A stretch of 64,000 bases of DNA, from NCBI GenBank assembly GCA_023667315.1, contig JAMPAI010000010.1:1-64000 (forward strand). Reading direction: 5' to 3'. Each line of letters begins with the position of its first letter. Position 1 is the first letter of the stretch. The stretch comes from Ruminococcus flavefaciens. Lineage in GTDB: Bacteria > Bacteroidota > Bacteroidia > Bacteroidales > P3. A program made the position numbers and the translations under genes. Below the pieces are notes generated by a model, which searched no databases, was not told the origin of the DNA, and saw nothing but the letters and a program-made list of their open reading frames with translations. Positions 1-64,000 of this stretch are shown here, in pieces.

Positions 1-146
1 GGGGGGACGACAGCACACACCGTAAAATAAAATAGCACGGAAAACACCGGGAAGAATCACTTCCAATGTATGTATACAAAACACCATAAAAAAAATTGTA
101 AATAATTCTTAAGCAACAACAAAGATATCCTAACCGGCCAACGGAT

Positions 147-200
147 TACATTTTTTGGGAGATAAAAACGCCTATGCCATACATTTTTTTGGAGATAAAA
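147..200. repeat. Two 21-nt direct repeats in AT-rich upstream DNA
   Basis: Two near-identical 21-nt stretches occur at 147-167 and 180-200, differing only by G/T at one position, with starts 33 bp apart. The rest of positions 1-295 is AT-rich and holds no convincing reading frame. The repeats lie about 70 bp upstream of a -7-like box, so they could be a regulator binding site or the remains of a short tandem duplication. Only two units are present and the spacer is 12 bp, so this is not a CRISPR array. Confidence 0.6.
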
Positions 201-270
201 CAGTAAAACATTGATTATCAATAAAAGTAATTCCGTATCGATTTTTTTAGGGCAAGACTGTTTCTTTTTG

Positions 271-278
271 TATTTTTG
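271..278 (+). promoter_or_regulatory. Candidate Bacteroidota -7 box (TATTTTTG)
   Basis: The octamer fits the TAnnTTTG consensus of the main sigma factor of Bacteroidota. No clear TTTG -33 element is seen at the expected distance. It would start a transcript about 10-20 bp before the short open frames at 296/300. Confidence 0.4.
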
Positions 279-299
279 TACGGATAAAGGGTTTTATGA

Positions 300-479
300 A
301 TGAACTATCTGAATCAGTTTCACAAAGAGCAAACAGAGCGTGGACTCAGGCAAATCGCCGAATGGCAGAGACAGCCGATCGACTTCGCGACCGAATTGAA
401 GCGGGTGCGGGAACGGGAGGAACGTTGTCGTTGTCTAGAAACCAAGGGAGACAAACGGCAGTATCATCTATGTTATTGA
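300..479 (+). CDS. Doubtful short ORF (59 aa) before tRNA-Ser
   Basis: Two overlapping short frames begin behind the -7 box at 271-278. One starts at ATG 300 and encodes 59 residues, rich in Arg, Glu and Gln, with a predicted helical and strongly charged character; a CRC triplet and a Cys-Tyr end are visible. The other starts at ATG 296, ends at 520 and encodes 74 residues of low complexity. The 59-residue frame looks more protein-like, but neither is recognised. It may equally be the untranslated or degenerate remnant of a larger gene. A terminator-like hairpin follows at 562-584. Confidence 0.3.
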   Translation: MNYLNQFHKEQTERGLRQIAEWQRQPIDFATELKRVREREERCRCLETKGDKRQYHLCY

Positions 480-561
480 TGCCGGACTCCACCCTAAAGA
501 CTGACTCCATCGACATTTGAGTTGGCTGAATACATGCGAGCGAAAGCGAGCAACCAACCCG

Positions 562-584
562 CGCCACGAAGCTGGCGTTTTTTT
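562..584 (+). terminator. Rho-independent terminator-like hairpin
   Basis: A 5-bp GC-rich stem (CGCCA/TGGCG) with a 6-nt loop is followed directly by seven T. It would end the transcript started near 280, upstream of tRNA-Ser. Confidence 0.5.
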
Positions 585-619
585 GAAACGGGAAAAAGAT
601 GTAACTTCGCGACATCGTT

Positions 620-704
620 GGAAAGTTGGCAGAGTGGTCGATTGCGGCGGTCTTGAAAACCGTTGAGGCGCGAGCCTCCGGGGGTTCGAATCCCTCACTT
701 TCCG
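620..704 (+). tRNA. tRNA-Ser(TGA)
   Basis: The acceptor stem GGAAAGT (620-626) pairs with ACTTTCC (697-703), followed by discriminator G at 704. The anticodon loop reads CTTGAAA, giving anticodon TGA, and the T arm has the GGTTCGAATCC signature. A long variable arm with its own stem separates anticodon and T arms, as expected for class II serine tRNAs. The 3' CCA is not encoded and must be added after transcription. A palindromic intergenic element begins 2 nt downstream. Confidence 0.95.
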
Positions 705-706
705 CA

Positions 707-832
707 AAAAAATGTTTTTGAACGGTGATCTGCTGCGTTGTCAGCCGAAGTTTATCTCGGTCACGTACGAAAGTACGCTCCCTCGAAAACTCCGGCTTCC
801 GCCTTGCATCTCACCATTCAAAAACATTTTTT
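707..832. repeat. Palindromic intergenic element, copy A
   Basis: A 126-bp element with 22-nt terminal inverted repeats (707-728 and 811-832, 21 of 22 positions complementary). Inside are a second pair of complementary arms (roughly 741-755 and 786-798) and an apical hairpin CGTAC-GAAA-GTACG within the core 756-782. The core matches 24 of 27 positions with copies B and C near 45.7-45.9 kb. It sits between tRNA-Ser and the convergent mpl gene and both ends have A/T runs, so it could also act as a two-way terminator here. Confidence 0.75.
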
Positions 833-851
833 CTTGCCAGAATGTTCTGAT

Positions 852-889
852 TTCTGCTGCGTTGTCAGCCGCAGTTTATCTCGGCCACG
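852..889. repeat. Partial copy (D) of the palindromic element
   Basis: About 38 nt repeat the left half of copy A (728-765) with only three or four differences, then similarity stops before the apical hairpin. The right half is missing, so this is a truncated copy. It ends some 12 bp before the mpl stop codon at 902-904. Confidence 0.6.
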
Positions 890-901
890 CACTTTCACCC
901 C

Positions 902-2275
902 CTACCGCACAATTTCTTCGGCCAGCGCCTTTTCGTCCACACCGTCGAAGTTGCCGGAGGTCATCCACAGCAGGTTGGCGTTCTTCCAGTCCATTACCTT
1001 CAGGTCGTTCACCAATACGGCGCTGTCGCTATAGACCCGCAGGTCCTTGCGGCCGAAAGCCCCGTAGATCATATCGGCGGAAATCGGTTCCAGTTTCTTG
1101 TGTTCCACCGCCTTGGGGTTGAAATAGACGAAGGCCACGTCCGCCTTGTCCATACATCCTTTATAGTGCGAGAAGAAAATCTTGCTGAGGCTGCTGAACG
1201 TATGCAGTTCCATACAGGCCACCAACTTACGCTGCGGATACTGTTCCTTTACCGCCGCGATCGTGGCCTGCAGCTTGGAGGGCGAATGGGCGAAATCCTT
1301 ATAGACCGTAACGGCCTGCACCTTGTTTTCCGCAATCTTTTCCAAGCGGCGCGAAGCCCCCTTGAAGCTTACGATACTGTTCAGGAACACCTTGTCTTCC
1401 ACGCCCAAGGCTCGGCATACCTGCCATGCGGCGAAGATGTTCTGCATATTGTGGCGGCCGAACACCTGCAAAGGATAAGATTCTCCCCCGTAGAGCAACT
1501 CCGTGCCGTTTTCGGCAACGCGGTATTCGGGCACATCGTAGGGGCGGAAGGTGATGTCGGGGCGTTCCTCCTTAAGGTTTTCGGCGATTTTACTCACCTC
1601 CGCATCGCCCTCGTAATAGGCGAAGGTGCCCTTGGGCTCTATGCTCTTGGCAAAGATATCGAACTGGGAAACATAGTTCTCGAAAGTGGGGAAAACGTTG
1701 ATGTGGTCCCAGGCGATGCCGTTCACGACCGCGATGTCGGGATGGTAGAGATGGAACTTGGGACGGCGGTCGATGGGCGAGGTAAGGTATTCGTCTCCCT
1801 CCAGCACCATCACCTTGGCCGTGGAACTCAGGCGCACCATAATGTCGTAGCCCTCCAGCTGCGCGCCCACCATATAGTCGCATTCCATGCCGGCATCCTT
1901 AAGCACGTGAAGGATCATGGCCGTAACCGAGGTCTTGCCGTGGCTGCCCCCGACCACCACCCGTGTCTTGTCTTTCGACTGTTCGTAAAGGTATTCGGGA
2001 TAGGAATAGATCTTAAGCCCCAGTTCCTTGGCGCGCAGCAGTTCGGGATTGTCCGCGCGGGCGTGCATGCCCAGAATCACGGCATCCAGGTCGGCGGTGA
2101 TCCGTTCCGGAATCCAGCCCGGAGCATCCGGCAACAGGCCGTAGCGTGCCAGACGGCTCTTGGCGGGATCGAAAATCTCGTCGTCCGAGCCGCTTACCTC
2201 ATATCCTTTCAGATGCAGGGCCATCGCCAGATTGTGCATGGCGCTGCCCCCGATGGCGATAAAATGTACCTTCAT
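902..2275 (-). CDS. mpl: Mur ligase of the Mpl type (murein peptide ligase)
   Basis: An ATP-dependent ligase expected to attach the tripeptide L-Ala-gamma-D-Glu-meso-DAP to UDP-MurNAc, recycling peptidoglycan in the cytoplasm. The 457-aa product starts with the N-terminal nucleotide-binding motif FIAIGGSAM (residues 5-13) shared by MurC and Mpl, and carries the P-loop GGSHGKTS at 109-116. An EGDEY acidic motif near residue 160 fits the central Mur ligase domain. The sequence resembles the Bacteroidota proteins often named peptidoglycan synthetase or MurC-like. It is the last gene of a run tktN - VWA - tktC - mpl with gaps of 6-24 bp, so it is probably cotranscribed with transketolase. A true MurC role cannot be ruled out from sequence alone but is less likely. 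Confidence 0.85.
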   Translation of the reverse strand: MKVHFIAIGGSAMHNLAMALHLKGYEVSGSDDEIFDPAKSRLARYGLLPDAPGWIPERITADLDAVILGMHARADNPELLRAKELGLKIYSYPEYLYEQSKDKTRVVVGGSHGKTSVTAMILHVLKDAGMECDYMVGAQLEGYDIMVRLSSTAKVMVLEGDEYLTSPIDRRPKFHLYHPDIAVVNGIAWDHINVFPTFENYVSQFDIFAKSIEPKGTFAYYEGDAEVSKIAENLKEERPDITFRPYDVPEYRVAENGTELLYGGESYPLQVFGRHNMQNIFAAWQVCRALGVEDKVFLNSIVSFKGASRRLEKIAENKVQAVTVYKDFAHSPSKLQATIAAVKEQYPQRKLVACMELHTFSSLSKIFFSHYKGCMDKADVAFVYFNPKAVEHKKLEPISADMIYGAFGRKDLRVYSDSAVLVNDLKVMDWKNANLLWMTSGNFDGVDEKALAEEIVR

Positions 2276-2299
2276 GTCTGCCGGTCTTTCGGTGGGAAA

Positions 2300-3256
2300 C
2301 TATTTCTTGCGCGCCAGCAAGGCCTCGGCTTTCTTTACGATGCCGGCGGTGTTCAGACCATAGAAGTCGAGCAGTTCCTGCGGCTTGCCGCTCTGTCCGA
2401 ATCTGTCGTCCACACCCAGCATTTCCATGGGCACGGGATAGTTGCGCACTAAGAAATTGGCCACCGCATCGCCCAGACCGCCGTTGAGCTGGTGTTCCTC
2501 GCAGGTAAGCACACAGCCAGTTTTCTTAACCGAGGCCAGCACGCAGTCCGTGTCGAGGGGTTTGAGGGTCGCCATATCGATCACTTCGGCCTTGATTCCT
2601 TTCTCCTGCAGGGCTTCGGCCGCTTCCAGAGCCGGCCATACCAGATGGCCGATGGCGATAATCGTGATATCCGAGCCTTCCTGCAGCACATAGCCCTTGC
2701 CGATCTCGAACTTGCGGTCGGCCGGCGTGAAGTTGGGCACGGTGGGACGTCCGCAACGCAGATAGACGGGCCCCGCGTACTTGGCCACCGCCACCGTTGC
2801 CTGCACGGCCTGGTTGTAGTCGCAGGGGTGAACCACCGCCATACCCGGCATCATGCGCATCATACCCATGTCTTCCAAGGCCTGGTGGGTGGCGCCGTCC
2901 TCGCCCACGCTCAAGCCCGCGTGGGGTGCGTAAATCTTTACATTGGCCTGCGAATAGGCCACCGACTGGCGTATCTGGTCATAGACGCGGCCGGTGGAGA
3001 ACTCGGCGAACGTGCCCGTAAAGGGAATCTTGCCCGCTACCGCCAAACCCGCGGCGATGCCTATCATGTTGGCTTCGGCGATACCCACCTGGAAAAAGCG
3101 GTCGGGATAGGCCTTGGCGAACGCGTCCATCTTTACCGAACCCGTAAGGTCGGCGGCCAAAGCCACCACCTGCGGAAGCTCCTGGGCGGCCAGCATCAGG
3201 CCGGCGCCGAATCCGGAACGGGTGTCTTTCTTTTCGGTGAAGGAGTATTTATTCAT
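2300..3256 (-). CDS. Transketolase, C-terminal subunit
   Basis: The C-terminal half of a split transketolase, 318 aa. It holds the pyrimidine-binding domain (about 5-170), with the conserved glutamate in VGIAEANMIGIAAG that activates thiamine diphosphate, and the C-terminal transketolase domain (about 185-310). It should form the active enzyme with the N-terminal subunit at 4671-5525, moving two-carbon units between sugar phosphates in the pentose phosphate pathway. The two halves normally lie side by side in split systems. Here a VWA-domain gene of 1.4 kb stands between them, with short gaps (22 bp to the VWA gene), so all are likely in one transcript. Confidence 0.93.
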   Translation of the reverse strand: MNKYSFTEKKDTRSGFGAGLMLAAQELPQVVALAADLTGSVKMDAFAKAYPDRFFQVGIAEANMIGIAAGLAVAGKIPFTGTFAEFSTGRVYDQIRQSVAYSQANVKIYAPHAGLSVGEDGATHQALEDMGMMRMMPGMAVVHPCDYNQAVQATVAVAKYAGPVYLRCGRPTVPNFTPADRKFEIGKGYVLQEGSDITIIAIGHLVWPALEAAEALQEKGIKAEVIDMATLKPLDTDCVLASVKKTGCVLTCEEHQLNGGLGDAVANFLVRNYPVPMEMLGVDDRFGQSGKPQELLDFYGLNTAGIVKKAEALLARKK

Positions 3257-3278
3257 GGTCTTTATGTTTTTCGATTGT

Positions 3279-4664
3279 TTACAAATTAACGTCCACCGTC
3301 GCGCCCGGATTGAGCACGAAGGTTTTCTCGCGCGTGGCGGAGGTGCGCAGGTTGTAGCGCGAGCGGTACACCACGCGGTAGGTTCCCGGCCTCAGGTAGA
3401 GGCTCTCGCTGGTCTTGTCTTCGGAAAAGCTGTGCACCAGACGCTGGCTGCCGTCTTCCTGTATCGAATACAGGGTGCCGTAGCCCGAGCCGTTGCGGCG
3501 GAACACCAGGATGCCCAGCATCGGCAGATCGACGGTGGTGGTCTTGTTGGGGCTTATCTCCACATCCTTGAGACTTACGGGCGGCAAGGTAAGGATATCC
3601 ACGTCGTATTTGCCCGCCAGGTAGCGGTTGTTGGCGTTGATATACTGTACGTTCACGATCTCGGTCTGACCCGGCTTGCGCACCACGCAGGGCGTGGTCT
3701 CGGTTACCGAGGCGCGCGAGCCCTTCATCGACACCAGCAGGTTGCCCTGGGCGGCCGGCAGCGCGATGGTGTTGTGGCGGCCGGTACGCACCACGATCGA
3801 ATCCATGCGCAGGGGCGGCAGGGTGTGCACCACCATGTCGTAGACGTGCAGCGGGTCGAGCGTAAGCGTGTCGGGGCGGCCGTAATAGTTGAGCGTGTGC
3901 ACGTAATTGTAGATCACCTTGCCCGAAACATGGTCGTAGAAAGTCATGTTAAGGTTGGTTACCGAAGGCGAACCGTCGGCGTCCAGCAGGTTCACCTGCG
4001 CGGTGGTGTTGTTCAAGGCCTGAGAAATCACGATTTCGAAAGCGCGCACGAAGTCGTTCTCGTCGGAGGCGTCGAAATATTCGCCCACGCACTGGAACTC
4101 GTTCGAGAAATCCTTGCCGATACCGATGATGAAGGGTTTGAGCGCGATGCCCTGTTTCTGCAACACGCGGGAAGCCGCGCAAGGGTCGCCCCCGCACTCC
4201 TCGATGCCGTCGGTAATCAGGATAATGAGGTTACGGCAGTCTTCGCAAGGCGGAAAATCCTTGGCCGCCTCCGTGAGCGAATACGCGATGGGCGTGGCAC
4301 CCTTGGGCACCAGTCCCTTGATCACCTGCACGATTTTCTTGCCGTTGCCGAACGAAAAGGGCACTTCCAGCCTGCTGTCGTTGCAGTCTAAGGGCGGATA
4401 ATGGCTCTGATGCCCGTAAACGCGCAAAGCCAGCTGCACATTGTCCAAGGTGCTCAGCGAGTCCACGATTTCCGAGATAAGGCGTTTGGAAATGGCCATC
4501 TTGGACGCGCTCTGCCAACGGGCGTTCATCGAGTTGGAGGCATCGTAGATAAGCAGGATACGGTTCAGCGGACGCGCCCCCTCCTGCCCTCTCAGGCCGA
4601 GACAGCAGCCGAGCAACAGCCCTACAACCGTAACACTCCTTAAGAAACGAAGTCTTGCCCGCAT
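3279..4664 (-). CDS. Exported von Willebrand factor A domain protein
   Basis: A 461-aa protein with an N-terminal signal sequence (about residues 8-26) and a VWA domain from about 33 to 215. The metal-ion-dependent adhesion site is intact: DASNS at 41-45 (DxSxS), a threonine in KGATPIAYSL, and the ITDGIEEC segment. Four cysteines cluster in the middle of the domain, suggesting disulfides outside the cytoplasm. The remaining 240 residues look beta-rich, with repeated Thr/Val/Leu strands like Ig-type or carboxypeptidase-regulatory modules. The function is unknown; binding to another envelope protein or to the wall is the usual role of such domains. Its placement between the two transketolase halves, 6 and 22 bp from each, is odd because the neighbours are cytoplasmic. 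Confidence 0.85.
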   Translation of the reverse strand: MRARLRFLRSVTVVGLLLGCCLGLRGQEGARPLNRILLIYDASNSMNARWQSASKMAISKRLISEIVDSLSTLDNVQLALRVYGHQSHYPPLDCNDSRLEVPFSFGNGKKIVQVIKGLVPKGATPIAYSLTEAAKDFPPCEDCRNLIILITDGIEECGGDPCAASRVLQKQGIALKPFIIGIGKDFSNEFQCVGEYFDASDENDFVRAFEIVISQALNNTTAQVNLLDADGSPSVTNLNMTFYDHVSGKVIYNYVHTLNYYGRPDTLTLDPLHVYDMVVHTLPPLRMDSIVVRTGRHNTIALPAAQGNLLVSMKGSRASVTETTPCVVRKPGQTEIVNVQYINANNRYLAGKYDVDILTLPPVSLKDVEISPNKTTTVDLPMLGILVFRRNGSGYGTLYSIQEDGSQRLVHSFSEDKTSESLYLRPGTYRVVYRSRYNLRTSATREKTFVLNPGATVDVNL

Positions 4665-4670
4665 TTCCCC

Positions 4671-5525
4671 CTATTTTTTGTAATCGCCGTAGGGCGTTTG
4701 CAGCAATTGGGCCAAGGCGGCTTCGGCCTGTTCGTCGTTGGGCGCCGTACCATGCCATTTGGCCAGGTTCGCCATGAAATCGACGCCGTGGCCCATTTCG
4801 GTGCGCATGACAATCATCACCGGCTTGCCCTTGCCCGTATGTTCTTTGGCGGTTTTCAGCGTTTTTTCAACCTCCGCCACATCGTTGCCGTTCATCGTAA
4901 GCACATCCCAGCCGAAAGCGGTGAATTTGGCGTTCAAATCGCCCAGATCCATCACATCCTTGGTGGCGCCGTCTATCTGCAGGCCGTTGTGGTCCACCAC
5001 CGAAATCAGGTTGTCCACCTGTTTGGCGCCGGCATACATGGCGCTTTCCCAGATCTGGCCTTCCTCCAGTTCGCCGTCGCCGTGCAGGGTATAGACCAAG
5101 TGCCTGTCGCCGTCCATCTTCTTGGCCAAGGCCATCCCGATGGCGTTCGACATACCCTGTCCCAGCGAGCCGGAAGCCATGCGGATACCAGGCAGGTTGT
5201 GGGCGATGCTGGGATGCCCCTGCAGGCGGCTGCCCAACTGGCGCAGCGTGCCTAACTCATCCACGGGGAAATAACCGGTACGCGCCAACACACTGTAAAG
5301 CACCGGCGCGATATGCCCGTTGGAAAGGAAGAATACGTCCTGATTCCGGCCTTCTTTCGTAAAGCCTTTAGGGTCATGTTCCAAAACGTTGAAGAACAAT
5401 ACCGTCATAAAGTCGGCGCAGCCTAAGGAGCCGCCCGTATGACCCGACTTGGCGCCGTGTATCATACGTACCACGTCGCGCCTCACCTGAGTCGCCATTT
5501 GTTGCAATTCTGCCTGTTGTAACAT
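4671..5525 (-). CDS. Transketolase, N-terminal subunit
   Basis: The thiamine-diphosphate-binding half of a split transketolase, 284 aa. Conserved pieces include the substrate-binding histidine in GAKSGHTGGSLG (near residue 28), the GNGH-like SNGHIAP segment, and the HGDGELEEGQIWE motif that binds diphosphate and magnesium, followed by the conserved VDHNGLQIDG. It is the first gene of the minus-strand run that continues with the VWA gene, the C-terminal subunit and mpl. A matching -7 box lies 44 bp upstream at 5569-5576. The start used here gives the usual length for this subunit. Confidence 0.94.
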   Translation of the reverse strand: MLQQAELQQMATQVRRDVVRMIHGAKSGHTGGSLGCADFMTVLFFNVLEHDPKGFTKEGRNQDVFFLSNGHIAPVLYSVLARTGYFPVDELGTLRQLGSRLQGHPSIAHNLPGIRMASGSLGQGMSNAIGMALAKKMDGDRHLVYTLHGDGELEEGQIWESAMYAGAKQVDNLISVVDHNGLQIDGATKDVMDLGDLNAKFTAFGWDVLTMNGNDVAEVEKTLKTAKEHTGKGKPVMIVMRTEMGHGVDFMANLAKWHGTAPNDEQAEAALAQLLQTPYGDYKK

Positions 5526-5568
5526 GATTTCGTGTTTTGTATCCCGTCAATCGAACTCCATTGACCTG

Positions 5569-5576
5569 CAAATGTA
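5569..5576 (-). promoter_or_regulatory. -7 box of the transketolase - mpl operon
   Basis: On the minus strand the sequence reads TACATTTG, a perfect match to TAnnTTTG, about 43 nt before the start codon at 5525. No clear -33 element is seen. Confidence 0.55.
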
Positions 5577-5628
5577 AGAAATATCAAAAAAAATTCCGTC
5601 GCGTTTTTTGTTTTCGTAATATTGCCGC

Positions 5629-6261
5629 ATGAAAACCAGGAGGATTCATTCGGCCAAAGCCTTTCCGCTGGCTGTAGGGAGCGGTTGCCTGGCCTCGTTG
5701 CTGCTGCCCGGATACGGCATGGAGTCTCTTTTTCTGGCACGTGCCTGCTATACGTTCCTATTGAGCCTCGGCCTGGCCCTTATCGCCGAAAAAAGGGCCC
5801 CGGCCTGCGCGTTTGTCTTTCCGGCGGCGCTTTTTTTCTGCATCCTCACAATCTGGAAATCTCCCGTAGCCTTCAAGGCCGACGGCATCCTGATGGCGAT
5901 AGGCGCGCTTTTCGTAATCTGGCCCTCGCGCTTCCTGGCCTTGGGCGAACTGATGGCGGCCTTCGTTTTCGGCTTTTTCTACTGGACGGAAACCCTACGG
6001 CTCGCCGGCAAGGCTTCCGGACTGTCCACCCTCGCCCTCATCTCCGCCGCGCTGCTGTTCCTTACGGTATTCTTGCAGAACGCAGCCCGCTACAACGCCC
6101 AAAAATCGGTGCAGCACTTCTCGCTGCCGGTACTCCTGGGCAACCTGATTCCCCGCCTGGATAAAAGTTGGCGCACCACTTCCCCGTCTCCCGCCTGGGC
6201 ATTCCTTGTTGCCGCCCTGCATATAATAATTGTATTTTTCGGAATCCTTTTTATCAACTAA
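5629..6261 (+). CDS. Predicted polytopic membrane protein, unknown function
   Basis: A 210-aa very hydrophobic protein with about six or seven likely membrane segments, most of them 17-20 residues long and separated by short loops such as AEKRAP and KSPVAFKAD. A hydrophilic stretch with several positive residues (about 150-180) precedes the last segment. I recognise no family motif. It starts 103 bp from the divergent transketolase operon, has a near-consensus TAATATTG box just before the ATG, and stands alone. A strong hairpin downstream (6348-6378) belongs to the convergent rubredoxin gene but may also stop this transcript. Confidence 0.6.
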   Translation: MKTRRIHSAKAFPLAVGSGCLASLLLPGYGMESLFLARACYTFLLSLGLALIAEKRAPACAFVFPAALFFCILTIWKSPVAFKADGILMAIGALFVIWPSRFLALGELMAAFVFGFFYWTETLRLAGKASGLSTLALISAALLFLTVFLQNAARYNAQKSVQHFSLPVLLGNLIPRLDKSWRTTSPSPAWAFLVAALHIIIVFFGILFIN

Positions 6262-6338
6262 GCGTACGAACGAAACGACTTGCGCTAAACGCAAAACGTT
6301 CACAAAAAAAAGAAGAGAGACACATCGCGCACGCCAGT

Positions 6339-6378
6339 GCGCAAAAACTGCGCGGCGGGTAAAAAGCCCGCCGCGCAG
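6339..6378 (-). terminator. Strong terminator of the rubredoxin gene
   Basis: A perfect 12-bp GC-rich stem (6348-6359 with 6367-6378) has a 7-nt loop. On the minus strand it is followed by TTTTTG, giving a classic Rho-independent terminator 10 bp after the rubredoxin stop. Confidence 0.85.
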
Positions 6379-6387
6379 CGACAAAAA

Positions 6388-6552
6388 CTACTCGTTATAG
6401 GGTTCGAAATTTTCTTTCCCCACCCCGCACATCGGGCAAACCCAGGAATCGGGAATGTCTTCGAAGGCGGTGCCGGGCGCGATGCCGCTGTCGGGATCGC
6501 CCTTGGCCGGATCATACACGTAGTTACAGATCGTGCAAACGTACTTTTTCAT
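6388..6552 (-). CDS. Rubredoxin
   Basis: A small electron carrier with one iron bound by four cysteines. The 54-residue product has the two knuckles at C6-x2-C9 and C39-x2-C42, with the usual [10 protein letters not shown] and DSWVCPMC segments, so the whole family length is covered. The frame is open 13 codons further upstream, but the start at 6552 gives the standard rubredoxin N-terminus (MKKYVC). A variant -7 box TAACTTCG lies 27 bp upstream (6579-6586 on the minus strand). It has its own terminator and no cotranscribed redox partner nearby. In anaerobes such proteins often pass electrons to rubrerythrin or other oxygen- and peroxide-detoxifying enzymes. Confidence 0.96.
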
Positions 6553-6673
6553 GGCTGTAAGTTTTAAAAGTGCAAACACGAAGTTAAGCATTTTTGCCGA
6601 AAACGCCCCGTATCATGGCTTAACAAAAAGTTTTGTATCTTTACGTTTTGTGTTTCATTGCAAGGAGGCAAAA

Positions 6674-7453
6674 ATGAAAAAGATCGTTCACCTGAGCCTG
6701 ATGCTGACGGCCATGGCTTTTTGTTTCGGACATGGTTCCGCCGCCAACGCGCAAAAACGCGCTTCATCCAGAAATATCGAAGGCGCCTGGCAGATTGCGG
6801 AACTGCAGGGCACGCCGGTGGAAGCGGGCGAGGAAATTCCCTACATCAACATCAATCTCTTGAAAAAAAGCATGAACGGCTTTGCCGGCTGCAACTATAT
6901 CCACGGAAGCTTTCAACTGAACGCGAAGAAGCGGCACCTGCAGTTCGGCGCCGTGGCCTCCACGCGGATGGCCTGCCCGCAGCTTGAATTGGAATCCAAG
7001 GTGCTGCTCCTATTGCAGCAGACGGCCTCCTACCGTATCGAAGCACCTCAGGATGCCTCCGACAGGCTCATCCTCTTGGCGCAGGACGGTTCGGTACTTA
7101 TGCAATTGGCACGCATGATGCCTTTGGACGGCCGCTGGACGGTATCCAAGGTCTATGATGTTCCCGTTCCCGAAGAATCGGAAGTGTTCCTTGTGTTCAA
7201 CTCCACGCAGAACATGGTGTACGGCAATCTGGGATGCAATACCTACAACGCCTCTCTGGAATACAATCCCCAAAAGAAATCGCTCGTAAAATTCGGCAAC
7301 GGGCTTACCACGCTGCGCCTGTGCGAGGGAATGGACACGGAATCCCGACTGTTGAAAGCCTTCCAGGATATTGTTTCCTACAAGAAATTCTCCGACCACA
7401 AGGCCATTCTTTGCGATACCGGCGGCAAGGTGCTGATCGAGCTGACCCGCTAA
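6674..7453 (+). CDS. Exported protein with two META (HslJ-like) domains
   Basis: A 259-aa protein with a signal peptide (about 1-26, ending in ANAQ) followed by two META/DUF306 domains. The first has NGFAGCNYIHGSF and TRMACP; the second has YGNLGCNTYNASLEY and TTLRLCEGMDTE, the GCN and C-x3-E pairs typical of the family. The start at 6674 was chosen because AAGGAGG lies 6-12 bp upstream, a rare clear Shine-Dalgarno site here, and because it begins the signal peptide; the frame is open further upstream to 6533. META domains occur in the E. coli heat-inducible HslJ and in surface proteins, but the biochemical role is unknown. Its stop overlaps the stop of the convergent ABC-F gene by 4 bp. Confidence 0.85.
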   Translation: MKKIVHLSLMLTAMAFCFGHGSAANAQKRASSRNIEGAWQIAELQGTPVEAGEEIPYININLLKKSMNGFAGCNYIHGSFQLNAKKRHLQFGAVASTRMACPQLELESKVLLLLQQTASYRIEAPQDASDRLILLAQDGSVLMQLARMMPLDGRWTVSKVYDVPVPEESEVFLVFNSTQNMVYGNLGCNTYNASLEYNPQKKSLVKFGNGLTTLRLCEGMDTESRLLKAFQDIVSYKKFSDHKAILCDTGGKVLIELTR

Positions 7454-9345
7454 TCCTCCACAATTTCGCTCAGTTCCAGCCAACGGTCTTCGAGTGCGGA
7501 TAATTCGGGCAGTATTTCGGCGATGCGGCGCGAAGCCTCGGTAATCTTACCGGCATCGGTCTCCGCTCCCGAAAAGACGCTTTCCAGACGCTGTTTTTCC
7601 TCTTCCAAGGCCGCCATCCGGGCGCTTATCTCCCCGTATTCCTGCTTTTGCTTGAACGTAGCCTTGGGTTTCTGCGTTGCCGGACGGTTATTCTGTATGG
7701 CCTGCTGCCGTTCTTTCTTCTCTTCCTGCTTCGCCTCCTTCTCTTTTTCGGCCTTTCTCTTCTTGTACTCGCCGTAGGTGCCGTACCAATCCTTTATCCT
7801 TCCATCGCCCTCGAACACGAAGATATGGTCGGCGATATGGTCTAAGAAGCTGCGGTCGTGGCTCACCATAAGCAGGCATCCCTGGTAATGGCTCAGAAAA
7901 TCCTCGAGCAGCATAAGCGTATAGACGTCTAAGTCGTTGGTGGGCTCGTCCAGTATCAGGAAATTGGGGTTCTCCATGAGCGTGCGCAACAGGTACAGGC
8001 GGCGGCGCTCCCCTCCGCTCAGGTTCGAGAAATAGTTATACTGCGTGGAAGGCTCGAACTGGAAATAATTCAGGAACTGGGAGGCCGAGATCTCGCGCCC
8101 GTCCTGCATCTTGACCACCTCCGCCACTTCCTTCACGATATCGATGACCCGCTTGTCCTCCTTCTGCGGAAGTCCGCCCTGGGTGTAATAGCCGAACTGC
8201 ACCGTCTGTCCCACCCGGATATGCCCTCTGTCGGGTTTCAGGTTGCCGGTAAGCATGTTCAGCAGCGTGGACTTGCCGATGCCGTTCCGTCCCACGATGC
8301 CGATTTTCTCACCTTTCTTGAAGGTATAGGAGAAGTCGTCCACCAAAGGCGTTCCGTCGAAACTCTTGCAGAGATTGCTCACCTCCAGTATCTTGTTGCC
8401 CAGGCGGCGGCTTTCCACGCTCAGTTCCGGCACCTGGTCGTCGATACGCTTCATCGCCTTTTCCCGTACCTGGTCGAAAGCATCCACCCGCGCCCTGGCC
8501 TTGGTGCCGCGCGCCGAGGGCATGCGCCGCATCCATTCCAGTTCGCGGCGGTAGAGGTTCCTGGCCTTTTCGATTTCGGAACGCTCTATGCTCTCGCGCT
8601 CGGCCTTCTTTTCCAGGAAGTAGGCGTAATTGCCTTTGTAAGTATAGATCCGGGCGTTGTCGATTTCCAGTATCTTGCTGCACACGTTGTCTAAAAAGGT
8701 GCGGTCGTGGGTCACCAGCAGCAGCGCCAGGTTCTGGCGGCGCAGGAAGTCTTCCAGCCACTCGGTCATCTCCATGTCGAGGTGGTTGGTGGGTTCGTCC
8801 ATCAGCAACAGGTCGGCGCCTTCCACCAGCACCCGCGCCAAGGCCGCCTTCTTCTGCTGTCCGCCCGAAAGCTCGCCCATCTTCTGCTCGGTCTTGGGCA
8901 GTTGCAGCCGGTACAGCACTTCCTTTACCTTTTCCTCGTAATCCCAGGCTTGCAGGCGTTCCATTTTTACAGTGGCTTCTTCGAGTGCCGCCTGCAATTG
9001 GGGCGTATTGCCCTGCTTCTCCATATCCCAGAGCAGCTGCTCGTATTCCCGGGCGGCCTGCAGGGCCGGAATCTGACCCGAAAAAACGAAGTCCATCACG
9101 CTCTGCTGCGGGTCGAACTGCGGCGTCTGGGGCAGGTAATCCATGCGGATGCCGTTTCGCGTAACCACCTGTCCGGCATCGGGCAGCACCTTGCCGCAGA
9201 TAATGTTGAGCAGCGTGGTCTTGCCGGCGCCGTTCTTGGCAACCAGCGCGGCCTTCTCGCCCTTTTCCAGGCCGAAAGTCAAGTCGGCGAAGAGGCGTTT
9301 TTCGCCATAGGTCTTGGATACGTTCTCAACCGAAAGATAGTTCAT
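7450..9345 (-). CDS. ABC-F family ATPase (Uup-like)
   Basis: A soluble protein of 631 aa with two ABC ATPase domains joined by a charged linker, the layout of ABC-F translation factors. Domain one has the Walker A region AKNGAGKTT (36-44), signature LSGGQQ and LLLMDEPTNHLD. Domain two has GRNGIGKST, LSGGERRR and LILDEPTNDLD. The C-terminal tail (about 545-631) is Lys/Glu-rich and then coiled-coil, as in Uup. Such proteins act at the ribosome; some protect against antibiotics, others tune initiation or mend stalled complexes. The gene overlaps the end of the upstream cytochrome c peroxidase gene by 4 bp (ATGA), so it is translationally coupled to the MbnP/MbnH-like pair. No antibiotic-resistance role can be assigned. 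Confidence 0.93.
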   Translation of the reverse strand: MNYLSVENVSKTYGEKRLFADLTFGLEKGEKAALVAKNGAGKTTLLNIICGKVLPDAGQVVTRNGIRMDYLPQTPQFDPQQSVMDFVFSGQIPALQAAREYEQLLWDMEKQGNTPQLQAALEEATVKMERLQAWDYEEKVKEVLYRLQLPKTEQKMGELSGGQQKKAALARVLVEGADLLLMDEPTNHLDMEMTEWLEDFLRRQNLALLLVTHDRTFLDNVCSKILEIDNARIYTYKGNYAYFLEKKAERESIERSEIEKARNLYRRELEWMRRMPSARGTKARARVDAFDQVREKAMKRIDDQVPELSVESRRLGNKILEVSNLCKSFDGTPLVDDFSYTFKKGEKIGIVGRNGIGKSTLLNMLTGNLKPDRGHIRVGQTVQFGYYTQGGLPQKEDKRVIDIVKEVAEVVKMQDGREISASQFLNYFQFEPSTQYNYFSNLSGGERRRLYLLRTLMENPNFLILDEPTNDLDVYTLMLLEDFLSHYQGCLLMVSHDRSFLDHIADHIFVFEGDGRIKDWYGTYGEYKKRKAEKEKEAKQEEKKERQQAIQNNRPATQKPKATFKQKQEYGEISARMAALEEEKQRLESVFSGAETDAGKITEASRRIAEILPELSALEDRWLELSEIVED

Positions 9346-10484
9346 GGCAGCAGCGTGTCTTGTACGAAAGGATCCGAAAATTCGGGATTACTTATAAAGG
9401 ATTCATCCCCCAGGGTAAGCAGAAAGGCCTTGAGGCACTCTTTCTCGCTCTCGGTAAGCTGGACGCCCCCCGCCTTTACGTGGTGCATGAGGGGCGATAT
9501 GTAGGGCGAATACTGCACGTTCTCGCTGTATTGGTCGATCACTTCGTCCAGGGTGGAGAAACGTCCGTCGTGCATATAGGGCGCCGTATAGGCGATGTTG
9601 CGGAGCGTGGGCACCCGGTACGCCCCCCGGTCGGATTCCTTGCCGGTAACGGAAAAACGGTCGTGGGGATCAGTGAAATGTTCCGGTGCGTCGAGGCCGT
9701 TGATCAGGTTGTCGTAAGTGGTAAAGAGCATATTGCCGTTCCCGCCGTGGCAGTGAAAGCAGTCGGCGCCATCTTCGGTGGTAAAGAGCACGTAGCCTTT
9801 CATTTCCTTGTCGCTCAACTGCACTTCGCCCCGCAGGTGGCGGTCGAATTTGCTTTGCGAGGACACCAACGAGCGCACGAACTGCGCCAAGGCCATGCAG
9901 ATGCGGTCGAAATTTACCGTAGGCGTGCCGAAAGCGGCCTTGAACAAGGGCGGATACATCTCGATGGAGGCGATCCGTTCCACGATCTCCTCTTTGGTAG
10001 CGGCGAACTCGGCACTGTCGAGCAGGGTGTTGGCAATCAGGGTTTCCAGCGTGCCTTGCGGATATTCGAGGGAGGAAGTCCAGCCTAAACCGCGTACATT
10101 GTAGGCCACATTGACCAGGGGAAGCGGCACGTGCGCCGTGTAGAGCCCCGCCGCCCCGCGCATTCCGCCATCCCTAAGGCGGCTGTTGTCAGCCCCCGCG
10201 TCGAAACCGTGCTCCTGCCGATGGCAAGAGGAACACGAGAGCAGGGAGTCGGCATCGCGCTTGCCCCCGATCCGGTAGTCGTAGAACAGGTACCGGCCCA
10301 GCAGCACGCCTTCGGAAGAGAGCCGGTTGTTGGCCGGGATATTGGTGGCCGTGGGAAAATACGGTGGCTGCGGAAAGTCGACATAGTGCACCTCGGCCGG
10401 TTTCTCAGGGCTTTCGACATAGCACGAAACCGCCAGCAAGGCCAGCAAGGGCAACAGCAGGAGTTTATCGAACCGAAAAGACAT
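9342..10484 (-). CDS. Di-heme cytochrome c peroxidase family lipoprotein (MauG/MbnH-like)
   Basis: A 380-aa envelope enzyme with two haem c sites, CSSCH (84-88) and CFHCH (242-246), and an N-terminal lipobox ending at Cys21. This is the bacterial cytochrome c peroxidase / MauG family. It directly follows and overlaps by 20 bp a gene for an MbnP-like protein. Known MbnH enzymes are di-heme proteins that modify a tryptophan of their MbnP partner, so the pairing suggests an MbnH role rather than simple peroxide removal. It also overlaps the ABC-F gene by 4 bp. Maturation needs a cytochrome c assembly system that is not in this window. Confidence 0.88.
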   Translation of the reverse strand: MSFRFDKLLLLPLLALLAVSCYVESPEKPAEVHYVDFPQPPYFPTATNIPANNRLSSEGVLLGRYLFYDYRIGGKRDADSLLSCSSCHRQEHGFDAGADNSRLRDGGMRGAAGLYTAHVPLPLVNVAYNVRGLGWTSSLEYPQGTLETLIANTLLDSAEFAATKEEIVERIASIEMYPPLFKAAFGTPTVNFDRICMALAQFVRSLVSSQSKFDRHLRGEVQLSDKEMKGYVLFTTEDGADCFHCHGGNGNMLFTTYDNLINGLDAPEHFTDPHDRFSVTGKESDRGAYRVPTLRNIAYTAPYMHDGRFSTLDEVIDQYSENVQYSPYISPLMHHVKAGGVQLTESEKECLKAFLLTLGDESFISNPEFSDPFVQDTLLP

Positions 10485-11217
10485 CGCGTGCGTTTTCTTT
10501 AATGATCAATTGGGCCTCCGGGTTCTGCATCACCGAGCCGCCGAATTCCCTGAAATCCCATACGGCAGGATTCCTGAACCAGTTGGCCACCTCCATGTTG
10601 ATCGTAAGGGTCTTGGTCAGTCCGTCGGTAAGGAAAAGGCGCAGGGTGTCGCGCAGGCATACCGCGTTGGTGTCCGTACCCGCATGAAAGCCAAAGGGAT
10701 AGAACACGGTGTCGGAGGCGTCGGGCGCATACCAGCCGTTCAGTTTAAGGTGGTGGTAGCCGCCCCCCATCGCATCGGGCCAGAACATCAGGCTCTCGGG
10801 CGCGTCGGAAAAATGCCCCGATTGGTTGTAGGCCGTGTTCAGGCCATACACGAATTCCACGTACTCATACACATCGGCTTCCAGTTTGCCCTCCAGATTC
10901 CACTGCAGCGTGGAGGGAATGTCCGAATCCACGTAATGCACGCGGTCGCTCTCTTTGGTAAATCCGCGGCGTTCCCCGTTGCGGTTCACGAACACCGGGT
11001 CGGACACGAAATACTGTATGTTGTCGATCCGCAGCACGTTCCCGGAGGCAATCGCATAGTCTCTGGTATCAAAAACCAAGGCCTCCCCCTCGAAGGTAAA
11101 CCCGAAATTAAAGGCCACCTTGCCGCTCATGCCGTCTTTCTTGCAGGAAACCATGCAGCCAAGCAACAGGCACAAGGCCAAGGGCAGGATCGCCTGTAAT
11201 CCACGCGAAGTTTTCAT
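10465..11217 (-). CDS. MbnP-like lipoprotein
   Basis: A 250-aa exported protein with a signal sequence and a cysteine at position 25 (or 21) that fits lipid attachment. The body resembles the MbnP family: a FNFGFTFEG start, a predicted beta-rich domain, and the segment LMFWPDAMGGGY that matches the methionine/tryptophan-rich core motif of the family. Family knowledge: MbnP proteins bind copper and carry a tryptophan oxidised to kynurenine by a neighbouring MbnH. The next gene is exactly such a di-heme enzyme, overlapping by 20 bp. The frame is open far upstream, but the start at 11217 is the one that yields the signal peptide and avoids the divergent uvrC gene. Confidence 0.8.
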   Translation of the reverse strand: MKTSRGLQAILPLALCLLLGCMVSCKKDGMSGKVAFNFGFTFEGEALVFDTRDYAIASGNVLRIDNIQYFVSDPVFVNRNGERRGFTKESDRVHYVDSDIPSTLQWNLEGKLEADVYEYVEFVYGLNTAYNQSGHFSDAPESLMFWPDAMGGGYHHLKLNGWYAPDASDTVFYPFGFHAGTDTNAVCLRDTLRLFLTDGLTKTLTINMEVANWFRNPAVWDFREFGGSVMQNPEAQLIIKENARDVFSVR

Positions 11218-11223
11218 AACCCG

Positions 11224-11261
11224 CGAAGTTATGCAATTCTGCCCTATCTTCCTTATCTTCG
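11224..11261. promoter_or_regulatory. Divergent promoter pair with TAnnTTCG boxes
   Basis: Two octamers, TAACTTCG on the minus strand (11224-11231, for the MbnP-like gene) and TATCTTCG on the plus strand (11254-11261, for uvrC), differ from the TAnnTTTG consensus at the same position. The minus box is 6 nt from its ATG, which would give an almost leaderless mRNA; the plus box is 28 nt before the uvrC start. Confidence 0.45.
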
Positions 11262-11289
11262 CGGGATAAAATTCCAAGGCGGCCTGCAT

Positions 11290-13086
11290 ATGATCGCGAT
11301 TTCCGAAGAACTGAAGCAAACCTTGAGCATACTGCCCGACAAGCCCGGCGTCTATCAGTATTTCGACGAGAACAACGAGCTTATCTACGTGGGCAAGGCC
11401 AAGAACCTGAAACGGCGGGTCAATTCGTACTTCAACCGGGACCACGAGGGCAAGGTGCTGGCCTTGGTAAGGAAGGTAAGGAGGCTGGAATATATCGTGG
11501 TGGATACCGAGGCCGACGCGCTGCTGCTCGAAAACAACCTGATAAAGCGCAACAAGCCCCACTACAACATCCTGCTCAAAGACGACAAGACCTACCCTTG
11601 GCTCTGCCTGTCGAACGAGGAGTTTCCGCGGCTTTTTCCCACCCGCCGCATCGTGCAGGACGGTTCGGTGTATTTCGGCCCCTACCCCTCGGTAAAGACG
11701 CTCAACACGCTGCTGGAAATCATTCACGAGATCTACCCCCTGCGCACCTGCCGCCACCGTCTGGACGAGAACTGCATCGCAAGCAGGAAAGTGCGGCTCT
11801 GTTTAGAGTACCACATGAAACGCTGCGCCGGCCCTTGCCAGGGATTGCAGACCCAAGACGAATACAACGAGCAGATAAGCCAGATAAAGGCCCTGATACG
11901 TGGGCATATCACGCCCGTGCTGCAATCGCTGACCCGGCAGATGATGCAGGCTGCCGAGGCGCTGGAATTCAAGAAAGCCCAGCTGTTCAAGACCAAGATC
12001 GAACTGCTGCAGAATTACCAGAGCAAATCCACGGTGGTGAACCCGAGCCTGTCGGATCTGGACGTGCTGGGCACCAAAGAAGACGGACAGAGCATCTATT
12101 TCAACTACCTGCACGTGGTGGACGGACGGGTGATCCAGGCGCACACCATCGAGGTGAAGAAAAAACTGGACGAGACGCCCGCCGACCTGCTCGAACAGGC
12201 CATCGTGGAGTTCCGCCAGCAATTCGACAGCAAGGCACCCGAAATCATCCTGCCCTTCCAGCCTTCGTTCGAACTGAAGAAGCTTAAGTGCACCGTGCCC
12301 CAGATGGGGGAAAAAAAGAAACTGCTGGAACTTTCGCTGCAGAACATCAAGTACTTTATCCTGGAGAAATCCAAGCGCATGGACCTTACCGACCCCGACC
12401 GCCGCGGCAAGGAACTGATGGCGCAGCTGCAGAAGGCCCTGGGCATGGAGAAACTGCCGCTGCACATCGAATGTTTCGACAACTCGAACTTCGAGGGCGA
12501 CTACCCGGTGGGGGCCATGACGGTGAGCCGCAACGGCAAGCTTTCCAAGCGGGATTACCGCCATTTCAACATCCGCACCGTACAGGGCGCCAACGACTAC
12601 GCCACGATGGAGGAAGTCTTTACCCGGCACTATGGACGGCTTATCGCCGAAGGGCAGCCCCTGCCCCAGCTCATTATCGTGGACGGCGGCAAGGGGCAGA
12701 TCACGTCGGCCTACAAGGTGCTGTCGGAGTTGGGTATCGAGAAGGAGGTGTTTTTAATCGGCATTGCCGAACGTCTGGAAGAAATCTACAAGCCGGGCGA
12801 CCCGCACCCGCTGCTGTTGGACAAGAAATCGGAGGCGCTGCGCCATATCCAGCTGCTACGCGACGAAGCGCACCGCTTCGGCATAACCCATTACAGGAAA
12901 CGCCATCTCAAGGGATTGATCAAGACCGAACTCACCGAAATCAAGGGCATCGGCGCCGACACAGCCTCCGTATTGCTGCACTATTTCCACTCGGTAAAGA
13001 AAATCAAAGAAACGCCCCTGGAAGAATTACAGGCCTGCGTGGGCAAGGCCAAGGCCGAACTGGTATGGAATTATTTCCACACTTAA
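11290..13086 (+). CDS. uvrC: Excinuclease ABC subunit C
   Basis: The nuclease of nucleotide excision repair, cutting DNA on both sides of a lesion in complex with UvrB. The 598-aa product has the GIY-YIG domain (about 14-95, with GVYQY and LIYVGKAKNLKRR), a cysteine-containing region (C-x-LEYHMKRCAGPC near 170), the UVR motif that binds UvrB (about 207-242), the RNase H-like endonuclease domain (about 385-530, with ECFDNSN and VDGGKGQ), and C-terminal helix-hairpin-helix motifs (LTEIKGIG). Length matches the family. Its stop overlaps the stop of the convergent psd gene by 4 bp. Confidence 0.98.
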   Translation: MIAISEELKQTLSILPDKPGVYQYFDENNELIYVGKAKNLKRRVNSYFNRDHEGKVLALVRKVRRLEYIVVDTEADALLLENNLIKRNKPHYNILLKDDKTYPWLCLSNEEFPRLFPTRRIVQDGSVYFGPYPSVKTLNTLLEIIHEIYPLRTCRHRLDENCIASRKVRLCLEYHMKRCAGPCQGLQTQDEYNEQISQIKALIRGHITPVLQSLTRQMMQAAEALEFKKAQLFKTKIELLQNYQSKSTVVNPSLSDLDVLGTKEDGQSIYFNYLHVVDGRVIQAHTIEVKKKLDETPADLLEQAIVEFRQQFDSKAPEIILPFQPSFELKKLKCTVPQMGEKKKLLELSLQNIKYFILEKSKRMDLTDPDRRGKELMAQLQKALGMEKLPLHIECFDNSNFEGDYPVGAMTVSRNGKLSKRDYRHFNIRTVQGANDYATMEEVFTRHYGRLIAEGQPLPQLIIVDGGKGQITSAYKVLSELGIEKEVFLIGIAERLEEIYKPGDPHPLLLDKKSEALRHIQLLRDEAHRFGITHYRKRHLKGLIKTELTEIKGIGADTASVLLHYFHSVKKIKETPLEELQACVGKAKAELVWNYFHT

Positions 13087-13754
13087 TCCGTCAATTCCGC
13101 CAACACGCTGAGGCCGCCCTTTACCTTCTGGTCTTTTTTGACCTTTATTTCCGCCTTGGCAGGAAAAAACAGATCCACGCGTGAACCGAACTTGATGAAG
13201 CCGAGCTCTCCGGCGGCCGAAACCTCCATGCCCACCTTGGCATAGGGCACGATGCGCCGCGCCACCGCGCCGGCAATCTGCCGCACCAGCACTTCCGCGC
13301 CCTGCGGCGTCTTTATAACCACCGTGTTCCTCTCGTTCAGCACCGAAGACTTTTCGTGCCAGGCCACCAAGTACTTGCCCGCATGGTAACGGCAGTAAAC
13401 CACCTTGCCCGATACCGGATAGCGGTTCACGTGCACATTGGCGGGCGACATGAATACCGATATCTTGGTGCAGGGACCCGCAAAATATTCCGGTTCGTCC
13501 ACCCGGGCTATATCCACGACCTTGCCGTCGGCAGGCGAAAGCAGGAGGTGAGATCCGGGGTCGGCGTGTTCCCTCCTCGGCATCCTGAAAAAGAACACCA
13601 CAATACCCCACAACACGATACAGAGCCCCCACAACGGCCACAGCAGCCAATGGTTTCCTCCTTCCATAAACGCCAGGGCGCCGGTAAGGAACATCAGCAA
13701 CGTAACCCAAAGGATACTGTTGGTGCCTTCTTTATGCAAATAATAGCCTGCCAT
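13083..13754 (-). CDS. psd: Phosphatidylserine decarboxylase, short form
   Basis: Converts phosphatidylserine to phosphatidylethanolamine in the inner membrane. The 223-aa proenzyme has two membrane segments near the N-terminus (about 13-30 and 35-53), the LLSPADGKVV motif, the FMSPANVHVNR motif, and the self-cleavage site FGSR near residue 190, where the serine becomes the pyruvoyl group. FGSR rather than LGST marks the short PSD type found in Bacteroidota. It is the last gene of the ugd-to-psd run and follows cdsA by one base, so the two successive phospholipid steps are cotranscribed (PssA is elsewhere). Confidence 0.95.
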   Translation of the reverse strand: MAGYYLHKEGTNSILWVTLLMFLTGALAFMEGGNHWLLWPLWGLCIVLWGIVVFFFRMPRREHADPGSHLLLSPADGKVVDIARVDEPEYFAGPCTKISVFMSPANVHVNRYPVSGKVVYCRYHAGKYLVAWHEKSSVLNERNTVVIKTPQGAEVLVRQIAGAVARRIVPYAKVGMEVSAAGELGFIKFGSRVDLFFPAKAEIKVKKDQKVKGGLSVLAELTD

Positions 13755-13755
13755 G

Positions 13756-14388
13756 CTAAAACAAATTCAAGATAAACCATATGAGCGAAGCCACGGGAGC
13801 GGCCAGCAAGACGCTGTCGAAACGGTCCATCATGCCGCCGTGTCCGGGCAGGAAGGAGCCCGAATCCTTGACCCCCGCCTTTCGCTTGAGTTTCGATTCC
13901 AACAAATCGCCCGCCATGCCCGCCACGATGGTGAACACCGAGAACACCAGCCAGCGCAGGCTGGCTGTACCGGGCAGAAAGAACATCTTCCAAAGGGAAG
14001 CGAACAGCATGGCGAACAAGAAGCCGCCCGCCGCGCCTTCCCAGGTCTTGGAGGGCGAAACCTTAGGGCACAGCTTGTGCCTGCCCCAAAGGCTTCCCGT
14101 AAGGTAGGCGAATATATCGGAACACCAAATCAATACAAAGAAACCGATCAGCCCGTAGGTGCGCATCATCACATCCAGCAGCCACACGCAGAACCAACCG
14201 AGCGTTACATAGAGCACGCCGAGCGCCTTGCCCCATCCCGTGGCGCAGAGGCGCGAAATCTCCACGCAGCAGAAAATCCATAGCAGGCACAGCAGGCCGA
14301 GCAGGTAAAACTCTCCGACCAAGGCCGCGCCCACAATGGCCGCCACGATGACCGCTCCGGTCAAGGTACGTTTCAACAGCTCGCTCAT
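13756..14388 (-). CDS. cdsA: Phosphatidate cytidylyltransferase
   Basis: Makes CDP-diacylglycerol from phosphatidic acid and CTP, the branch point of phospholipid synthesis. The 210-aa integral membrane protein has about six membrane segments, the SPSKTWEGAAGG motif, and the C-terminal CdsA signature running from KLKRKAG through the KDSGSFLPGHGG stretch to MMDRFDS. The start at 14388 overlaps the end of the LUD gene by 4 bp; a longer open frame upstream lies over that gene and is not used. The protein is shorter than E. coli CdsA (about 285 aa), lacking N-terminal membrane segments, as in many Bacteroidota. Confidence 0.95.
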   Translation of the reverse strand: MSELLKRTLTGAVIVAAIVGAALVGEFYLLGLLCLLWIFCCVEISRLCATGWGKALGVLYVTLGWFCVWLLDVMMRTYGLIGFFVLIWCSDIFAYLTGSLWGRHKLCPKVSPSKTWEGAAGGFLFAMLFASLWKMFFLPGTASLRWLVFSVFTIVAGMAGDLLESKLKRKAGVKDSGSFLPGHGGMMDRFDSVLLAAPVASLIWFILNLF

Positions 14389-15032
14389 TGTTCCTCCATA
14401 TGATCGATCAACACTAAATAGACCTGCTTCGGCCCATAGCCGAGTACAGGTGTTCCGTCCACATCCACGAAATGGCTCAAGCCCGTCCAGAGCGAGGTCA
14501 TGGACGGCATGTCCCCGGGCTTGCAGACTTTCCAGAACGTACGCAAATCGGGCAGTATCTGTTCGCTCAGGGCGATGAACACGATGGTGTCGGCCTGGGC
14601 GAAGATACGCCGGCCGGCCGATGAAGCGTCGAAAAGAATGCTCCCGTCGTTGGCGATCAGACAGCGGCAGGCGCAGATCCCCACGCTTTTGAGCACGCCG
14701 TCCAATGCTTCCCTTCCATAGGAGATGCCCGCCCATTGCAGGATGGGTTCCACCGATTCGTCATGGCAGAAGATATGGCCGTTCCATTGGTTGTCCTGCG
14801 TCAGGAACTGCAGGGACTGCACGGCTTCCTCCATGTTCTCGCAATACACGAAGCGGCCGCCCCTGTGCACGAAATTCTCCGCGAACACCACATCCAGTGT
14901 CGCGCCGGCCGGCACAAACACCGAACTGTCCAGGTCGATGGCACGCTTTACGGTTACCGGTGCGGCGGTAAGCGCCTCGCGGATACGCTTCAGGATGCGT
15001 TCTTTCGGGGTTATTTCCTGCATGGAGTCCAT
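14385..15032 (-). CDS. LUD domain protein (LutC/YkgG-like)
   Basis: A 215-aa cytoplasmic protein with the LUD fold seen in LutC and the C-terminal part of LutB, which belong to lactate-oxidation complexes. Visible features are the charged start helix, the GISYGREALDG region and the Asp-rich SVGICACRCLIANDGSILFD stretch near the centre (given in part), with a conserved TIVFIALSEQILPDL segment. LutA and LutB partners are not nearby. Instead the gene is locked between ftsH (4-bp gap) and cdsA (4-bp overlap), a layout also known from other Bacteroidales, so a different job linked to the membrane or proteolysis is possible. Start at 15032 or, two codons later, at 15023. Confidence 0.75.
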   Translation of the reverse strand: MDSMQEITPKERILKRIREALTAAPVTVKRAIDLDSSVFVPAGATLDVVFAENFVHRGGRFVYCENMEEAVQSLQFLTQDNQWNGHIFCHDESVEPILQWAGISYGREALDGVLKSVGICACRCLIANDGSILFDASSAGRRIFAQADTIVFIALSEQILPDLRTFWKVCKPGDMPSMTSLWTGLSHFVDVDGTPVLGYGPKQVYLVLIDHMEEQ

Positions 15033-15036
15033 AATA

Positions 15037-17100
15037 CTATGCCTGCGTAGGGGTTTCTTCTTCCGTATCTTCCAGCTTGGTTTCGGCCTGCGCGGAGGTT
15101 TCTTCTCCGGGACGTTTGCCGAATATCTCTTCCAGATCCTCGCGGAACATCACTTCCCGTTCTATCAGCAAGGCCGCCAGCCTGTCCAGTTTCTCGCGGT
15201 TCTCGCGCAGGATGCGCTTGGCCTCTCCGTAAGCGGTGGCAATCAGCGCGCGCACTTCGGCATCGATGGTTTCCGCCGTCTGCTCGCTGTAGGGCTTGCC
15301 TATCATGAATTCCTGCTCGCCGCTCGAATCGTAATAGCTCAGCGTGCCCACCTTGTCGTTCATGCCGTAGTAGGCCACCATCGCGTAAGCCTGTTTGGTT
15401 ACCTTTTCCAAATCGTTCAGGGCGCCGGTGGAAATCTGGCCGAACACCACTTCTTCCGAGGCCCGGCCGCCCAAGGTGGCCTTCATCTCGTCCTGCATCT
15501 GCTCCAGGGTGGTAATCTGGCGTTCTTCGGGCAGATACCAGGCCGCCCCCAGCGATTTGCCGCGCGGCACGATCGTCACCTTCACCAAAGGATGGGCGTT
15601 GGGTAGCATCCAGCTTACCGCCGCGTGTCCAGCCTCATGGTAGGCGATCACCTTCTTTTCTTCGGCCGAGATAATCTTGCTCCGGCGTTCCAAGCCGCCC
15701 ACGATACGGTCTATGGCATCCAGGAAATCCTGTTTCTCCACCTGCTGTTTCTTGCGGCGGGCGGCAATCAGGGCCGCTTCGTTGCAGACGTTGGCGATAT
15801 CGGCACCCGAAAAGCCGGGCGTCTGCTTGGCCAGGAAATCCACATCCACGCTCTCGCTGAGCTTGATCGGCTTCAGGTGTACCTTGAAGATGGCCTTGCG
15901 TTCCTCCAGTTCGGGCAGTTCCACGTTGATCTGACGGTCGAAACGTCCCGGCCGCAGCAAGGCCCTGTCGAGTATCTCGGCCCGGTTGGTGGCCGCCAGG
16001 ATAATGACCCCGCTGTTGCTGCCGAAACCGTCCATTTCGGTAAGCAGCTGATTGAGCGTGTTCTCGCGTTCGTCGTTGCCGCCCGTAAACGAGTTCTTGC
16101 CCCGGGCGCGCCCGATGGCGTCGATTTCATCGATAAAGATAATGCAGGGTGCCTTTTCCTTGGCGCTCTTGAACAGGTCGCGCACCCGCGAGGCACCTAC
16201 TCCCACAAACATTTCCACGAAGTCAGAACCCGATATGGAGAAAAAGGGAACCTGCGCCTCGCCCGCCACAGCCTTGGCCAGCAGGGTCTTGCCCGTTCCC
16301 GGAGGGCCTACCAGCAGCGCCCCCTTGGGAATCTTCCCGCCCAAGGAGGTGTAGCGCTTGGGATTCTTCAGGAAATCCACAATTTCCATGATTTCTTCCT
16401 TGGCTTCGTCCAAACCCGCCACATCCTTGAAGGTGGTGTTCACCTTGGTGTCTTTATCGTAGAGCTGTGCCTTGGATTTTCCGAAACTGAACATGCCCAT
16501 GCCGCCGGGACCTCCCATCGCGTTCCGTCCCACGCCACGGAATATCCACATCATCAATAAGATGGAGAAAACAATCCAGATCAGCATCGAGAACAGGCTG
16601 TTTTCCCAGAAACCCTTGCGCGTTTCGGGAACCGGCTCCACGGTGGGCGCATCCATAATGGCCTGCTTCGCCGAGGGCGACTTGCCTACGGTATCAGCCA
16701 TCTTACTGTCCCACTGCACCTTGCGCACATCCTGCTGGAACGATTCGAGCGTAAGGAATTTATAGACGTAGAACTTGGTGTTGCTGTGTCCGTCGGGACT
16801 GCGCAGGTCTTCGTACGCGGTGTCGTCATAGATGCGGTCGGTTTTCAGGAACACTTCGGCGTACTGGTTGTTCACTACCACGATATTCTCCACATCGCCT
16901 TTCCTGAGCATCTTCTCCACCTGATGCCAGGTGGCGTCGTAGCTGCGCTGGCCACCTACACCGCCCGACGAGAACTGCAGGTAAAGGAAAAAAGCCAGAA
17001 AAGCGGCGTATATCCAATAGATGGTCCGAAACCTGCCGCCCCCTTTCCGCTTGCCCTGGCCGGGTTTGCTCGGCATCGGGCTGTTCGTATTGTTGTTCAT
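15037..17100 (-). CDS. ftsH: ATP-dependent zinc metalloprotease FtsH
   Basis: Membrane-bound AAA+ protease that degrades misfolded and regulatory proteins. The 687-aa product has a first membrane segment (about 26-43), a periplasmic domain, a second segment (about 169-188), the AAA domain with Walker A GPPGTGKT (265-272), Walker [12 protein letters not shown] and the second region of homology ([10 protein letters not shown]), and the zinc site HEAGH (488-492). The N-terminus is longer than in E. coli and the tail is acidic ([11 protein letters not shown]). It begins immediately after the rsfS stop codon, with no spacer. Confidence 0.98.
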
Positions 17101-17475
17101 CTACTCGTTTCCTCCTTTAAAATGTTTTATGCCCGAATCCCCCCAGAGTTCCTCGAGCCGGTAATGCTGGCGAACGCTGTCCAGAAAGACATGCGCCACC
17201 GTGCCGCCGAAATCCAGCAGCACCCATTCGGCATTGTTGTAGCCTTCCTTGTGCAAGGGGTCGATGCCGAACTTCAGGTACATCCGTTCCTCTATCTCGT
17301 CGGCGATCGCCCGCACCTGCGGACCCGAAGTGGCCTCGCACACCACGAAGCAATCGAAAGAAGCGCCGGGAATACCGCGCAAGTCCATGCTCAGGATGTT
17401 CGCGCCCTTTTTCTCCCCCATCGCTTCGGCAATGCACCTGGCCCAGTCCGGTTCCGTAATTTTCTTCTTCGCCAT
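17101..17475 (-). CDS. rsfS: Ribosomal silencing factor RsfS
   Basis: A 124-aa protein of the RsfS/DUF143 family that binds ribosomal protein uL14 and blocks joining of the subunits when nutrients are scarce. It carries the conserved ISMDLRGI-like start of strand one, the DCFVVCEATS segment, the EGYNNAEWVLLDFG motif and the HVFLDSVRQHYRLEELWGD end. The length is normal. Gaps of 7 bp to rfbD and zero to ftsH place it inside the large minus-strand operon; pairing with ftsH is common in Bacteroidota. Confidence 0.95.
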   Translation of the reverse strand: MAKKKITEPDWARCIAEAMGEKKGANILSMDLRGIPGASFDCFVVCEATSGPQVRAIADEIEERMYLKFGIDPLHKEGYNNAEWVLLDFGGTVAHVFLDSVRQHYRLEELWGDSGIKHFKGGNE

Positions 17476-17482
17476 TAACGTT

Positions 17483-18370
17483 CTACTGTTGCTTCAAGTC
17501 TTCCAGCATCTTCCGCAAGGAATCGTCCCATTCGGGAATCTCGATGCCGAATTCCTGTTTGATTTTTGTCTTGTCCAGCACGCTGTAGGCCGGCCTGCGG
17601 CAGGATGTGGGATATTCCGCCGTACTGATAGGCAGCACCTTGCAGTCCTTGCCCGCCATCTGCATGATGGCGGAGGCGAACTCGTACCAGGAACATTCGC
17701 CCTCGTTGCTGTAATGATAGATCTCAAGCCCCTGCCTCTTGGAAAGATCGGTCTGCAGGATAATGCGGATAATCGCGTCCGCCAGATCGGCCGCCCAAGT
17801 GGGGGTTCCCTGCTGGTCGGCCACCACCATCACCTGCTCCTTTTCGTCCCCGAGGCGCAACATCGTCTTCACGAAGTTGTTGCCGAAGGCCGAATACAGC
17901 CAGGCGGTACGTATGATCATGCCGCGCACGCCCTTTTCCATCATGGCGTTTTCGCCCGCCCGTTTGGAAAGCCCGTACACCCCGATGGGCCTTACTTCAT
18001 CGGTTTCCGTATAGGGTTCGTACGCCGTGCCGTCGAACACATAGTCGGTGGAGATGTTTATCATAAAGGCATCGCTTTCCACGCAGGATTCCGCCAGAAT
18101 AGACACGCCCTCGCCGTTTACGGCAAAGGCCAGCGCCCGGTCGTTCTCGGCCTTGTCCACCGCCGTGTAGGCGGCGCAGTTCACCACCAGATCCACCTTG
18201 TTTATCTTCATGTAATTCTGTACATCCGCACGGCTGCAGATATCCAAAACATCCCTGTCCACAAACAAAAAGCGGCAATGCGAACAACGGGCATCCTTGG
18301 TCAGACGGCGCAACTCCGAGCCGAGCTGTCCGTTACATCCCGTTACCAATACCGTGATCCTTTCCGCCAT
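17483..18370 (-). CDS. rfbD: dTDP-4-dehydrorhamnose reductase
   Basis: Last step of dTDP-L-rhamnose synthesis: NADPH-dependent reduction of dTDP-4-dehydrorhamnose. The 295-aa protein has the Rossmann motif TGCNGQLG (10-17), the NCAAYTAVDKAE segment, ISTDYVFDG, and the catalytic YGLSKRAGE. The other rhamnose genes rfbA, rfbB and rfbC are absent from this window. Here it lies between UDP-xylose synthase (29-bp gap) and rsfS (7-bp gap), so surface-sugar synthesis is tied to an operon that also makes phospholipids. Confidence 0.92.
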   Translation of the reverse strand: MAERITVLVTGCNGQLGSELRRLTKDARCSHCRFLFVDRDVLDICSRADVQNYMKINKVDLVVNCAAYTAVDKAENDRALAFAVNGEGVSILAESCVESDAFMINISTDYVFDGTAYEPYTETDEVRPIGVYGLSKRAGENAMMEKGVRGMIIRTAWLYSAFGNNFVKTMLRLGDEKEQVMVVADQQGTPTWAADLADAIIRIILQTDLSKRQGLEIYHYSNEGECSWYEFASAIMQMAGKDCKVLPISTAEYPTSCRRPAYSVLDKTKIKQEFGIEIPEWDDSLRKMLEDLKQQ

Positions 18371-18399
18371 ATCTTGTTTATTTCAAAAAAGTCAAACAA

Positions 18400-19347
18400 C
18401 TATTTCTTAAGCCCGCACAATTCGTTCTCGAAGTAGGCGATGGTCTTGGCCAAACCTTCTTCCAGCTTGATTTTCGGTTCCCAACCCAATTGAGCCTTCG
18501 CCAAGGTGATATCGGGCTTGCGCTGGGAGGGATCATCGGCCGGCAGCGGCTGATAGACGATCTTGGAACGGCTTCCGGTCATACGGATTACCGTTTCAGC
18601 CAACTGCTTGATCGTGAACTCGCCCGGATTGCCCAAGTTGACGGGACCGATAAACGAATCGGGCGTATCCATCATCCTGAGCATTCCCTCGATCAAATCG
18701 TCCACATACTGGAAACTACGGGTCTGGCTGCCGTCGCCATATATCGTGATGTCCTGGTTTTGCAGGGCCTGCACCACGAAATTAGAAACCACCCGGCCGT
18801 CGTGCATGAACATACGCGGCCCATAGGTATTGAAGATACGGATAATCTTTACCTTGACCCCGTTCTGCCGGTGGTAGTCCATACACAGCGTTTCGGCACA
18901 GCGCTTGCCTTCGTCGTAGCAGGAACGGATGCCTATCGGGTTCACGTTGCCCCAATAGCTTTCCACCTGCGGATGAACATGCGGGTCGCCATACACCTCA
19001 CTCGTGGAGGCCTGCAGGATCGGAGCCTTGATACGCTTGGCGAGCCCCAGCATATTGATCGCCCCCATCACCGAGGTCTTTACCGTCTTGATGGGATTGA
19101 ACTGATAGTGGATGGGCGAAGCCGGACAGGCCAGGTTATACACCTGATCCACTTCTATGAAATAGGGCTGGGTAACATCGTGGCGGACCAACTCGAAAAA
19201 CGGGTTGTCCAGCAGGTGAACCACGTTCTTTTTCTGTCCCGTAAAGAAGTTGTCCAGACAGATAACCTCATTGCCCTCGTTGAGCAGCCTTTCGCACAGA
19301 TGCGATCCGATAAAACCCGAACCGCCCGTCACCAAAATCTTTTTCAT
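18400..19347 (-). CDS. UDP-glucuronate decarboxylase (UDP-xylose synthase)
   Basis: An extended short-chain dehydrogenase of 315 aa that should convert UDP-glucuronate into UDP-xylose. It has the NAD-binding motif [11 protein letters not shown] (7-17), the [13 protein letters not shown] segment and the [14 protein letters not shown] motif typical of UDP-xylose synthases, and a catalytic Tyr-x3-Lys in RSCYDEGKR. The preceding gene, 10 bp away, encodes UDP-glucose dehydrogenase, which makes the substrate, so the pair forms a complete route from UDP-glucose to UDP-xylose. Confidence 0.92.
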
Positions 19348-19357
19348 CGCGCAAAAA

Positions 19358-20674
19358 CTATAGGATACCTACGCCGTGGTACTCAAAACCGGAATTTTTC
19401 AAATGTTCTTTGTCGTACAGGTTACGCCCATCGAACACAACAGGATATTTCAAGGTATTCTTCACCTTATCCCAGTCGGGATTGCGGAATTCGGTCCATT
19501 CGGTTACCAGGAACAGCACGTCCGCATCCTCGATGGTTTCGTAGATATCCTTGCAATAGGTGATGCTGTCGCCGATACGGCGCTTGCATTCGTCCATCGA
19601 AATCGGGTCGTAGGCGCGCACCTTGCAGCCTTCTTTCAGTAATCTGTCGATCAGCACCAAGGACGGAGCCTCCCGCATGTCATCGGTATTGGGTTTGAAC
19701 GCCAAGCCCCAGAACGCCACCGTCATGCCTTTCATATCCTTGCCGAAACGCGCCTGGAACTTACGGAACAGCAGGCTTTTCTGATCTTCATTCACCGATT
19801 CCACGGCCTGCAGCACCTGCATCTGGTAATCGTTCTTCTGCGCGGTGCGGATCAAGGCCTTTACGTCTTTGGGGAAGCACGAACCGCCGTAACCGATACC
19901 GGGATAGAGGAATTTATTACCGATACGGCTGTCGCTGCCGATACCCTCGCGTACGCTGTTTACGTCGGCGCCCACCAGTTCGCACAGGTTGGCGATGTCG
20001 TTCATAAAGCTTATTCGGGTGGCCAGCATCGAGTTGGCGGCGTACTTGGTCATTTCCGCCGAAGGAATATCCATAAACAGTACCGGATGCGCGTTGAGCG
20101 TGAAAGGACGGTACAGACGCCCCATCACTTCCTTCGCCTGTTCGCTTTCCACCCCCACCACGATACGGTCGGGATACATGAAATCGCGGATCGCGGAACC
20201 TTCTTTCAAGAACTCGGGATTGGATGCCACATCGTAGGCTATCTTTGCGCCCCGCCTGTCCAATTCTTCCTGAATGGCGGCCTTCACCTTCCTAGCCGTG
20301 CCTACCGGAACGGTACTTTTGGTCACCACCAGCATATAGTGGTCCATGTTCTGCCCCACTTCCCTGGCCACACCCAGCACGTATTTAAGGTCGGCGCTGC
20401 CGTCTTCGTCGGGCGGGGTGCCCACCGCGGTGAACACCACTTCCGAATCCTTGATGCCCTCCTTAAGCGAGGTGGTGAAGGTTATCCGGCCTTTCTGGAT
20501 ATTGTTCCGGAGCATGTCTTCCAATCCGGGTTCGTAAATGGGCGGAATGCCCTGCTGCAGCATGGAAACCTTCCTGGCATCCACATCCACGCAGCAAACT
20601 TGCGTGCCCATCTCGGCAAAACAGGTGCCGGTAACCAAACCGACATAACCCGTTCCAACAATCGTTATCTTCAT
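19358..20674 (-). CDS. ugd: UDP-glucose 6-dehydrogenase
   Basis: Oxidises UDP-glucose to UDP-glucuronate with two NAD+. The 438-aa product shows the nucleotide-binding motif [10 protein letters not shown] (7-16), the KSTVPVGT segment, and the catalytic cysteine in GGSCFPKD. The start at 20674 gives the canonical [10 protein letters not shown]-terminus; an in-frame ATG 23 codons upstream would add a charged tail not seen in the family. It heads an eight-gene run ending in psd, with gaps no larger than 29 bp throughout. Confidence 0.95.
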
Positions 20675-20848
20675 GGTTCTTCTATTTTCAATTAACAACA
20701 CGCGCCCAAACACATCCTTATCGTCCTTATCGCGCGTACGCAAAACTGCAAATTTAACAAATTTCCGTTGCTGAAGATATTTAAAGAAATCCTGTCGCCC
20801 TTCATGACGGGTCTCGAACCAAAAAAAGGATAAGCTTGCAAAATTTAC

Positions 20849-20856
20849 TACTTTTG
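20849..20856 (+). promoter_or_regulatory. -7 box of leuS (TACTTTTG)
   Basis: A perfect TAnnTTTG octamer ends 28 nt before the leuS start codon, in the 210-bp region shared with the divergent ugd operon. No clear TTTG is found at the -33 position. Confidence 0.55.
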
Positions 20857-20884
20857 TAAGTTTGAACCTATTGTTTTAATTACC

Positions 20885-23743
20885 ATGGACTACGATTTCA
20901 AAAAAATAGAAGCCGCCTGGCGCGGATACTGGGCTCAAAACAAGACCTTCCAGGCCCGCAACGATTCCCAAAAGCCCAAATTCTATGTGCTCGACATGTT
21001 CCCCTATCCCTCCGGGGCGGGGCTTCACGTGGGGCATCCCCTGGGCTATATCGCCAGCGACATCTACGCCCGATACAAACGCCTGCAAGGCTACAACGTG
21101 CTGCACCCGATGGGCTTCGACGCCTACGGGCTGCCCGCCGAGCAGTACGCCATACAGACCGGACAGCACCCGGCCGTAACCACGCAGAAAAACATAGAAC
21201 GATACCGCCACCAGCTGAACCTGCTCGGCTTCTCGTTCGACTGGGACCGCGAGGTGCAGACCTGCGACCCCGGTTACTACCACTGGACCCAGTGGGTGTT
21301 CATCCGCCTGTTCCACTCCTGGTACAGCAAGAAGCAGCAGAAAGCCCTGCCCGACACCCAGCTTGTCGAACGGCTTGAGAAAGAGGGCAACGCCGCCCTT
21401 CTGGAAGAAGCCGCCTGCTCGCCCCACGAGGTGTTCAGCGCACAGGACTGGGCCGGATACGACGAGAAGAAGCGTTCCGACATACTGATGAACTACCGTC
21501 TGGCCTTTCTGTCGGACACGATGGTGAACTGGTGCCCGAAACTGGGCACGGTGCTGGCCAACGACGAAGTGGTGAACGGACTTTCCGAACGCGGCGGATT
21601 CCCGGTGGAACGCAAGCTTATGAAACAATGGTCGCTGCGTATCACCGCCTACGCCCAGCGCCTCCTGGACGGCCTGGACAAGCTGCAGTGGAGCGACAGC
21701 CTTAAGGAAATGCAGCGCAACTGGATAGGCCGCAGCGTGGGCGCCGAAGTACGCTTCGCCTTGGACGGCAAGCCCGACGAGTGCCTTACCGTGTTCACCA
21801 CCCGTCCCGACACCCTGTTCGGCGTAAGCTTTATGGTGCTCTGCCCCGAGCACGAAAATATCGGGGAACTGACTACTCCTGAGCAGAAAGCCGAGGTGGA
21901 GGCCTACGTGAAATACGCCAAGAACCGTACCGAGCGCGAGCGGCAGACGGAAGTGAACAAGGTAAGCGGCGTGTTTACCGGTTCCTATGCCATACACCCC
22001 TTTACGGGCGCGAAACTGCCCGTATGGATTTCGGAATACGTGCTGGCAGGTTACGGCACGGGCGCGATCATGGCCGTGGCCGCCCACGACAGCCGCGACT
22101 ACCGTTTCGCCAAACACTTCAACCTGCCCATAAAGCAGGTGGTGGAAGGCGGCGACATCAGCACCGAAGCCTACGAGACCAAAGACGGCAAACTGATGAA
22201 TTCCGAATTCCTGAACGGACTCGAGGTAAAGCAGGCCATCGCCCGCATGGTGGAGGAAATCGAAAAACGCGGCCTGGGACGCGCCCGGGTCAATTACCGT
22301 CTGCGCGACGCCATCTTCAGCCGCCAGCGCTACTGGGGTGAACCCTTTCCCATTTACTACAAGGACAGCATTCCCCATACGCTCAACGACGACCAACTGC
22401 CCCTGCGCCTGCCCGACATCGACGAATACAAGCCTACCGAAGCGGGAGAACCGCCCTTGGCTCGCGCCAAGAACTGGACCACGCCCGAAGGCTATCCCCT
22501 GGAAACCTGCACCATGCCGGGATTCGCCGGCTCCAGCGCCTACTACCTGCGCTATATGGACGCCCGCAACGGCCACGAACTGGTATCCAGACAGGCCAAC
22601 GAGTACTGGCGGCAGGTGGATTTATACGTGGGCGGCGCCGAACACGCCACCGGCCACCTGATCTATTCCCGTTTCTGGAACAAATTCCTCTACGACCTCG
22701 GTCTGGTGTGCGAGGATGAGCCTTATAAGAAGCTTATCAACCAAGGCATGATCCAGGGGCGGAGCAACTTCGCCTACCGCCTCAACTGGGCCAATTACCG
22801 GAGCGTTGTCGCACAGGATCCGCAGACGGCCTTGCCCGGCATTACCGAGGCCATGGCCCAGGAAGGCAAAAAACTCGTGTTCGTGTCCAAAAACATCGCC
22901 AACCGCGAACGCTTCTGCGACCCCGTGCACGTAGACATTCACCTGACCGACAACGATATCCTCGACACCGAGGGCTTCAAGAAATGGATGCCCGACCTGG
23001 GCGCCGCCGAATTCATATTGGAAGACGGCAAATACGTCTGCGGGGCGGAAGTGGAGAAGATGTCGAAGTCGATGTACAACGTGGAGAACCCCGACGAGAT
23101 TGTGGAACGCTACGGCGCGGACACCCTGCGTATGTACGAGATGTTCCTCGGCCCTGTGGAACAGTCCAAGCCTTGGGACACCAAGGGCATCGAGGGCGTT
23201 TTCCGTTTCCTGAAAAAATTCTGGCGTACCTGCTTCGACGAAGACAAAGACGGCCTTGCCCTTGAAGACGGCACGCCCACCGCCGACGAAATGCGGGTGC
23301 TGCACCAGACCATCAAGCGCATTACCGACGATACCGAACGTTTCTCGTTCAACACGGCCGTAAGCGGATTCATGATCGCGCTCAACGAGCTTTCCGACCT
23401 CAAATGCCGCAAAAAGGCCGTTTTCGAGCCCTTTACGGTGCTGTTGTCGCCTTTCGCGCCCCATATCTGCGAGGAAATCTGGAAGGCCTTGGGGCATGAA
23501 GAAAGCATTTCGTACGCCGCCCTGCCGGTTTACGAAGAAAAATACACGGTAAAGAATTCATTCAACTACCCGGTTTCGTTTAACGGCAAGATGCGTTTCA
23601 ATATGGAACTGCCGCTGAACCTCGCCCCCGCCGAAGTGGAAAAGGCGGTCTTGGCCGATGCCCAGGCGCAGAAATGGCTCGAAGGCAAAACACCCAAAAA
23701 GGTAATCGTGGTGCCGGGCCGGATTGTCAATGTGGTGATGTAG
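20885..23743 (+). CDS. leuS: Leucyl-tRNA synthetase
   Basis: Charges tRNA-Leu with leucine. The 952-aa class I synthetase has the HIGH-type motif in [12 protein letters not shown] (about 40-51), a large editing domain inserted in the catalytic core (with TTRPDTLFG and [15 protein letters not shown]), and the KMSKS loop in EKMSKSMYN near residue 724, followed by an anticodon-binding helical region. It is about 90 residues longer than the E. coli enzyme, in line with other Bacteroidota. It stands alone and is followed by a strong terminator at 23775-23833. Confidence 0.98.
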
Positions 23744-23774
23744 GGGATTCCCCGCAATCTTTACGTGGCTACAA

Positions 23775-23833
23775 AAGCGCAGGAGTCTAAGCTTTTTGCT
23801 TACGCTCCTGCGCTTGGTTTATTTTTTCCTCTT
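23775..23833 (+). terminator. Terminator after leuS
   Basis: An 11-bp stem AAGCGCAGGAG / CTCCTGCGCTT (23775-23785 with 23805-23815), with further pairing AAGC/GCTT inside the loop, is followed by GGTTTATTTTTTCC. It lies 31 bp after the leuS stop. Confidence 0.85.
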
Positions 23834-23965
23834 CTGATTTTCTGTAATTTACAAAAGATTTTTCACTTACAGGTTCGATAAAAATCGCTTTTCGGGATTA
23901 TCTATATAGCAAGAATATAAGATACATTTTGATACAACTTTTCCGTTGCATTTAAAATATTTGTG

Positions 23966-23973
23966 TAACTTTG
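23966..23973 (+). promoter_or_regulatory. -7 box of the MqsRA-like operon (TAACTTTG)
   Basis: A perfect TAnnTTTG octamer lies 13 nt before the toxin start codon. A GTTG at 23945-23948, 17 nt upstream, could be the -33 element. Confidence 0.6.
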
Positions 23974-23986
23974 AAACCACAAGAAT

Positions 23987-24340
23987 ATGACAACAAAGAA
24001 AGACGTTGAGTATTTTTTAGAGCAATTCAAGATTAAGCTTGACGTTTACGACATCGTTTTCCGCATGCGGACAAACGATAAGAATGAGAGGACTCTTTTC
24101 TCCCTGGATATCACCCCTTTCTATCGAAAAGAGCTGATACGCAGTTTGGAAGTGCGCGATTACAGCCGGGGGCCGCTCGTAGATGAACTCTACAACGGCA
24201 CGGAAATGTGGGTGTTCGGAAAGGATGTAAAAGGGCAGGAAGTTTATATAAAGATAAGCATGGGGAAACCCGGGAAACGCACGATTTGCATCTCGTTTCA
24301 CATTGCGGAATACCCTATGCACTATCCGTTTAAGGAATAG
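23987..24340 (+). CDS. MqsR-like toxin (probable mRNA interferase)
   Basis: A 117-aa protein resembling MqsR-family RNases of the RelE-like fold. The match is in the second half: the FYRKELIRSLEVRDYSRGP stretch followed by MWVFGKDVKGQEVYIKISM and a C-terminal ISFH, which parallel the FYKSMTTYSDH, GQVYLKIT and IVSF segments of E. coli MqsR. It is followed after 2 bp by an MqsA-like HTH protein, the toxin-first order of mqsRA, which differs from most type II systems. Similarity is weak, so the family call rests partly on gene order. Base composition is AT-richer than the surrounding genes. Confidence 0.65.
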   Translation: MTTKKDVEYFLEQFKIKLDVYDIVFRMRTNDKNERTLFSLDITPFYRKELIRSLEVRDYSRGPLVDELYNGTEMWVFGKDVKGQEVYIKISMGKPGKRTICISFHIAEYPMHYPFKE

Positions 24341-24342
24341 TT

Positions 24343-24810
24343 ATGAAAACTCCAAATTTGGCAAAAAGAATGCAGAGTCCGTTTGCGGACAACGATACAG
24401 CCCTGCTTTGCAGCGAACCGGCCAAGGCGGAATATCGCGGCGAGATCTATTCGTACACAAGTTATTGGTATCAGTGCAAGAAAAGCGGCGAACGCTTCAG
24501 CACCAACGAGAGCGATGCATTGTGCACAAAGCAGGTTCACGAGCAATACCGAGTCCGGCACCATATCCCCTCTGTAGAGGAAATAGTAGCCCTACGCAAG
24601 CGGTGCAAACTTTCCGCAGCCAAAATGAGTGCGCTGTTAGGCATCGGCATCAACCAATACCGCCTTTACGAGACGGGAGAAATGCCCTCACTGAGCATAG
24701 GGAAAATCCTCTACGCCCTCTGCCACAACCCGGCCACACTGAACCTCTACCTCGAACTTTTCAACCCTGTTGGCCTCGACGGGCGGAACAGACGGGTTTC
24801 TGTCTTATGA
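24343..24810 (+). CDS. MqsA-like antitoxin with C-terminal HTH
   Basis: A 155-aa protein with an N-terminal region similar in layout to MqsA/YgiT antitoxins (ending in GERFSTNESDALCTKQV) and a C-terminal Xre-type helix-turn-helix: IVALRKRCKLSAAKMSALLG then INQYRLYETGEMPS. In typical MqsA the N-terminal domain binds zinc through two CxxC pairs. Here only single cysteines remain (in LLCSEP, YQCKK and ALCTK), so zinc binding may be lost or altered. It should neutralise the upstream toxin and repress the shared promoter at 23966. The gene is 2 bp from the toxin. Confidence 0.7.
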   Translation: MKTPNLAKRMQSPFADNDTALLCSEPAKAEYRGEIYSYTSYWYQCKKSGERFSTNESDALCTKQVHEQYRVRHHIPSVEEIVALRKRCKLSAAKMSALLGIGINQYRLYETGEMPSLSIGKILYALCHNPATLNLYLELFNPVGLDGRNRRVSVL

Positions 24811-24813
24811 CAG

Positions 24814-24936
24814 ATGAAAATGCGCCATGTCTTGGTGCATGGATATTATCAGGTGGAAGTCGCCGAGATCTGGGCGGTCATCGAAAACGACTTGCCGCTG
24901 TTAAAGACACAAATCGAGCGGTATCTAACCGAATAA
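24814..24936 (+). pseudogene. C-terminal remnant of a HepT-like RNase toxin
   Basis: A 40-codon frame, in the same reading frame as the antitoxin just upstream and separated from its stop by one codon, encodes the last part of a HepT/DUF86 protein. It contains the catalytic motif R-x4-H-x-Y as RHVLVHGYY, then the conserved EIWAVIENDLPLLKTQIERY helix. The N-terminal two thirds and the MntA nucleotidyltransferase antitoxin gene are missing. It is therefore most likely a relic left by deletion or replacement when the MqsRA-like pair arrived. It could still be translated as a short peptide but would lack the HEPN bundle. Confidence 0.7.
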
Positions 24937-24940
24937 ACGA

Positions 24941-24976
24941 AACCCCGACAGGATATTAACTCTGCCGGGGTTTTGT
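24941..24976 (+). terminator. Terminator of the toxin-antitoxin operon
   Basis: The stem AACCCCGACAG / CTGCCGGGGTT (one mismatch) with an 11-nt loop is followed by TTGTTTG. It lies 5 bp after the HepT remnant. Confidence 0.8.
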
Positions 24977-25044
24977 TTGTGCCAACTTTCTGAGCGCAGG
25001 GGAATAGGCCTTGGTTTACTCTCCTGCTTTAGGTGGGGATTAAA

Positions 25045-25383
25045 CTAGGAATTTTTCTGTAAGGTGATGTTGACTTCCACGCGTTCACATGCCTCTACCG
25101 TTAAGGATTTTCTATTGGTTTGGTATCCAGATTTCTGCACCGTAATCGTGTATTGTTGCGGTTCTTGGTCAGGAAATTCAAAAGTTCCGTCTTCCCCGCT
25201 CGATGCAGTTTTCCCTCCCGGCGACAAAGTCACATACGCTTCAGGAAGCGGTTTCTCCGTGTCCACATCCGCAATCGTACCGTAAATCGCACCGAAGTTA
25301 TCGGGTTCCGTTTCCGTTGATTTGCAAGACACCGTAAGCAGCAATGCCGCCACTGGAATCAGCCATTTAAAAAGTCTTTTCAT
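25045..25383 (-). CDS. Small lipoprotein with a carboxypeptidase-regulatory-like domain
   Basis: A 112-aa protein with a signal sequence and lipobox LTVSC (Cys20), followed by one beta-sandwich domain of the CarboxypepD_reg type: GAIYGTIADVDTEKPLPEAYVTL, then SGEDGTFEF and YTITVQKSGYQ, the usual order of strands. Such modules occur at the start of SusC-type receptors and in surface lipoproteins, and are thought to bind partners or carbohydrates. It is alone, inside the AT-richer accessory island, with no susCD genes nearby, so no pathway can be given. Confidence 0.75.
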   Translation of the reverse strand: MKRLFKWLIPVAALLLTVSCKSTETEPDNFGAIYGTIADVDTEKPLPEAYVTLSPGGKTASSGEDGTFEFPDQEPQQYTITVQKSGYQTNRKSLTVEACERVEVNITLQKNS

Positions 25384-25498
25384 TGTATAGGTTTATTTTG
25401 TTACTATCGGTTATTCTGTTCACAAACAATACACCGAAACGCTACAAATATAGGTGATTTTTTTGAATTTTAAAATACAAGTATTTGAGTATCAAGTA

Positions 25499-25631
25499 AT
25501 TTTATTATTATAATTTGGGATTATGGCGGGTGTACGGGGCGTAGCGTGCGGAGGCTCAACGCGTTGAGCCTCCGCCAGGAGAAAATCCCGAACTCACGGT
25601 TCAATCCGTGCTAAATTGTAATAATAAAATT
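25499..25631. repeat. MITE-like element with perfect central palindrome
   Basis: This 133-bp unit fills most of the 302-bp gap between the lipoprotein and GNAT genes. Its ends form an inverted repeat of 19 bp with one mismatch (25499-25517 with 25613-25631, A/T only). Near the middle is a perfect 28-nt GC-rich palindrome (25548-25575). The GC-rich core within AT-rich ends and the near-perfect symmetry about position 25562-25565 are features of a miniature mobile element or a REP-like sequence; a GTAG lies 7 bp before the palindrome, as in some REP units. It has no coding capacity. The flanks show nothing else. Confidence 0.6.
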
Positions 25632-25685
25632 TCCGCAGCAAGGCACAAATCCCGGAAGTCGGGGAATTTTTACCGGCAATGAAAA

Positions 25686-26219
25686 CTACAAACAAAAATT
25701 CTTGAGATCGTAAAACATCAGCCTCGTTTCATCGGCTTCGTCCAACTCTGTAAAAAACTGAAAGCCGTTTCTTTCGTAAAACCGCACAGCCGAATTCAAC
25801 GCATCTACGGTAAGGAAACGACAACCAAGTCGTTTAACCGTAGTAAATACATACTTTATATTGTCCAAAACAAAAGTACCAACACCATTGCCGGCAAATT
25901 TTTCATTTACAGCAAGTCTCCCTATTTTTACCGCCGGATAGTTCTTTCTGCGCTTGGGGTTCGGGATCTGCCGGTTCAGCTTATTCCACACAGACTTCTC
26001 TTCCGGATTAAATGAGATTTTATCGGCAAGAAGGCTAAAATAAGCAACCGTTACATTTTCCAAAGGGTCTTCAAGCAGATACGTTACCGCCATAAGTTCT
26101 TTTTGAAAATGCTTGGCATCCTCAAAAAGAAAATCATTCAAATCATTTTCCGCACATTGAAACGGCTTGATTGTGGTATCGGAACCAAGTTGAACCTGAA
26201 CTAATTTCGAAAAATCCAT
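25686..26219 (-). CDS. GNAT acetyltransferase, probable toxin of a TA pair
   Basis: A 177-aa protein of the GNAT fold. The acetyl-CoA loop is seen in GRLAVNEKFAGNGVGTFVL (about 100-118), with the following VDALNSAVRFYERNGFQF typical of the C-terminal part. GNAT toxins of the TacT/AtaT type acetylate aminoacyl-tRNA and share this size and the exact VDA..N.A..FYE.NGF segment. Its start codon directly abuts the stop codon of a 52-aa upstream gene, the antitoxin-first order of GNAT toxin modules. The base composition is AT-richer than core genes nearby. A non-toxic acetyltransferase remains possible. Confidence 0.75.
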   Translation of the reverse strand: MDFSKLVQVQLGSDTTIKPFQCAENDLNDFLFEDAKHFQKELMAVTYLLEDPLENVTVAYFSLLADKISFNPEEKSVWNKLNRQIPNPKRRKNYPAVKIGRLAVNEKFAGNGVGTFVLDNIKYVFTTVKRLGCRFLTVDALNSAVRFYERNGFQFFTELDEADETRLMFYDLKNFCL

Positions 26220-26378
26220 CTACCACTGAAAGTTACTGATAGACTTCATTATCTCGTAGGCATTACGCGCCCGCTCCTTCTCCTGTTCGGATACCGGCTT
26301 AGGCTGCGAAATCAGCCGTTCGAAACGTTCCGCATCCTTGCCGTAAAGTTCGGGCGTTTCTTTTATTGGTTTTGCCAT
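26220..26378 (-). CDS. 52-aa protein, probable antitoxin of the GNAT module
   Basis: A short reading frame, atg at 26376-26378 to a stop ending at 26220, codes for 52 residues with the start MAKPIKETPELYGKDAERF and a helical, charged middle ending in SISNFQW. Small proteins beginning in this way are found next to GNAT genes in other Bacteroidota. It shares a promoter (26404-26411) with the GNAT gene and touches it with no spacer, so coupled translation is likely. It does not look like a ribbon-helix-helix DUF1778 antitoxin, so its antitoxin role is inferred from position only. Confidence 0.65.
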   Translation of the reverse strand: MAKPIKETPELYGKDAERFERLISQPKPVSEQEKERARNAYEIMKSISNFQW

Positions 26379-26403
26379 TTCTACTTTTTTATTGGTTCAA
26401 GTA

Positions 26404-26411
26404 CAAAGATA
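26404..26411 (-). promoter_or_regulatory. -7 box of the GNAT module (TATCTTTG)
   Basis: On the minus strand a perfect TAnnTTTG octamer ends 25 nt before the start of the 52-aa gene. Confidence 0.55.
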
Positions 26412-26504
26412 ACAATTTATCGCTATCTCCGCACCTTATGAATGCCCGAAGCGGGAATGATATAACAACGAAACCGCAAGGGATTCTGTTTTAAGAATTA
26501 TGCG

Positions 26505-26512
26505 TAAATTTG
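26505..26512 (+). promoter_or_regulatory. -7 box of ftsX (TAAATTTG)
   Basis: A perfect TAnnTTTG octamer ends 19 nt before the ftsX start codon and would drive the ftsX - DUF3098 - uppP run. Confidence 0.55.
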
Positions 26513-26531
26513 CTGCTTTGGCAATCCTACG

Positions 26532-27416
26532 ATGATACAGGAAGAAAACGCGAAATTCGAGAAGAAGAGGATCCGGAGCGCGCATGTAACCACTGTGCTT
26601 TCTATCGCCACGGTGCTGTTCCTGCTGTGCATCCAGGGGCTGATGATGGGCTACACCCACAAGGTTTCCGACTATGTTAAGGAAAACATCGGCCTTACCC
26701 TGATGATCAAGGACTATACCCGCGAGCAGGACATCCTTGAAATGAAGGAAATCATAGACCGATCGCCCTTTGTAAAGAGTTCGCGCTATATCAGCAAGGC
26801 CGAGGCCGCCAGGGAACTTCAGGACGACCTGGGGCAGGATTTCGTTTCCTTTCTCGGCTACAATCCCCTGCTGCCCTCCATCGAGATACACCTCAAGGCC
26901 GATTACGCGACCCAGGACAGCATCGCCAAGTTCGAGGAAGAACTGACCCGCTACCATATCGTAAAGGAAATGTTCTACCAGCCCGACCTCATCCAGCTGG
27001 TAAACGACAACGTGGCCAAGATAAGCTTCTGGCTGGGGCTGATAAGCCTCTTTATCCTCGTGCTGGCGGTTTACCTGCTCAACAACACCATGCGCCTGCT
27101 CATCTACTCCAAACGCTTTACCATCAACACCATGCAGCTGGTGGGCGCCACGGCTTCCTTTATCCGCCGCCCCTTCCTGCGCAAGAGCATGCTCCAGGGG
27201 CTTTTGGGCGCGGTCATCGCCATCGCCGTGGCCTCGTTCGGACTTATCGTGCTGCACAACCGGGTGCCCGAGATCATCAACGGACACGACTCGGGCATGA
27301 TTCTCCGCGTGTTCACGATCGTTCTGCTTATCGGCCTGCTCTTTACGCTGGTATCGGCATGGTTCTCGGTAAACAAGTACCTGCGCATGCGCAATTCAGA
27401 CAACCTGTACAATTAG
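26532..27416 (+). CDS. ftsX: Cell division protein FtsX
   Basis: Membrane partner of the FtsE ATPase; in other bacteria FtsEX activates peptidoglycan hydrolases at the division site. The 294-aa product has a first membrane segment (about 19-40), a periplasmic loop of around 120 residues, and three C-terminal segments (about 173-195, 220-245, 262-282), the FtsX/permease topology. FtsE is not adjacent and must be encoded elsewhere, as in other Bacteroidota. It starts the run ftsX - DUF3098 - uppP with gaps of 7 and 3 bp, which links division with the undecaprenyl carrier cycle. Confidence 0.92.
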   Translation: MIQEENAKFEKKRIRSAHVTTVLSIATVLFLLCIQGLMMGYTHKVSDYVKENIGLTLMIKDYTREQDILEMKEIIDRSPFVKSSRYISKAEAARELQDDLGQDFVSFLGYNPLLPSIEIHLKADYATQDSIAKFEEELTRYHIVKEMFYQPDLIQLVNDNVAKISFWLGLISLFILVLAVYLLNNTMRLLIYSKRFTINTMQLVGATASFIRRPFLRKSMLQGLLGAVIAIAVASFGLIVLHNRVPEIINGHDSGMILRVFTIVLLIGLLFTLVSAWFSVNKYLRMRNSDNLYN

Positions 27417-27423
27417 ACATATC

Positions 27424-27705
27424 ATGGCTATCACTACCGAAAAGACAACGCCCGCCAAGGCTTCCAAGCCCCAATCCGATAAAAAGATGTTCGATTTCGC
27501 GTTCGGACGCAAGAACTACATCCTCATGATCGCGGGCATCGTGGTGCTGGGCATCGGCTACCTGCTGATGACCGGCGGGGGCAGCAAGGATCCCGAAACG
27601 TTCAGCTACGAGCTGTTCAACACCCGCCGCCTAGTGATCGCGCCCTTGGTTATTCTGGCCGGCATCATCATCGAGATCGTGGCCATCATGAAAAAGCCCG
27701 AATAA
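27424..27705 (+). CDS. DUF3098 membrane protein
   Basis: A 93-aa protein with an alkaline, lysine-rich start and two membrane segments: about 37-54 (ILMIAGIVVLGIGYLLM) and 72-88 (LVIAPLVILAGIIIEIVAIM). The FAFGRKNYILM and GGGSKDPETFSYELFNTRR segments are typical of DUF3098, a family known from Bacteroidota and regularly placed between ftsX and uppP. The function is unknown; the constant neighbours suggest a helper in cell-wall synthesis or division. Confidence 0.85.
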   Translation: MAITTEKTTPAKASKPQSDKKMFDFAFGRKNYILMIAGIVVLGIGYLLMTGGGSKDPETFSYELFNTRRLVIAPLVILAGIIIEIVAIMKKPE

Positions 27706-27708
27706 GGC

Positions 27709-28485
27709 ATGGGCTGGTTCGAAGCCCTTATACTGGGCATCATTCAGGGGCTTACCGAGTTTCTGCCGGTGAGCAGCAGCGGGCATCTGGAAATAGGCAA
27801 GGCGCTCTTGGGCGTGGAAGCCACCGACGACCTGCTCTTTACCGTAGTGGTGCACGGCGCCACCGTGCTGAGCACCATCGTGGTGTTTTGGAAAGAAATC
27901 CTGAAGCTGTGCAAAGGCCTGTTCCGTTTTGAACTGAACGCGGAAACGATCTATGTCTTCAAACTCCTGCTTTCGATGATTCCCATCCTCGTGGTGGGCG
28001 TTTTCTTCAAGGACCGGGTGGAAGCCCTGTTCGGCAGCGGCCTGATGCTGGTGGGCTGCATGCTGTTGCTTACCGCCCTGCTGCTTACATTGGCCAATTA
28101 CTTAGGCAGCGGCAAGCGCGAGATCTCGTTCCGCGACGCCTTTGTCATCGGCCTGGCGCAATGCGTGGCGGTGCTGCCGGGGCTTTCGCGCAGCGGCACC
28201 ACGATAGCCACCGGCCTGCTGTTGGGCAACAAGAAAGAGGCGGTGGCGCAGTTCTCGTTCCTTATGGTGCTCATTCCCATTCTGGGCGAGAACATACTCA
28301 GCCTGGCCTCGGGCGAAATATCGGCCTCCACCATTCCCTTGTCCTCGCTGCTTATCGGCTTCTGCTCCGCCTTTGTATCGGGCTGGGCGGCCTGCAGGTT
28401 CATGCTTCGCATCGTAAAGGGCAAGAAACTGGTTTACTTTGCCGTTTACTGCCTTGTCGTGGGCATTCTGGCCATTATCCTCTAA
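27709..28485 (+). CDS. uppP: Undecaprenyl-diphosphatase (BacA type)
   Basis: Removes a phosphate from undecaprenyl diphosphate, recycling the lipid carrier of peptidoglycan and surface polymers; it can confer bacitracin tolerance. The 258-aa membrane protein has the signature [11 protein letters not shown]-type sequence [14 protein letters not shown] (17-30) and the second motif PGLSRSGTT (157-165), with seven or eight membrane segments. In many Bacteroidales truB and queA follow uppP. Here an OmpA-family gene follows instead after 10 bp, so the cluster has been rearranged. Confidence 0.96.
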
Positions 28486-28495
28486 ATTGAACGCC

Positions 28496-30451
28496 ATGAA
28501 AACGGGAACTTCCGTTTTTTTTAAAACGCTTTTGCTGTGGGGGTTTTCCTATGCCCTTGCAAATTTCATTCCCTTGCGGGCGCAAGCCCCCTGCCGTCCC
28601 GATCCGGGCAATCTCAAACGGGCGGAGTTCCATTACGAGAAGGCCATGACCGCCTACCGCGAAGGCCTGCACACCGCTGTCTGGAAGTATCTGCAGATTG
28701 CCAAGAAGACCGAGCCGTGCTTTGCCAAGACATATCTGCTGGAGGCCGTGGTCTATGAAGACGAAAAGAAGAACGACAGCGCGATAAAGGCCTATCAGAA
28801 GGCACTGGCCATCGACCCGGACGTGTTTCCCAACGCCTATTACAGCCTGGCGCGCCTGCAGGCCACTTCCGGCCGTTACGCCGAGGCCGACGAAAACCTG
28901 CGCACCTACCTCGCCTACCCGAACATCAGCAAGGCCATGCGCGAGAAGGCGCAGCTGCTGCAGTTGCGCAACAAGGAAGCACTCGACCTGGCCAAGGACG
29001 CCGTGCCCTTCCAGCCCAGAAACCTCGGCGCCAACATCAATACCGAATACGAAGAATACCTGCCGTTCGTAACGGTCGACGACCAGATGATGATCTTTAC
29101 CCGCCGCTATATGCGCCCTGCCGACCCGCCGGTGCTGGAAGAAGACTTCTTCTATTCGCTGCGCGACACCAACGGGGCCTGGCAGATGGCTCAGCGCATG
29201 GAGGAACCCATCAATTCCGACGACAACGAGGGCGCGCTCTCGATTTCGCCCGACGGCCGTTACCTGTTCTTTGCCGGCTGCAACCGCTCCGACGGCTGGG
29301 GTTCCTGCGACATCTACGCCTCCATAAAGCGCGACTACGGCTGGAGCAAGCCCTTTAACCTGGGCAAGCCCATCAATACCTCGCATTGGGAATCGCAACC
29401 CTGCCTATCTTCCGACGGACGCACGCTCTATTTTACCGGCACCCGTCCCGGCGGCTTCGGCAAAAGCGACCTGTGGCGCAGCCGCCTGATGCAGGGCGGT
29501 GTCTGGAGCGAACCCGAGAACCTGGGGCCGAACATCAACACTTCCGGCGACGAGAACTCGCCCTTCCTGCACCCCGACGGCAAAACGCTCTACTTCGCCT
29601 CCAACGGTCACGGCGGCATGGGCGGCATGGACCTGTTCGTGAGCCGCATGGACAGCAACGGCAACTGGTCGGTTCCGCAGAACTTAGGCTACCCCATCAA
29701 CACCAGCGCCGACGAAACCACCCTGAGCGTGAACGCCCGGGGCGACACCGCCTATTTCAGCAGCGACAACCTGGGCGGTTTCGGCAAGAAAGACATCTAC
29801 TCGTTTCCGCTCTACGAGCAGGCGCGCCCCACCACGGTCTCGTTCATGCGCGGCTTCGTGGCCGACGCCAAGACCCACAGACCGCTGGCCGCCCGCTTCG
29901 AGCTGATAAGCCTTAAGACCGGCATCACCCGCATTTCCTCCACGGCCACCGCCCAAACGGGCGAGTTCCTGGTCTGCCTGCCGGTGGACGAGCCGTTCGC
30001 GCTCAACGTTTCCTGCGCCGGCTACCTATTTTACTCCGAACACATCGCCCTCGACTACGGCAACGCAACCAAACCCATGGAAAAGGAAATATGGCTGCAA
30101 CCCATCGAGAAGGGAACCCATATCGTGCTGGAAAACATATTCTACCAAACGGACAGATACCAACTCGAGAAATCCTCGACCGGCGAACTGGAACGCCTGT
30201 TCCTCTTTCTGGCGCAGAACCCGGGCGTACGCATCGAGATAAGCGGACACACCGACAACGTGGGTTCGGCGCAATATAACAAGACCTTGTCTGAAAACCG
30301 CGCCAAGGCCGTGGCCGACTACCTTATAGGCAAAGGCATAGACCCTGCGCGCATCGTGGCGGTGGGCTACGGTTTCGACAAGCCCGTGGCCGACAACCAA
30401 AGCGAGGAAGGCCGCGCCAAGAACCGCCGCACCGAACTTAAAATACTGTAA
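28496..30451 (+). CDS. OmpA-family protein with TPR and PD40 repeats
   Basis: A 651-aa exported protein. After a signal peptide (about 1-31) comes a TPR-like region (about 40-155), then several WD40-like PD40 repeats (about 180-460) that recur as SPDGRYLFFAG, SSDGRTLYFTG, HPDGKTLYFAS and NARGDTAYFSS. A carboxypeptidase-regulatory-like segment follows (about 475-530), and the C-terminal OmpA domain (about 540-651) ends the protein with TDNVGSAQYNKTLSENRA and the peptidoglycan-binding NRRTEL. This order is common in Bacteroidota, including the type IX secretion and gliding partner PorE, but no other type IX gene is here. The start at 28496 gives the signal peptide. Confidence 0.88.
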   Translation: MKTGTSVFFKTLLLWGFSYALANFIPLRAQAPCRPDPGNLKRAEFHYEKAMTAYREGLHTAVWKYLQIAKKTEPCFAKTYLLEAVVYEDEKKNDSAIKAYQKALAIDPDVFPNAYYSLARLQATSGRYAEADENLRTYLAYPNISKAMREKAQLLQLRNKEALDLAKDAVPFQPRNLGANINTEYEEYLPFVTVDDQMMIFTRRYMRPADPPVLEEDFFYSLRDTNGAWQMAQRMEEPINSDDNEGALSISPDGRYLFFAGCNRSDGWGSCDIYASIKRDYGWSKPFNLGKPINTSHWESQPCLSSDGRTLYFTGTRPGGFGKSDLWRSRLMQGGVWSEPENLGPNINTSGDENSPFLHPDGKTLYFASNGHGGMGGMDLFVSRMDSNGNWSVPQNLGYPINTSADETTLSVNARGDTAYFSSDNLGGFGKKDIYSFPLYEQARPTTVSFMRGFVADAKTHRPLAARFELISLKTGITRISSTATAQTGEFLVCLPVDEPFALNVSCAGYLFYSEHIALDYGNATKPMEKEIWLQPIEKGTHIVLENIFYQTDRYQLEKSSTGELERLFLFLAQNPGVRIEISGHTDNVGSAQYNKTLSENRAKAVADYLIGKGIDPARIVAVGYGFDKPVADNQSEEGRAKNRRTELKIL

Positions 30452-30452
30452 C

Positions 30453-31484
30453 ATGGCGCTCGATTTCGACCCGGAAGCACCGCTTTCGCCCAACGGCAAC
30501 TATTTCGGTTTTCCCTACACACAGCAGGAATCCAAGCTGATATTGGTTTCCGTGCCTTGGGACGTTACCACCTCCTACCGCGCGGGCGCGGCACAAGGGC
30601 CGCAGGCCATACGCCAGGCCTCCCTGCAGTTGGATTTCTTCGACTTCGAGATTCCCGACGCCTACCGGCTCGGTATCGGCACCCTGGATTTTGCAAAATC
30701 CGAAAAGATAGCGGAAGGCTCGGCGCAGTTACGCCCCTTGGCGGAAACCGTCATCGAACAGGGCGAGGACAATACACCCGAAGAACTGGCCAAGGTAAAC
30801 GCCGGCAGCGCTTTCGTAAACGATTGGCTGTACGACACGGCCTCTGCGCTGTTGGCGCAGGGCAAGCAGGTGGGCGTGGTAGGCGGCGACCACAGTTCCC
30901 CCCTGGGACTGATGCGCGCCTTAGGCGAGAAACACGGTGCCTTCGGAATCCTGCACTTAGACGCCCACGCCGACTTGCGCAAGGCCTACGAAGGCTTTAC
31001 GTACTCGCACGCCTCCATCATGTACAACGCCCTGCAGCTGCCCCATGTGGAAAGATTGGTGCAGATCGGCATCCGGGACGTATGCCAAAGCGAACAGAAT
31101 CTGGTAAGGGAATCGAACGGAAGGATACGGCAGTTTTCGGATATGGAAATTCAGAAACGGCTTTTCGAAGGCTATACCTGGAACGATATCTGCCGCGAGA
31201 TCATCGACGCCCTGCCCGCCAAAGTCTATGTAAGTTTCGACATCGACGCCCTGCAGCCCGCGCTCTGCCCGCATACGGGAACGCCGGTGCCGGGTGGACT
31301 GGAATTTTCCCAGGCGCGCTATCTGCTGTCTCTGTTGCGGAAAAGCGGAAAACAGATCATAGGCTTCGACCTCTGCGAGGTAGCCCCGAACCCCGCCGAC
31401 CCTGCCGATGAATGGGACGGGAACGTGGGTTCAAGGATTCTGTATATACTTTGCAACATGCTGCTGGCCCCGGCAAAAGCCTAA
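30453..31484 (+). CDS. Arginase/agmatinase family ureohydrolase
   Basis: A 343-aa enzyme with the three binuclear manganese motifs of the ureohydrolase family: GGDHS (144-148), DAHAD (170-174) and SFDID (261-265). Family members hydrolyse arginine, agmatine, formiminoglutamate or related guanidines. The N-terminal 110 residues are longer than in agmatinase, and the sequence fits the agmatinase family proteins of Bacteroidota, whose substrate is not settled. It starts one base after the OmpA gene and its stop overlaps the convergent yggS-like stop by 4 bp. Confidence 0.88.
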   Translation: MALDFDPEAPLSPNGNYFGFPYTQQESKLILVSVPWDVTTSYRAGAAQGPQAIRQASLQLDFFDFEIPDAYRLGIGTLDFAKSEKIAEGSAQLRPLAETVIEQGEDNTPEELAKVNAGSAFVNDWLYDTASALLAQGKQVGVVGGDHSSPLGLMRALGEKHGAFGILHLDAHADLRKAYEGFTYSHASIMYNALQLPHVERLVQIGIRDVCQSEQNLVRESNGRIRQFSDMEIQKRLFEGYTWNDICREIIDALPAKVYVSFDIDALQPALCPHTGTPVPGGLEFSQARYLLSLLRKSGKQIIGFDLCEVAPNPADPADEWDGNVGSRILYILCNMLLAPAKA

Positions 31485-32164
31485 TAGAGTTTAAGGCTGT
31501 AGTCGCGCGCGCCGAAAATGGAGCTGCCGATACGCACCAGGGTACTGCCCTCCTCCATCGCGACCGGGTAGTCGTCCGACATGCCCATCGATATTTCCCT
31601 GAAATGCTCCTCTCCTGCAAAATAGCCGGTCTGTAAGGTCTGGAAGATATTCCGAAGCGAGGCGAACTCGCGGCGCACCTGCTCCTTGCTGTCGGTAAAG
31701 GTGGCCATGCCCATCACCCCGTCTATACGCACATTCCGCATGGCCTTGTATTGCGGCGATTCCAGCAAGGCTCTGGATTCAGCAAGGTTCAGCCCGAACT
31801 TGGTCTCCTCTTCGGCGATATGGAACTGCAGCAGACAGGACACCACGCGGTTCTCCTTGGCGGCCGCCTTGTTCACGTCTTCCAATAACTCCAGGCTGTC
31901 GATGCTGTGGATCAGGCTCACATAGCCGATGATGTACTTTATCTTGTTGCGTTGCAGATGCCCGATAAAATGCCATTCGATATCGGCGGGCAACACCTCG
32001 TGCTTGGCGCGCATTTCCTGCGCCTTGTTCTCGCCGAACACACGCTGCCCCGCATCGTACACTGCCTTTATTTCTTCTACGGTCTTGTACTTCGATACCG
32101 CCACCAAGCGCACGCCCGGTTTGATCGTGGCGGCCACTTTTCTGTAGTTTTCCTGTAACATCAC
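31481..32164 (-). CDS. YggS/PLPBP family PLP-binding protein
   Basis: A 227-aa single-domain pyridoxal-phosphate protein with the fold-III barrel. The PLP lysine is in LVAVSKYKTVEEI (about 20-32) and further marks are FGENKAQEM, WHFIGHLQRNKIKYI, and SMGMSDDYPVAMEEGSTLVRIGSSIFG near the C-terminus (given in parts). No catalytic activity is known for the family; it keeps free PLP and amino-acid pools in balance. It is the last gene of the ruvX-to-yggS run and overlaps the RibF-like gene by 4 bp. Confidence 0.95.
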   Translation of the reverse strand: MMLQENYRKVAATIKPGVRLVAVSKYKTVEEIKAVYDAGQRVFGENKAQEMRAKHEVLPADIEWHFIGHLQRNKIKYIIGYVSLIHSIDSLELLEDVNKAAAKENRVVSCLLQFHIAEEETKFGLNLAESRALLESPQYKAMRNVRIDGVMGMATFTDSKEQVRREFASLRNIFQTLQTGYFAGEEHFREISMGMSDDYPVAMEEGSTLVRIGSSIFGARDYSLKLY

Positions 32165-32955
32165 GCGTAAAGATGCAAACGTTTTATAAAACTCAAACGG
32201 ATTTCCTCCCCCTCGGCCAAGGTATGCAGGTCGGGAAGCGCCAGACGTTCGTCTAACTGCGCCACCGTAAAATTGAACTTCGCCCCGTTCTTGACCTTCA
32301 CCAGGTAGGAGCCGGCGCCGGGCAAGAGCTTATGAGGGTCCGACACCAGGCAGGCACCGTTCCGATATACGCCCGACAAACCGTAGGCATAGCCCAGCAG
32401 TTCGTTGGCCTGCGCCACGTTGCCGTCCTCCAGCAACTGGCGGATGCGGGTCGAGCTTACGTGCTGTTTCTGCACCACCTGTTCCGGAAAGCGGTCCACC
32501 GCGAAACCGTAACGCCTGCCGTAATCGAGCATCTGCTCGTAACTGCCTTCCCTGTTATGCCCGAAGTTGTGGTTGTAGCCCACCACCATCTTCTTCACGC
32601 CTATTTTTTCCACCAGAATCTTCTCAATAAAACCGGAATACGGAATCTTGGAGAATTCCTCGTCGAAACGCACCATCACCAGCACGTCCAGACCGGCCTT
32701 GGCCAGCAGTTCCGTTTTCTCGGCATCGGTGGAAAGCAAGCCGAAACGCTGCGCATAGGCATCGAACGAATGCAGCACCAGACGCGGATGGGGCGAGAAT
32801 GTTATCAGCACGCTGTTGCCCCGTATCAGTTCCGCTTCGTGCTTGAGCAGGCCGATAATGCACTTGTGCGCCGCGTGTACCCCGTCGAAAGAACCCACGG
32901 TAACCACCGGATTCTTGACCGGCTTCCAGTTTTCCAGTCCGTGAACCAATTCCAT
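32161..32955 (-). CDS. RibF-like FAD synthetase protein with a degenerate flavokinase part
   Basis: A 264-aa protein. The N-terminal nucleotidyltransferase half is recognisable: TVGSFDGVHAAHK (19-31), TFSPHPRL, VVGYNHNFGHN and SSTRIRQLL. The flavokinase half normally begins with a GxxxGRTIGFPTAN-type motif that binds ATP and flavin; here that motif is absent and only about 75 residues remain after the SGVYRNG segment, against about 120 in full RibF. The protein may therefore adenylate FMN or another substrate but is unlikely to phosphorylate riboflavin. A second, complete RibF is expected elsewhere in the genome. It lies between a beta-barrel gene (2-bp gap) and yggS (4-bp overlap). Confidence 0.8.
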   Translation of the reverse strand: MELVHGLENWKPVKNPVVTVGSFDGVHAAHKCIIGLLKHEAELIRGNSVLITFSPHPRLVLHSFDAYAQRFGLLSTDAEKTELLAKAGLDVLVMVRFDEEFSKIPYSGFIEKILVEKIGVKKMVVGYNHNFGHNREGSYEQMLDYGRRYGFAVDRFPEQVVQKQHVSSTRIRQLLEDGNVAQANELLGYAYGLSGVYRNGACLVSDPHKLLPGAGSYLVKVKNGAKFNFTVAQLDERLALPDLHTLAEGEEIRLSFIKRLHLYA

Positions 32956-32957
32956 GG

Positions 32958-34787
32958 CTAAAAGTCGATGCTTAGGCCCACCATAAAGTTAAAGCGGTAC
33001 GAAGGCACGTCATACCAACGGAAATAACGCTGGGATATCAGGTTGTTCAAGTCCACGAAGGCCGTCATACGCTTGATAAAGCGGTACTCGGCGCCTATGC
33101 TCCAGTCGAAGCAGCCCTTGAGCGTAACTTCGCTGCCTTTCCTGTCCCTCGCCTTCATGTTGGTGTAGCCCTTCATCGTGGTATAGACCCACACCCGGTT
33201 CACGATATTGTAGCGGAAATCCAGGTGTGCGGTAAATTCGGGCATATAGTAGAGTTTCTTGCTGTAATGCGAGTATTCGGCATCCACGTGTGCCAGAATC
33301 TTCTCGCTCCAAAGGAAATTCAAGTCGCCGCGCAGCTTGAGGCTGAACACTTTCCCGCTGTATAGCGGTGTAAAATCATTGTATCCGTAAAAATTGAAAC
33401 GGGCACCGTAATCGTAGCGGTAATAGTCGAAACTCAGCACATCTTCCATAAAATGGGCCGAAACCTGCAGTTTGTAGTCGATATGGCGGCTGAAATTCCC
33501 ACTCAAGCCGGCGTAGGCGTTGAATTTATCGCGCGTAAACTTCAAATCGCCGTACATCAAGGGATGCAGGAAGGGATTGGTTGCCGAAATCCTGTCCACC
33601 GTGTTGCGTTCCACGCCGCCTCCCGTTCCGATAAAGAAGGTGAACGCGCGCGGAATGATATGCAGTTTCAAGTCCACCACCGGATTGAACTGGAATCTGG
33701 CGCCTTTCTCCACGCCGTCGCCCCCGCCATGCCCGTAAATATGGAATACCAAGTCGGCATTCAATTCCACAAATTCGTACTTAAAGCGGATGGTCGGCTG
33801 AAAATTTACATGATAGGCGTTGCGCAATACGTTTCCCTTGTGAAATTTCTCGTTGTTCACGCCATACCAATAACTGTCGTTGATTCCGTCGCGGTACATA
33901 TTGTCTTCGAAACGGAAACGGCCGCCTATGCTGAACATATCGGCCGAACGCCGGTTCTCGACCACCACTTTCGACACGCCCCCGTCGAGAATAACCGTAT
34001 TCTCAATGGAACGCCAGTTGGTAAGGTTCAGGTTGTAATCCGCCTTGGCGTCGAAACGCAAGTCGTTGTATGCGGAGGCATTGTCTGTAAAGGTAAGTAT
34101 GCCGCGCGCGTTCTGGAACCAGCGTTTCGGCTTGTTCGCCGCGCTGTTGTTCGGCATCCCCCCCACTTCATTGCTCCCCTTGATGCTTTCTATGATCGCC
34201 GCGTCTTCCTTTCTCGCCGAATCGTTGATCCCGTAACAGTTCACCGCCTTCTGGCCGTACATGATTTCCAGGGCTGTATTGAACTTCTCGCCGAACAGCC
34301 GTCCCACCACATTGGCCTCGTTGAGCGAATGGTCGGTCTTTACGCTGCTGTAGTCCTTTACCTTACCGTAGGCGGAATGATGCCGGTAGGCGGCCGCCAC
34401 CTCGTACTTGCGGTTGCGCCCTATGGCGAAATTGGCGTCCACCAAAGGCGAGAGATGGTTGCCGAAACCCACCTTGACGCTGTTGTTGAACAACTTGGGG
34501 ATTGGCTCGCCCAACACCTTGGCCGGCTTGATGTTTTCGGTGGGATACACGGTGGCGAACGGACGAGAGACAATCTGTATGTCGGAAGGCGGAACCAGTA
34601 TGGACGTATCGGCGGTCCGCGGCATGAACACAGGCTTCTCCACCGCGCCCAGTTCCGGTTGGTAGGGAGCGGTAACCACCACGTTCTCGTTATAGCCGTT
34701 CTGCGTCTTGCCGTTGTCCTGCGCCTGAACCGAAACCATGCACAGGCTTCCCGAAACACCAGCAATCAATATGGATTTTATTTTCAT
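32958..34787 (-). CDS. Outer-membrane beta-barrel protein (TonB-receptor-like, no plug)
   Basis: A 609-aa protein with a signal peptide (1-22, ending in VQAQ) and, from about residue 95 on, a long series of alternating aromatic beta strands ending in SYRFNFMVGLSIDF, a typical outer-membrane C-terminus with final Phe. The N-terminal 90 residues contain the ENVVVTAPYQPEL stretch that recalls a TonB-receptor start, but no plug domain follows. It is cotranscribed with a large TPR protein (32-bp gap). The pair may form an envelope machine in which the TPR protein is periplasmic, but no substrate is evident. Confidence 0.78.
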   Translation of the reverse strand: MKIKSILIAGVSGSLCMVSVQAQDNGKTQNGYNENVVVTAPYQPELGAVEKPVFMPRTADTSILVPPSDIQIVSRPFATVYPTENIKPAKVLGEPIPKLFNNSVKVGFGNHLSPLVDANFAIGRNRKYEVAAAYRHHSAYGKVKDYSSVKTDHSLNEANVVGRLFGEKFNTALEIMYGQKAVNCYGINDSARKEDAAIIESIKGSNEVGGMPNNSAANKPKRWFQNARGILTFTDNASAYNDLRFDAKADYNLNLTNWRSIENTVILDGGVSKVVVENRRSADMFSIGGRFRFEDNMYRDGINDSYWYGVNNEKFHKGNVLRNAYHVNFQPTIRFKYEFVELNADLVFHIYGHGGGDGVEKGARFQFNPVVDLKLHIIPRAFTFFIGTGGGVERNTVDRISATNPFLHPLMYGDLKFTRDKFNAYAGLSGNFSRHIDYKLQVSAHFMEDVLSFDYYRYDYGARFNFYGYNDFTPLYSGKVFSLKLRGDLNFLWSEKILAHVDAEYSHYSKKLYYMPEFTAHLDFRYNIVNRVWVYTTMKGYTNMKARDRKGSEVTLKGCFDWSIGAEYRFIKRMTAFVDLNNLISQRYFRWYDVPSYRFNFMVGLSIDF

Positions 34788-34819
34788 TGTATCTTTCCTT
34801 TTCTTGGTTCAAGCCCCGC

Positions 34820-37800
34820 TTACATGGCAGGCAATACGATTTCTTCCGGCTCTTCGTAGCGCGAGGAACGGAATTCCTGCTCGCTTTCCAGCCCGGCCGA
34901 TTCCCGCTGCAGGATCATCTCCATTTTCTGCGAGGCGAGGTCTTTCAGGTCGTCGCCCTCATAGTTGTCGATAATGCTCTGCAGTGTCTGCTTGGCCTGC
35001 AGGATGTTGCCTTTCTGATAGTAGATGTCCGCCCAAAGCAGATAGGTTTTCACCAGATAGTATTCGTTCATGGACGATTGGCTGATGTAGTCGAAAATCA
35101 TGCGCTCGGCCTCGTCGTACAGCCCCGCCTTCACGCGCTGTTCCAACAAGGCATAGCGTGCCAGCGACGAATAATCGGTATTCTGAGACTTGGCCAGCAC
35201 TTCGTACTGCTGCATGGCCAGTTCGTTCTCGCCGATAGCCGGAGCGGTCTGGGCAATCAGGTAACGGGCCTCCTCGATCTCCTGTTCCGATACCCCGTAC
35301 TGACGTATCACTTCCAAGGCCGATTCCACCGCATCCTTACCCATGCCCAATATCCGCAGGCAGCGCATCTCGCCCACCTTGGCGGCCACGGTCTGCGCCT
35401 GTCTGGTTGCCGTTTCCTTAAGCTTGCGGTAATAACCCAAGGCCGGTTTGTATTCCTTGTCGGCATAACACATATCCGCCAGCTTGCGGGTGGCTTCCTC
35501 GGCATCGGGCACCGGCAGTTGCGAAATCTTGGTGTAGGCGGCCTTCAGGTTCTCGCGGTCGTTGTTCCTTTCGGCGCAAAGGGCGGCGTTCCGCCATGCC
35601 TCCACCGCGAACAGACCCTCCGGATAGGTGTCCGTATATTTCTTGAACGCATTGAACGCCTGCACATAGTCTTCTTCCAGCAGGAAGTTCTCGGCGGCCA
35701 TATAGGTAAGCGAGTCCTGCTCGGCCTCGTTGATCTTGATGTTGGGCAACTTGTTCACATAGGCGAAGAACTTGTCGATCTGATTCATCGACATATAGAT
35801 GTTGCGGATACTCACCAAGGCCTGCCGCCCCTCTTCCGTGGAAGGATTGCGCTCGGCCACGTGCTTGAAGCAACGCAGGGCCTCTTCGTTCCCGCCCCGG
35901 TTAAAATAGATCAGCCCCATCTTCGACCAGGCCGAAAGCGCCTGCGGGGAACGCGGGTAACGGTCGCGCAAGCGGCCGTAATAGAGCAATGCCTTGTCGG
36001 CATCGTTCAACATCATGCAGGTGGAGGCCAGTTCGCTGTAAACGCGCGGCATATAGGGCGACTGGGAGAACTGCTCGGTCATCTTCTGCAGGTATTCCGC
36101 CTTCGAGGCATACAGCCCGCGCGCCCCCTGACAGAGGGCAATCTGCAGGTAGGCGTAATCGGCGGGCTTGTAACCCTGCTGCAAGGCCGAGGTATAGGCG
36201 TTCACCGCCGCCTCGTATTCTTCCTGCATATAGCGGCAGTCGCCCAGGCGCCCGTAGGCATCGGCCACCAAGGCGGCATCGTCCAGGGTGGCGGGGCGTT
36301 TCAGAAAATCCTCGAAATAACGTATGGCCAAGGGATAGTTCACCATTTCCATAGCCGTATATCCCAGATTGTAGAGCGCCTGCGCGTATTCGGGCTGCCC
36401 TTGCGCGCCCGAAGCCTTTACAAAACGGTCGTAGGCCTTCTGCGCCGTGGCATAGTTGCCCGCCACGAACTGGCATTCGCCCTGCCAGAAACAGGCGCGC
36501 GCCGTCAGGACTTCGTCGTAGCCGTTGGCCACGCAACGTTCAAAAAAAGACAGCGCCGTTCCGTAGGCCTTGCGCTTGAACGATTCCACGCCCTTGTTGA
36601 ACAGCAGCCGCTGTTCGGCCTCCTTTAACTGCGGCGTGTGCTGCGGTATCTTTTCGAGCGAGGCCAGAGCCATGTCGTAGTTCTTGGTGGTCATGTAGAT
36701 GCTCACCAGATACGAATAGATGCGTTTGTTGTAGGGCGATTGCGGATAAGCTTCCAGAAAATCCTCCAACACCTTGACGGATTCGTGATAAGGGGTCAAG
36801 CCCAGCTCGTAGGCCAGTTGCGCCTGATGGTACATGGCGTCCTCGCGCATCACCTCGTTCTGGCCGCGGATCTTGGCCACGTCGGCAAAGGCGTTCATCG
36901 CGAACTTCTTGTTGCCCTGCATCGCGTAGCAGTACGCCAGGTGATACAAGGCGGTCTGCCTCAAGGCATCGTCCGGATTCAAGGGCAGCACACCCTGAAA
37001 ATGATAGGCCGCCGAATCGTAATAATGGTTCTTGTAGTAACAATAGCCCAGGATAAACCGGCCGGCGGCATCGGGCACCACCGACGAATTCTTGAAGAAA
37101 GATACCATATAGGGCAAGGCTTCCGGATAACGGCCCTCCTTATAATACGCCTCGCCCAAAAGGCGGCCAATCTCGGCGGCCCGCTGCGGGTTGCGCGCGT
37201 TCTCCATCAGTTCCGGCCCCGTTTCCAACACCTTCCTGCTGTCGCCCAGGGCATGGTGGCACTGCAGCTGGAACAGCGGCACGATGGCGGAGAACGTGGG
37301 GTCGTCGGCTATCATGTTGAAGGCCTCCAAGGCATTCATGTACATGCCTTCGGTGTAAAGGATGTAGGCGTAATAATAGGTGGCCACCACCTGATAGCGG
37401 TTCTCGTGGTCCTTGAGCCGGGCGAAGGCCAACTTGGCCTCCGCATATTTCTTCTGCACGAAAGCCGCGTAGCCGCTGCGGAAATAATAGCGGTCGGCTT
37501 CCTCGCCCTTAAGGCTCGCCTCCACCGGATCCACCATCTTGAAGTAGTTATAGGCCGAGGTATAGCGTTTGTAGTCGTACTCGAAATTGGCCAACTGCAG
37601 GTAGGCGGTGTTGACACGGTTGCTGTTGGGATAGGCCTCCACGAAATCGCGCAGGGCCGAGGCTCCGTTCTTATGGAACAGCAGCACGTCGCACATGGCG
37701 CGGTAATACATGGCTTCCGATGCGAAATAGGTGTTTTCCACCGGGTCGATACGCCGCTGAACCACCCCGAACGCCCGTTTGGCCGCACCGTACTTGGCGT

Positions 37801-37927
37801 TCTCGTACAGACGCACCGCATCGTAAAATCCCTGTTCGGGCTCGTCGTAACGCGCCGTGTTCTGCGCCTCACCCCAGGCACACAGCCCCAGGCACAGGCA
37901 ACCCAGCACTAACTTCTTCTTGTTCAT
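34820..37927 (-). CDS. Large exported tetratricopeptide-repeat protein
   Basis: A 1035-aa protein with a signal peptide (about 1-21, ending in GEAQ) followed by TPR and TPR-like helical hairpins over almost the whole length; many repeats show the A/G-Y-x8-A-x3-Y-P pattern, as in YAEAKLAFARLKDHEN and GRYPEALPYMVSFFKNS. Such proteins are scaffolds in the periplasm of Bacteroidota. The C-terminal 40 residues are acidic and unlike TPR. It lies between def (4-bp gap) and the beta-barrel gene (32-bp gap), supporting a joint role with the barrel. Confidence 0.85.
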   Translation of the reverse strand: MNKKKLVLGCLCLGLCAWGEAQNTARYDEPEQGFYDAVRLYENAKYGAAKRAFGVVQRRIDPVENTYFASEAMYYRAMCDVLLFHKNGASALRDFVEAYPNSNRVNTAYLQLANFEYDYKRYTSAYNYFKMVDPVEASLKGEEADRYYFRSGYAAFVQKKYAEAKLAFARLKDHENRYQVVATYYYAYILYTEGMYMNALEAFNMIADDPTFSAIVPLFQLQCHHALGDSRKVLETGPELMENARNPQRAAEIGRLLGEAYYKEGRYPEALPYMVSFFKNSSVVPDAAGRFILGYCYYKNHYYDSAAYHFQGVLPLNPDDALRQTALYHLAYCYAMQGNKKFAMNAFADVAKIRGQNEVMREDAMYHQAQLAYELGLTPYHESVKVLEDFLEAYPQSPYNKRIYSYLVSIYMTTKNYDMALASLEKIPQHTPQLKEAEQRLLFNKGVESFKRKAYGTALSFFERCVANGYDEVLTARACFWQGECQFVAGNYATAQKAYDRFVKASGAQGQPEYAQALYNLGYTAMEMVNYPLAIRYFEDFLKRPATLDDAALVADAYGRLGDCRYMQEEYEAAVNAYTSALQQGYKPADYAYLQIALCQGARGLYASKAEYLQKMTEQFSQSPYMPRVYSELASTCMMLNDADKALLYYGRLRDRYPRSPQALSAWSKMGLIYFNRGGNEEALRCFKHVAERNPSTEEGRQALVSIRNIYMSMNQIDKFFAYVNKLPNIKINEAEQDSLTYMAAENFLLEEDYVQAFNAFKKYTDTYPEGLFAVEAWRNAALCAERNNDRENLKAAYTKISQLPVPDAEEATRKLADMCYADKEYKPALGYYRKLKETATRQAQTVAAKVGEMRCLRILGMGKDAVESALEVIRQYGVSEQEIEEARYLIAQTAPAIGENELAMQQYEVLAKSQNTDYSSLARYALLEQRVKAGLYDEAERMIFDYISQSSMNEYYLVKTYLLWADIYYQKGNILQAKQTLQSIIDNYEGDDLKDLASQKMEMILQRESAGLESEQEFRSSRYEEPEEIVLPAM

Positions 37928-37931
37928 AAGG

Positions 37932-38501
37932 CTACCGATGTTTGGGTTTAACGGAAAACTTCATCTTGTAATCGTGCGAGACCGCGCCTTTGGCTATGTT
38001 GTCCAGCTTGCGGCGCAACATCGTCTTGCGCAAGGCGTTGAGGCGGTCAACAAAAACCTTGCCGTTCAGGTGGTCGCACTCGTGCTGCAGCACGCGCGCC
38101 ACATAGCCGTCGTGGGTCTCGTCGTGAAGCTCGCCCTTCAAGTCCATATAACGGATCTTGATGCAGGCATGGCGTTCCACGTCTTCGTGCACACCCGGAA
38201 AGCTCAGGCAGCCCTCGTTGAACGCCCATTTCTCGCCATCTTCCTCGTAAATCTCGGGGTTGATCAGGGCTTTCCTGAAACCGGCGGCCTTGGGGTCTTC
38301 TTCGGCGAAGGGCGTGGCGTCCACCACGATCAGTCTTATCGAAAGCCCTATCTGCGGCGCGGCAAGCCCCACCCCGTTGGCTTCCTCCATGGTCTGGAAC
38401 ATATCTTCCACCAAGGTTTCCAAGCCGGGATAATCGAGGTTTATCTCTTCGGTCTGACGACGGAGCGCCGGGTCTCCGTAAGCAACAATGGGATATATCA
38501 T
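37932..38501 (-). CDS. def: Peptide deformylase
   Basis: Removes the formyl group from the first methionine of new proteins. The 189-aa metalloenzyme has the three motifs in order: GVGLAAPQIG (43-52), EGCLS (97-101) and HECDH (140-144), the last a form of HExxH. The start at 38501 gives MIYPIVAYGDPALR, the usual Bacteroidota N-terminus; a longer frame upstream runs over ruvX in another frame and is rejected. It overlaps ruvX by 4 bp and precedes the TPR gene by 4 bp. Confidence 0.97.
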   Translation of the reverse strand: MIYPIVAYGDPALRRQTEEINLDYPGLETLVEDMFQTMEEANGVGLAAPQIGLSIRLIVVDATPFAEEDPKAAGFRKALINPEIYEEDGEKWAFNEGCLSFPGVHEDVERHACIKIRYMDLKGELHDETHDGYVARVLQHECDHLNGKVFVDRLNALRKTMLRRKLDNIAKGAVSHDYKMKFSVKPKHR

Positions 38502-38914
38502 GATTCTTTGAATTGCATATAGGTTTGCAAGATCAGCGTGGCGCTCACCATATCCACCGTGGCCTTGTCCTGACGCTGTTTTTTCTTCGCCCCCATTTCG
38601 AGAATGGAACGCTGGGCGATACGGGAGGTAAAACGCTCGTCGACCCTTTCCAAGGGTATCTGCGGATAGGCTTTCCGGAAGCGGTTCACGAAAGGCGCGA
38701 TAAAACGCTCGCTCTCGGAGGGCGTGTAGTCCATCTGCCGGGGCTCGCCCACCACCACACAATCCACCGCCTCCCCGCCCATATAGTCTTTCAGGAAGTC
38801 CCACAGTTCGCCGGTGGCCACGGTCTGCAAGCCGGTGGCGATAATGCGCAAGGGGTCGCTTACGGCAATGCCGCAACGCTTCCTTCCATAATCGATGGCC
38901 AAAATCCTGCCCAT
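38498..38914 (-). CDS. ruvX: Holliday junction resolvase-like protein RuvX/YqgF
   Basis: A 138-aa RNase H-fold nuclease of the YqgF family, needed in bacteria for processing 16S rRNA 5' ends and possibly acting on Holliday junctions. It begins MGRILAIDYGRKRCGIAVSD with the first catalytic aspartate, then VVVGEPRQMD, and ends with DERFTSRIAQ and the last acidic site in QDKATVDMVSA. The start at 38914 is preferred to one 12 codons upstream because the family begins just before the catalytic strand. A variant -7 box TAAATTCG lies 23 nt upstream. Confidence 0.95.
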   Translation of the reverse strand: MGRILAIDYGRKRCGIAVSDPLRIIATGLQTVATGELWDFLKDYMGGEAVDCVVVGEPRQMDYTPSESERFIAPFVNRFRKAYPQIPLERVDERFTSRIAQRSILEMGAKKKQRQDKATVDMVSATLILQTYMQFKES

Positions 38915-38937
38915 GAGTCCACAATAATCAAATTGCG

Positions 38938-38945
38938 CGAATTTA
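38938..38945 (-). promoter_or_regulatory. Variant -7 box (TAAATTCG) upstream of ruvX
   Basis: On the minus strand the octamer departs from TAnnTTTG only at the seventh position (C for T), the same change seen upstream of uvrC, the MbnP-like gene and rubredoxin. Confidence 0.4.
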
Positions 38946-39031
38946 GGCAAAAAGAGAACTTTTGTGCGGACACGAAAAGATATTTTCCAACCTCAGACTG
39001 TTGAAAAAAGAACGTTTAACTTAAGCCGAGA

Positions 39032-39138
39032 GCAGAAGCCAAGCTTGCTTGGATTATGCCGAGGCGAGTTAAAGGTCGGTTGAAAACCAACGTTTTGATT
39101 CAGCCAAACGGGCAGAGCCGAACTTGTTCGAGCTATGC
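39032..39138. repeat. Two related hairpin repeats
   Basis: Two imperfect inverted repeats, 39032-39059 and 39112-39138, share the frame GCAGA-GCC-AA-CTTG-TTGGA-TATGC and are both followed by CG(A/T)GGCG. Each folds as GCA.AGC.GAA...TTC.GCT.TGC. They occupy the 230-bp gap between ruvX and the small exported protein. Similar hairpins occur between genes of other Bacteroidales, so these look like members of a dispersed intergenic repeat. Confidence 0.6.
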
Positions 39139-39180
39139 CGTGGCGCAAAAACGTGCCTTGAAAAGGAACGTAAAACGGAT

Positions 39181-39657
39181 TTAATACCGGTACTCGGTAA
39201 CGTTGAAAACGGGCGTATTCGAATAGAACACCCGCAGGAGCTTGAGCATTTCCTCGCGCGCCTCCTCCACCGTATCGGCGAAGATGGCCTCGTTCTTCTC
39301 CCCGATACTGTTGTTCATCACGATATAATTCTCATGCTCCCTGTTGTACTGGAAAACGAAATAATAAGTCGGCTCGTGCTGGATGATGAAAGACTGTTCG
39401 GGTTCAAGCAGGGCCACGAACAACACGAGAGCCTTCTCCAAGTCCGGCTCGAAAACGTTATCACCGTCGGCGGACGCCACGCAGAAGGCCTGCTCGAAAA
39501 CATCGTGCGAGAAGTTGGCCAAGGGTCTGTTGTAGTCGGCGGAACTTACCAGCGTCAGGTCAATATACGAACTTTGCGCCCGCACGCAGGAAAGACCGCC
39601 CATCAGAAAAAGAAGCGGTAACAGAAGTATGTGGAACCGTTTTTTCAGCATACCCAA
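39181..39657 (-). CDS. Small exported protein, unknown function
   Basis: A 158-aa protein with a signal peptide (about 1-28, ending in VRAQ). The mature part, about 130 residues, alternates predicted strands and helices, with an acidic helix near the end (DTVEEAREEMLKLLRVFY) and a short C-terminal NVTEYRY. I recognise no family. It is the last gene of the dnaG-to-lptC run, separated from lptC by a larger gap of 60 bp, so it may have its own promoter. A start two codons downstream is equally possible. Confidence 0.65.
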   Translation of the reverse strand: MGMLKKRFHILLLPLLFLMGGLSCVRAQSSYIDLTLVSSADYNRPLANFSHDVFEQAFCVASADGDNVFEPDLEKALVLFVALLEPEQSFIIQHEPTYYFVFQYNREHENYIVMNNSIGEKNEAIFADTVEEAREEMLKLLRVFYSNTPVFNVTEYRY

Positions 39658-39717
39658 AACTGCAAGGTTTCGTGTTGCAAATATAAAACCCTTATCGCGA
39701 ATAACAAATTTTTTTTA

Positions 39718-40284
39718 TCAACGGATAACCCCTCTCGGACGACGCAGAACCACGTTCTCCATCCGCTCGTCGGAGTCGAACCCGTCGCCCTCCAGCACCA
39801 GCCCGGGACTTACCTTGCGCACCGCCACATCCGAATAGATCTTCTTTGCCTGCTGGTTCCAGAACAAGGCCTCGGTATAAATGGTGTCGAGCGAACGGTA
39901 GTCATAAACCTGCACGTTGCCGAAGAACTTCATCAGCTTCTTTTCCTGCAGGTTGATGGCCGAATCGGCGAACATGAGCACATCCACCGTGCTGCCGTCT
40001 TCGTTAAAGAAGGTGGACTTGATGCCCTTGGGGAACACCTGGTGCGGCTCGGCATCCGCCTCCTCGCCCGTATAGTTGCTCATTACCGGATATTCCATAA
40101 ACACCTGCGCCTTGCCCGCCTCGGTGGCCAGGGTGCTGGAACCGTAAACCGTCTGCCCGGGCGCGGTCGAGATATCGTCGAAAGGCATGAACACCGCCTT
40201 CCTGTCCTGACACGAGCAAAGCAGGAAAGCGGCGGTCATACCCGACAGAATGATTGAAAGACCCTTATTCATCGTTTTTTCCAT
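39718..40284 (-). CDS. lptC: LPS export protein LptC
   Basis: A 188-aa lipoprotein of the LptC/OstA family that hands lipopolysaccharide from the inner-membrane LptBFG complex to the LptA bridge. The lipobox LCSC puts the lipid on Cys25; the mature part has the beta-jellyroll pattern including MEYPVMSNYT, GIKSTFFNEDG, MFADSAINLQEKKLMKFFGNVQV and the closing IYSDVAVRKVSPG. Lipid attachment in place of a membrane helix is usual in Bacteroidota. It lies 5 bp after a TPR gene in the conserved order coaX - OMP - TPR - lptC. Confidence 0.9.
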   Translation of the reverse strand: MEKTMNKGLSIILSGMTAAFLLCSCQDRKAVFMPFDDISTAPGQTVYGSSTLATEAGKAQVFMEYPVMSNYTGEEADAEPHQVFPKGIKSTFFNEDGSTVDVLMFADSAINLQEKKLMKFFGNVQVYDYRSLDTIYTEALFWNQQAKKIYSDVAVRKVSPGLVLEGDGFDSDERMENVVLRRPRGVIR

Positions 40285-40289
40285 AATGC

Positions 40290-41609
40290 CTACCGGCTGG
40301 CGCGGATGGTGGTGGTATGGCTGAACCAGCAGGAAATCGTGTAGGTGTCGCCTTCCTTAAGGCCGTAGGTGAACAGGTCGTCGGCCGAGGGGAAGTGCGC
40401 CGAATAGGTGGACACCAACTTGCCCACGGTCTCGGCCAGCGAGGGATCCACGTTGCGGGCCTTCACGAACATATCCACGGCGGCCCAGTAGGGGGCGCGG
40501 GCGGCCACCGGCGTTCCGTCGCCCTTGCAGTTGCCGGCACCGGCGGCGTAAACCATACCCAGCAGCATATATGCCTTGCCGCTGGCCGGATTGATTTCCA
40601 ATGCCTTGTTGCAGGCATTGCGGGCTTCGCCGAAACGGTTCAGCTTCATATAGGCGTCGCCCAAGAGCAGGTAGGCGTTTTCCTTGTCGGATTCGGCCTC
40701 CAGCTGGTCGATCACATCGGCCGTCAGGTAGGCGACCGCCTTGGCCTGGTCGCCCTTCGAATAGCACATCTTGGCCATCATATAGGCGCTTTGCGGCGTG
40801 GGTTCCAGCCCGTAGAGGGCTTCGGTCATGTTGAAGAAGATTTCCGAGTCGGTGCAGGAACGCAGGTTCAGCATGCGGGTCGCCTTCTTGAGGAAGTTCA
40901 CGTCCGAAGAAGCCGTCTCGAACTTCTTGGTATAGATGGGAATAAGGTCCTGACAGGCGGCATAGGGTTCGAACAAGGCGTTCAGGCCGTTTTCGCGTTC
41001 GGAAATCTTGTCGTTGGCGGGATTCATCTTCGCGATGGTTTCCAAGGCGGTGGAGGCCTGGTCGTAGGCGTTGATCAGGGCTTCCTTATCCATCAGGCCG
41101 GCCTTGAAGGCATCGCAGCACGCGCCGAAATACATTTCGGGAATGTTCTCGAAGTTCTTTACCTTGGCCGATTCTTCCACATATTCCATGGCCTGGTTAT
41201 AGACTTCCAGATATTCCTTGATGTTCTTGGGGCGATAGGTGCGCATGTCGGCGGCCTTCATGCCCAGGCAGAAGCCGGTTTCTCCGAAATACTGGCGGCG
41301 CAGATCCCAGAGGTTCACCAGCTCGTCGATGTACTTGCCGCGCACGGTGGCATCCTTTTCTTTGGCAATCATGTTCTTGAGGATGGTATTGCCGCGGATG
41401 AAGTTGTTCTTTGACGAAGTGGGGCAAAGTTCCAGCACCTTTTTCCATGCCCCGTAGGCATCGGTGTAGTTTTTCTGCTTAAAGAACTCCTGATATACCG
41501 ACAGGTTCTGAAGGCAGCTGATACTGTCTTCGGGGTTCGCCCCGTATTTTTGCGCATGCACGGACGAAGCGCAAACCAAGGCCAATGCTACAACAAAAAT
41601 CTTTTTCAT
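40290..41609 (-). CDS. Exported TPR protein
   Basis: A 439-aa periplasmic protein with a signal peptide (about 1-19, ending in VHAQ) and TPR hairpins, clearest at FKQKNYTDAYGAWKKVLEL (near 43-61) and at ENAYLLLGDAYMKLNRFGEA followed by ARNACNKALEINP (near 310-342). Several cysteine pairs recur, suggesting disulfides. It lies between the outer-membrane protein (29-bp gap) and lptC (5-bp gap). The constant link to lptC in Bacteroidales hints at a role in envelope assembly; no function is known. Confidence 0.82.
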   Translation of the reverse strand: MKKIFVVALALVCASSVHAQKYGANPEDSISCLQNLSVYQEFFKQKNYTDAYGAWKKVLELCPTSSKNNFIRGNTILKNMIAKEKDATVRGKYIDELVNLWDLRRQYFGETGFCLGMKAADMRTYRPKNIKEYLEVYNQAMEYVEESAKVKNFENIPEMYFGACCDAFKAGLMDKEALINAYDQASTALETIAKMNPANDKISERENGLNALFEPYAACQDLIPIYTKKFETASSDVNFLKKATRMLNLRSCTDSEIFFNMTEALYGLEPTPQSAYMMAKMCYSKGDQAKAVAYLTADVIDQLEAESDKENAYLLLGDAYMKLNRFGEARNACNKALEINPASGKAYMLLGMVYAAGAGNCKGDGTPVAARAPYWAAVDMFVKARNVDPSLAETVGKLVSTYSAHFPSADDLFTYGLKEGDTYTISCWFSHTTTIRASR

Positions 41610-41638
41610 GGTTATTATCTCCTTATTGTTATTTGCGG

Positions 41639-42946
41639 TTAATCGTATTTGGGCTTCACGAACCAGGTTTCCACCGACGAGAAACTTACGCCGATACGCA
41701 TGTAATCCTCGCGTATCTGCCCTAAGTTCAACGAGCCGGTCTTGCCGTATTGCAGCCCTATGTTGATGAGCGAGCGCGACTTACGCACCGGTATGCCCAC
41801 CCCTACGCTTACTCCGAACGACTGCAGGCGGTGCCCGTCGTAGGAAATGCACTGCTGCTGGTAGAAACCGCCTATCCGGTAGGCCACTTTCCTTGCCTTG
41901 GAAACCGCCTGCGGGTCGTTCTTGAGTTCCGCCCCCACATTCACCGAAAAGGTGTTCTCGAAATAATCATAGGTCTTTCCGTAGTCCTTGAAATCCTTCC
42001 ACCACGTGTATGCAAAATCTATGCCGACCACGTACTGCCCCCGTTTTTCGTACGAGATTCCCGCCCGTACCGAGGAGGGGAACACCACCTTGCCCTTCTG
42101 TGCGGCGGCGGGCAGGAAGGCCGTGTCTGTATTGGAAGAGAACACACCCTGGGCCATCGTGGTGCGCTTGCCGTACAGTGTGGTGGCGAAACTATAGGTG
42201 GCGCCTATGGTAAGGTAATTGTCTTTATACACCCGGGCGGCATAGGTGATGCCCAGATCGGCGGAGAAGCCGTTGAGTCTGGTTTCCGTATAGAATTTGG
42301 CCTGACCCGCATAGGCGGCCAGGCTGTCGTCCAGATAAGAGAGCGTGGCATCCTGTTCCAGCTTTCCGAACATATAGGCGAGGTTCACCCCTACCGAGAC
42401 GGGGCCCCAGCCGAAAGCATGCCCCCAGCCTACTTTAGACAATCCGCCGTCGCCGCTGTGCAGCAACTGGGTCTGCCCGATATGGGGAATGGAATCGGAG
42501 AAAGAGGACGAACGGTAGTTCATATCGGTAACCGGCAGCAGGAAAATGGCCATCTTGTACCATTTGCATACCGGGAAATAGAACTCAAGGTTGCTCAGGC
42601 CGCCCGAGGTGCTTTGGTTGTAGAGGTTCTTTCCGTCCAACCTCTGCTCCAGCTTATTCATTCCCAAATTGAAACCGATGTCGAAACGGACGCTCAGCGT
42701 ATCCACGCCCGTGCGGTAGGATGCCGGGTTGAACGGATTCATGTCGCCCAGTGCCGACAGCCCCACGGCGATACCGCCCATCGACATATTGCGCACGTTC
42801 AGATAAGGTTGTATGGTTCCCGCCCCGAAAGCGGAATAGGGAGACAGCAAGCCTGTCTGAGCCCGCAACGACGACGGCAGCCCCAACAAACAGATCAAAG
42901 CCGTCAAGAAGAGGGCTTTCTGGATGTTTGCCTTATTCACTGCCAT
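41639..42946 (-). CDS. Outer-membrane beta-barrel protein (OmpP1/FadL-like)
   Basis: A 435-aa protein with a signal peptide (about 1-29, ending in LRAQ). The start of the mature part, GLLSPYSAFGAGTIQPYLNVRNMSMGG then NPFNPASY, is a common beginning of FadL/OmpP1-type barrels in Bacteroidota. Strands with alternating aromatic residues follow to residue 430. It overlaps the end of coaX by 14 bp. The FadL link is by overall pattern, not by a transport motif, so the substrate is unknown. Confidence 0.78.
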   Translation of the reverse strand: MAVNKANIQKALFLTALICLLGLPSSLRAQTGLLSPYSAFGAGTIQPYLNVRNMSMGGIAVGLSALGDMNPFNPASYRTGVDTLSVRFDIGFNLGMNKLEQRLDGKNLYNQSTSGGLSNLEFYFPVCKWYKMAIFLLPVTDMNYRSSSFSDSIPHIGQTQLLHSGDGGLSKVGWGHAFGWGPVSVGVNLAYMFGKLEQDATLSYLDDSLAAYAGQAKFYTETRLNGFSADLGITYAARVYKDNYLTIGATYSFATTLYGKRTTMAQGVFSSNTDTAFLPAAAQKGKVVFPSSVRAGISYEKRGQYVVGIDFAYTWWKDFKDYGKTYDYFENTFSVNVGAELKNDPQAVSKARKVAYRIGGFYQQQCISYDGHRLQSFGVSVGVGIPVRKSRSLINIGLQYGKTGSLNLGQIREDYMRIGVSFSSVETWFVKPKYD

Positions 42947-43679
42947 TCAAGTCTAAAATTTCGTTGAGGCCACGCAGGACCAAATTTTGGTGGGCAAATA
43001 TCCGATAATTAAAGGACTTTTCAAAATAGCCGGCGTTCCCTCCCGTAAGCACGACCGTAAGGTCGGGAAAGCGTTTCCTGTAGCGTTCCACATAGCCCTG
43101 CACCTCGTAGCGGAGGCCTTCCAGCGCCCCGCTGTATAGGGCGGTCTGGGTGTTGTCCAGAAACTCGGTGTCGCGTTCCTGACGGATGTCCACCAAGGGC
43201 AGCGCTTCGGTAAAGCGGTGCATGGCCCTAAGGCGCATGTTGAGTCCCGGCGAGATGGCGCCGCCCAGAAAGCAGGCATGCTCATCGACCACATTATAGG
43301 TAACGCAGGAACCGAACACGATGCAAAGCACGTTCTGCCCCGGATAGAGGGAGGCCACCGCGGATGCCACCGCGATACGGTCGCGTCCCAGCGTTTCGGG
43401 ATTCTTATAGTTGAGCGTTACCGGAATCTTAAGGTCGGGCCGGTACGACTGCCAGTCGATGAAATACGGGAAATTGGCGAGCGACCTGGCCAGGAACACC
43501 GGTTCCCGCGCCACCGTGCACACGATGGCCGCGTCCAGTTCGGGATATTTCCGGCGCACGCTCTCTATATCGGGGGGGGTGATGGCTTCGTGCCACTGGG
43601 TGCAAAGCAGGCGCTTGCCGTCGAACACGCCCAGTTTGGTAACCGTATTGCCTATGTCTATTACTAACTTGTGTCGCAT
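42933..43679 (-). CDS. coaX: Type III pantothenate kinase
   Basis: First step of coenzyme A synthesis, phosphorylating pantothenate without the feedback control of type I. The 248-aa ASKHA-fold enzyme has the phosphate loop DIGNTVTKLGVF (6-17), the GRDRIAVASA motif with its catalytic aspartate, the GSCVTYNVVD segment and GGAISPGLNMRLRAM. It follows dnaG by 3 bp. Confidence 0.95.
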   Translation of the reverse strand: MRHKLVIDIGNTVTKLGVFDGKRLLCTQWHEAITPPDIESVRRKYPELDAAIVCTVAREPVFLARSLANFPYFIDWQSYRPDLKIPVTLNYKNPETLGRDRIAVASAVASLYPGQNVLCIVFGSCVTYNVVDEHACFLGGAISPGLNMRLRAMHRFTEALPLVDIRQERDTEFLDNTQTALYSGALEGLRYEVQGYVERYRKRFPDLTVVLTGGNAGYFEKSFNYRIFAHQNLVLRGLNEILDLNGSE

Positions 43680-43682
43680 ACA

Positions 43683-45659
43683 TCAGCAGACCACGCGGCG
43701 GAGCATGCCCGAAAGCATGCCCTTTACCCGGTCCAGGTTTTGTTTTTTGGTGAGCAGAGCCATCAGCTCCGCCTCGTCTTGCGTTTCCTTTATACGTGCG
43801 GCCACCTTCTCGATCATGTCCTTGACGCGCTTCAGGCGGAAGCCCTGCACGGCCTGCAACACGGCCGCGTCCAGCACCGGCCCGTGGTTCTGTTCGGTGT
43901 GCACGTAGATGTTCTTGCTTTCCCACACCTTGCTTATCTCGAAGCGCGTGGCCGACAGATCGGCCACCAGGGCGCGCAGGTCGGGTTCCTCGCTCAAGAG
44001 CAGGTCTTCGGCGGCGGGAATCTCCCCCCGGTCGTAAGAACCCGCAAATATAGAGAAAAGACGGTTCTTGAGCGGGTCGTCGAACGAAAGTTCGTCTTGC
44101 TGCAGTTCCATCACGATATAGGCGCACACGGGCAACACCTGTTTTTCTTCCTTCCCTTCGGCGTTCAAATAGGTCTGGCGCGTGTTCGAACGCCCGTAGT
44201 TCACCAGCAGCCGCATCAGCTCGCGTTCCAGGGTCTGCTGCAGGGCCTGCGCCTCCGATTCGCGCACATCCTCCTCGCTCTTGGCCTGGGGCGGCAGTTC
44301 GGGCAGCTGTTCGGCCTCCTGTTTGGTATGCTGCTTCTGGAAATCGCTGCGGAAAATGCGGTTCAGCTTCTGGTACAGGTCGGCCTCGGCGATACCGAGC
44401 AAACGGCTGCATTCCTGTATATACACGGCGCGCTTTATCTCGTCGGGTATCACCGAAATGCTGGTGAGAATGTTGTCGATGAGCTCGGCGCGCCGGATGG
44501 GGTCGTTGCCCACATCGGCCAGCAGCAGGCGGGTCTTGAAGGTGATGAAATCGACCGCGTTCGCCTTCAGGTATTCCAATATCTCGTCGGTGGAATGGGT
44601 ACGGGCGTAGTCGTCGGGGTCCTGGCCGTCGGGCAGCAGCACCACGCGCACGTTCATGTCTTTGGCCAGCACCATGTCGATGCCGCGCAACGAAGCCTTG
44701 ATGCCGGCCGGGTCGCCGTCGTAGAGCAGGGTCAGGTTCTTGGTGAAGTGCGAGATAAGCTTTATCTGGTCTTCGGTGAGCGAGGTGCCGGAGGAGGCCA
44801 CCACATTGGTGATGCCCGCCTGGTGCATGGAGATGACGTCGGCATAGCCCTCCACCATATAGGCCATGTCCTGCGCCACGATCTCGCGCTTGGCGAACGG
44901 AATGGCGTACAGCACGTTGCTCTTGTGGTAGATGTCCGATTCGGGCGAGTTCACGTACTTGGCCTTGGTCTTGTCGCTTGTAAGGATGCGTCCCCCGAAG
45001 CCCAACACACGCCCCGAAAGGCTGTGTATCGGGAATATGACCCTGCCCCGGAAGCGGTCGTAGAGCTTGCCGTTTTCTTCTTTCTCGATGGTAAGCCCGC
45101 TCTGCACCAGGAATTTCTTGTCGTAGCCAGCCTTCAGGGCCTCCTGCGTAAAGGCGTCCCAGCTGTCGGTGCAGTAGCCTAACTGAAACTGCTTGATGAT
45201 GGCGTCGGTAAAGCGGCGTTCGCGGAAATACGAAAGCCCGATTGTGCGCCCCTGCTCGCTTTCCCAAAGGTTTTTCACGAAGTATTCGGCGGCATGCTGG
45301 GTAACGTGGTAGAGCGATTCCCGGTCGTTCTCGGCCTTGGCCTGTTCGGGCGTGAGTTCCTGCGCCTTGATTTCTATATTGTATTTCTGCGCCAGGTAGC
45401 GGAGCGCCTCCACATAGTCGAAATGCTCGTGTTCCATGAGGAAGCTTACCGAATCGCCCCCTTTTCCGCAGCCGAAACACTTAAAGATGCCCTTGGCGGG
45501 CGACACGATGAACGAAGGCGTTTTTTCCTGATGGAAAGGACACAGGCCCAGATAGTTCGCCCCGCGCTTCTTAAGCGAAACGAACTCGCCCACCACTTCG
45601 TCGATGCGGGCGGCCTCGATAATAGCCCGTTTGGTTTCTTCAGGTATCCTGTACGCCAT
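43683..45659 (-). CDS. dnaG: DNA primase
   Basis: Makes RNA primers for replication together with DnaB helicase. The 658-aa product has the N-terminal zinc site C40-x2-H43...C61-x2-C64, then the RNA-polymerase domain with the TOPRIM motifs VEGYADVI (near 262) and LLYDGDPAG (near 308), and a divergent C-terminal helicase-binding region. The start at 45659 gives the family N-terminus MAYRIPEE; a start six codons upstream is possible. A perfect -7 box lies only 7 nt upstream, so the mRNA is nearly leaderless. It heads the run to lptC. Confidence 0.97.
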   Translation of the reverse strand: MAYRIPEETKRAIIEAARIDEVVGEFVSLKKRGANYLGLCPFHQEKTPSFIVSPAKGIFKCFGCGKGGDSVSFLMEHEHFDYVEALRYLAQKYNIEIKAQELTPEQAKAENDRESLYHVTQHAAEYFVKNLWESEQGRTIGLSYFRERRFTDAIIKQFQLGYCTDSWDAFTQEALKAGYDKKFLVQSGLTIEKEENGKLYDRFRGRVIFPIHSLSGRVLGFGGRILTSDKTKAKYVNSPESDIYHKSNVLYAIPFAKREIVAQDMAYMVEGYADVISMHQAGITNVVASSGTSLTEDQIKLISHFTKNLTLLYDGDPAGIKASLRGIDMVLAKDMNVRVVLLPDGQDPDDYARTHSTDEILEYLKANAVDFITFKTRLLLADVGNDPIRRAELIDNILTSISVIPDEIKRAVYIQECSRLLGIAEADLYQKLNRIFRSDFQKQHTKQEAEQLPELPPQAKSEEDVRESEAQALQQTLERELMRLLVNYGRSNTRQTYLNAEGKEEKQVLPVCAYIVMELQQDELSFDDPLKNRLFSIFAGSYDRGEIPAAEDLLLSEEPDLRALVADLSATRFEISKVWESKNIYVHTEQNHGPVLDAAVLQAVQGFRLKRVKDMIEKVAARIKETQDEAELMALLTKKQNLDRVKGMLSGMLRRVVC

Positions 45660-45666
45660 AAGGGAG

Positions 45667-45674
45667 CAAAGGTA
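45667..45674 (-). promoter_or_regulatory. -7 box of dnaG (TACCTTTG)
   Basis: On the minus strand a perfect TAnnTTTG octamer is followed by 7 nt and the dnaG ATG, predicting a transcript with almost no leader. Confidence 0.55.
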
Positions 45675-45690
45675 CAAAAAAAGCGTTCTG

Positions 45691-45803
45691 AACGGCCACC
45701 TGCTTCGCCGGGAGCCCTATGGGAGCTTGGTCACGTACTGAAGTACGCTCCCGCGCATCCCATAGGGCTCCCGGCAGTAAGTTCGGCGAAGCAGATTGCC
45801 GTT
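45691..45803. repeat. Palindromic intergenic element, copy B
   Basis: A 113-bp element whose ends (45691-45710 and 45784-45803) are complementary with three mismatches. A second, perfect 15-bp pair (45710-45724 with 45758-45772) encloses the core 45726-45752 with the apical hairpin CGTAC-TGAA-GTACG. The core is identical to that of copy C over 27 nt. It lies 32 bp upstream of dnaG, between divergent promoters. Confidence 0.75.
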
Positions 45804-45820
45804 AACCCCCATTCCTCTCT

Positions 45821-45947
45821 AAAAAAACGGTTTTAATGGTGAGATGCGAGCCGAAAACCGGAGGGGCGCGCGGGAGCGTACTTCAGTACGTGACCAAGTG
45901 CCCCGAGTTTTTCGGCGAAGCAGATTGCCGTTAAAACCGTTTTTTTT
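45821..45947. repeat. Palindromic intergenic element, copy C (inverted)
   Basis: A 127-bp element in the opposite orientation to copy B. Its ends contain perfect 16-bp complementary arms (45821-45836 with 45932-45947); inner arms pair GCCGAAAA with TTTTCGGC. The core at 45872-45898 matches copy B exactly. It ends 3 bp before the -7 box of the glycogen operon, so it covers the place of the -33 element. Together with copy B it accounts for nearly all of the 334-bp gap between dnaG and the debranching enzyme. Confidence 0.75.
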
Positions 45948-45950
45948 CCG

Positions 45951-45958
45951 TACATTTG
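45951..45958 (+). promoter_or_regulatory. -7 box of the glycogen operon (TACATTTG)
   Basis: A perfect TAnnTTTG octamer lies 35 nt before the GTG start of the debranching enzyme and directly after palindromic copy C. Confidence 0.55.
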
Positions 45959-45993
45959 ACAATTAAACGAGTAGAAAACATAACATACACATT

Positions 45994-47934
45994 GTGTTCA
46001 GATTAGATAAAAACAGCCTTTCCAACTTAGAATTGTCGCTGCAAAAAGAGTTTATCTGTGTATCGGAGAACGGAAGCTATGCCTCCACCACCATTGCAGG
46101 CTGCAACTGCCGCAAATACCACGGATTGTTCGTTTGCCCGCAACCCAAGTTGAACCAAGACAATTTCGTACTGCTCTCCTGCGTGGAGGAAACCCTGTCG
46201 CAACATGGGCGCGAATTCCATCTGGGCGTGCAGAAATACGCCGGAGACGTGTTCTCCCCCAAGGGACACAAATACGCCGAGCGTTTCGAATACAGGACCC
46301 ATCCGGTCTGGACCTATCACATAGGCGGCGCGGTGTTGCGCAAGGAACTGCTGATGCACCCTGCCAAGAACCGCCTGCTGATCAAATACACCCTAGAGGA
46401 AGCCCACTCGGAGACCTTTATGGACATACGTCCTTTCCTGGCGTTCCGCGACGCGCACGAGCTCACCGTGCAAAACGATGCCGCCTGCACCCAGGTGCAA
46501 TACGTGCAGCACGGCATAAAGTGCAGGCTTTACCCCGGCTTTTCGGACCTGTGCATGCAGTTCTCGAAAGAATGCGGGTTCTCCGACCAGCCCGACTGGT
46601 ACAAGAACGTAAAATACAGCGAGGAAGAACAGCGAGGCTATCCCTGTCACGAAGACCTCTTTACGCCCGGCCACTTCCATGTGTCCCTGCCCCTGCACGA
46701 ACCGGTGTATGTAAGCGTGGGCACGAGCCCGATGGCGGATCCGGCCAAGGCCGCCGCCCTGTTCGAGGAAGCCGTGGAAAAACTGCCGCCCCACGAGGGC
46801 ATGGACAGCAGCCTGAAGGCCGCCGCCCGCAGCTTTATCGTAAAGAAAGAAGACCGCCGTCAGGTTACGGCCGGTTACCCATGGTTCGGTTCCTGGGGGC
46901 GCGACACCTTTATTTCCCTGCCCGGCCTTACGCTCTGCACGGGCAACACCAAGCTGATGGGCGAGGTACTGCGCAGCATGCTCAAAGACCTTTCCAACGG
47001 GCTGTTCCCGAATATCGGCTACGGCGGAGAGGCCGCCTACAACTCGGTGGACGCCCCGCTGTGGTTCGTGTGGGCGGTGCAGCAGTACGCCCTGCACACC
47101 AAAAAGACAGCGCAGGTATGGGGCGAGTTCGGCCAGGCCGTAAGGCAGGTGATCGACGGCTATGCCAAGGGCAACGGCTTCGGCATCGGCATGACGCCCG
47201 AAGGCCTGATCTATGCCGGCAAGCAAGGCTATGCCCTTACCTGGATGGACGCCGTGGTGCACGGGCATCCCGTTACCCCCCGCGCCGGCATGCCGGTGGA
47301 GATAAACGCCCTGTGGTACAACGCGGTGATGTTCGCCATGGAGTGCGAAAAGAAATGTTCCGAAGCCAAACGCCCGGCTTTCGTAGCCAAATGGAAGCCG
47401 CTTATGGACAAGTTTCCCGAAGTGTTCAAGGCGAACTTCTGGAGCAAGGAGAAAGGCTACCTGGCCGACTGCATCGACAACGGCTCGCCCGACTGGAGCA
47501 TCCGCCCCAACCAGATACTGGCCGTATCTCTGCCCTACTCGCCCGTAAGCGACAAGGTGGGACAATTGGTGGTGGAAACCGTAAAGACCTGCCTGCTGAC
47601 CCCACGCGGCCTGCGCACGCTCGCCCCCTCCGACCCGCGCTACCGCTCGGTGTATCAGGGTCCGCAGGAAGAACGCGACCGCGCCTACCATCAGGGCACG
47701 GCATGGGTGTGGCTCACCGGCCACTTCGCCCAGGCCTACCTGCGGGTCTATGGCGAGGCCGGCAAATCCTTTATCGAACGGCTGTACCTGAATTTCGAAC
47801 CCGCCCTGTGGGAAGCCGGAATCGGGTCCATTTCCGAAATATACGACGCAGATCCTCCCTACGCGCCCAAAGGGGCTTTTAGCCAGGCATGGAGTGTGGC
47901 AGAACTGCTCCGCATACGTAAAATGTTATCTTAA
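45994..47934 (+). CDS. Glycogen debranching enzyme (amylo-alpha-1,6-glucosidase type)
   Basis: A 646-aa enzyme expected to hydrolyse alpha-1,6 branch points of glycogen or related glucans. It has an N-terminal GDE_N-like domain with SYASTTIAGCNCRKYHGLFV, and a C-terminal (alpha/alpha)6 glucosidase domain with YPWFGSWGRDTFISLPGL, the QILAVSLPYSPV segment and YHQGTAWVWLTGHF. No ATG fits the start; GTG at 45994 gives the expected distance to the NLELSL segment, so it is used. It is first in the operon with a GT4 and a GH57-like gene, the known glycogen trio of Bacteroidales, and is cytoplasmic (no signal peptide). Confidence 0.92.
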   Translation: MFRLDKNSLSNLELSLQKEFICVSENGSYASTTIAGCNCRKYHGLFVCPQPKLNQDNFVLLSCVEETLSQHGREFHLGVQKYAGDVFSPKGHKYAERFEYRTHPVWTYHIGGAVLRKELLMHPAKNRLLIKYTLEEAHSETFMDIRPFLAFRDAHELTVQNDAACTQVQYVQHGIKCRLYPGFSDLCMQFSKECGFSDQPDWYKNVKYSEEEQRGYPCHEDLFTPGHFHVSLPLHEPVYVSVGTSPMADPAKAAALFEEAVEKLPPHEGMDSSLKAAARSFIVKKEDRRQVTAGYPWFGSWGRDTFISLPGLTLCTGNTKLMGEVLRSMLKDLSNGLFPNIGYGGEAAYNSVDAPLWFVWAVQQYALHTKKTAQVWGEFGQAVRQVIDGYAKGNGFGIGMTPEGLIYAGKQGYALTWMDAVVHGHPVTPRAGMPVEINALWYNAVMFAMECEKKCSEAKRPAFVAKWKPLMDKFPEVFKANFWSKEKGYLADCIDNGSPDWSIRPNQILAVSLPYSPVSDKVGQLVVETVKTCLLTPRGLRTLAPSDPRYRSVYQGPQEERDRAYHQGTAWVWLTGHFAQAYLRVYGEAGKSFIERLYLNFEPALWEAGIGSISEIYDADPPYAPKGAFSQAWSVAELLRIRKMLS

Positions 47935-47945
47935 CAGCAGCTGCC

Positions 47946-49301
47946 ATGAAAGTATTGATGTTCGGCTGGGAGTTTCCTCCCCATATCAGCGGCGGCCTGG
48001 GCACGGCCTGCTTCGGCATGTGCAAGGGCCTGCTGGCGCAAGGCGTGGAGGTGATTTTCGTGGCCCCCAAGATGCACGGCGACGAAGACGCTTCGGTGGC
48101 GCAACTGGTAAACGCCTCCGATGTGGAGATAAACCTCTGCAACCCCATTTACCGCGAGCTTTTCCATCACCTCACCTATATCGAGGTGGGCGCCAACCTA
48201 ATTCCCTATTCGGGCTTCGGCCAATACCTCGACCTGCAGAAGGTACGGGAGGGCAAGACGGTGTTCGACGCCAGCGCCTACACCCACCAAAAATTCGATT
48301 TTTCGGGCGAATACCGCGCCAACCTCATGGAAGAGGTTGACCGCTACGCGATGGTGGCGGTAAAGGTGGCCCAACAGCACGATTTCGACGTGATACACGC
48401 CCACGACTGGCTTACCTACCGGGCCGGCATCGCGGCCAAGAAAGCCACCGGCAAGCCGCTGGTGATACATGTGCACGCCACCGAGTTCGACCGCAGCGGC
48501 ACCAACGTGAACAGCGTGGTGTTCGGCATCGAGCGCGAGGGCATGCTGGCGGCCGACCATATCATCACCGTGAGCAACTACACCCGCGACATCGTGATTA
48601 ACCGCTACGACATCGACCCCGGCAAGATAACCACCGTATATAACGCCGTGGAACCCAAAGACAGCGACCCCCAGGTGCAGACCGGCGCCAAGAAGACCGC
48701 AAAAAAACGGCGGATCGCCGTAAGGAAACAGGAGGCGGAGGAACCCGTTCCCGAAGAAAAGCCCAAGCGCAAGATCGTTACCTTTTTGGGTCGCGTCACC
48801 TATCAGAAAGGCCCCGAATACTTTGTGGAGGCCGCCCGTCTGGTAATGGAGAAAGACCCCGAGGTGGAATTCGTGATGGCCGGTTCGGGCGACATGCTGC
48901 ATTCGATCGTGCGGCGTGTGGCGGCCCTGGGCCTAGGCAACCGCTTCCATTTTACGGGTTTCCTGCGCGGGGCGGACGTGGACAGGATGTACGGCATGAG
49001 CAGCGTGTATGTGATGCCGTCTGTTTCGGAGCCCTTCGGCATCTCGCCCCTGGAAGCCATGCGCTCGAACGTGCCGGTGGTCATCTCCAAGCAGTCGGGC
49101 GTGGCCGAGATCCTGAACCATGCGCTGAAGGTGGATTTTTGGGACGTGGACGCGATGGCCGACGCCATCTACGCGCTGCTGCACTACCCCGCCCTCTCAC
49201 AGATGTTCGCCGAAATGGGGGGCGCCGACGCCAAATCGCTCAAATGGAGTTCGGCCGCCGAAAAGATAAAACGAGTTTACCAAAGGGTATGTCCCTTTTA
49301 A
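47946..49301 (+). CDS. GT4 glycosyltransferase, glycogen synthase-like
   Basis: A 451-aa GT-B glycosyltransferase that probably elongates alpha-1,4-glucan from a nucleotide sugar. The N-terminal half begins FGWEFPPHISGGLG (6-19), similar to starch/glycogen synthase starts, and has HAHDWLTY. The C-terminal GT4 half has TFLGRVTYQKGPEYF and the nucleotide-binding SEPFGISPLEAMRSN stretch. Between them, around 240-275, is an unusual Lys/Arg/Glu-rich insertion (KKTAKKRR, then PVPEEKPKRK) that looks disordered. It sits 11 bp after the debranching gene. Confidence 0.88.
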   Translation: MKVLMFGWEFPPHISGGLGTACFGMCKGLLAQGVEVIFVAPKMHGDEDASVAQLVNASDVEINLCNPIYRELFHHLTYIEVGANLIPYSGFGQYLDLQKVREGKTVFDASAYTHQKFDFSGEYRANLMEEVDRYAMVAVKVAQQHDFDVIHAHDWLTYRAGIAAKKATGKPLVIHVHATEFDRSGTNVNSVVFGIEREGMLAADHIITVSNYTRDIVINRYDIDPGKITTVYNAVEPKDSDPQVQTGAKKTAKKRRIAVRKQEAEEPVPEEKPKRKIVTFLGRVTYQKGPEYFVEAARLVMEKDPEVEFVMAGSGDMLHSIVRRVAALGLGNRFHFTGFLRGADVDRMYGMSSVYVMPSVSEPFGISPLEAMRSNVPVVISKQSGVAEILNHALKVDFWDVDAMADAIYALLHYPALSQMFAEMGGADAKSLKWSSAAEKIKRVYQRVCPF

Positions 49302-49319
49302 ACACATACAAAGGATATT

Positions 49320-50495
49320 ATGAATACGTTCAGCCTTGTCTTTAAAGTTCATCAGTTGTTCTACCTGCGCCCCTACCGCTTTTTCGATATCGGGCAGCGG
49401 CACAACTATTACGATGACTACCGCAACAAATACATCCTCAAACGTTTTTCGGAACGTTCGTACTATAAGGCGAACCGCCTGATGCACGAGCTTTGCGACC
49501 GCTACGGCGACCGCTTCAAGCTATCGTTCGTGTTCAGCGGCACGGCAGTCGATCAGATGCAGTGGTACGCGCCCGAACTGCTGGAAGACTTCAAGCAGCT
49601 GCTTACCCGCCCCAATGTGGAGATTCTGGCGGGCGACGACAGTTGCAGCGCGCTGGCGGTGATGGACAGGAACCTGTGGAAAGCCCAGGTGGAACGCCAC
49701 CGCACGCGCATGAAAGAGGTGTTCGGCAAATGCAGCGACATCCTGGCGGGCACCGAACTGCTGTACGACGACCAGATCGGCAAGGCCGCCGCCGAAATGG
49801 GCTACAAGGGATTGTTGGCCGAAGGCGCCAAGCCTGTGTTGGGCTGGAAAAGCCCGCATGTGCTCTACAAGCATCCCGAATGCGACCTGAACCTAATCCT
49901 GCGCGACGGCGTGCTGAGCGAAAGCGTGAGCCTCCATTTTTCCGACAGCGCCCCGCTTACCGCCGATGCTTTCGCCCGTATGGCCGCCCAGGACAAGGAA
50001 TCGATTCCCGACGGAAGCCATGTGAACTTCTACTGCAACTACGCCACCTTAGGCGAATACCAGGAGGAAGAACAGGGCATCTTCGAGTTTTTCAGACACC
50101 TGCCGCAAGAAATCATGCAGCAGGGATTCGACTTCGTTTCCCTGTCGGAACTCTGCGCGCTGCCCGACGAAAGGCCGGCCCTGCACGTGCCCTTCACCAC
50201 CTCGGTGATGGATGAGGAAAAAGACCTTACCTTCCTGTACGCCAACGAACTGCAACGCGATGTCATCGCCAACTGGAAAAAGGTATGCCCCTCCTTGCGT
50301 TCCTGCCCCGTGGAAGAACTGCAGAAGGACTTCCGTTTCCTTACCAGCGTGGAACACCTGGCGTTCATGTCCACCAAATACTTTACCGAAAAACCGTCAA
50401 TACGCTACCTGAATCCCTACGATTCGCCCTACGACGCCTATATCGACTATATGAACATCTGGTCCGACTTCACGCAACGTTTGCAAGGACTCTAA
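49320..50495 (+). CDS. GH57-like protein, probably without the catalytic nucleophile
   Basis: A 391-aa protein of the GH57 alpha-amylase-like family: FKVHQLFYLRPYRFFDIG at the start, FVFSGTAVDQMQWYAPEL, the segment LAEGAKPVLGWKSPHVLY, and a C-terminal YDSPYDAYIDYMNI-type end. Relatives from Bacteroides are near 480 aa, so this one is shorter. In those the region around residue 100 reads FLAEPYSHGL with the candidate nucleophile Glu; here it is ILAGDDSC (102-109), lacking that glutamate. An Asp in LLYDDQIG (near 150) matches the other catalytic position. It may be a glucan-binding or regulatory member. It is third in the glycogen operon. Confidence 0.78.
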   Translation: MNTFSLVFKVHQLFYLRPYRFFDIGQRHNYYDDYRNKYILKRFSERSYYKANRLMHELCDRYGDRFKLSFVFSGTAVDQMQWYAPELLEDFKQLLTRPNVEILAGDDSCSALAVMDRNLWKAQVERHRTRMKEVFGKCSDILAGTELLYDDQIGKAAAEMGYKGLLAEGAKPVLGWKSPHVLYKHPECDLNLILRDGVLSESVSLHFSDSAPLTADAFARMAAQDKESIPDGSHVNFYCNYATLGEYQEEEQGIFEFFRHLPQEIMQQGFDFVSLSELCALPDERPALHVPFTTSVMDEEKDLTFLYANELQRDVIANWKKVCPSLRSCPVEELQKDFRFLTSVEHLAFMSTKYFTEKPSIRYLNPYDSPYDAYIDYMNIWSDFTQRLQGL

Positions 50496-50507
50496 AAAAC
50501 CATTTCC

Positions 50508-51710
50508 ATGCAGGATCCGAACCGTTTTCTGTTTAAGAAGTATATCGCCCAGTCCTCCGATTTCGAACCTTTCTCCCTAGACATCGAGAAAAGCGAAGGC
50601 ATTTACCTCTGGGACAAGGCCGGCAAGAAATACATCGACTTTATCTCCGGCATCTGCGTAAACAACGTGGGGCACCGCAATCCCGTGGTGCTGAAGGCCA
50701 TCGAGCAACAGATGCAGAAGTATCTGCACGTAATGGTGTATGGCGAGTTCATCCAGCAGCCCCAGCTCGACCTGGCGCAGGCGCTTTGCGCCAACCTGCC
50801 TCCGCAGCTGCAGAAGATCTTCCTGCTCAATTCGGGTTCGGAAGCCATCGAGGGGGCGATGAAACTGGCGCGGCTCTACAACCACCGTTCCCAGATCGTG
50901 TCTTTCTCGAACTCCTACCACGGCAGCACGATGGGCGCCATGAGCGTGCTGGGCAACCCGCCCATCCGCCAACGCTTCGACCCGCTGCTGCCCGAACACC
51001 TGCTGCTGGAATACAACAACACGGCGCAACTGGAGAACATCACCGAAAAGACCTGCTGCGTGGTGGCCGAAGTGATTCAGTCGGGCGGCGGCATGCGCGA
51101 GGCCACGCCCGGATTCATGCAGGCGCTGCGCGAACGCTGCACAAAGACCGGAACCCTGCTTATCTTCGACGAGATTCAGAGCGGTTTCGGACGCACGGGC
51201 AAACTCTTCGCGTTCGAACACTACGGGGTCGTGCCCGATATCCTCTGCCTGGCCAAGGGCATGGGCGGCGGCATGCCCATCGGCGCGTTCATCGCCAGCC
51301 CCGAGCTGATGGCCCTGCTCGACAACGAACACCCGCTGATGGGGCACGCCTCCACTTTCGGCGGCCACCCGCTCAGCTGCGCATCCTCGCTGGCGGCGCT
51401 CAGGCTTATCCTGAGCCCGGAGGTGCTGCCTATGGTGGAAAGCAAGGGGCAGCGCATACGCCGCCACCTGCAGGAATTGCCGCAAGTGCGCTCCGTTTCG
51501 GGAAAAGGATTATTTTTGGCGGCCCATTTCGACAGCGAGGAGGCCACCGCCAAGGTGCAGGAACGCTGTATGACAAACGGTTTCATTACGTTCTGGCTGT
51601 TGTTCAACCATACGGCCCTGGCGCTAACCCCGCCGCTCACCTCCACGAACGAAGAAATCGACCTAGGCATGGAAATCTTTAAACGGTCGGTGCGCGAAGC
51701 CGGCATTTAA
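50508..51710 (+). CDS. Class III PLP-dependent aminotransferase
   Basis: A 400-aa fold-type I aminotransferase of the acetylornithine/ornithine/4-aminobutyrate class. The PLP lysine is K250 in LCLAKGMGGGMP; D221 in LLIFDEIQSGFGRTG contacts the PLP ring nitrogen, and GSEAIEGAMKLAR binds the phosphate. The amino donor and acceptor cannot be told from these motifs. It follows the GH57-like gene by 12 bp and precedes riboflavin synthase by 23 bp, with no arginine-pathway genes nearby, so a role in arginine synthesis is only one option. Confidence 0.85.
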   Translation: MQDPNRFLFKKYIAQSSDFEPFSLDIEKSEGIYLWDKAGKKYIDFISGICVNNVGHRNPVVLKAIEQQMQKYLHVMVYGEFIQQPQLDLAQALCANLPPQLQKIFLLNSGSEAIEGAMKLARLYNHRSQIVSFSNSYHGSTMGAMSVLGNPPIRQRFDPLLPEHLLLEYNNTAQLENITEKTCCVVAEVIQSGGGMREATPGFMQALRERCTKTGTLLIFDEIQSGFGRTGKLFAFEHYGVVPDILCLAKGMGGGMPIGAFIASPELMALLDNEHPLMGHASTFGGHPLSCASSLAALRLILSPEVLPMVESKGQRIRRHLQELPQVRSVSGKGLFLAAHFDSEEATAKVQERCMTNGFITFWLLFNHTALALTPPLTSTNEEIDLGMEIFKRSVREAGI

Positions 51711-51733
51711 CACAACACCTAAAACGACATATC

Positions 51734-52363
51734 ATGTTTACAGGAATTGTAGAAAAAACAGCCAAAGTGGTGAAGATTGAACAGGAAGGTTCCAATTTTC
51801 ACTTCACGCTCCAGACCCCCATCGCCAACGAGCTCAAGATAGACCAGAGCATGGCGCACAACGGAGTCTGCCTTACCGTGGTGAAGTTGTTTCCCGAACA
51901 GCAGCAGTACACGGTTACCGCCATGGACGAGACCATGAACCGCACCGACCTGCGTTTCTGGCAGGTGGGTACGGAAGTGAACCTGGAACGCTCCATGCTG
52001 ATGGACGGCCGCTTCGACGGGCATATCGTGCAAGGACACGTGGACAGGACTGCCGTTTGCCAGAAGGTGGAGACCTTAGACGGCAGCTGGAAGTTCTACT
52101 TTAGCTTTGAACCGGGCAAGGTGGAAAACGGCGAGGTGCCTCCCTTTACGGTGGAGAAAGGCTCGATCTGCGTTAACGGCGTAAGCCTTACCGTGGTCGA
52201 TTCCCAACCGGGCCTGTTCTCGGTGGCCATCATTCCCTACACGTTTGCAGAAACCAATTTTCACAACATCAAGGCAGGAAGCACGGTGAACATCGAATTC
52301 GACGTGCTGGGCAAGTACGTTTCCCGTCTTTTTGCCGAATACATGAAACAACAAGGAAAATAA
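51734..52363 (+). CDS. ribE: Riboflavin synthase, alpha chain
   Basis: Turns two molecules of 6,7-dimethyl-8-ribityllumazine into riboflavin and a pyrimidine by-product. The 209-aa protein has the two lumazine-binding repeats: the start MFTGIVE, NGVCLTVV near 43-50 and the second NGVSLTVVD near 142-150, with GHIVQGHVDRT linking them. The length is normal. It stands in an operon with glycogen genes and ddl; the lumazine synthase gene is not in this window. Confidence 0.96.
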   Translation: MFTGIVEKTAKVVKIEQEGSNFHFTLQTPIANELKIDQSMAHNGVCLTVVKLFPEQQQYTVTAMDETMNRTDLRFWQVGTEVNLERSMLMDGRFDGHIVQGHVDRTAVCQKVETLDGSWKFYFSFEPGKVENGEVPPFTVEKGSICVNGVSLTVVDSQPGLFSVAIIPYTFAETNFHNIKAGSTVNIEFDVLGKYVSRLFAEYMKQQGK

Positions 52364-52377
52364 GTCTTTTTTTCGCA

Positions 52378-53358
52378 ATGAAGACCAAGAAGAACATTGC
52401 CTTGGTGTGCGGTGGCTACTCCAAGGAAAGCGTTATTTCGGTGATGGGTGCCGAATCGATCGAGAAGCACATCCCCACCGACCGTTACCGGGTTTTTAAA
52501 ATCGTGATCGAACCCAACCGCTGGTACTACAAATCGCCCGACGGGGGCACCGAGGAAGTGGACCGCAACAACTTTACCCTGGCCGGAAACATACACTTCG
52601 ACCTGGCCTACATCAACATTCACGGCACACCGGGCGAAAACGGCCTGTTGCAGAGCTATTTCGACATGCTGCACATTCCCTACACCACCTGCAACGCCTG
52701 CACTTCCGCCCTTACCTTCCACAAATTCTTCTGCAACTCGGTCTTGGCGCACCACGGCGTGCGGGTGGCCGATTCGGTTCGCCTGTTCCGCCACGAGAAA
52801 TACGATGTGGAAGAAATCGGCAAACGCCTGGGTTTCCCCTGCTTCGTAAAGCCCAACGCCGAAGGTTCCAGCATAGGCGTAAGCAAGGTAAAGCAGGTGG
52901 ACGACCTGCAGGAAGCCATCGAGAAGGCGTTCGGCGAAGACAAGGAAGTGATGGTGGAAAAGTTTATCGACGGCAAGGAATACTCCTGCGGCCTGATGCG
53001 CCTTAAGGGCGAACTGCTCGTGTTTCCGCTGGCGGCCATCGTGCCCAAGAAGGACTTTTTCGACTACGAGGCCAAATACCAGGGGGCTTCCGACGAAATC
53101 GTGCCGGCGCCCATTGCGCCCGAACTGGCGGCCGAAATCGGCGAGATCGCCAAGAAGGTATATCACCTGCTGAATTGCAGCGGGGTGGTGCGCTGCGACT
53201 TTATCGTGGAAGAAAGCACCCAGAAGCCCTATTTTCTCGAAGTGAACACCACGCCCGGCCAGTCGGAAGAAAGCATCGTGCCCAAACAGGTGCGGCAGAT
53301 GGGCTGGAGCCTGGAAGAATTCTACACCAACGTAATCGAAGAGGCGCTCAACAGATAA
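52378..53358 (+). CDS. ddl: D-alanine--D-alanine ligase
   Basis: Makes the D-Ala-D-Ala end of the peptidoglycan precursor, an ATP-grasp enzyme and target of cycloserine. The 326-aa product has the N-terminal CGGYSKESVIS, the HGTPGENGLLQ motif, the ATP-binding loop EGSSIGVSKV, and the C-terminal metal and substrate site LEVNTTPGQSEESIVP. GGYSKE and TPGQ are Bacteroidota variants of GGxSxE and LPGF. It is the last gene of the plus-strand operon, 14 bp after riboflavin synthase. Confidence 0.96.
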   Translation: MKTKKNIALVCGGYSKESVISVMGAESIEKHIPTDRYRVFKIVIEPNRWYYKSPDGGTEEVDRNNFTLAGNIHFDLAYINIHGTPGENGLLQSYFDMLHIPYTTCNACTSALTFHKFFCNSVLAHHGVRVADSVRLFRHEKYDVEEIGKRLGFPCFVKPNAEGSSIGVSKVKQVDDLQEAIEKAFGEDKEVMVEKFIDGKEYSCGLMRLKGELLVFPLAAIVPKKDFFDYEAKYQGASDEIVPAPIAPELAAEIGEIAKKVYHLLNCSGVVRCDFIVEESTQKPYFLEVNTTPGQSEESIVPKQVRQMGWSLEEFYTNVIEEALNR

Positions 53359-53382
53359 GGGCCGATACAGCAAGATTCCGTC

Positions 53383-53420
53383 AAGCAGGCATTACCTTAC
53401 GCGTATCGTGGTGCCTGCTT
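53383..53420 (+). terminator. Likely terminator of the glycogen - ddl operon
   Basis: Perfect 9-bp arms AAGCAGGCA / TGCCTGCTT with a 20-nt loop are followed by TTATTTTGC on the plus strand, 24 bp after the ddl stop. The hairpin overlaps the last codons of the convergent M23 gene. Confidence 0.55.
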
Positions 53421-54303
53421 TTATTTTGCTGCTCTTCATGTTGTTGAGGATGCGGATCTGGTTCACCGAGGTACGGTACTTGCGGGCGATCGAGCTGAGC
53501 GTCTCGCCCTGGCGTATGCGGTGATAGCGCGCGCCCGATGAAGATGATCCGTAGAGCGTTTCCTTACAGATGGGGAATTTATCGCGGATCAGGCGGTACT
53601 CCACGAAATCGATCAGGTACTGCGCGTCGATGGGCGCGCCCAGGTAACGCACCTCGAAGTGGAGGTGGGAACCCCGGCTGCGGCCCGTGTTGCCGCCCAA
53701 GCCGATGGGGTCGCCCGACTTGACCACGTGGTTGGGCTGCACCAGCAACTGGCTCATGTGGGCGTAGTAGGTTTCCAGACCGTTCTTGTGGAAAAGGATC
53801 ACGATATTGCCGTAGGAATAGTTGCGCTGGGCGATACGCACGATGCCGTCGAAAGCCGCCCGTATCGTGTCGCCGGTACGCAGCCCTACATCGGTGCCGT
53901 AGTGCATCCTGCCCCAGCGGAAACCGAAGGGCGAGGTAAGCCGCCCCTTGAACGGATGCGTATAGACGCCGGCCGAATCCAGGAGGGTGATCCACACGGT
54001 ATCGTTGCCGCTGATCACGTCGTCGGGATGGCGGTAATGCAACACATTGGGGTTGAACGAGGTATAGGCGAAATTCTCGCGCAGCTGCCACAGCTCCTCT
54101 ATTTCTTCCTCCTCCACCTCGCGCTGCCAGAGGTGGTACATCACCGAACTGTCGTCGCGGCTCTCGTACACATCCTCGAACACAATGCCGGCATACGGAT
54201 TGGGAATATGCAGCGCCGTATCGGAAAGCACCGACGCACGCAACCCGCCCCCCAAGAGGATAAAAAACAACAAGATATTTATTTTCAACAGAATACGATT
54301 CAT
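53392..54303 (-). CDS. M23 peptidase with LysM domain
   Basis: A 303-aa exported protein. After a signal sequence (about 4-23) comes an acidic stretch (EVEEEEIEELW near 62-72), then the M23 peptidase domain with intact zinc and catalytic residues: H134 and D138 in MHYGTDVG, H182 in YYAHMSQ, and H213/H215 in SHLHFE. A LysM domain (258-303, starting YHRIRQGETLSSIARKY) binds peptidoglycan. It is thus a candidate wall hydrolase, possibly an endopeptidase controlled by an FtsEX-like system; ftsX is 27 kb away. The start at 54303 gives the signal peptide; the frame upstream is open but not used. Confidence 0.93.
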   Translation of the reverse strand: MNRILLKINILLFFILLGGGLRASVLSDTALHIPNPYAGIVFEDVYESRDDSSVMYHLWQREVEEEEIEELWQLRENFAYTSFNPNVLHYRHPDDVISGNDTVWITLLDSAGVYTHPFKGRLTSPFGFRWGRMHYGTDVGLRTGDTIRAAFDGIVRIAQRNYSYGNIVILFHKNGLETYYAHMSQLLVQPNHVVKSGDPIGLGGNTGRSRGSHLHFEVRYLGAPIDAQYLIDFVEYRLIRDKFPICKETLYGSSSSGARYHRIRQGETLSSIARKYRTSVNQIRILNNMKSSKIKAGTTIRVR

Positions 54304-54369
54304 CGTGGCGGCTTCTCTCTTTTTTAAAGCGTGTAAAGGTACAAAAAACCGCTTTTCCGTTAATTTGGC

Positions 54370-54377
54370 TACTTTTG
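54370..54377 (+). promoter_or_regulatory. -7 box of the ABC importer operon (TACTTTTG)
   Basis: A perfect TAnnTTTG octamer is only 4 nt from the ATG at 54382. The transcript would start at or very near the start codon. The 78-bp upstream gap is too short for a cobalamin riboswitch. Confidence 0.55.
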
Positions 54378-54381
54378 TTTT

Positions 54382-55221
54382 ATGAAAAACCTGCTGCGTA
54401 CCGGAATCCTTTTCCTGCTGTGCCTTATGGCCACAAGCGCGGGCTTCGCGCAAAAGGCCCCGCGCATCGTCTCACTCTCCCCCTCCATCACCGCCACCCT
54501 GCAACAGATAGGCGCCGACAACGCCATCGTGGGGCGGACCACCTACTGCCCGGCGCCTTTGGACGGCCGGCCCAATGTTACGGTGGGCAACGTTATGGAA
54601 ACCAACATCGAACAGATTATCGGGCTAAAACCCGACATCGTGTTCTGCATGGCCTTCACCAAAGCCGAGACCATCGAAAGACTCAGGGAACTCGGCATTA
54701 CGGTAAAGGATTACCGCACCCCGAAGAACTTCGACGAGATCTGCGGGCAAACCGTGGAGATAGGCCACTGGGCGGGCATCGAGAAACAGGCGCTGGCCTT
54801 TGTGCTGGCCGAGCGGCAGAAAGTGGAGGCGATCAAAGACGAGTTCTCCAGCCGGCCTCCGTTCGCGCAACCGCCCGCCGTGTTCTTTCAGATCGGCGAC
54901 AATCCGGTGTTTCCCGTTATCGAAGACACCTATATGAACCAATACCTTACCTTCCTGGGACTCGACAATATCGTAAAGGAATACAAGGGCGGCGGCATCT
55001 CGCGCGAGTACGTGGTGGCGAAGAATCCCGAAATCATGTTTATCAGCCGTATGTCGGGCATGGGGGAAGAAGCGGCCGCCTACTGGAAGAAATTTCCCTC
55101 CATACGCGCCGTAAAGAACCGGCGCATCCTGATGGTGGACGACACGGAAGCCTGCTGCCCCACCCCGCTCTATTTCAGGAAAACCCTGGAGTTTCTGGCC
55201 GATTACCTGCGTAAACTGTAG
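54382..55221 (+). CDS. Periplasmic binding protein of a BtuF/FecB-type importer
   Basis: A 279-aa periplasmic protein with signal peptide (about 1-23, ending in FAQK). It has the two-lobed class III binding-protein fold: RIVSLSPSITATLQQIGAD in the first lobe, LKPDIVFCMAF in the linker region and NPEIMFISR in the second. The start PRIVSLSPS is close to BtuF, so cobalamin or a related corrinoid is a likely cargo, but iron-siderophore and haem binding proteins share the fold. It is first in a three-gene operon. Confidence 0.85.
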   Translation: MKNLLRTGILFLLCLMATSAGFAQKAPRIVSLSPSITATLQQIGADNAIVGRTTYCPAPLDGRPNVTVGNVMETNIEQIIGLKPDIVFCMAFTKAETIERLRELGITVKDYRTPKNFDEICGQTVEIGHWAGIEKQALAFVLAERQKVEAIKDEFSSRPPFAQPPAVFFQIGDNPVFPVIEDTYMNQYLTFLGLDNIVKEYKGGGISREYVVAKNPEIMFISRMSGMGEEAAAYWKKFPSIRAVKNRRILMVDDTEACCPTPLYFRKTLEFLADYLRKL

Positions 55222-55227
55222 CGTTCC

Positions 55228-56211
55228 ATGGGCAAACGTTTCTTTCTCTGGCTGTTTTCTGCATCGCTGCTGTTGCTGCTTTGCTTTCTTTTCTCGCTCT
55301 CGTGGGGAGAAAGCCTGCTGTTTCCGTGGCAATGGGGCGGCTTGGAAAAAGACGGCATGGAAATGGCCATCATCCGCCATATCCGCCTGCCCCGCAGCCT
55401 CACCGCCCTCTGCATAGGTGGCATGCTGTCGATGTCGGGCTGCCTGCTGCAGGGGCTGTTCAAGAACCCTTTGGTGGAACCCTACACCCTGGGCATTTCG
55501 GGCGGCGCCTCCCTGGGCGTGGCCCTGGCGGTGGTGCTGGGGGTGTCGCCGGCGCTCGGGTTCTGGGGTATCGGAAGCTTCGCCTTTGCCGGAGCACTGG
55601 CCGTAAGCGTGCTGATACTGCTCTACGGGCGTTTTCACAGCGGCACCGGCAACCTGCTGCTGGCCGGCATCATGACCGGCATTCTCTGTTCGTCGGGCAC
55701 CACGCTGCTCATGAGCCTTTCCTCGCCCCAGGACATGACCCGAATCCTCTATTGGACCATGGGTTCCCTCGAAAGCAACGATATGCCCCGCAGCCTGATC
55801 CTGTGCGTGTTCGCAGGGGCAGGACTGGCGTCGGGCATCCTGATCTCCCAACGGGTGAACCTGCTCTCGGCAGGTAGCCGCAACGCCCGCCTGATGGGCG
55901 TGAACACTGCGGTGCTGGTGCCGGCCCTGCTGACACTCACCTCGCTGTTGACGGCCGTAAGCACGGCTCAGGCGGGCATTATCGGTTTCGTGGGGCTGAT
56001 CGTGCCGCATATCCTGCGCCGCCTGAGCGGCAACGACTACCGACTGCTGGTACCCCTTTCTTTTCTCGGCGGCGGAATCTTCCTGCTGCTGTGCGACCTG
56101 ATCGCCCGCAGCATCATCGCCCCCTCCCAGCTGCCCATCGGCGTGGTGAGCGGCATACTGGGCGGTTCGGTATTCATCTATCTGCTGTTACGCAAAAACA
56201 AGGAAGCATGA
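55228..56211 (+). CDS. FecCD/BtuC-family importer permease
   Basis: A 327-aa integral membrane protein of the FecCD family with about ten membrane segments. It has the family motifs RLPRSLTALCIGGMLSMSGC, LFKNPLVEPYTLGISGGASLG and the ATPase-coupling loop GFVGLIVPHILRRLSGNDYR (given as visible pieces). It forms the channel of the importer, 6 bp after the binding protein gene and overlapping the ATPase gene by 4 bp. Confidence 0.93.
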   Translation: MGKRFFLWLFSASLLLLLCFLFSLSWGESLLFPWQWGGLEKDGMEMAIIRHIRLPRSLTALCIGGMLSMSGCLLQGLFKNPLVEPYTLGISGGASLGVALAVVLGVSPALGFWGIGSFAFAGALAVSVLILLYGRFHSGTGNLLLAGIMTGILCSSGTTLLMSLSSPQDMTRILYWTMGSLESNDMPRSLILCVFAGAGLASGILISQRVNLLSAGSRNARLMGVNTAVLVPALLTLTSLLTAVSTAQAGIIGFVGLIVPHILRRLSGNDYRLLVPLSFLGGGIFLLLCDLIARSIIAPSQLPIGVVSGILGGSVFIYLLLRKNKEA

Positions 56212-56993
56212 ACCGGGATTTGCTCTGTGTGGAACACCTCTGCGCCCGCTATCCAGGCGGGTTCGAGCTGCGGGACATTTCGTTTGGCCTGCCCTCGGGC
56301 TGCATTACCGGCGTTATCGGTCCCAACGGTTCGGGCAAGAGCACGCTGATAAACGCACTCTGCCGCGAGATTCCCGCCACGGGTTCCGTATCGGCCTGCG
56401 GCCAAGACTTCTGGGCGATGCCGGTTCACCGACGCGCCCACATGCTGGCCGCCGTGCCGCAATCCATCGAGAAACTGCCGATACCGCTTATGGACTTCGT
56501 ACTGATGGGACGCACGCCCTTCAAGAAATGGTACGAACTCTCCCATTCGCAAACCGACCGGCAGGAAGCGATCAAGCATATAGAAGAAACCGGGTTGTCG
56601 CGCTTCAACCCCTACCGCAAGCGGATCGACGAGCTGAGCGGGGGCGAACGCCAACTGGCCGCCATCGCGCGCGCCCTGTGCCAGCAGGCGCGTGTCCTGC
56701 TGCTGGACGAGCCCACAGCCAACCTCGACCTGGCGCATCAGGTAAAGATACTGCGCACGGTACGCCACATCACGCAACAGAACAATGCGGCCACACTGCT
56801 GGTGATTCACGACATCAACCTGGCCGCCGCCTTCTGCGATTTCCTGATTTGCATGAACGACGGCCAAATCGCCGCCTATGGAAGCGTGCCCGAGATATTG
56901 GATAAGGAACGATTGGAAACCATATACAAAACGCCGCTCTGCATAGGCTCTCACCCGCAAAACGGCGTTCCCGTGGTATTTCCCGTTTATTGA
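56208..56993 (+). CDS. ATPase of the BtuD/FecE-type importer
   Basis: A 261-aa ABC ATPase with Walker A GPNGSGKST (38-46), signature LSGGERQLA, Walker B VLLLDEPTANLD and the switch histidine in VIHDINLA. The start at 56208 overlaps the permease stop (ATGA) and gives a normal N-terminus; a longer frame upstream lies inside the permease gene. The three proteins together import an iron complex, haem or corrinoid through the inner membrane, with TonB-dependent outer-membrane partners to be found elsewhere. Confidence 0.93.
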   Translation: MNRDLLCVEHLCARYPGGFELRDISFGLPSGCITGVIGPNGSGKSTLINALCREIPATGSVSACGQDFWAMPVHRRAHMLAAVPQSIEKLPIPLMDFVLMGRTPFKKWYELSHSQTDRQEAIKHIEETGLSRFNPYRKRIDELSGGERQLAAIARALCQQARVLLLDEPTANLDLAHQVKILRTVRHITQQNNAATLLVIHDINLAAAFCDFLICMNDGQIAAYGSVPEILDKERLETIYKTPLCIGSHPQNGVPVVFPVY

Positions 56994-57014
56994 ATCTTAT
57001 AGAAGGATCAGCGG

Positions 57015-57722
57015 CTACATAGGATCCGAAACATCGTCGGCCAGACTGTCGGCCAGGTCGTTCACATCGGGGCTGCCTTTTTCGTTCACGTTTTCTTCGC
57101 CTTCCACCTCTTCCCCCGGCATATCCGAATCGTAGTCTTCATCGATGCCCATATCCACGTTCACATCCACCTTGATAAGGTAGTCGGCCTCGGGCGTGTA
57201 CAGCCCCACCGCGTAAAAGGCATCGCCGTTGGGCTTGGGATAACGCAACACGTAATCGGCATAGCCTTCCGGATAACGTTCATCGAACAAGGCCTTGATT
57301 TCGGGCGTCATCTTGTCGTAACTGATGATGCGGCAGAGTTTTTTCTGTGCCGGAGCCGCCGTCTTACCGACCGGCTCCTCTTTCTTTGCGGGAATCGGTT
57401 TGGCGGGCGCAGCCTTGGCGGGCGTTTCCTTTACAGCGACCTTGGGCTGGGATTTGGAGGGAACGGGAACCGCAGGCTTCTTGGCAACCGGTTTTTGAAC
57501 CGTTTTTTTAGGCTCGGGCTTCTTGGCGGCGGGCTTGCTTGCCGTAGGTTTCTTCACCTCTTTCTTGGCTGCCGCCGGTTTTGCAGCCGTCGTTTTCTTT
57601 TTCGGAGCGGACTTAGCCGGTTTTTCCGCAACTTTGGCAGCCACGGCCGCCTTCGTTTTCTTTACATCCTTGACGGGTTTGGCCGCCTTGGTTGTCTTGC
57701 TTTCGCTTTTCTTTGTTGCCAT
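57015..57722 (-). CDS. Lys/Ala/Pro-rich histone-H1-like protein with acidic tail
   Basis: A 235-aa protein in three parts. Residues 1-120 are almost only Lys, Ala, Pro, Val, Thr and Ser with many KKPxxKK-type repeats, like bacterial histone-H1-like proteins, and should be strongly basic and disordered. Residues 125-175 look folded (KLCRIISYDKMTPEIKALF, YPEGYADYVLRYPKPNGD). The last 55 residues are acidic (DEDYDSDMPGEEVEGEENV). It may bind DNA or RNA with the tail as self-inhibitor. The C-terminal folded part is unlike the standard H1-like proteins, so the role is open. It is alone, divergent from the MORN-type gene. Confidence 0.75.
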   Translation of the reverse strand: MATKKSESKTTKAAKPVKDVKKTKAAVAAKVAEKPAKSAPKKKTTAAKPAAAKKEVKKPTASKPAAKKPEPKKTVQKPVAKKPAVPVPSKSQPKVAVKETPAKAAPAKPIPAKKEEPVGKTAAPAQKKLCRIISYDKMTPEIKALFDERYPEGYADYVLRYPKPNGDAFYAVGLYTPEADYLIKVDVNVDMGIDEDYDSDMPGEEVEGEENVNEKGSPDVNDLADSLADDVSDPM

Positions 57723-57808
57723 ATCAAATAACTATGCCTGCATCGCAACAGGAACCGAAGTGCAAAGAAAGTAATTTTTCCATAAAAAAAAATAGTTTTT
57801 CGCCAAGA

Positions 57809-57839
57809 TTTGAGTTTATGGCAGGTATTGTTACCTTTG
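57809..57839 (+). promoter_or_regulatory. Complete Bacteroidota promoter of the MORN-type gene
   Basis: TTTG at 57809-57812 and TACCTTTG at 57832-57839 are separated by 19 nt, matching the full TTTG-N19-TAnnTTTG pattern. The start codon is 24 nt further. Confidence 0.75.
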
Positions 57840-57863
57840 CGTTCGGTCAAAAGCAAGAAAGAC

Positions 57864-58706
57864 ATGGAGAAAAAGATCTACAGCGACGGCTCGTACGTAA
57901 TCCGCGAGTATTGGGAAAACGGGCATATCCGCAAGGAAAACCGTTACAATCCGAACGGCAAGTTAGACGGGGTGTGCCACTTCTGGTACGACAACGGACA
58001 GCTGATGCGCCACGCCTTTTATGTAAACGGCCTGGAAGAAGGCGTTGTAAAGCAATGCCATGCCGACGGCAAGACCAGTTCCGAAGAAACCTACGTACAC
58101 GGCAAGCTCAACGGCCCCTGCAAGATGTGGAACGAACGCGGACAGCTCTACAAGGAAACCTTTTTCGAAAACGACCGTCAGATCTACGGTATATTGCACG
58201 AATATCACGACAACGGCAAACTGTTGCGCAACAAGATGCTGCGCGACGAACAGCCGCACGGCATCTGCCAGGAATACTACGACAACGGACAGGTTTGCGA
58301 AGAAACCATCTACGAAGAAGGCCTGCGCGAAGGAATTTCCCGCAAATGGGGTGCGCACGGCCGTCTGATCGAGGTGAAATCCTATAAGAACGACCTGCTG
58401 GAAGGCGAATACAAATGGTGGAGCCGCGAGGGCATCGTGCTGATCGAGGCTTTCTACCACGAAGGCCTGCTGCAAGGGGTCTGCAAGCGGTATTTCGAAG
58501 ACGGGCCGCTGGAGTTTGAAGAAAACTACGAGAACGGCAAACTGCACGGCATCCGCAAGACCTATTACGAAAACGGGAAATTGAGAACGGAAGAGAACTA
58601 CGTGAACGGCGAACAGCAGGGTCCGCAGCGTATGTGGAACAAAAACGGCAAGCTCAAGAAAGAGTTCGTGATCGACAGCAGCATAGGCTCGACCGCGAAA
58701 TTTTAA
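57864..58706 (+). CDS. MORN-type repeat protein (YwqK-like)
   Basis: A 280-aa protein built from about eleven copies of a 20-24-residue repeat with the pattern G-x-C/Y-x2-W/Y-Y/W-x-N/D-G-x-L, as in GVCHFWYDNGQL, GILHEYHDNGKL, GICQEYYDNGQV and GIRKTYYENGKL. This is the MORN-like repeat of the YwqK antitoxin family, which forms an elongated beta hairpin stack. There is no signal peptide. No toxin gene is adjacent, so the family name should not be read as function; binding to a protein or membrane is likely. The start at 57864 was chosen because a full promoter lies just upstream. Confidence 0.85.
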   Translation: MEKKIYSDGSYVIREYWENGHIRKENRYNPNGKLDGVCHFWYDNGQLMRHAFYVNGLEEGVVKQCHADGKTSSEETYVHGKLNGPCKMWNERGQLYKETFFENDRQIYGILHEYHDNGKLLRNKMLRDEQPHGICQEYYDNGQVCEETIYEEGLREGISRKWGAHGRLIEVKSYKNDLLEGEYKWWSREGIVLIEAFYHEGLLQGVCKRYFEDGPLEFEENYENGKLHGIRKTYYENGKLRTEENYVNGEQQGPQRMWNKNGKLKKEFVIDSSIGSTAKF

Positions 58707-58714
58707 TACCTTTG
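58707..58714 (+). promoter_or_regulatory. -7 box of tRNA-Pro (TACCTTTG)
   Basis: A perfect TAnnTTTG octamer begins immediately after the stop codon of the MORN-type gene and ends 10 nt before tRNA-Pro. It would transcribe the tRNA together with cstA. Confidence 0.6.
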
Positions 58715-58724
58715 CCGAGGTTTT

Positions 58725-58798
<74 letters not shown>

Positions 58799-58800
58799 CT

Positions 58801-60309
58801 ATGATTTCTTTCTTTGTGGCCCTGGCCTTACTGGTGGCGGGCTATTTCGTTTACGGAAAATTTGTGGAAAAAGTGTTCGCGCCCGACCCGGCGCGCACCA
58901 CCCCTGCCGTGGCGCATCCCGACGGGGTCGATTTTATCCGGCTTCCGGCCTGGAAGATGTTCATGATACAGTTCTTGGACATCGCCGGGCTCGGCCCCAT
59001 CTTCGGCACGATCCTGGGCGCCATGTACGGCACAAGTTGCTATATATGGATTGTGGCGGGCTGCATTTTCGGCGGCGCCATGCACGACTATATGGCCGGC
59101 ATGCTCTCGCTGCGCAACGACGGCAAGAACATGCCCGAAATCACCGGAAAGTTTCTCGGCGGCGGCATGAAGCAATTCAGCCGCGTGGTCTGCATCCTGC
59201 TCATGATCATGTGCGGCACCGTGTTCGTTACCGGTTCGGCCGGGCTGCTGGCCAAGCTTACACCTGCAAGCCTCGACATCACCTTCTGGAGCATCGTTAT
59301 CTTCTGCTATTTCATCCTGGCCACCTTGCTGCCCATCGACAAGCTGATCGGCAAGATCTACCCCGTGTTCGGCATCTGCCTGCTGTTCATGGCGCTCGGC
59401 ATCATGGGCGGGCTGGTCTATCACGGCTGTTTCCGCGCGCCCGGCAGCATGCCCGAACTCTGGCAGGGGCTCTCCAATATGCAGGGACTGGCCGGCGGAA
59501 CATCCAAGCCCATTTTCCCCATGATGTTCATCTCCATTGCCTGCGGCGCCGTGTCGGGCTTCCACGCAACCCAGTCGCCGCTTATGGCGCGCTGCTTCTC
59601 TTCCGAAAAACAAGGCCGTCCCATTTTCTACGGTTCCATGATTACCGAAGGCATCGTGGGGTTGATCTGGGCGGCGGCCGCCACCTATATCTTCCATAAT
59701 TCCGGCCTGATGGCGCAGATAGGGCTTACCTATGCCGACGTGGAAAGCCAGGGCGGCCCCTTGGTAGTGAACGGACTCTCGAAAGCATGGTTAGGCACAT
59801 TCGGCGCCGTGCTGGCCATTATCGGTGTGGTGGCCTGCCCCATCACCTCGGGCGATACGGCCATGCGCGCCGCCCGCCTTATGGTGGCCGAGATTTTCGG
59901 CTTCGAACAGAAGAGACTGCGCAACCGCCTCTACCTGGCATTGCCCCTGTTCGGCATCTCCCTGCTGTTGCTTACCGTTTTCAGCAACCAGTTCGGCGTA
60001 TTGTGGCGCTACTTCGCCTTTATCAACCAGCTGCTGGCCATGTGCACGCTGTGGGTCATCACGGTATTCCTCTTTAAGCACCGTCCGGGCATGAGATATA
60101 TTATGGCCCTGATTCCCGCCCTGTTTATGACGGCGGTCATCTTCACCTACTTTTTCCGCGCCCCCGAATGCCTGGGCGGACTGTTCGCACAAAACGCCTT
60201 CTATCAAGACACGCTCGCCTATGTGCTGGGCGGCATCGCCACCCTGTCGGTTTTCGGCATCTTTATCCGTTGGGCCGGCAAATCTCCCCGAATGTTGAAC
60301 GCCGACTAA
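58801..60309 (+). CDS. cstA: Carbon starvation protein A (CstA-type transporter)
   Basis: A 502-aa membrane transporter of the CstA family, linked in other bacteria to uptake of peptides or pyruvate during carbon shortage. It has around 13 membrane segments; the N-terminal ones are ISFFVALALLVAGYFVYG (2-19), and the family segment AGLGPIFGTILGAMYGT follows near 62-78. The shorter length (about 500 versus 700 in E. coli) is the usual form of Bacteroidota. The ATG at 58801 is only 2 nt after tRNA-Pro; no later start would keep the first membrane segment. It therefore seems cotranscribed with the tRNA, and tRNA 3' processing would leave a leaderless mRNA. A strong terminator follows. Confidence 0.94.
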   Translation: MISFFVALALLVAGYFVYGKFVEKVFAPDPARTTPAVAHPDGVDFIRLPAWKMFMIQFLDIAGLGPIFGTILGAMYGTSCYIWIVAGCIFGGAMHDYMAGMLSLRNDGKNMPEITGKFLGGGMKQFSRVVCILLMIMCGTVFVTGSAGLLAKLTPASLDITFWSIVIFCYFILATLLPIDKLIGKIYPVFGICLLFMALGIMGGLVYHGCFRAPGSMPELWQGLSNMQGLAGGTSKPIFPMMFISIACGAVSGFHATQSPLMARCFSSEKQGRPIFYGSMITEGIVGLIWAAAATYIFHNSGLMAQIGLTYADVESQGGPLVVNGLSKAWLGTFGAVLAIIGVVACPITSGDTAMRAARLMVAEIFGFEQKRLRNRLYLALPLFGISLLLLTVFSNQFGVLWRYFAFINQLLAMCTLWVITVFLFKHRPGMRYIMALIPALFMTAVIFTYFFRAPECLGGLFAQNAFYQDTLAYVLGGIATLSVFGIFIRWAGKSPRMLNAD

Positions 60310-60320
60310 TTGGTAAGGCC

Positions 60321-60363
60321 ATAAAACGAAAGAGGCTCCCGACGGGAGCCTCTTTCGTTTTAT
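60321..60363. terminator. Bidirectional terminator between cstA and the oxoamine synthase gene
   Basis: A perfect 20-bp stem (60321-60340 with 60344-60363) encloses a 3-nt loop. The outer part is A/T-rich on both sides and gives a T-run in either direction, fitting the two convergent genes that end 11 bp and 12 bp away. Confidence 0.92.
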
Positions 60364-60375
60364 CCGGAAAACCTT

Positions 60376-61623
60376 TTAGGCATTCATCGACTTGATGCCC
60401 ATCTTGGCGTATTCGCCGCTGTCCAGCTTCGCCTTTACCTTGTTGAATACATCGAGGGTGTATTTCACGTCTTCCAAGGTGTGCACCGCCGTGGGGATGA
60501 TACGCAGGATGATCATGCCCTTCGGGATTACGGGATAGGTAACGATGGAGCAGAACAAATCGTACACCTCGCGCACATCGTAGGTAAGCTGGGTGGCTTC
60601 GGCCACGCTGCCGTTGAGAAACACCGGGGTCACGCAGGTGTTGGTCTTGCCGATATTGAAACCGCTGTCGCGGAAACCGCCCTGAATCGCGTTTACGATC
60701 GTCCAGAGTTTTTCGCGCAGTTCGGGATGGTCCTTCATCATCTGCAGACGCTTCTGCGCACCGATAACCAAGGGCATCGGCAAACTCTTGGCATAGATCT
60801 GCGAGCGCATATTGAAGCGCAGGTAGCGGATAATTTCTTTCTTGCCCGCCACAAAGCCGCCGATCAGGGCAAAACTCTTGGCAAAGGTGCCGATATGAAG
60901 GTCGATGGCCTCTTCGCATCCGAAGTGTTCGCCGATACCGCGGCCGTTGGGACCCATCACGCCTACCCCGTGGGCATCGTCCACCATAAGGCGGAAATCG
61001 TATTTCTTCTTAAGCTCGGCCAGGCCGCCCACATTGCCCGCCTCGCCGGTCATGCCGTACACCCCTTCGGTAATCACGAGGATGCCGCCGCCGGTCTTGG
61101 CCACCACTTCCTGGGCTTTCTTGATCATGCGCTCGGCATCTTCCATATCGTTGTGGCGGAACTTGAAGCTCTGACCCAGGTGCAGACGCTTGCCGTCCAT
61201 CAGCGAAGCGTGGATCTCGGCATCGAATACAATCACGTCGTGGCGATCCACCAAGGCATCGATAGTGGAGACAATGCCTTGATAACCGAAATTATAAAGG
61301 TAGGCGGCTTCCTGACCTACAAAGTCTGCCAGCCCCTGCTCCAGTTTCATGTGTTCCACGGTCTGTCCCGAAAGCATGCGGGCGCCCATGGGGTAAGCCA
61401 GGCCGTATTGGGCGGCGGCTTCGGCGTCCACCTTCCTCACTTCCGGATGGTTGGCAAGGCCGAGGTAGTTGTTCAAACTCCATACAAGGCGTTCCTTGCC
61501 GTTGAACATCATGCGGTTGGAAATAGGGCCTTCCAGTCTGGGAAACATGTAGTAACCGTCGGCATCGTCGGCATATTTGCCGAGCGGACCGAAATTCTTG
61601 AGCAGTTTTTCAAAAATATCCAC
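60376..61623 (-). CDS. Alpha-oxoamine synthase (serine palmitoyltransferase / cysteate acyltransferase type)
   Basis: A 415-aa PLP enzyme of the family that joins an amino acid with an acyl-CoA or acyl-ACP under loss of CO2. The PLP lysine is K249 in GTFAKSFALIGGF; D215 and H218 in VDDAHGVG and H138 in AEIHASL hold the cofactor. The start with GYYMFPRLEGPISNRM and the LNNYLGLANHPEV segment set it apart from glycine C-acetyltransferase and match Bacteroidota proteins placed near serine palmitoyltransferase and the cysteate acyltransferase of sulfonolipid synthesis. It has its own -7 box and no pathway neighbour, so the amino acid used is unknown. Confidence 0.82.
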   Translation of the reverse strand: MDIFEKLLKNFGPLGKYADDADGYYMFPRLEGPISNRMMFNGKERLVWSLNNYLGLANHPEVRKVDAEAAAQYGLAYPMGARMLSGQTVEHMKLEQGLADFVGQEAAYLYNFGYQGIVSTIDALVDRHDVIVFDAEIHASLMDGKRLHLGQSFKFRHNDMEDAERMIKKAQEVVAKTGGGILVITEGVYGMTGEAGNVGGLAELKKKYDFRLMVDDAHGVGVMGPNGRGIGEHFGCEEAIDLHIGTFAKSFALIGGFVAGKKEIIRYLRFNMRSQIYAKSLPMPLVIGAQKRLQMMKDHPELREKLWTIVNAIQGGFRDSGFNIGKTNTCVTPVFLNGSVAEATQLTYDVREVYDLFCSIVTYPVIPKGMIILRIIPTAVHTLEDVKYTLDVFNKVKAKLDSGEYAKMGIKSMNA

Positions 61624-61648
61624 GATAGTAGGGTTTTATTGTAAGCGG

Positions 61649-61656
61649 CAAATTTA
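61649..61656 (-). promoter_or_regulatory. -7 box of the oxoamine synthase gene (TAAATTTG)
   Basis: On the minus strand a perfect TAnnTTTG octamer ends 25 nt before the start codon at 61623. Confidence 0.55.
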
Positions 61657-61742
61657 GCAAACTGTTTTGACTTTTGCATCCGATACCGGAGAAAGATTGA
61701 AAAAACACCTCCGGAAACCTCAAAAAGTAAGTTTTCAAATAC

Positions 61743-61778
61743 TTGCAACCTTGTTGCAAAACCTTCTTCCTACCTTTG
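61743..61778 (+). promoter_or_regulatory. Promoter with dyad operator of the metal-efflux operon
   Basis: TACCTTTG (61771-61778) is a perfect -7 box, 25 nt before the ATPase start. Upstream, a perfect 7-bp inverted repeat TTGCAAC-CTT-GTTGCAA (61743-61759) covers the position expected for the -33 element. A regulator bound there would block or remodel the promoter, as expected for a metal sensor. Confidence 0.6.
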
Positions 61779-61803
61779 CGCACCTTACAAAGACTATATA
61801 TTT

Positions 61804-63657
<1,854 letters not shown>

Positions 63658-63658
63658 G

Positions 63659-64000
63659 ATGAGATATAAGATGCTTGCCCTGTTTATCGGGGCCGCCTTG
63701 TTATGTACAGGATGTGATTGGCACTGGCGCAGTCACGAACACCAGGACGAGCACGGGGAACACGAGGGGCACGACCATGCCTCCGAGGCGCTCCTGCACC
63801 GCGAGGCCGACGACCATGACCACGACCTGCACGACGATCACGACGAACACGATGATCTTGAGGAAGCCCTCCAGCATAACGAGGCCGACGGTCACGACCA
63901 CGAAAGCGAAGAAACGCTCCACGCCGGCGAAATCCACTTTACGCACGAGCAGGCGCACGCCGTGGACCTGAAGGTGGAACGGATCGACCCGGCCCCTTTC
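63659..64000 (+). CDS. His-rich RND efflux adaptor (CzcB/CusB-like), cut by window end
   Basis: The first 114 codons of a gene that runs past position 64000. It begins with a signal sequence and likely lipid cysteine (LLCTGC, Cys19), then a very acidic and His-rich stretch of about 70 residues holding 17 histidines, many in HDH, DDHD and DHDH groups. From about residue 93 the sequence GEIHFTHEQAHAVDLKV followed by DPAPF matches the start of periplasmic adaptors of heavy-metal RND pumps. Together with the upstream P1B ATPase this suggests two-step zinc/cadmium/cobalt export. The His-rich part could buffer or sense metal in the periplasm. A start at the second ATG (63671) is possible. Confidence 0.75.
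   Translation, partial: MRYKMLALFIGAALLCTGCDWHWRSHEHQDEHGEHEGHDHASEALLHREADDHDHDLHDDHDEHDDLEEALQHNEADGHDHESEETLHAGEIHFTHEQAHAVDLKVERIDPAPF

Follow-up and report, generated by a model that had tools for sequence, protein, structure and literature searches.

An ERIC-family repeat in a Bacteroidales genome, probably mobile and under selection as a folded bottom strand

The repeated element in our window (the whole 64-kb stretch of DNA that was analyzed) almost certainly belongs to the ERIC family and would form a Bacteroidales branch of it, as judged by sequence searches in both directions. ERIC, the Enterobacterial Repetitive Intergenic Consensus, is also known as IRU or RU-1 and is widely used for typing. 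Its hosts are given as Enterobacteriaceae and Vibrionaceae in the available part of a review (PMC10969869), and our source host, a member of the Bacteroidales, lies outside the reported range (Enterobacterales/Vibrionaceae), which is a range and not a defining trait. A preliminary description of this DNA had found no named family for the element; reciprocal covariance models instead assign it to ERIC, and it represents a new, divergent and structurally informative branch within a known family rather than a family of its own. On our reading, it is probably an ERIC-type miniature mobile element that is selected as a folded bottom strand and whose inner hairpins can be exchanged.

Two covariance models carry the homology argument: R1, built from 32 copies of the source genome (own copies), and R2, built from 38 Citrobacter and Ewingella ERICs alone and independent of the own copies. 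The own-copy alignments omit copy B, L032:1439 (half decayed), L033 and L035 (decayed or chance) and the copies found later by R1. The window holds the following features.

620..705, + strand: tRNA-Ser (tga), 3′ end abutting copy A (ARAGORN)
704..833, + strand: copy A, complete ERIC-family element (R1 130.3 bits; ERIC-only model R2 49.6 bits, E = 4.6e-10, full length)
707..722, + strand: left outer arm of copy A
759..781, + strand: conserved core of copy A, GGTCACGTAC-NNNN-GTACGCTCC
817..832, + strand: right outer arm of copy A, perfect complement of the left arm
851..894, + strand: decayed tandem copy beside A (37 of 44 bases equal to A at a spacing of 124)
45674..45806, + strand: copy B, deletion derivative without the right outer arm (R1 67.3 bits; intact in sister species G008)
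45773..45806, − strand: end remnant of a further inverted element, common to G008 (by eye, from the G008 alignment)
45820..45949, − strand: copy C, complete (R1 117.2 bits; R2 28.8 bits, E = 1.1e-4, full length)

Copy A was matched over 124–130 nt, and folds confirm an imperfect palindrome of ~127 bp; its left end lies at the 3′ end of the tRNA-Ser gene, and its inner arms start at 743 (AGCCG) and 793 (CGGCT). Copy C has outer arms at 45821–45836 and 45931–45946 and inner arms GCCGAAAA at 45850 and TTTTCGGC at 45909, and its neighbors by Pfam are dnaG on one side and a glycogen-debranching-enzyme gene on the other. Copy B contains a perfect 15-nt pair with halves at 45710 and 45758. All arm positions that the preliminary description gave for A, B and C are present where it placed them, and the truncated copy that it reported beside A is real, matching from 851 onward. 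Copy B is a true copy of the family, as had been claimed, but its right side is partly an accident of a deletion of ~51 bases that took the right outer arm, which the comparison with the intact G008 element reveals; R2 matched the core of copy B alone (E = 1.7e-4). The window copies are intergenic, with B and C between divergent genes, and the core occurs three times in the 64 kb versus a mean of 0.02 in 100 shuffles. Rfam at gathering score identified two tRNAs in the window and gave no match at the element copies. Below threshold, the best match around A reached 27.7 of 68 bits (the tRNA part) and miRNA hairpin models 12–18 bits, and the scan at B and C gave no match.

Because R2 was built from Citrobacter and Ewingella copies only, its search of the source genome is the independent homology test. 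It returned 30 places at E ≤ 0.01 in 2.93 Mb, and 30 of 30 coincide with R1 places; the model omits four of 42 gamma copies, which have few long-range pairs, and two Citrobacter and three Ewingella loci that were cut or odd-looking never entered it. Conversely, R1 recovered two E. coli ERICs over model positions 1–131 (38.7 and 39.7 bits; E = 1.2e-6 and 2.2e-6 in 255 kb). From 117 loci outside the source genome, 33 were chosen for reading, 35 were searched with R1 and 63 were included in a further search. R1 matched 27 of the 35 sources at full length with E ≤ 1e-5; the other eight were matched in the inner part only (L062, which also gave a weak full-length match, L087, L094, L109 and L142), in the core only (L084 and L149, both Lentisphaerae) or weakly (L039). 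The common core pattern GTCACNTAC-NNNN-GTANGCTCC matches own, Citrobacter and Ewingella copies; in other phyla the core was the search bait, and hence its conservation there is by construction. With a 44-mer derived from the ERIC-PCR primer sequences, ERIC is detected in 5375 of 5426 E. coli genomes.

With ERIC the element shares its length, imperfect palindrome and intergenic site, the core GTCAC-TAC-NNNN-GTA-GCTCC, the CTGC..CGTT and GCCTTGC blocks and possibly, as seen in some copies, TA at both ends. It differs in the phylum of its host, in outer arms that are rich in A/T tracts and vary widely between copies, and in Bacteroidales inner hairpins that differ and appear to be exchanged between loci.

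Across the source genome (2.93 Mb in 88 contigs), the core with up to three mismatches is found 37 times, versus three times for a reversed-pattern control. R1 gave 47 matches at E ≤ 0.01, eight of them the same place on the other strand, which leaves 39 places, some partial. Among 12 congeners, ten carry between 1 and 80 R1 matches (E ≤ 0.001) and two carry none. The element had been called a dispersed repeat, a reading against which a lack of further copies, or arms without complementarity, was to count; the ~39 places here and up to 80 in congeners, with complementary arms, bear the reading out. Tandem copies at spacings of 123–125 recur (A and its remnant, L019, L032 and contig C5). By eye, the right flanks of L004 and L005 also contain decayed tandem half-copies after intact elements.

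Outside the genus, R1 matches were found in one of 12 genomes from other genera of the family and in three of 16 from the order. The exact core is present in one of 395 sampled Bacteroidota genomes (the source genome alone) and in four of 274 from the class of Citrobacter, Citrobacter included; R1 with coarse scoring matched 16 of the 395 at E ≤ 1e-5, 14 of which belong to one family of another class. Genera g87 and g92 of this family (f35) reach E values of 8e-6 to 2e-9 without the exact core, possibly as a more distant branch. Sequence records with the exact core are titled Bacteroidales, Porphyromonas, Bacilli, Verrucomicrobia, Lentisphaerae, Deltaproteobacteria, Gammaproteobacteria, a Coriobacteriales MAG and others. 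Among the matches listed, there are at least 115 exact-core stretches from at least five phyla by record titles, which may mislead for MAGs through contamination, with isolates included among the Porphyromonas, Bacilli and Enterobacterales records. Core copies number 42 in Citrobacter, 19 in Ewingella, 26 in Porphyromonas and 96 in Verrucomicrobium GWF2, each with zero hits for the reversed pattern. We read this patchy range as that of a horizontally spreading element, and its origin is very probably mobile. The ERIC literature that we covered, to which some key primary ERIC papers do not belong, holds no report of genuine copies outside Gammaproteobacteria, a weak absence.

Three further observations concern where copies reside. 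Viral contigs of IMG/VR include none with the CGTAC core and 22 with a CTTAC core (L367–L388), possibly in host flanks of prophages. In the E. coli collection, 33 of 32,836 ERIC places are on plasmids, a possible transfer route. The Bacillales copies L041, L050, L051, L093, L102 and L114, several of them in tandem at ~120–124 bases and with weakly paired inner arms, adjoin 16S rRNA 5′ ends or tRNAs by eye.

In a structure-naive MAFFT alignment, 31 of 40 consensus pairs have compensated changes. Cells that changed on both sides and still pair number 274, compared with a shuffled mean of 88.2 (s.d. 8.2; 0 of 500 shuffles reach 274), and they drop to 51–134 when the partner is slid by one to three columns. 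These counts substantiate the covarying arms of the preliminary description, and together with the replacement of inner hairpins at orthologous sites they support its proposal that a single-strand fold is selected or copied. Of the apex that it described, the stem is kept, and the second pair of this stem covaries as G-C, T-A, A-T and C-G among four genomes, but the loop letters vary. With 19 different loops in 38 own copies, a conserved tetraloop is ruled out.

Comparison with sister species G008, whose matching stretches are 84–97% alike with those of the source genome, suggests how the arms diverge. We fetched 30 of 45 G008 matches, and a script linked 25 copy pairs, or 22 after removal of three tandem doubles. 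In 10 of these 22 orthologous pairs, the outer arms and the inner arms each show 85% identity or more. Five others (L007, L009, L011, L017 and L034) have outer arms 90–100% alike and inner arms only 51–69% alike, where unrelated copies have a mean of 0.53 and a 95th percentile of 0.70 (2,120 pairs); inspection by eye adds L032 as a sixth case of inner-hairpin replacement. The replaced inner arms are complementary again (by eye), and the limits of the exchanged hairpins lie near the conserved CTGC and GCA blocks. Possible donors were found for two of the six replacements: own L034 shares 98% of its inner arms with the G008 copy at the L032 locus, the anticodons of the tRNA-Ser neighbors confirming which of the L032 and L034 loci are orthologous, and own L007 shares 90% with L214 of G008. 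No donor hairpin was found for L009, L011 and L017. Within the source genome, L005 and L008 have inner arms that are 100% identical and outer arms that are 71% alike. Elsewhere, the full alignment of L022 gives 96% identity although its script-defined parts score lower, copy C (L003) has kept its inner but not its outer arms, and L001, L006, L008 and L013 differ in both arm sets or are poorly anchored.

Across all 25 source–G008 alignments, decayed copies and copy B included, 67 pairs are compensated, 35 are kept with one change and 908 are unchanged, whereas 106 have lost pairing through one side and 25 through both sides. Three compensated pairs, clustered, distinguish copy C between the two species. 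From these compensated changes and the inner-hairpin swaps, the arms appear to differ both by compensation in place and by exchange of whole inner hairpins, the latter being quite probable on the alignments. Complementarity could also be kept by quasipalindrome correction, a mutational process of arm-to-arm template switching that involves no selection and would suit both the perfect arms of differing sequence and the clustering at copy C. Such correction tends to erase unpaired loop positions, though, and these are conserved in most of the 32 aligned copies; moreover, the two replaced hairpins with possible donors resemble other loci (0.98 for L034 with G008 at L032; 0.90 for L007 with G008 L214) and not their own opposite arm. 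We consider this process improbable as the source of the pairing.

The comparison also indicates gain or loss at individual sites. The element is absent from the L029 site in G007 and G003; from the L014 and L240 sites in G003, with internally deleted copies in G008; and from the L021 site in G004 and G012, where a short stretch in G008 could be what is left of a deleted element. No orthologous site compared in congeners is cleanly empty and reveals a TA duplication. For ERIC, the available portions of two papers (PMC2229807 and PMC2759123) report TA at the ends and duplication of TA; here TAAAA occupies the left end in 13 of 36 own copies, eight of which also carry TTTTA at the right. These termini would fit a MITE moved by a DDE transposase (for example, IS630-like, with a TA target) that recognizes double-stranded terminal inverted repeats, but the terminal arms are unconserved, with a mean outer identity of 0.54 between non-orthologous own and G008 copies, and we regard this route as rather unlikely.

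The two strands fold unequally. The bottom strand (GGAGCGTAC...GTACGTGACC) gives the more stable fold in 227 of 235 copies under RNA parameters and in 219 of 235 under DNA parameters, with energies for bottom versus top of −60.5 versus −42.0 kcal/mol for the consensus, −70.5 versus −50.2 for copy A and −74.5 versus −53.3 for copy C. Near the apex, the bottom strand reads 5′-GGAG/UGAC-3′, a tandem G-A flanked by G-U (the G-U in 30 of 32 aligned copies), and other apparent mismatches of the top strand become U-G on the bottom strand, alternating with U-A and C-G. Much of the asymmetry sits in loops that are common by descent, and because shared loops are one inheritance, wobble in the helices is the more independent sign. 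In variable helices, top-strand A.C outnumbers G.U by 155:43 over ten groups, in which own and G008 copies share orthologues; the ratio is 103:39 without sites seen four times or more and 78:30 when G008 is also left out. Beside these totals without recurrent sites, the counts are 23:7 for own copies, 10:1 for Bacilli, 7:6 for Citrobacter (down from 26:6), 4:3 for Porphyromonas and 6:6 for Verrucomicrobia. Porphyromonas (4 A.C to 7 G.U) and Verrucomicrobia (6:6) do not show the wobble asymmetry. With moderate confidence, we propose that the bottom strand would be the selected form, and its antisense orientation to the upstream gene makes us lean toward single-stranded DNA over RNA.

Copies are also placed in one direction at gene ends. 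Orienting each by the strand that reads GGTCACGTAC and taking stop codons from frames of at least 100 codons, we found a stop codon in the left terminal zone of 22 of 38 own copies (17 TAA) and in the right zone of four. Five more own copies lie in sense orientation behind tRNA-Ser (three genes with different anticodons), tRNA-Ala and tmRNA (L001, L032, L034, L018 and L025), such that 27 of 38 start on a stop codon or a tRNA/tmRNA 3′ end in one orientation. Pooled over ten groups, which again contain orthologues shared by own and G008 copies, the left zone has a stop codon in 96 of 237 distinct copies and the right zone in 14, and random zones have one in 40 of 720. Left and right counts are 18 and 2 of 32 in G008, 16 and 2 of 21 in G001, 5 and 1 of 7 in G003 plus G007, 11 and 1 of 19 in Ewingella, 8 and 0 of 12 in a deltaproteobacterium, 5 and 1 of 32 in Porphyromonas and 5 and 0 of 33 in Verrucomicrobia; Citrobacter shows a weak bias (6 and 3 of 28) and Bacilli show none (0 and 0 of 15). 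In E. coli, the ybhI stop codon adjoins the ERIC at L152.

Sense placement at gene 3′ ends could mean that selection acts on the top strand in an mRNA or tRNA trailer, where it would serve as a hairpin for termination, processing or stability, with mobility secondary. The A-tract/T-tract outer arms resemble bidirectional terminators, and Yersinia ERICs affect the stability of upstream mRNA in an orientation-dependent manner, according to the text available of PMC2229807. Yet the strand that folds better runs antisense to the upstream gene, B and C sit between genes that diverge, just one of 12 genomes from other genera of the family has the element, the two E. coli ERICs examined have no T-tract, and at L021 and L240 a distinct terminator-like hairpin follows downstream (by eye). 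An RNA device of this kind therefore seems doubtful to us as the primary function. As the defining function of the whole family, a terminator is ruled out by the E. coli ERICs without a T-tract and the separate hairpins at L021 and L240.

Under the mobile-element reading that we prefer, a non-autonomous imperfect palindrome of ~127 bases would spread between and within genomes, its selected form being the folded bottom strand, either as single-stranded DNA handled in trans by a structure-reading enzyme or as RNA. Recognition would occur via the conserved loop and tandem G-A motifs, leaving arm sequence free to drift or to be swapped by gene conversion while pairing lasts. Insertion at the TA within TAA would keep the stop codon intact and put the top strand in a 3′UTR or tRNA trailer, where it would be tolerated, with a possible secondary effect on mRNA stability or termination. 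Mobilization specifically as single-stranded DNA is a tentative part of this scheme, conceivable at less than even chance. The mechanism of ERIC transfer is described as not elucidated in the part available of PMC2759123, and our literature search found no later answer on ERIC movement.

No mobilizer was found with a search that covered Y1_Tnp (PF01797). The REP-associated tyrosine transposase suggested by the preliminary description finds no support in this role: Y1_Tnp is absent from four of six copy-bearing genomes searched, among them the source (G000) and sister G008 with zero hits each; it is present in Ewingella and Porphyromonas. REP and REPIN elements, whose features we take partly from the available text of PMC3733652, are likewise palindromic, dispersed and intergenic, but the window element is much longer, has another core and occurs without Y1_Tnp in the source and three other genomes. 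The BrickBuilt MITEs of Porphyromonas gingivalis are another intergenic MITE of the Bacteroidales, a likeness at the level of description. Integron attC sites have variable complementary arms and conserved loops, and their folded bottom strand is favored. The element resembles them in all three respects, an analogy of mechanism alone.

A broader view, which we offer as speculative and rather less likely than not to hold, is that ERIC is a pan-bacterial hairpin family that lives and moves as a folded single (bottom) strand recognized by its structure, with arms as interchangeable cassettes and a widely available enzyme directing it to TA at gene 3′ ends; its conserved letters would then, just as speculatively, be the tandem G-A and G-U motifs of the bottom strand. 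Homologues in several phyla with free arms would provide a source of covariation, indicate which strand is functional and open the way to a strand-specific test of mobility. ERIC primers may match genuine elements outside Enterobacterales. Presence in distant phyla, placement at gene ends and lopsided folding would offer new handles on how such repeats spread.
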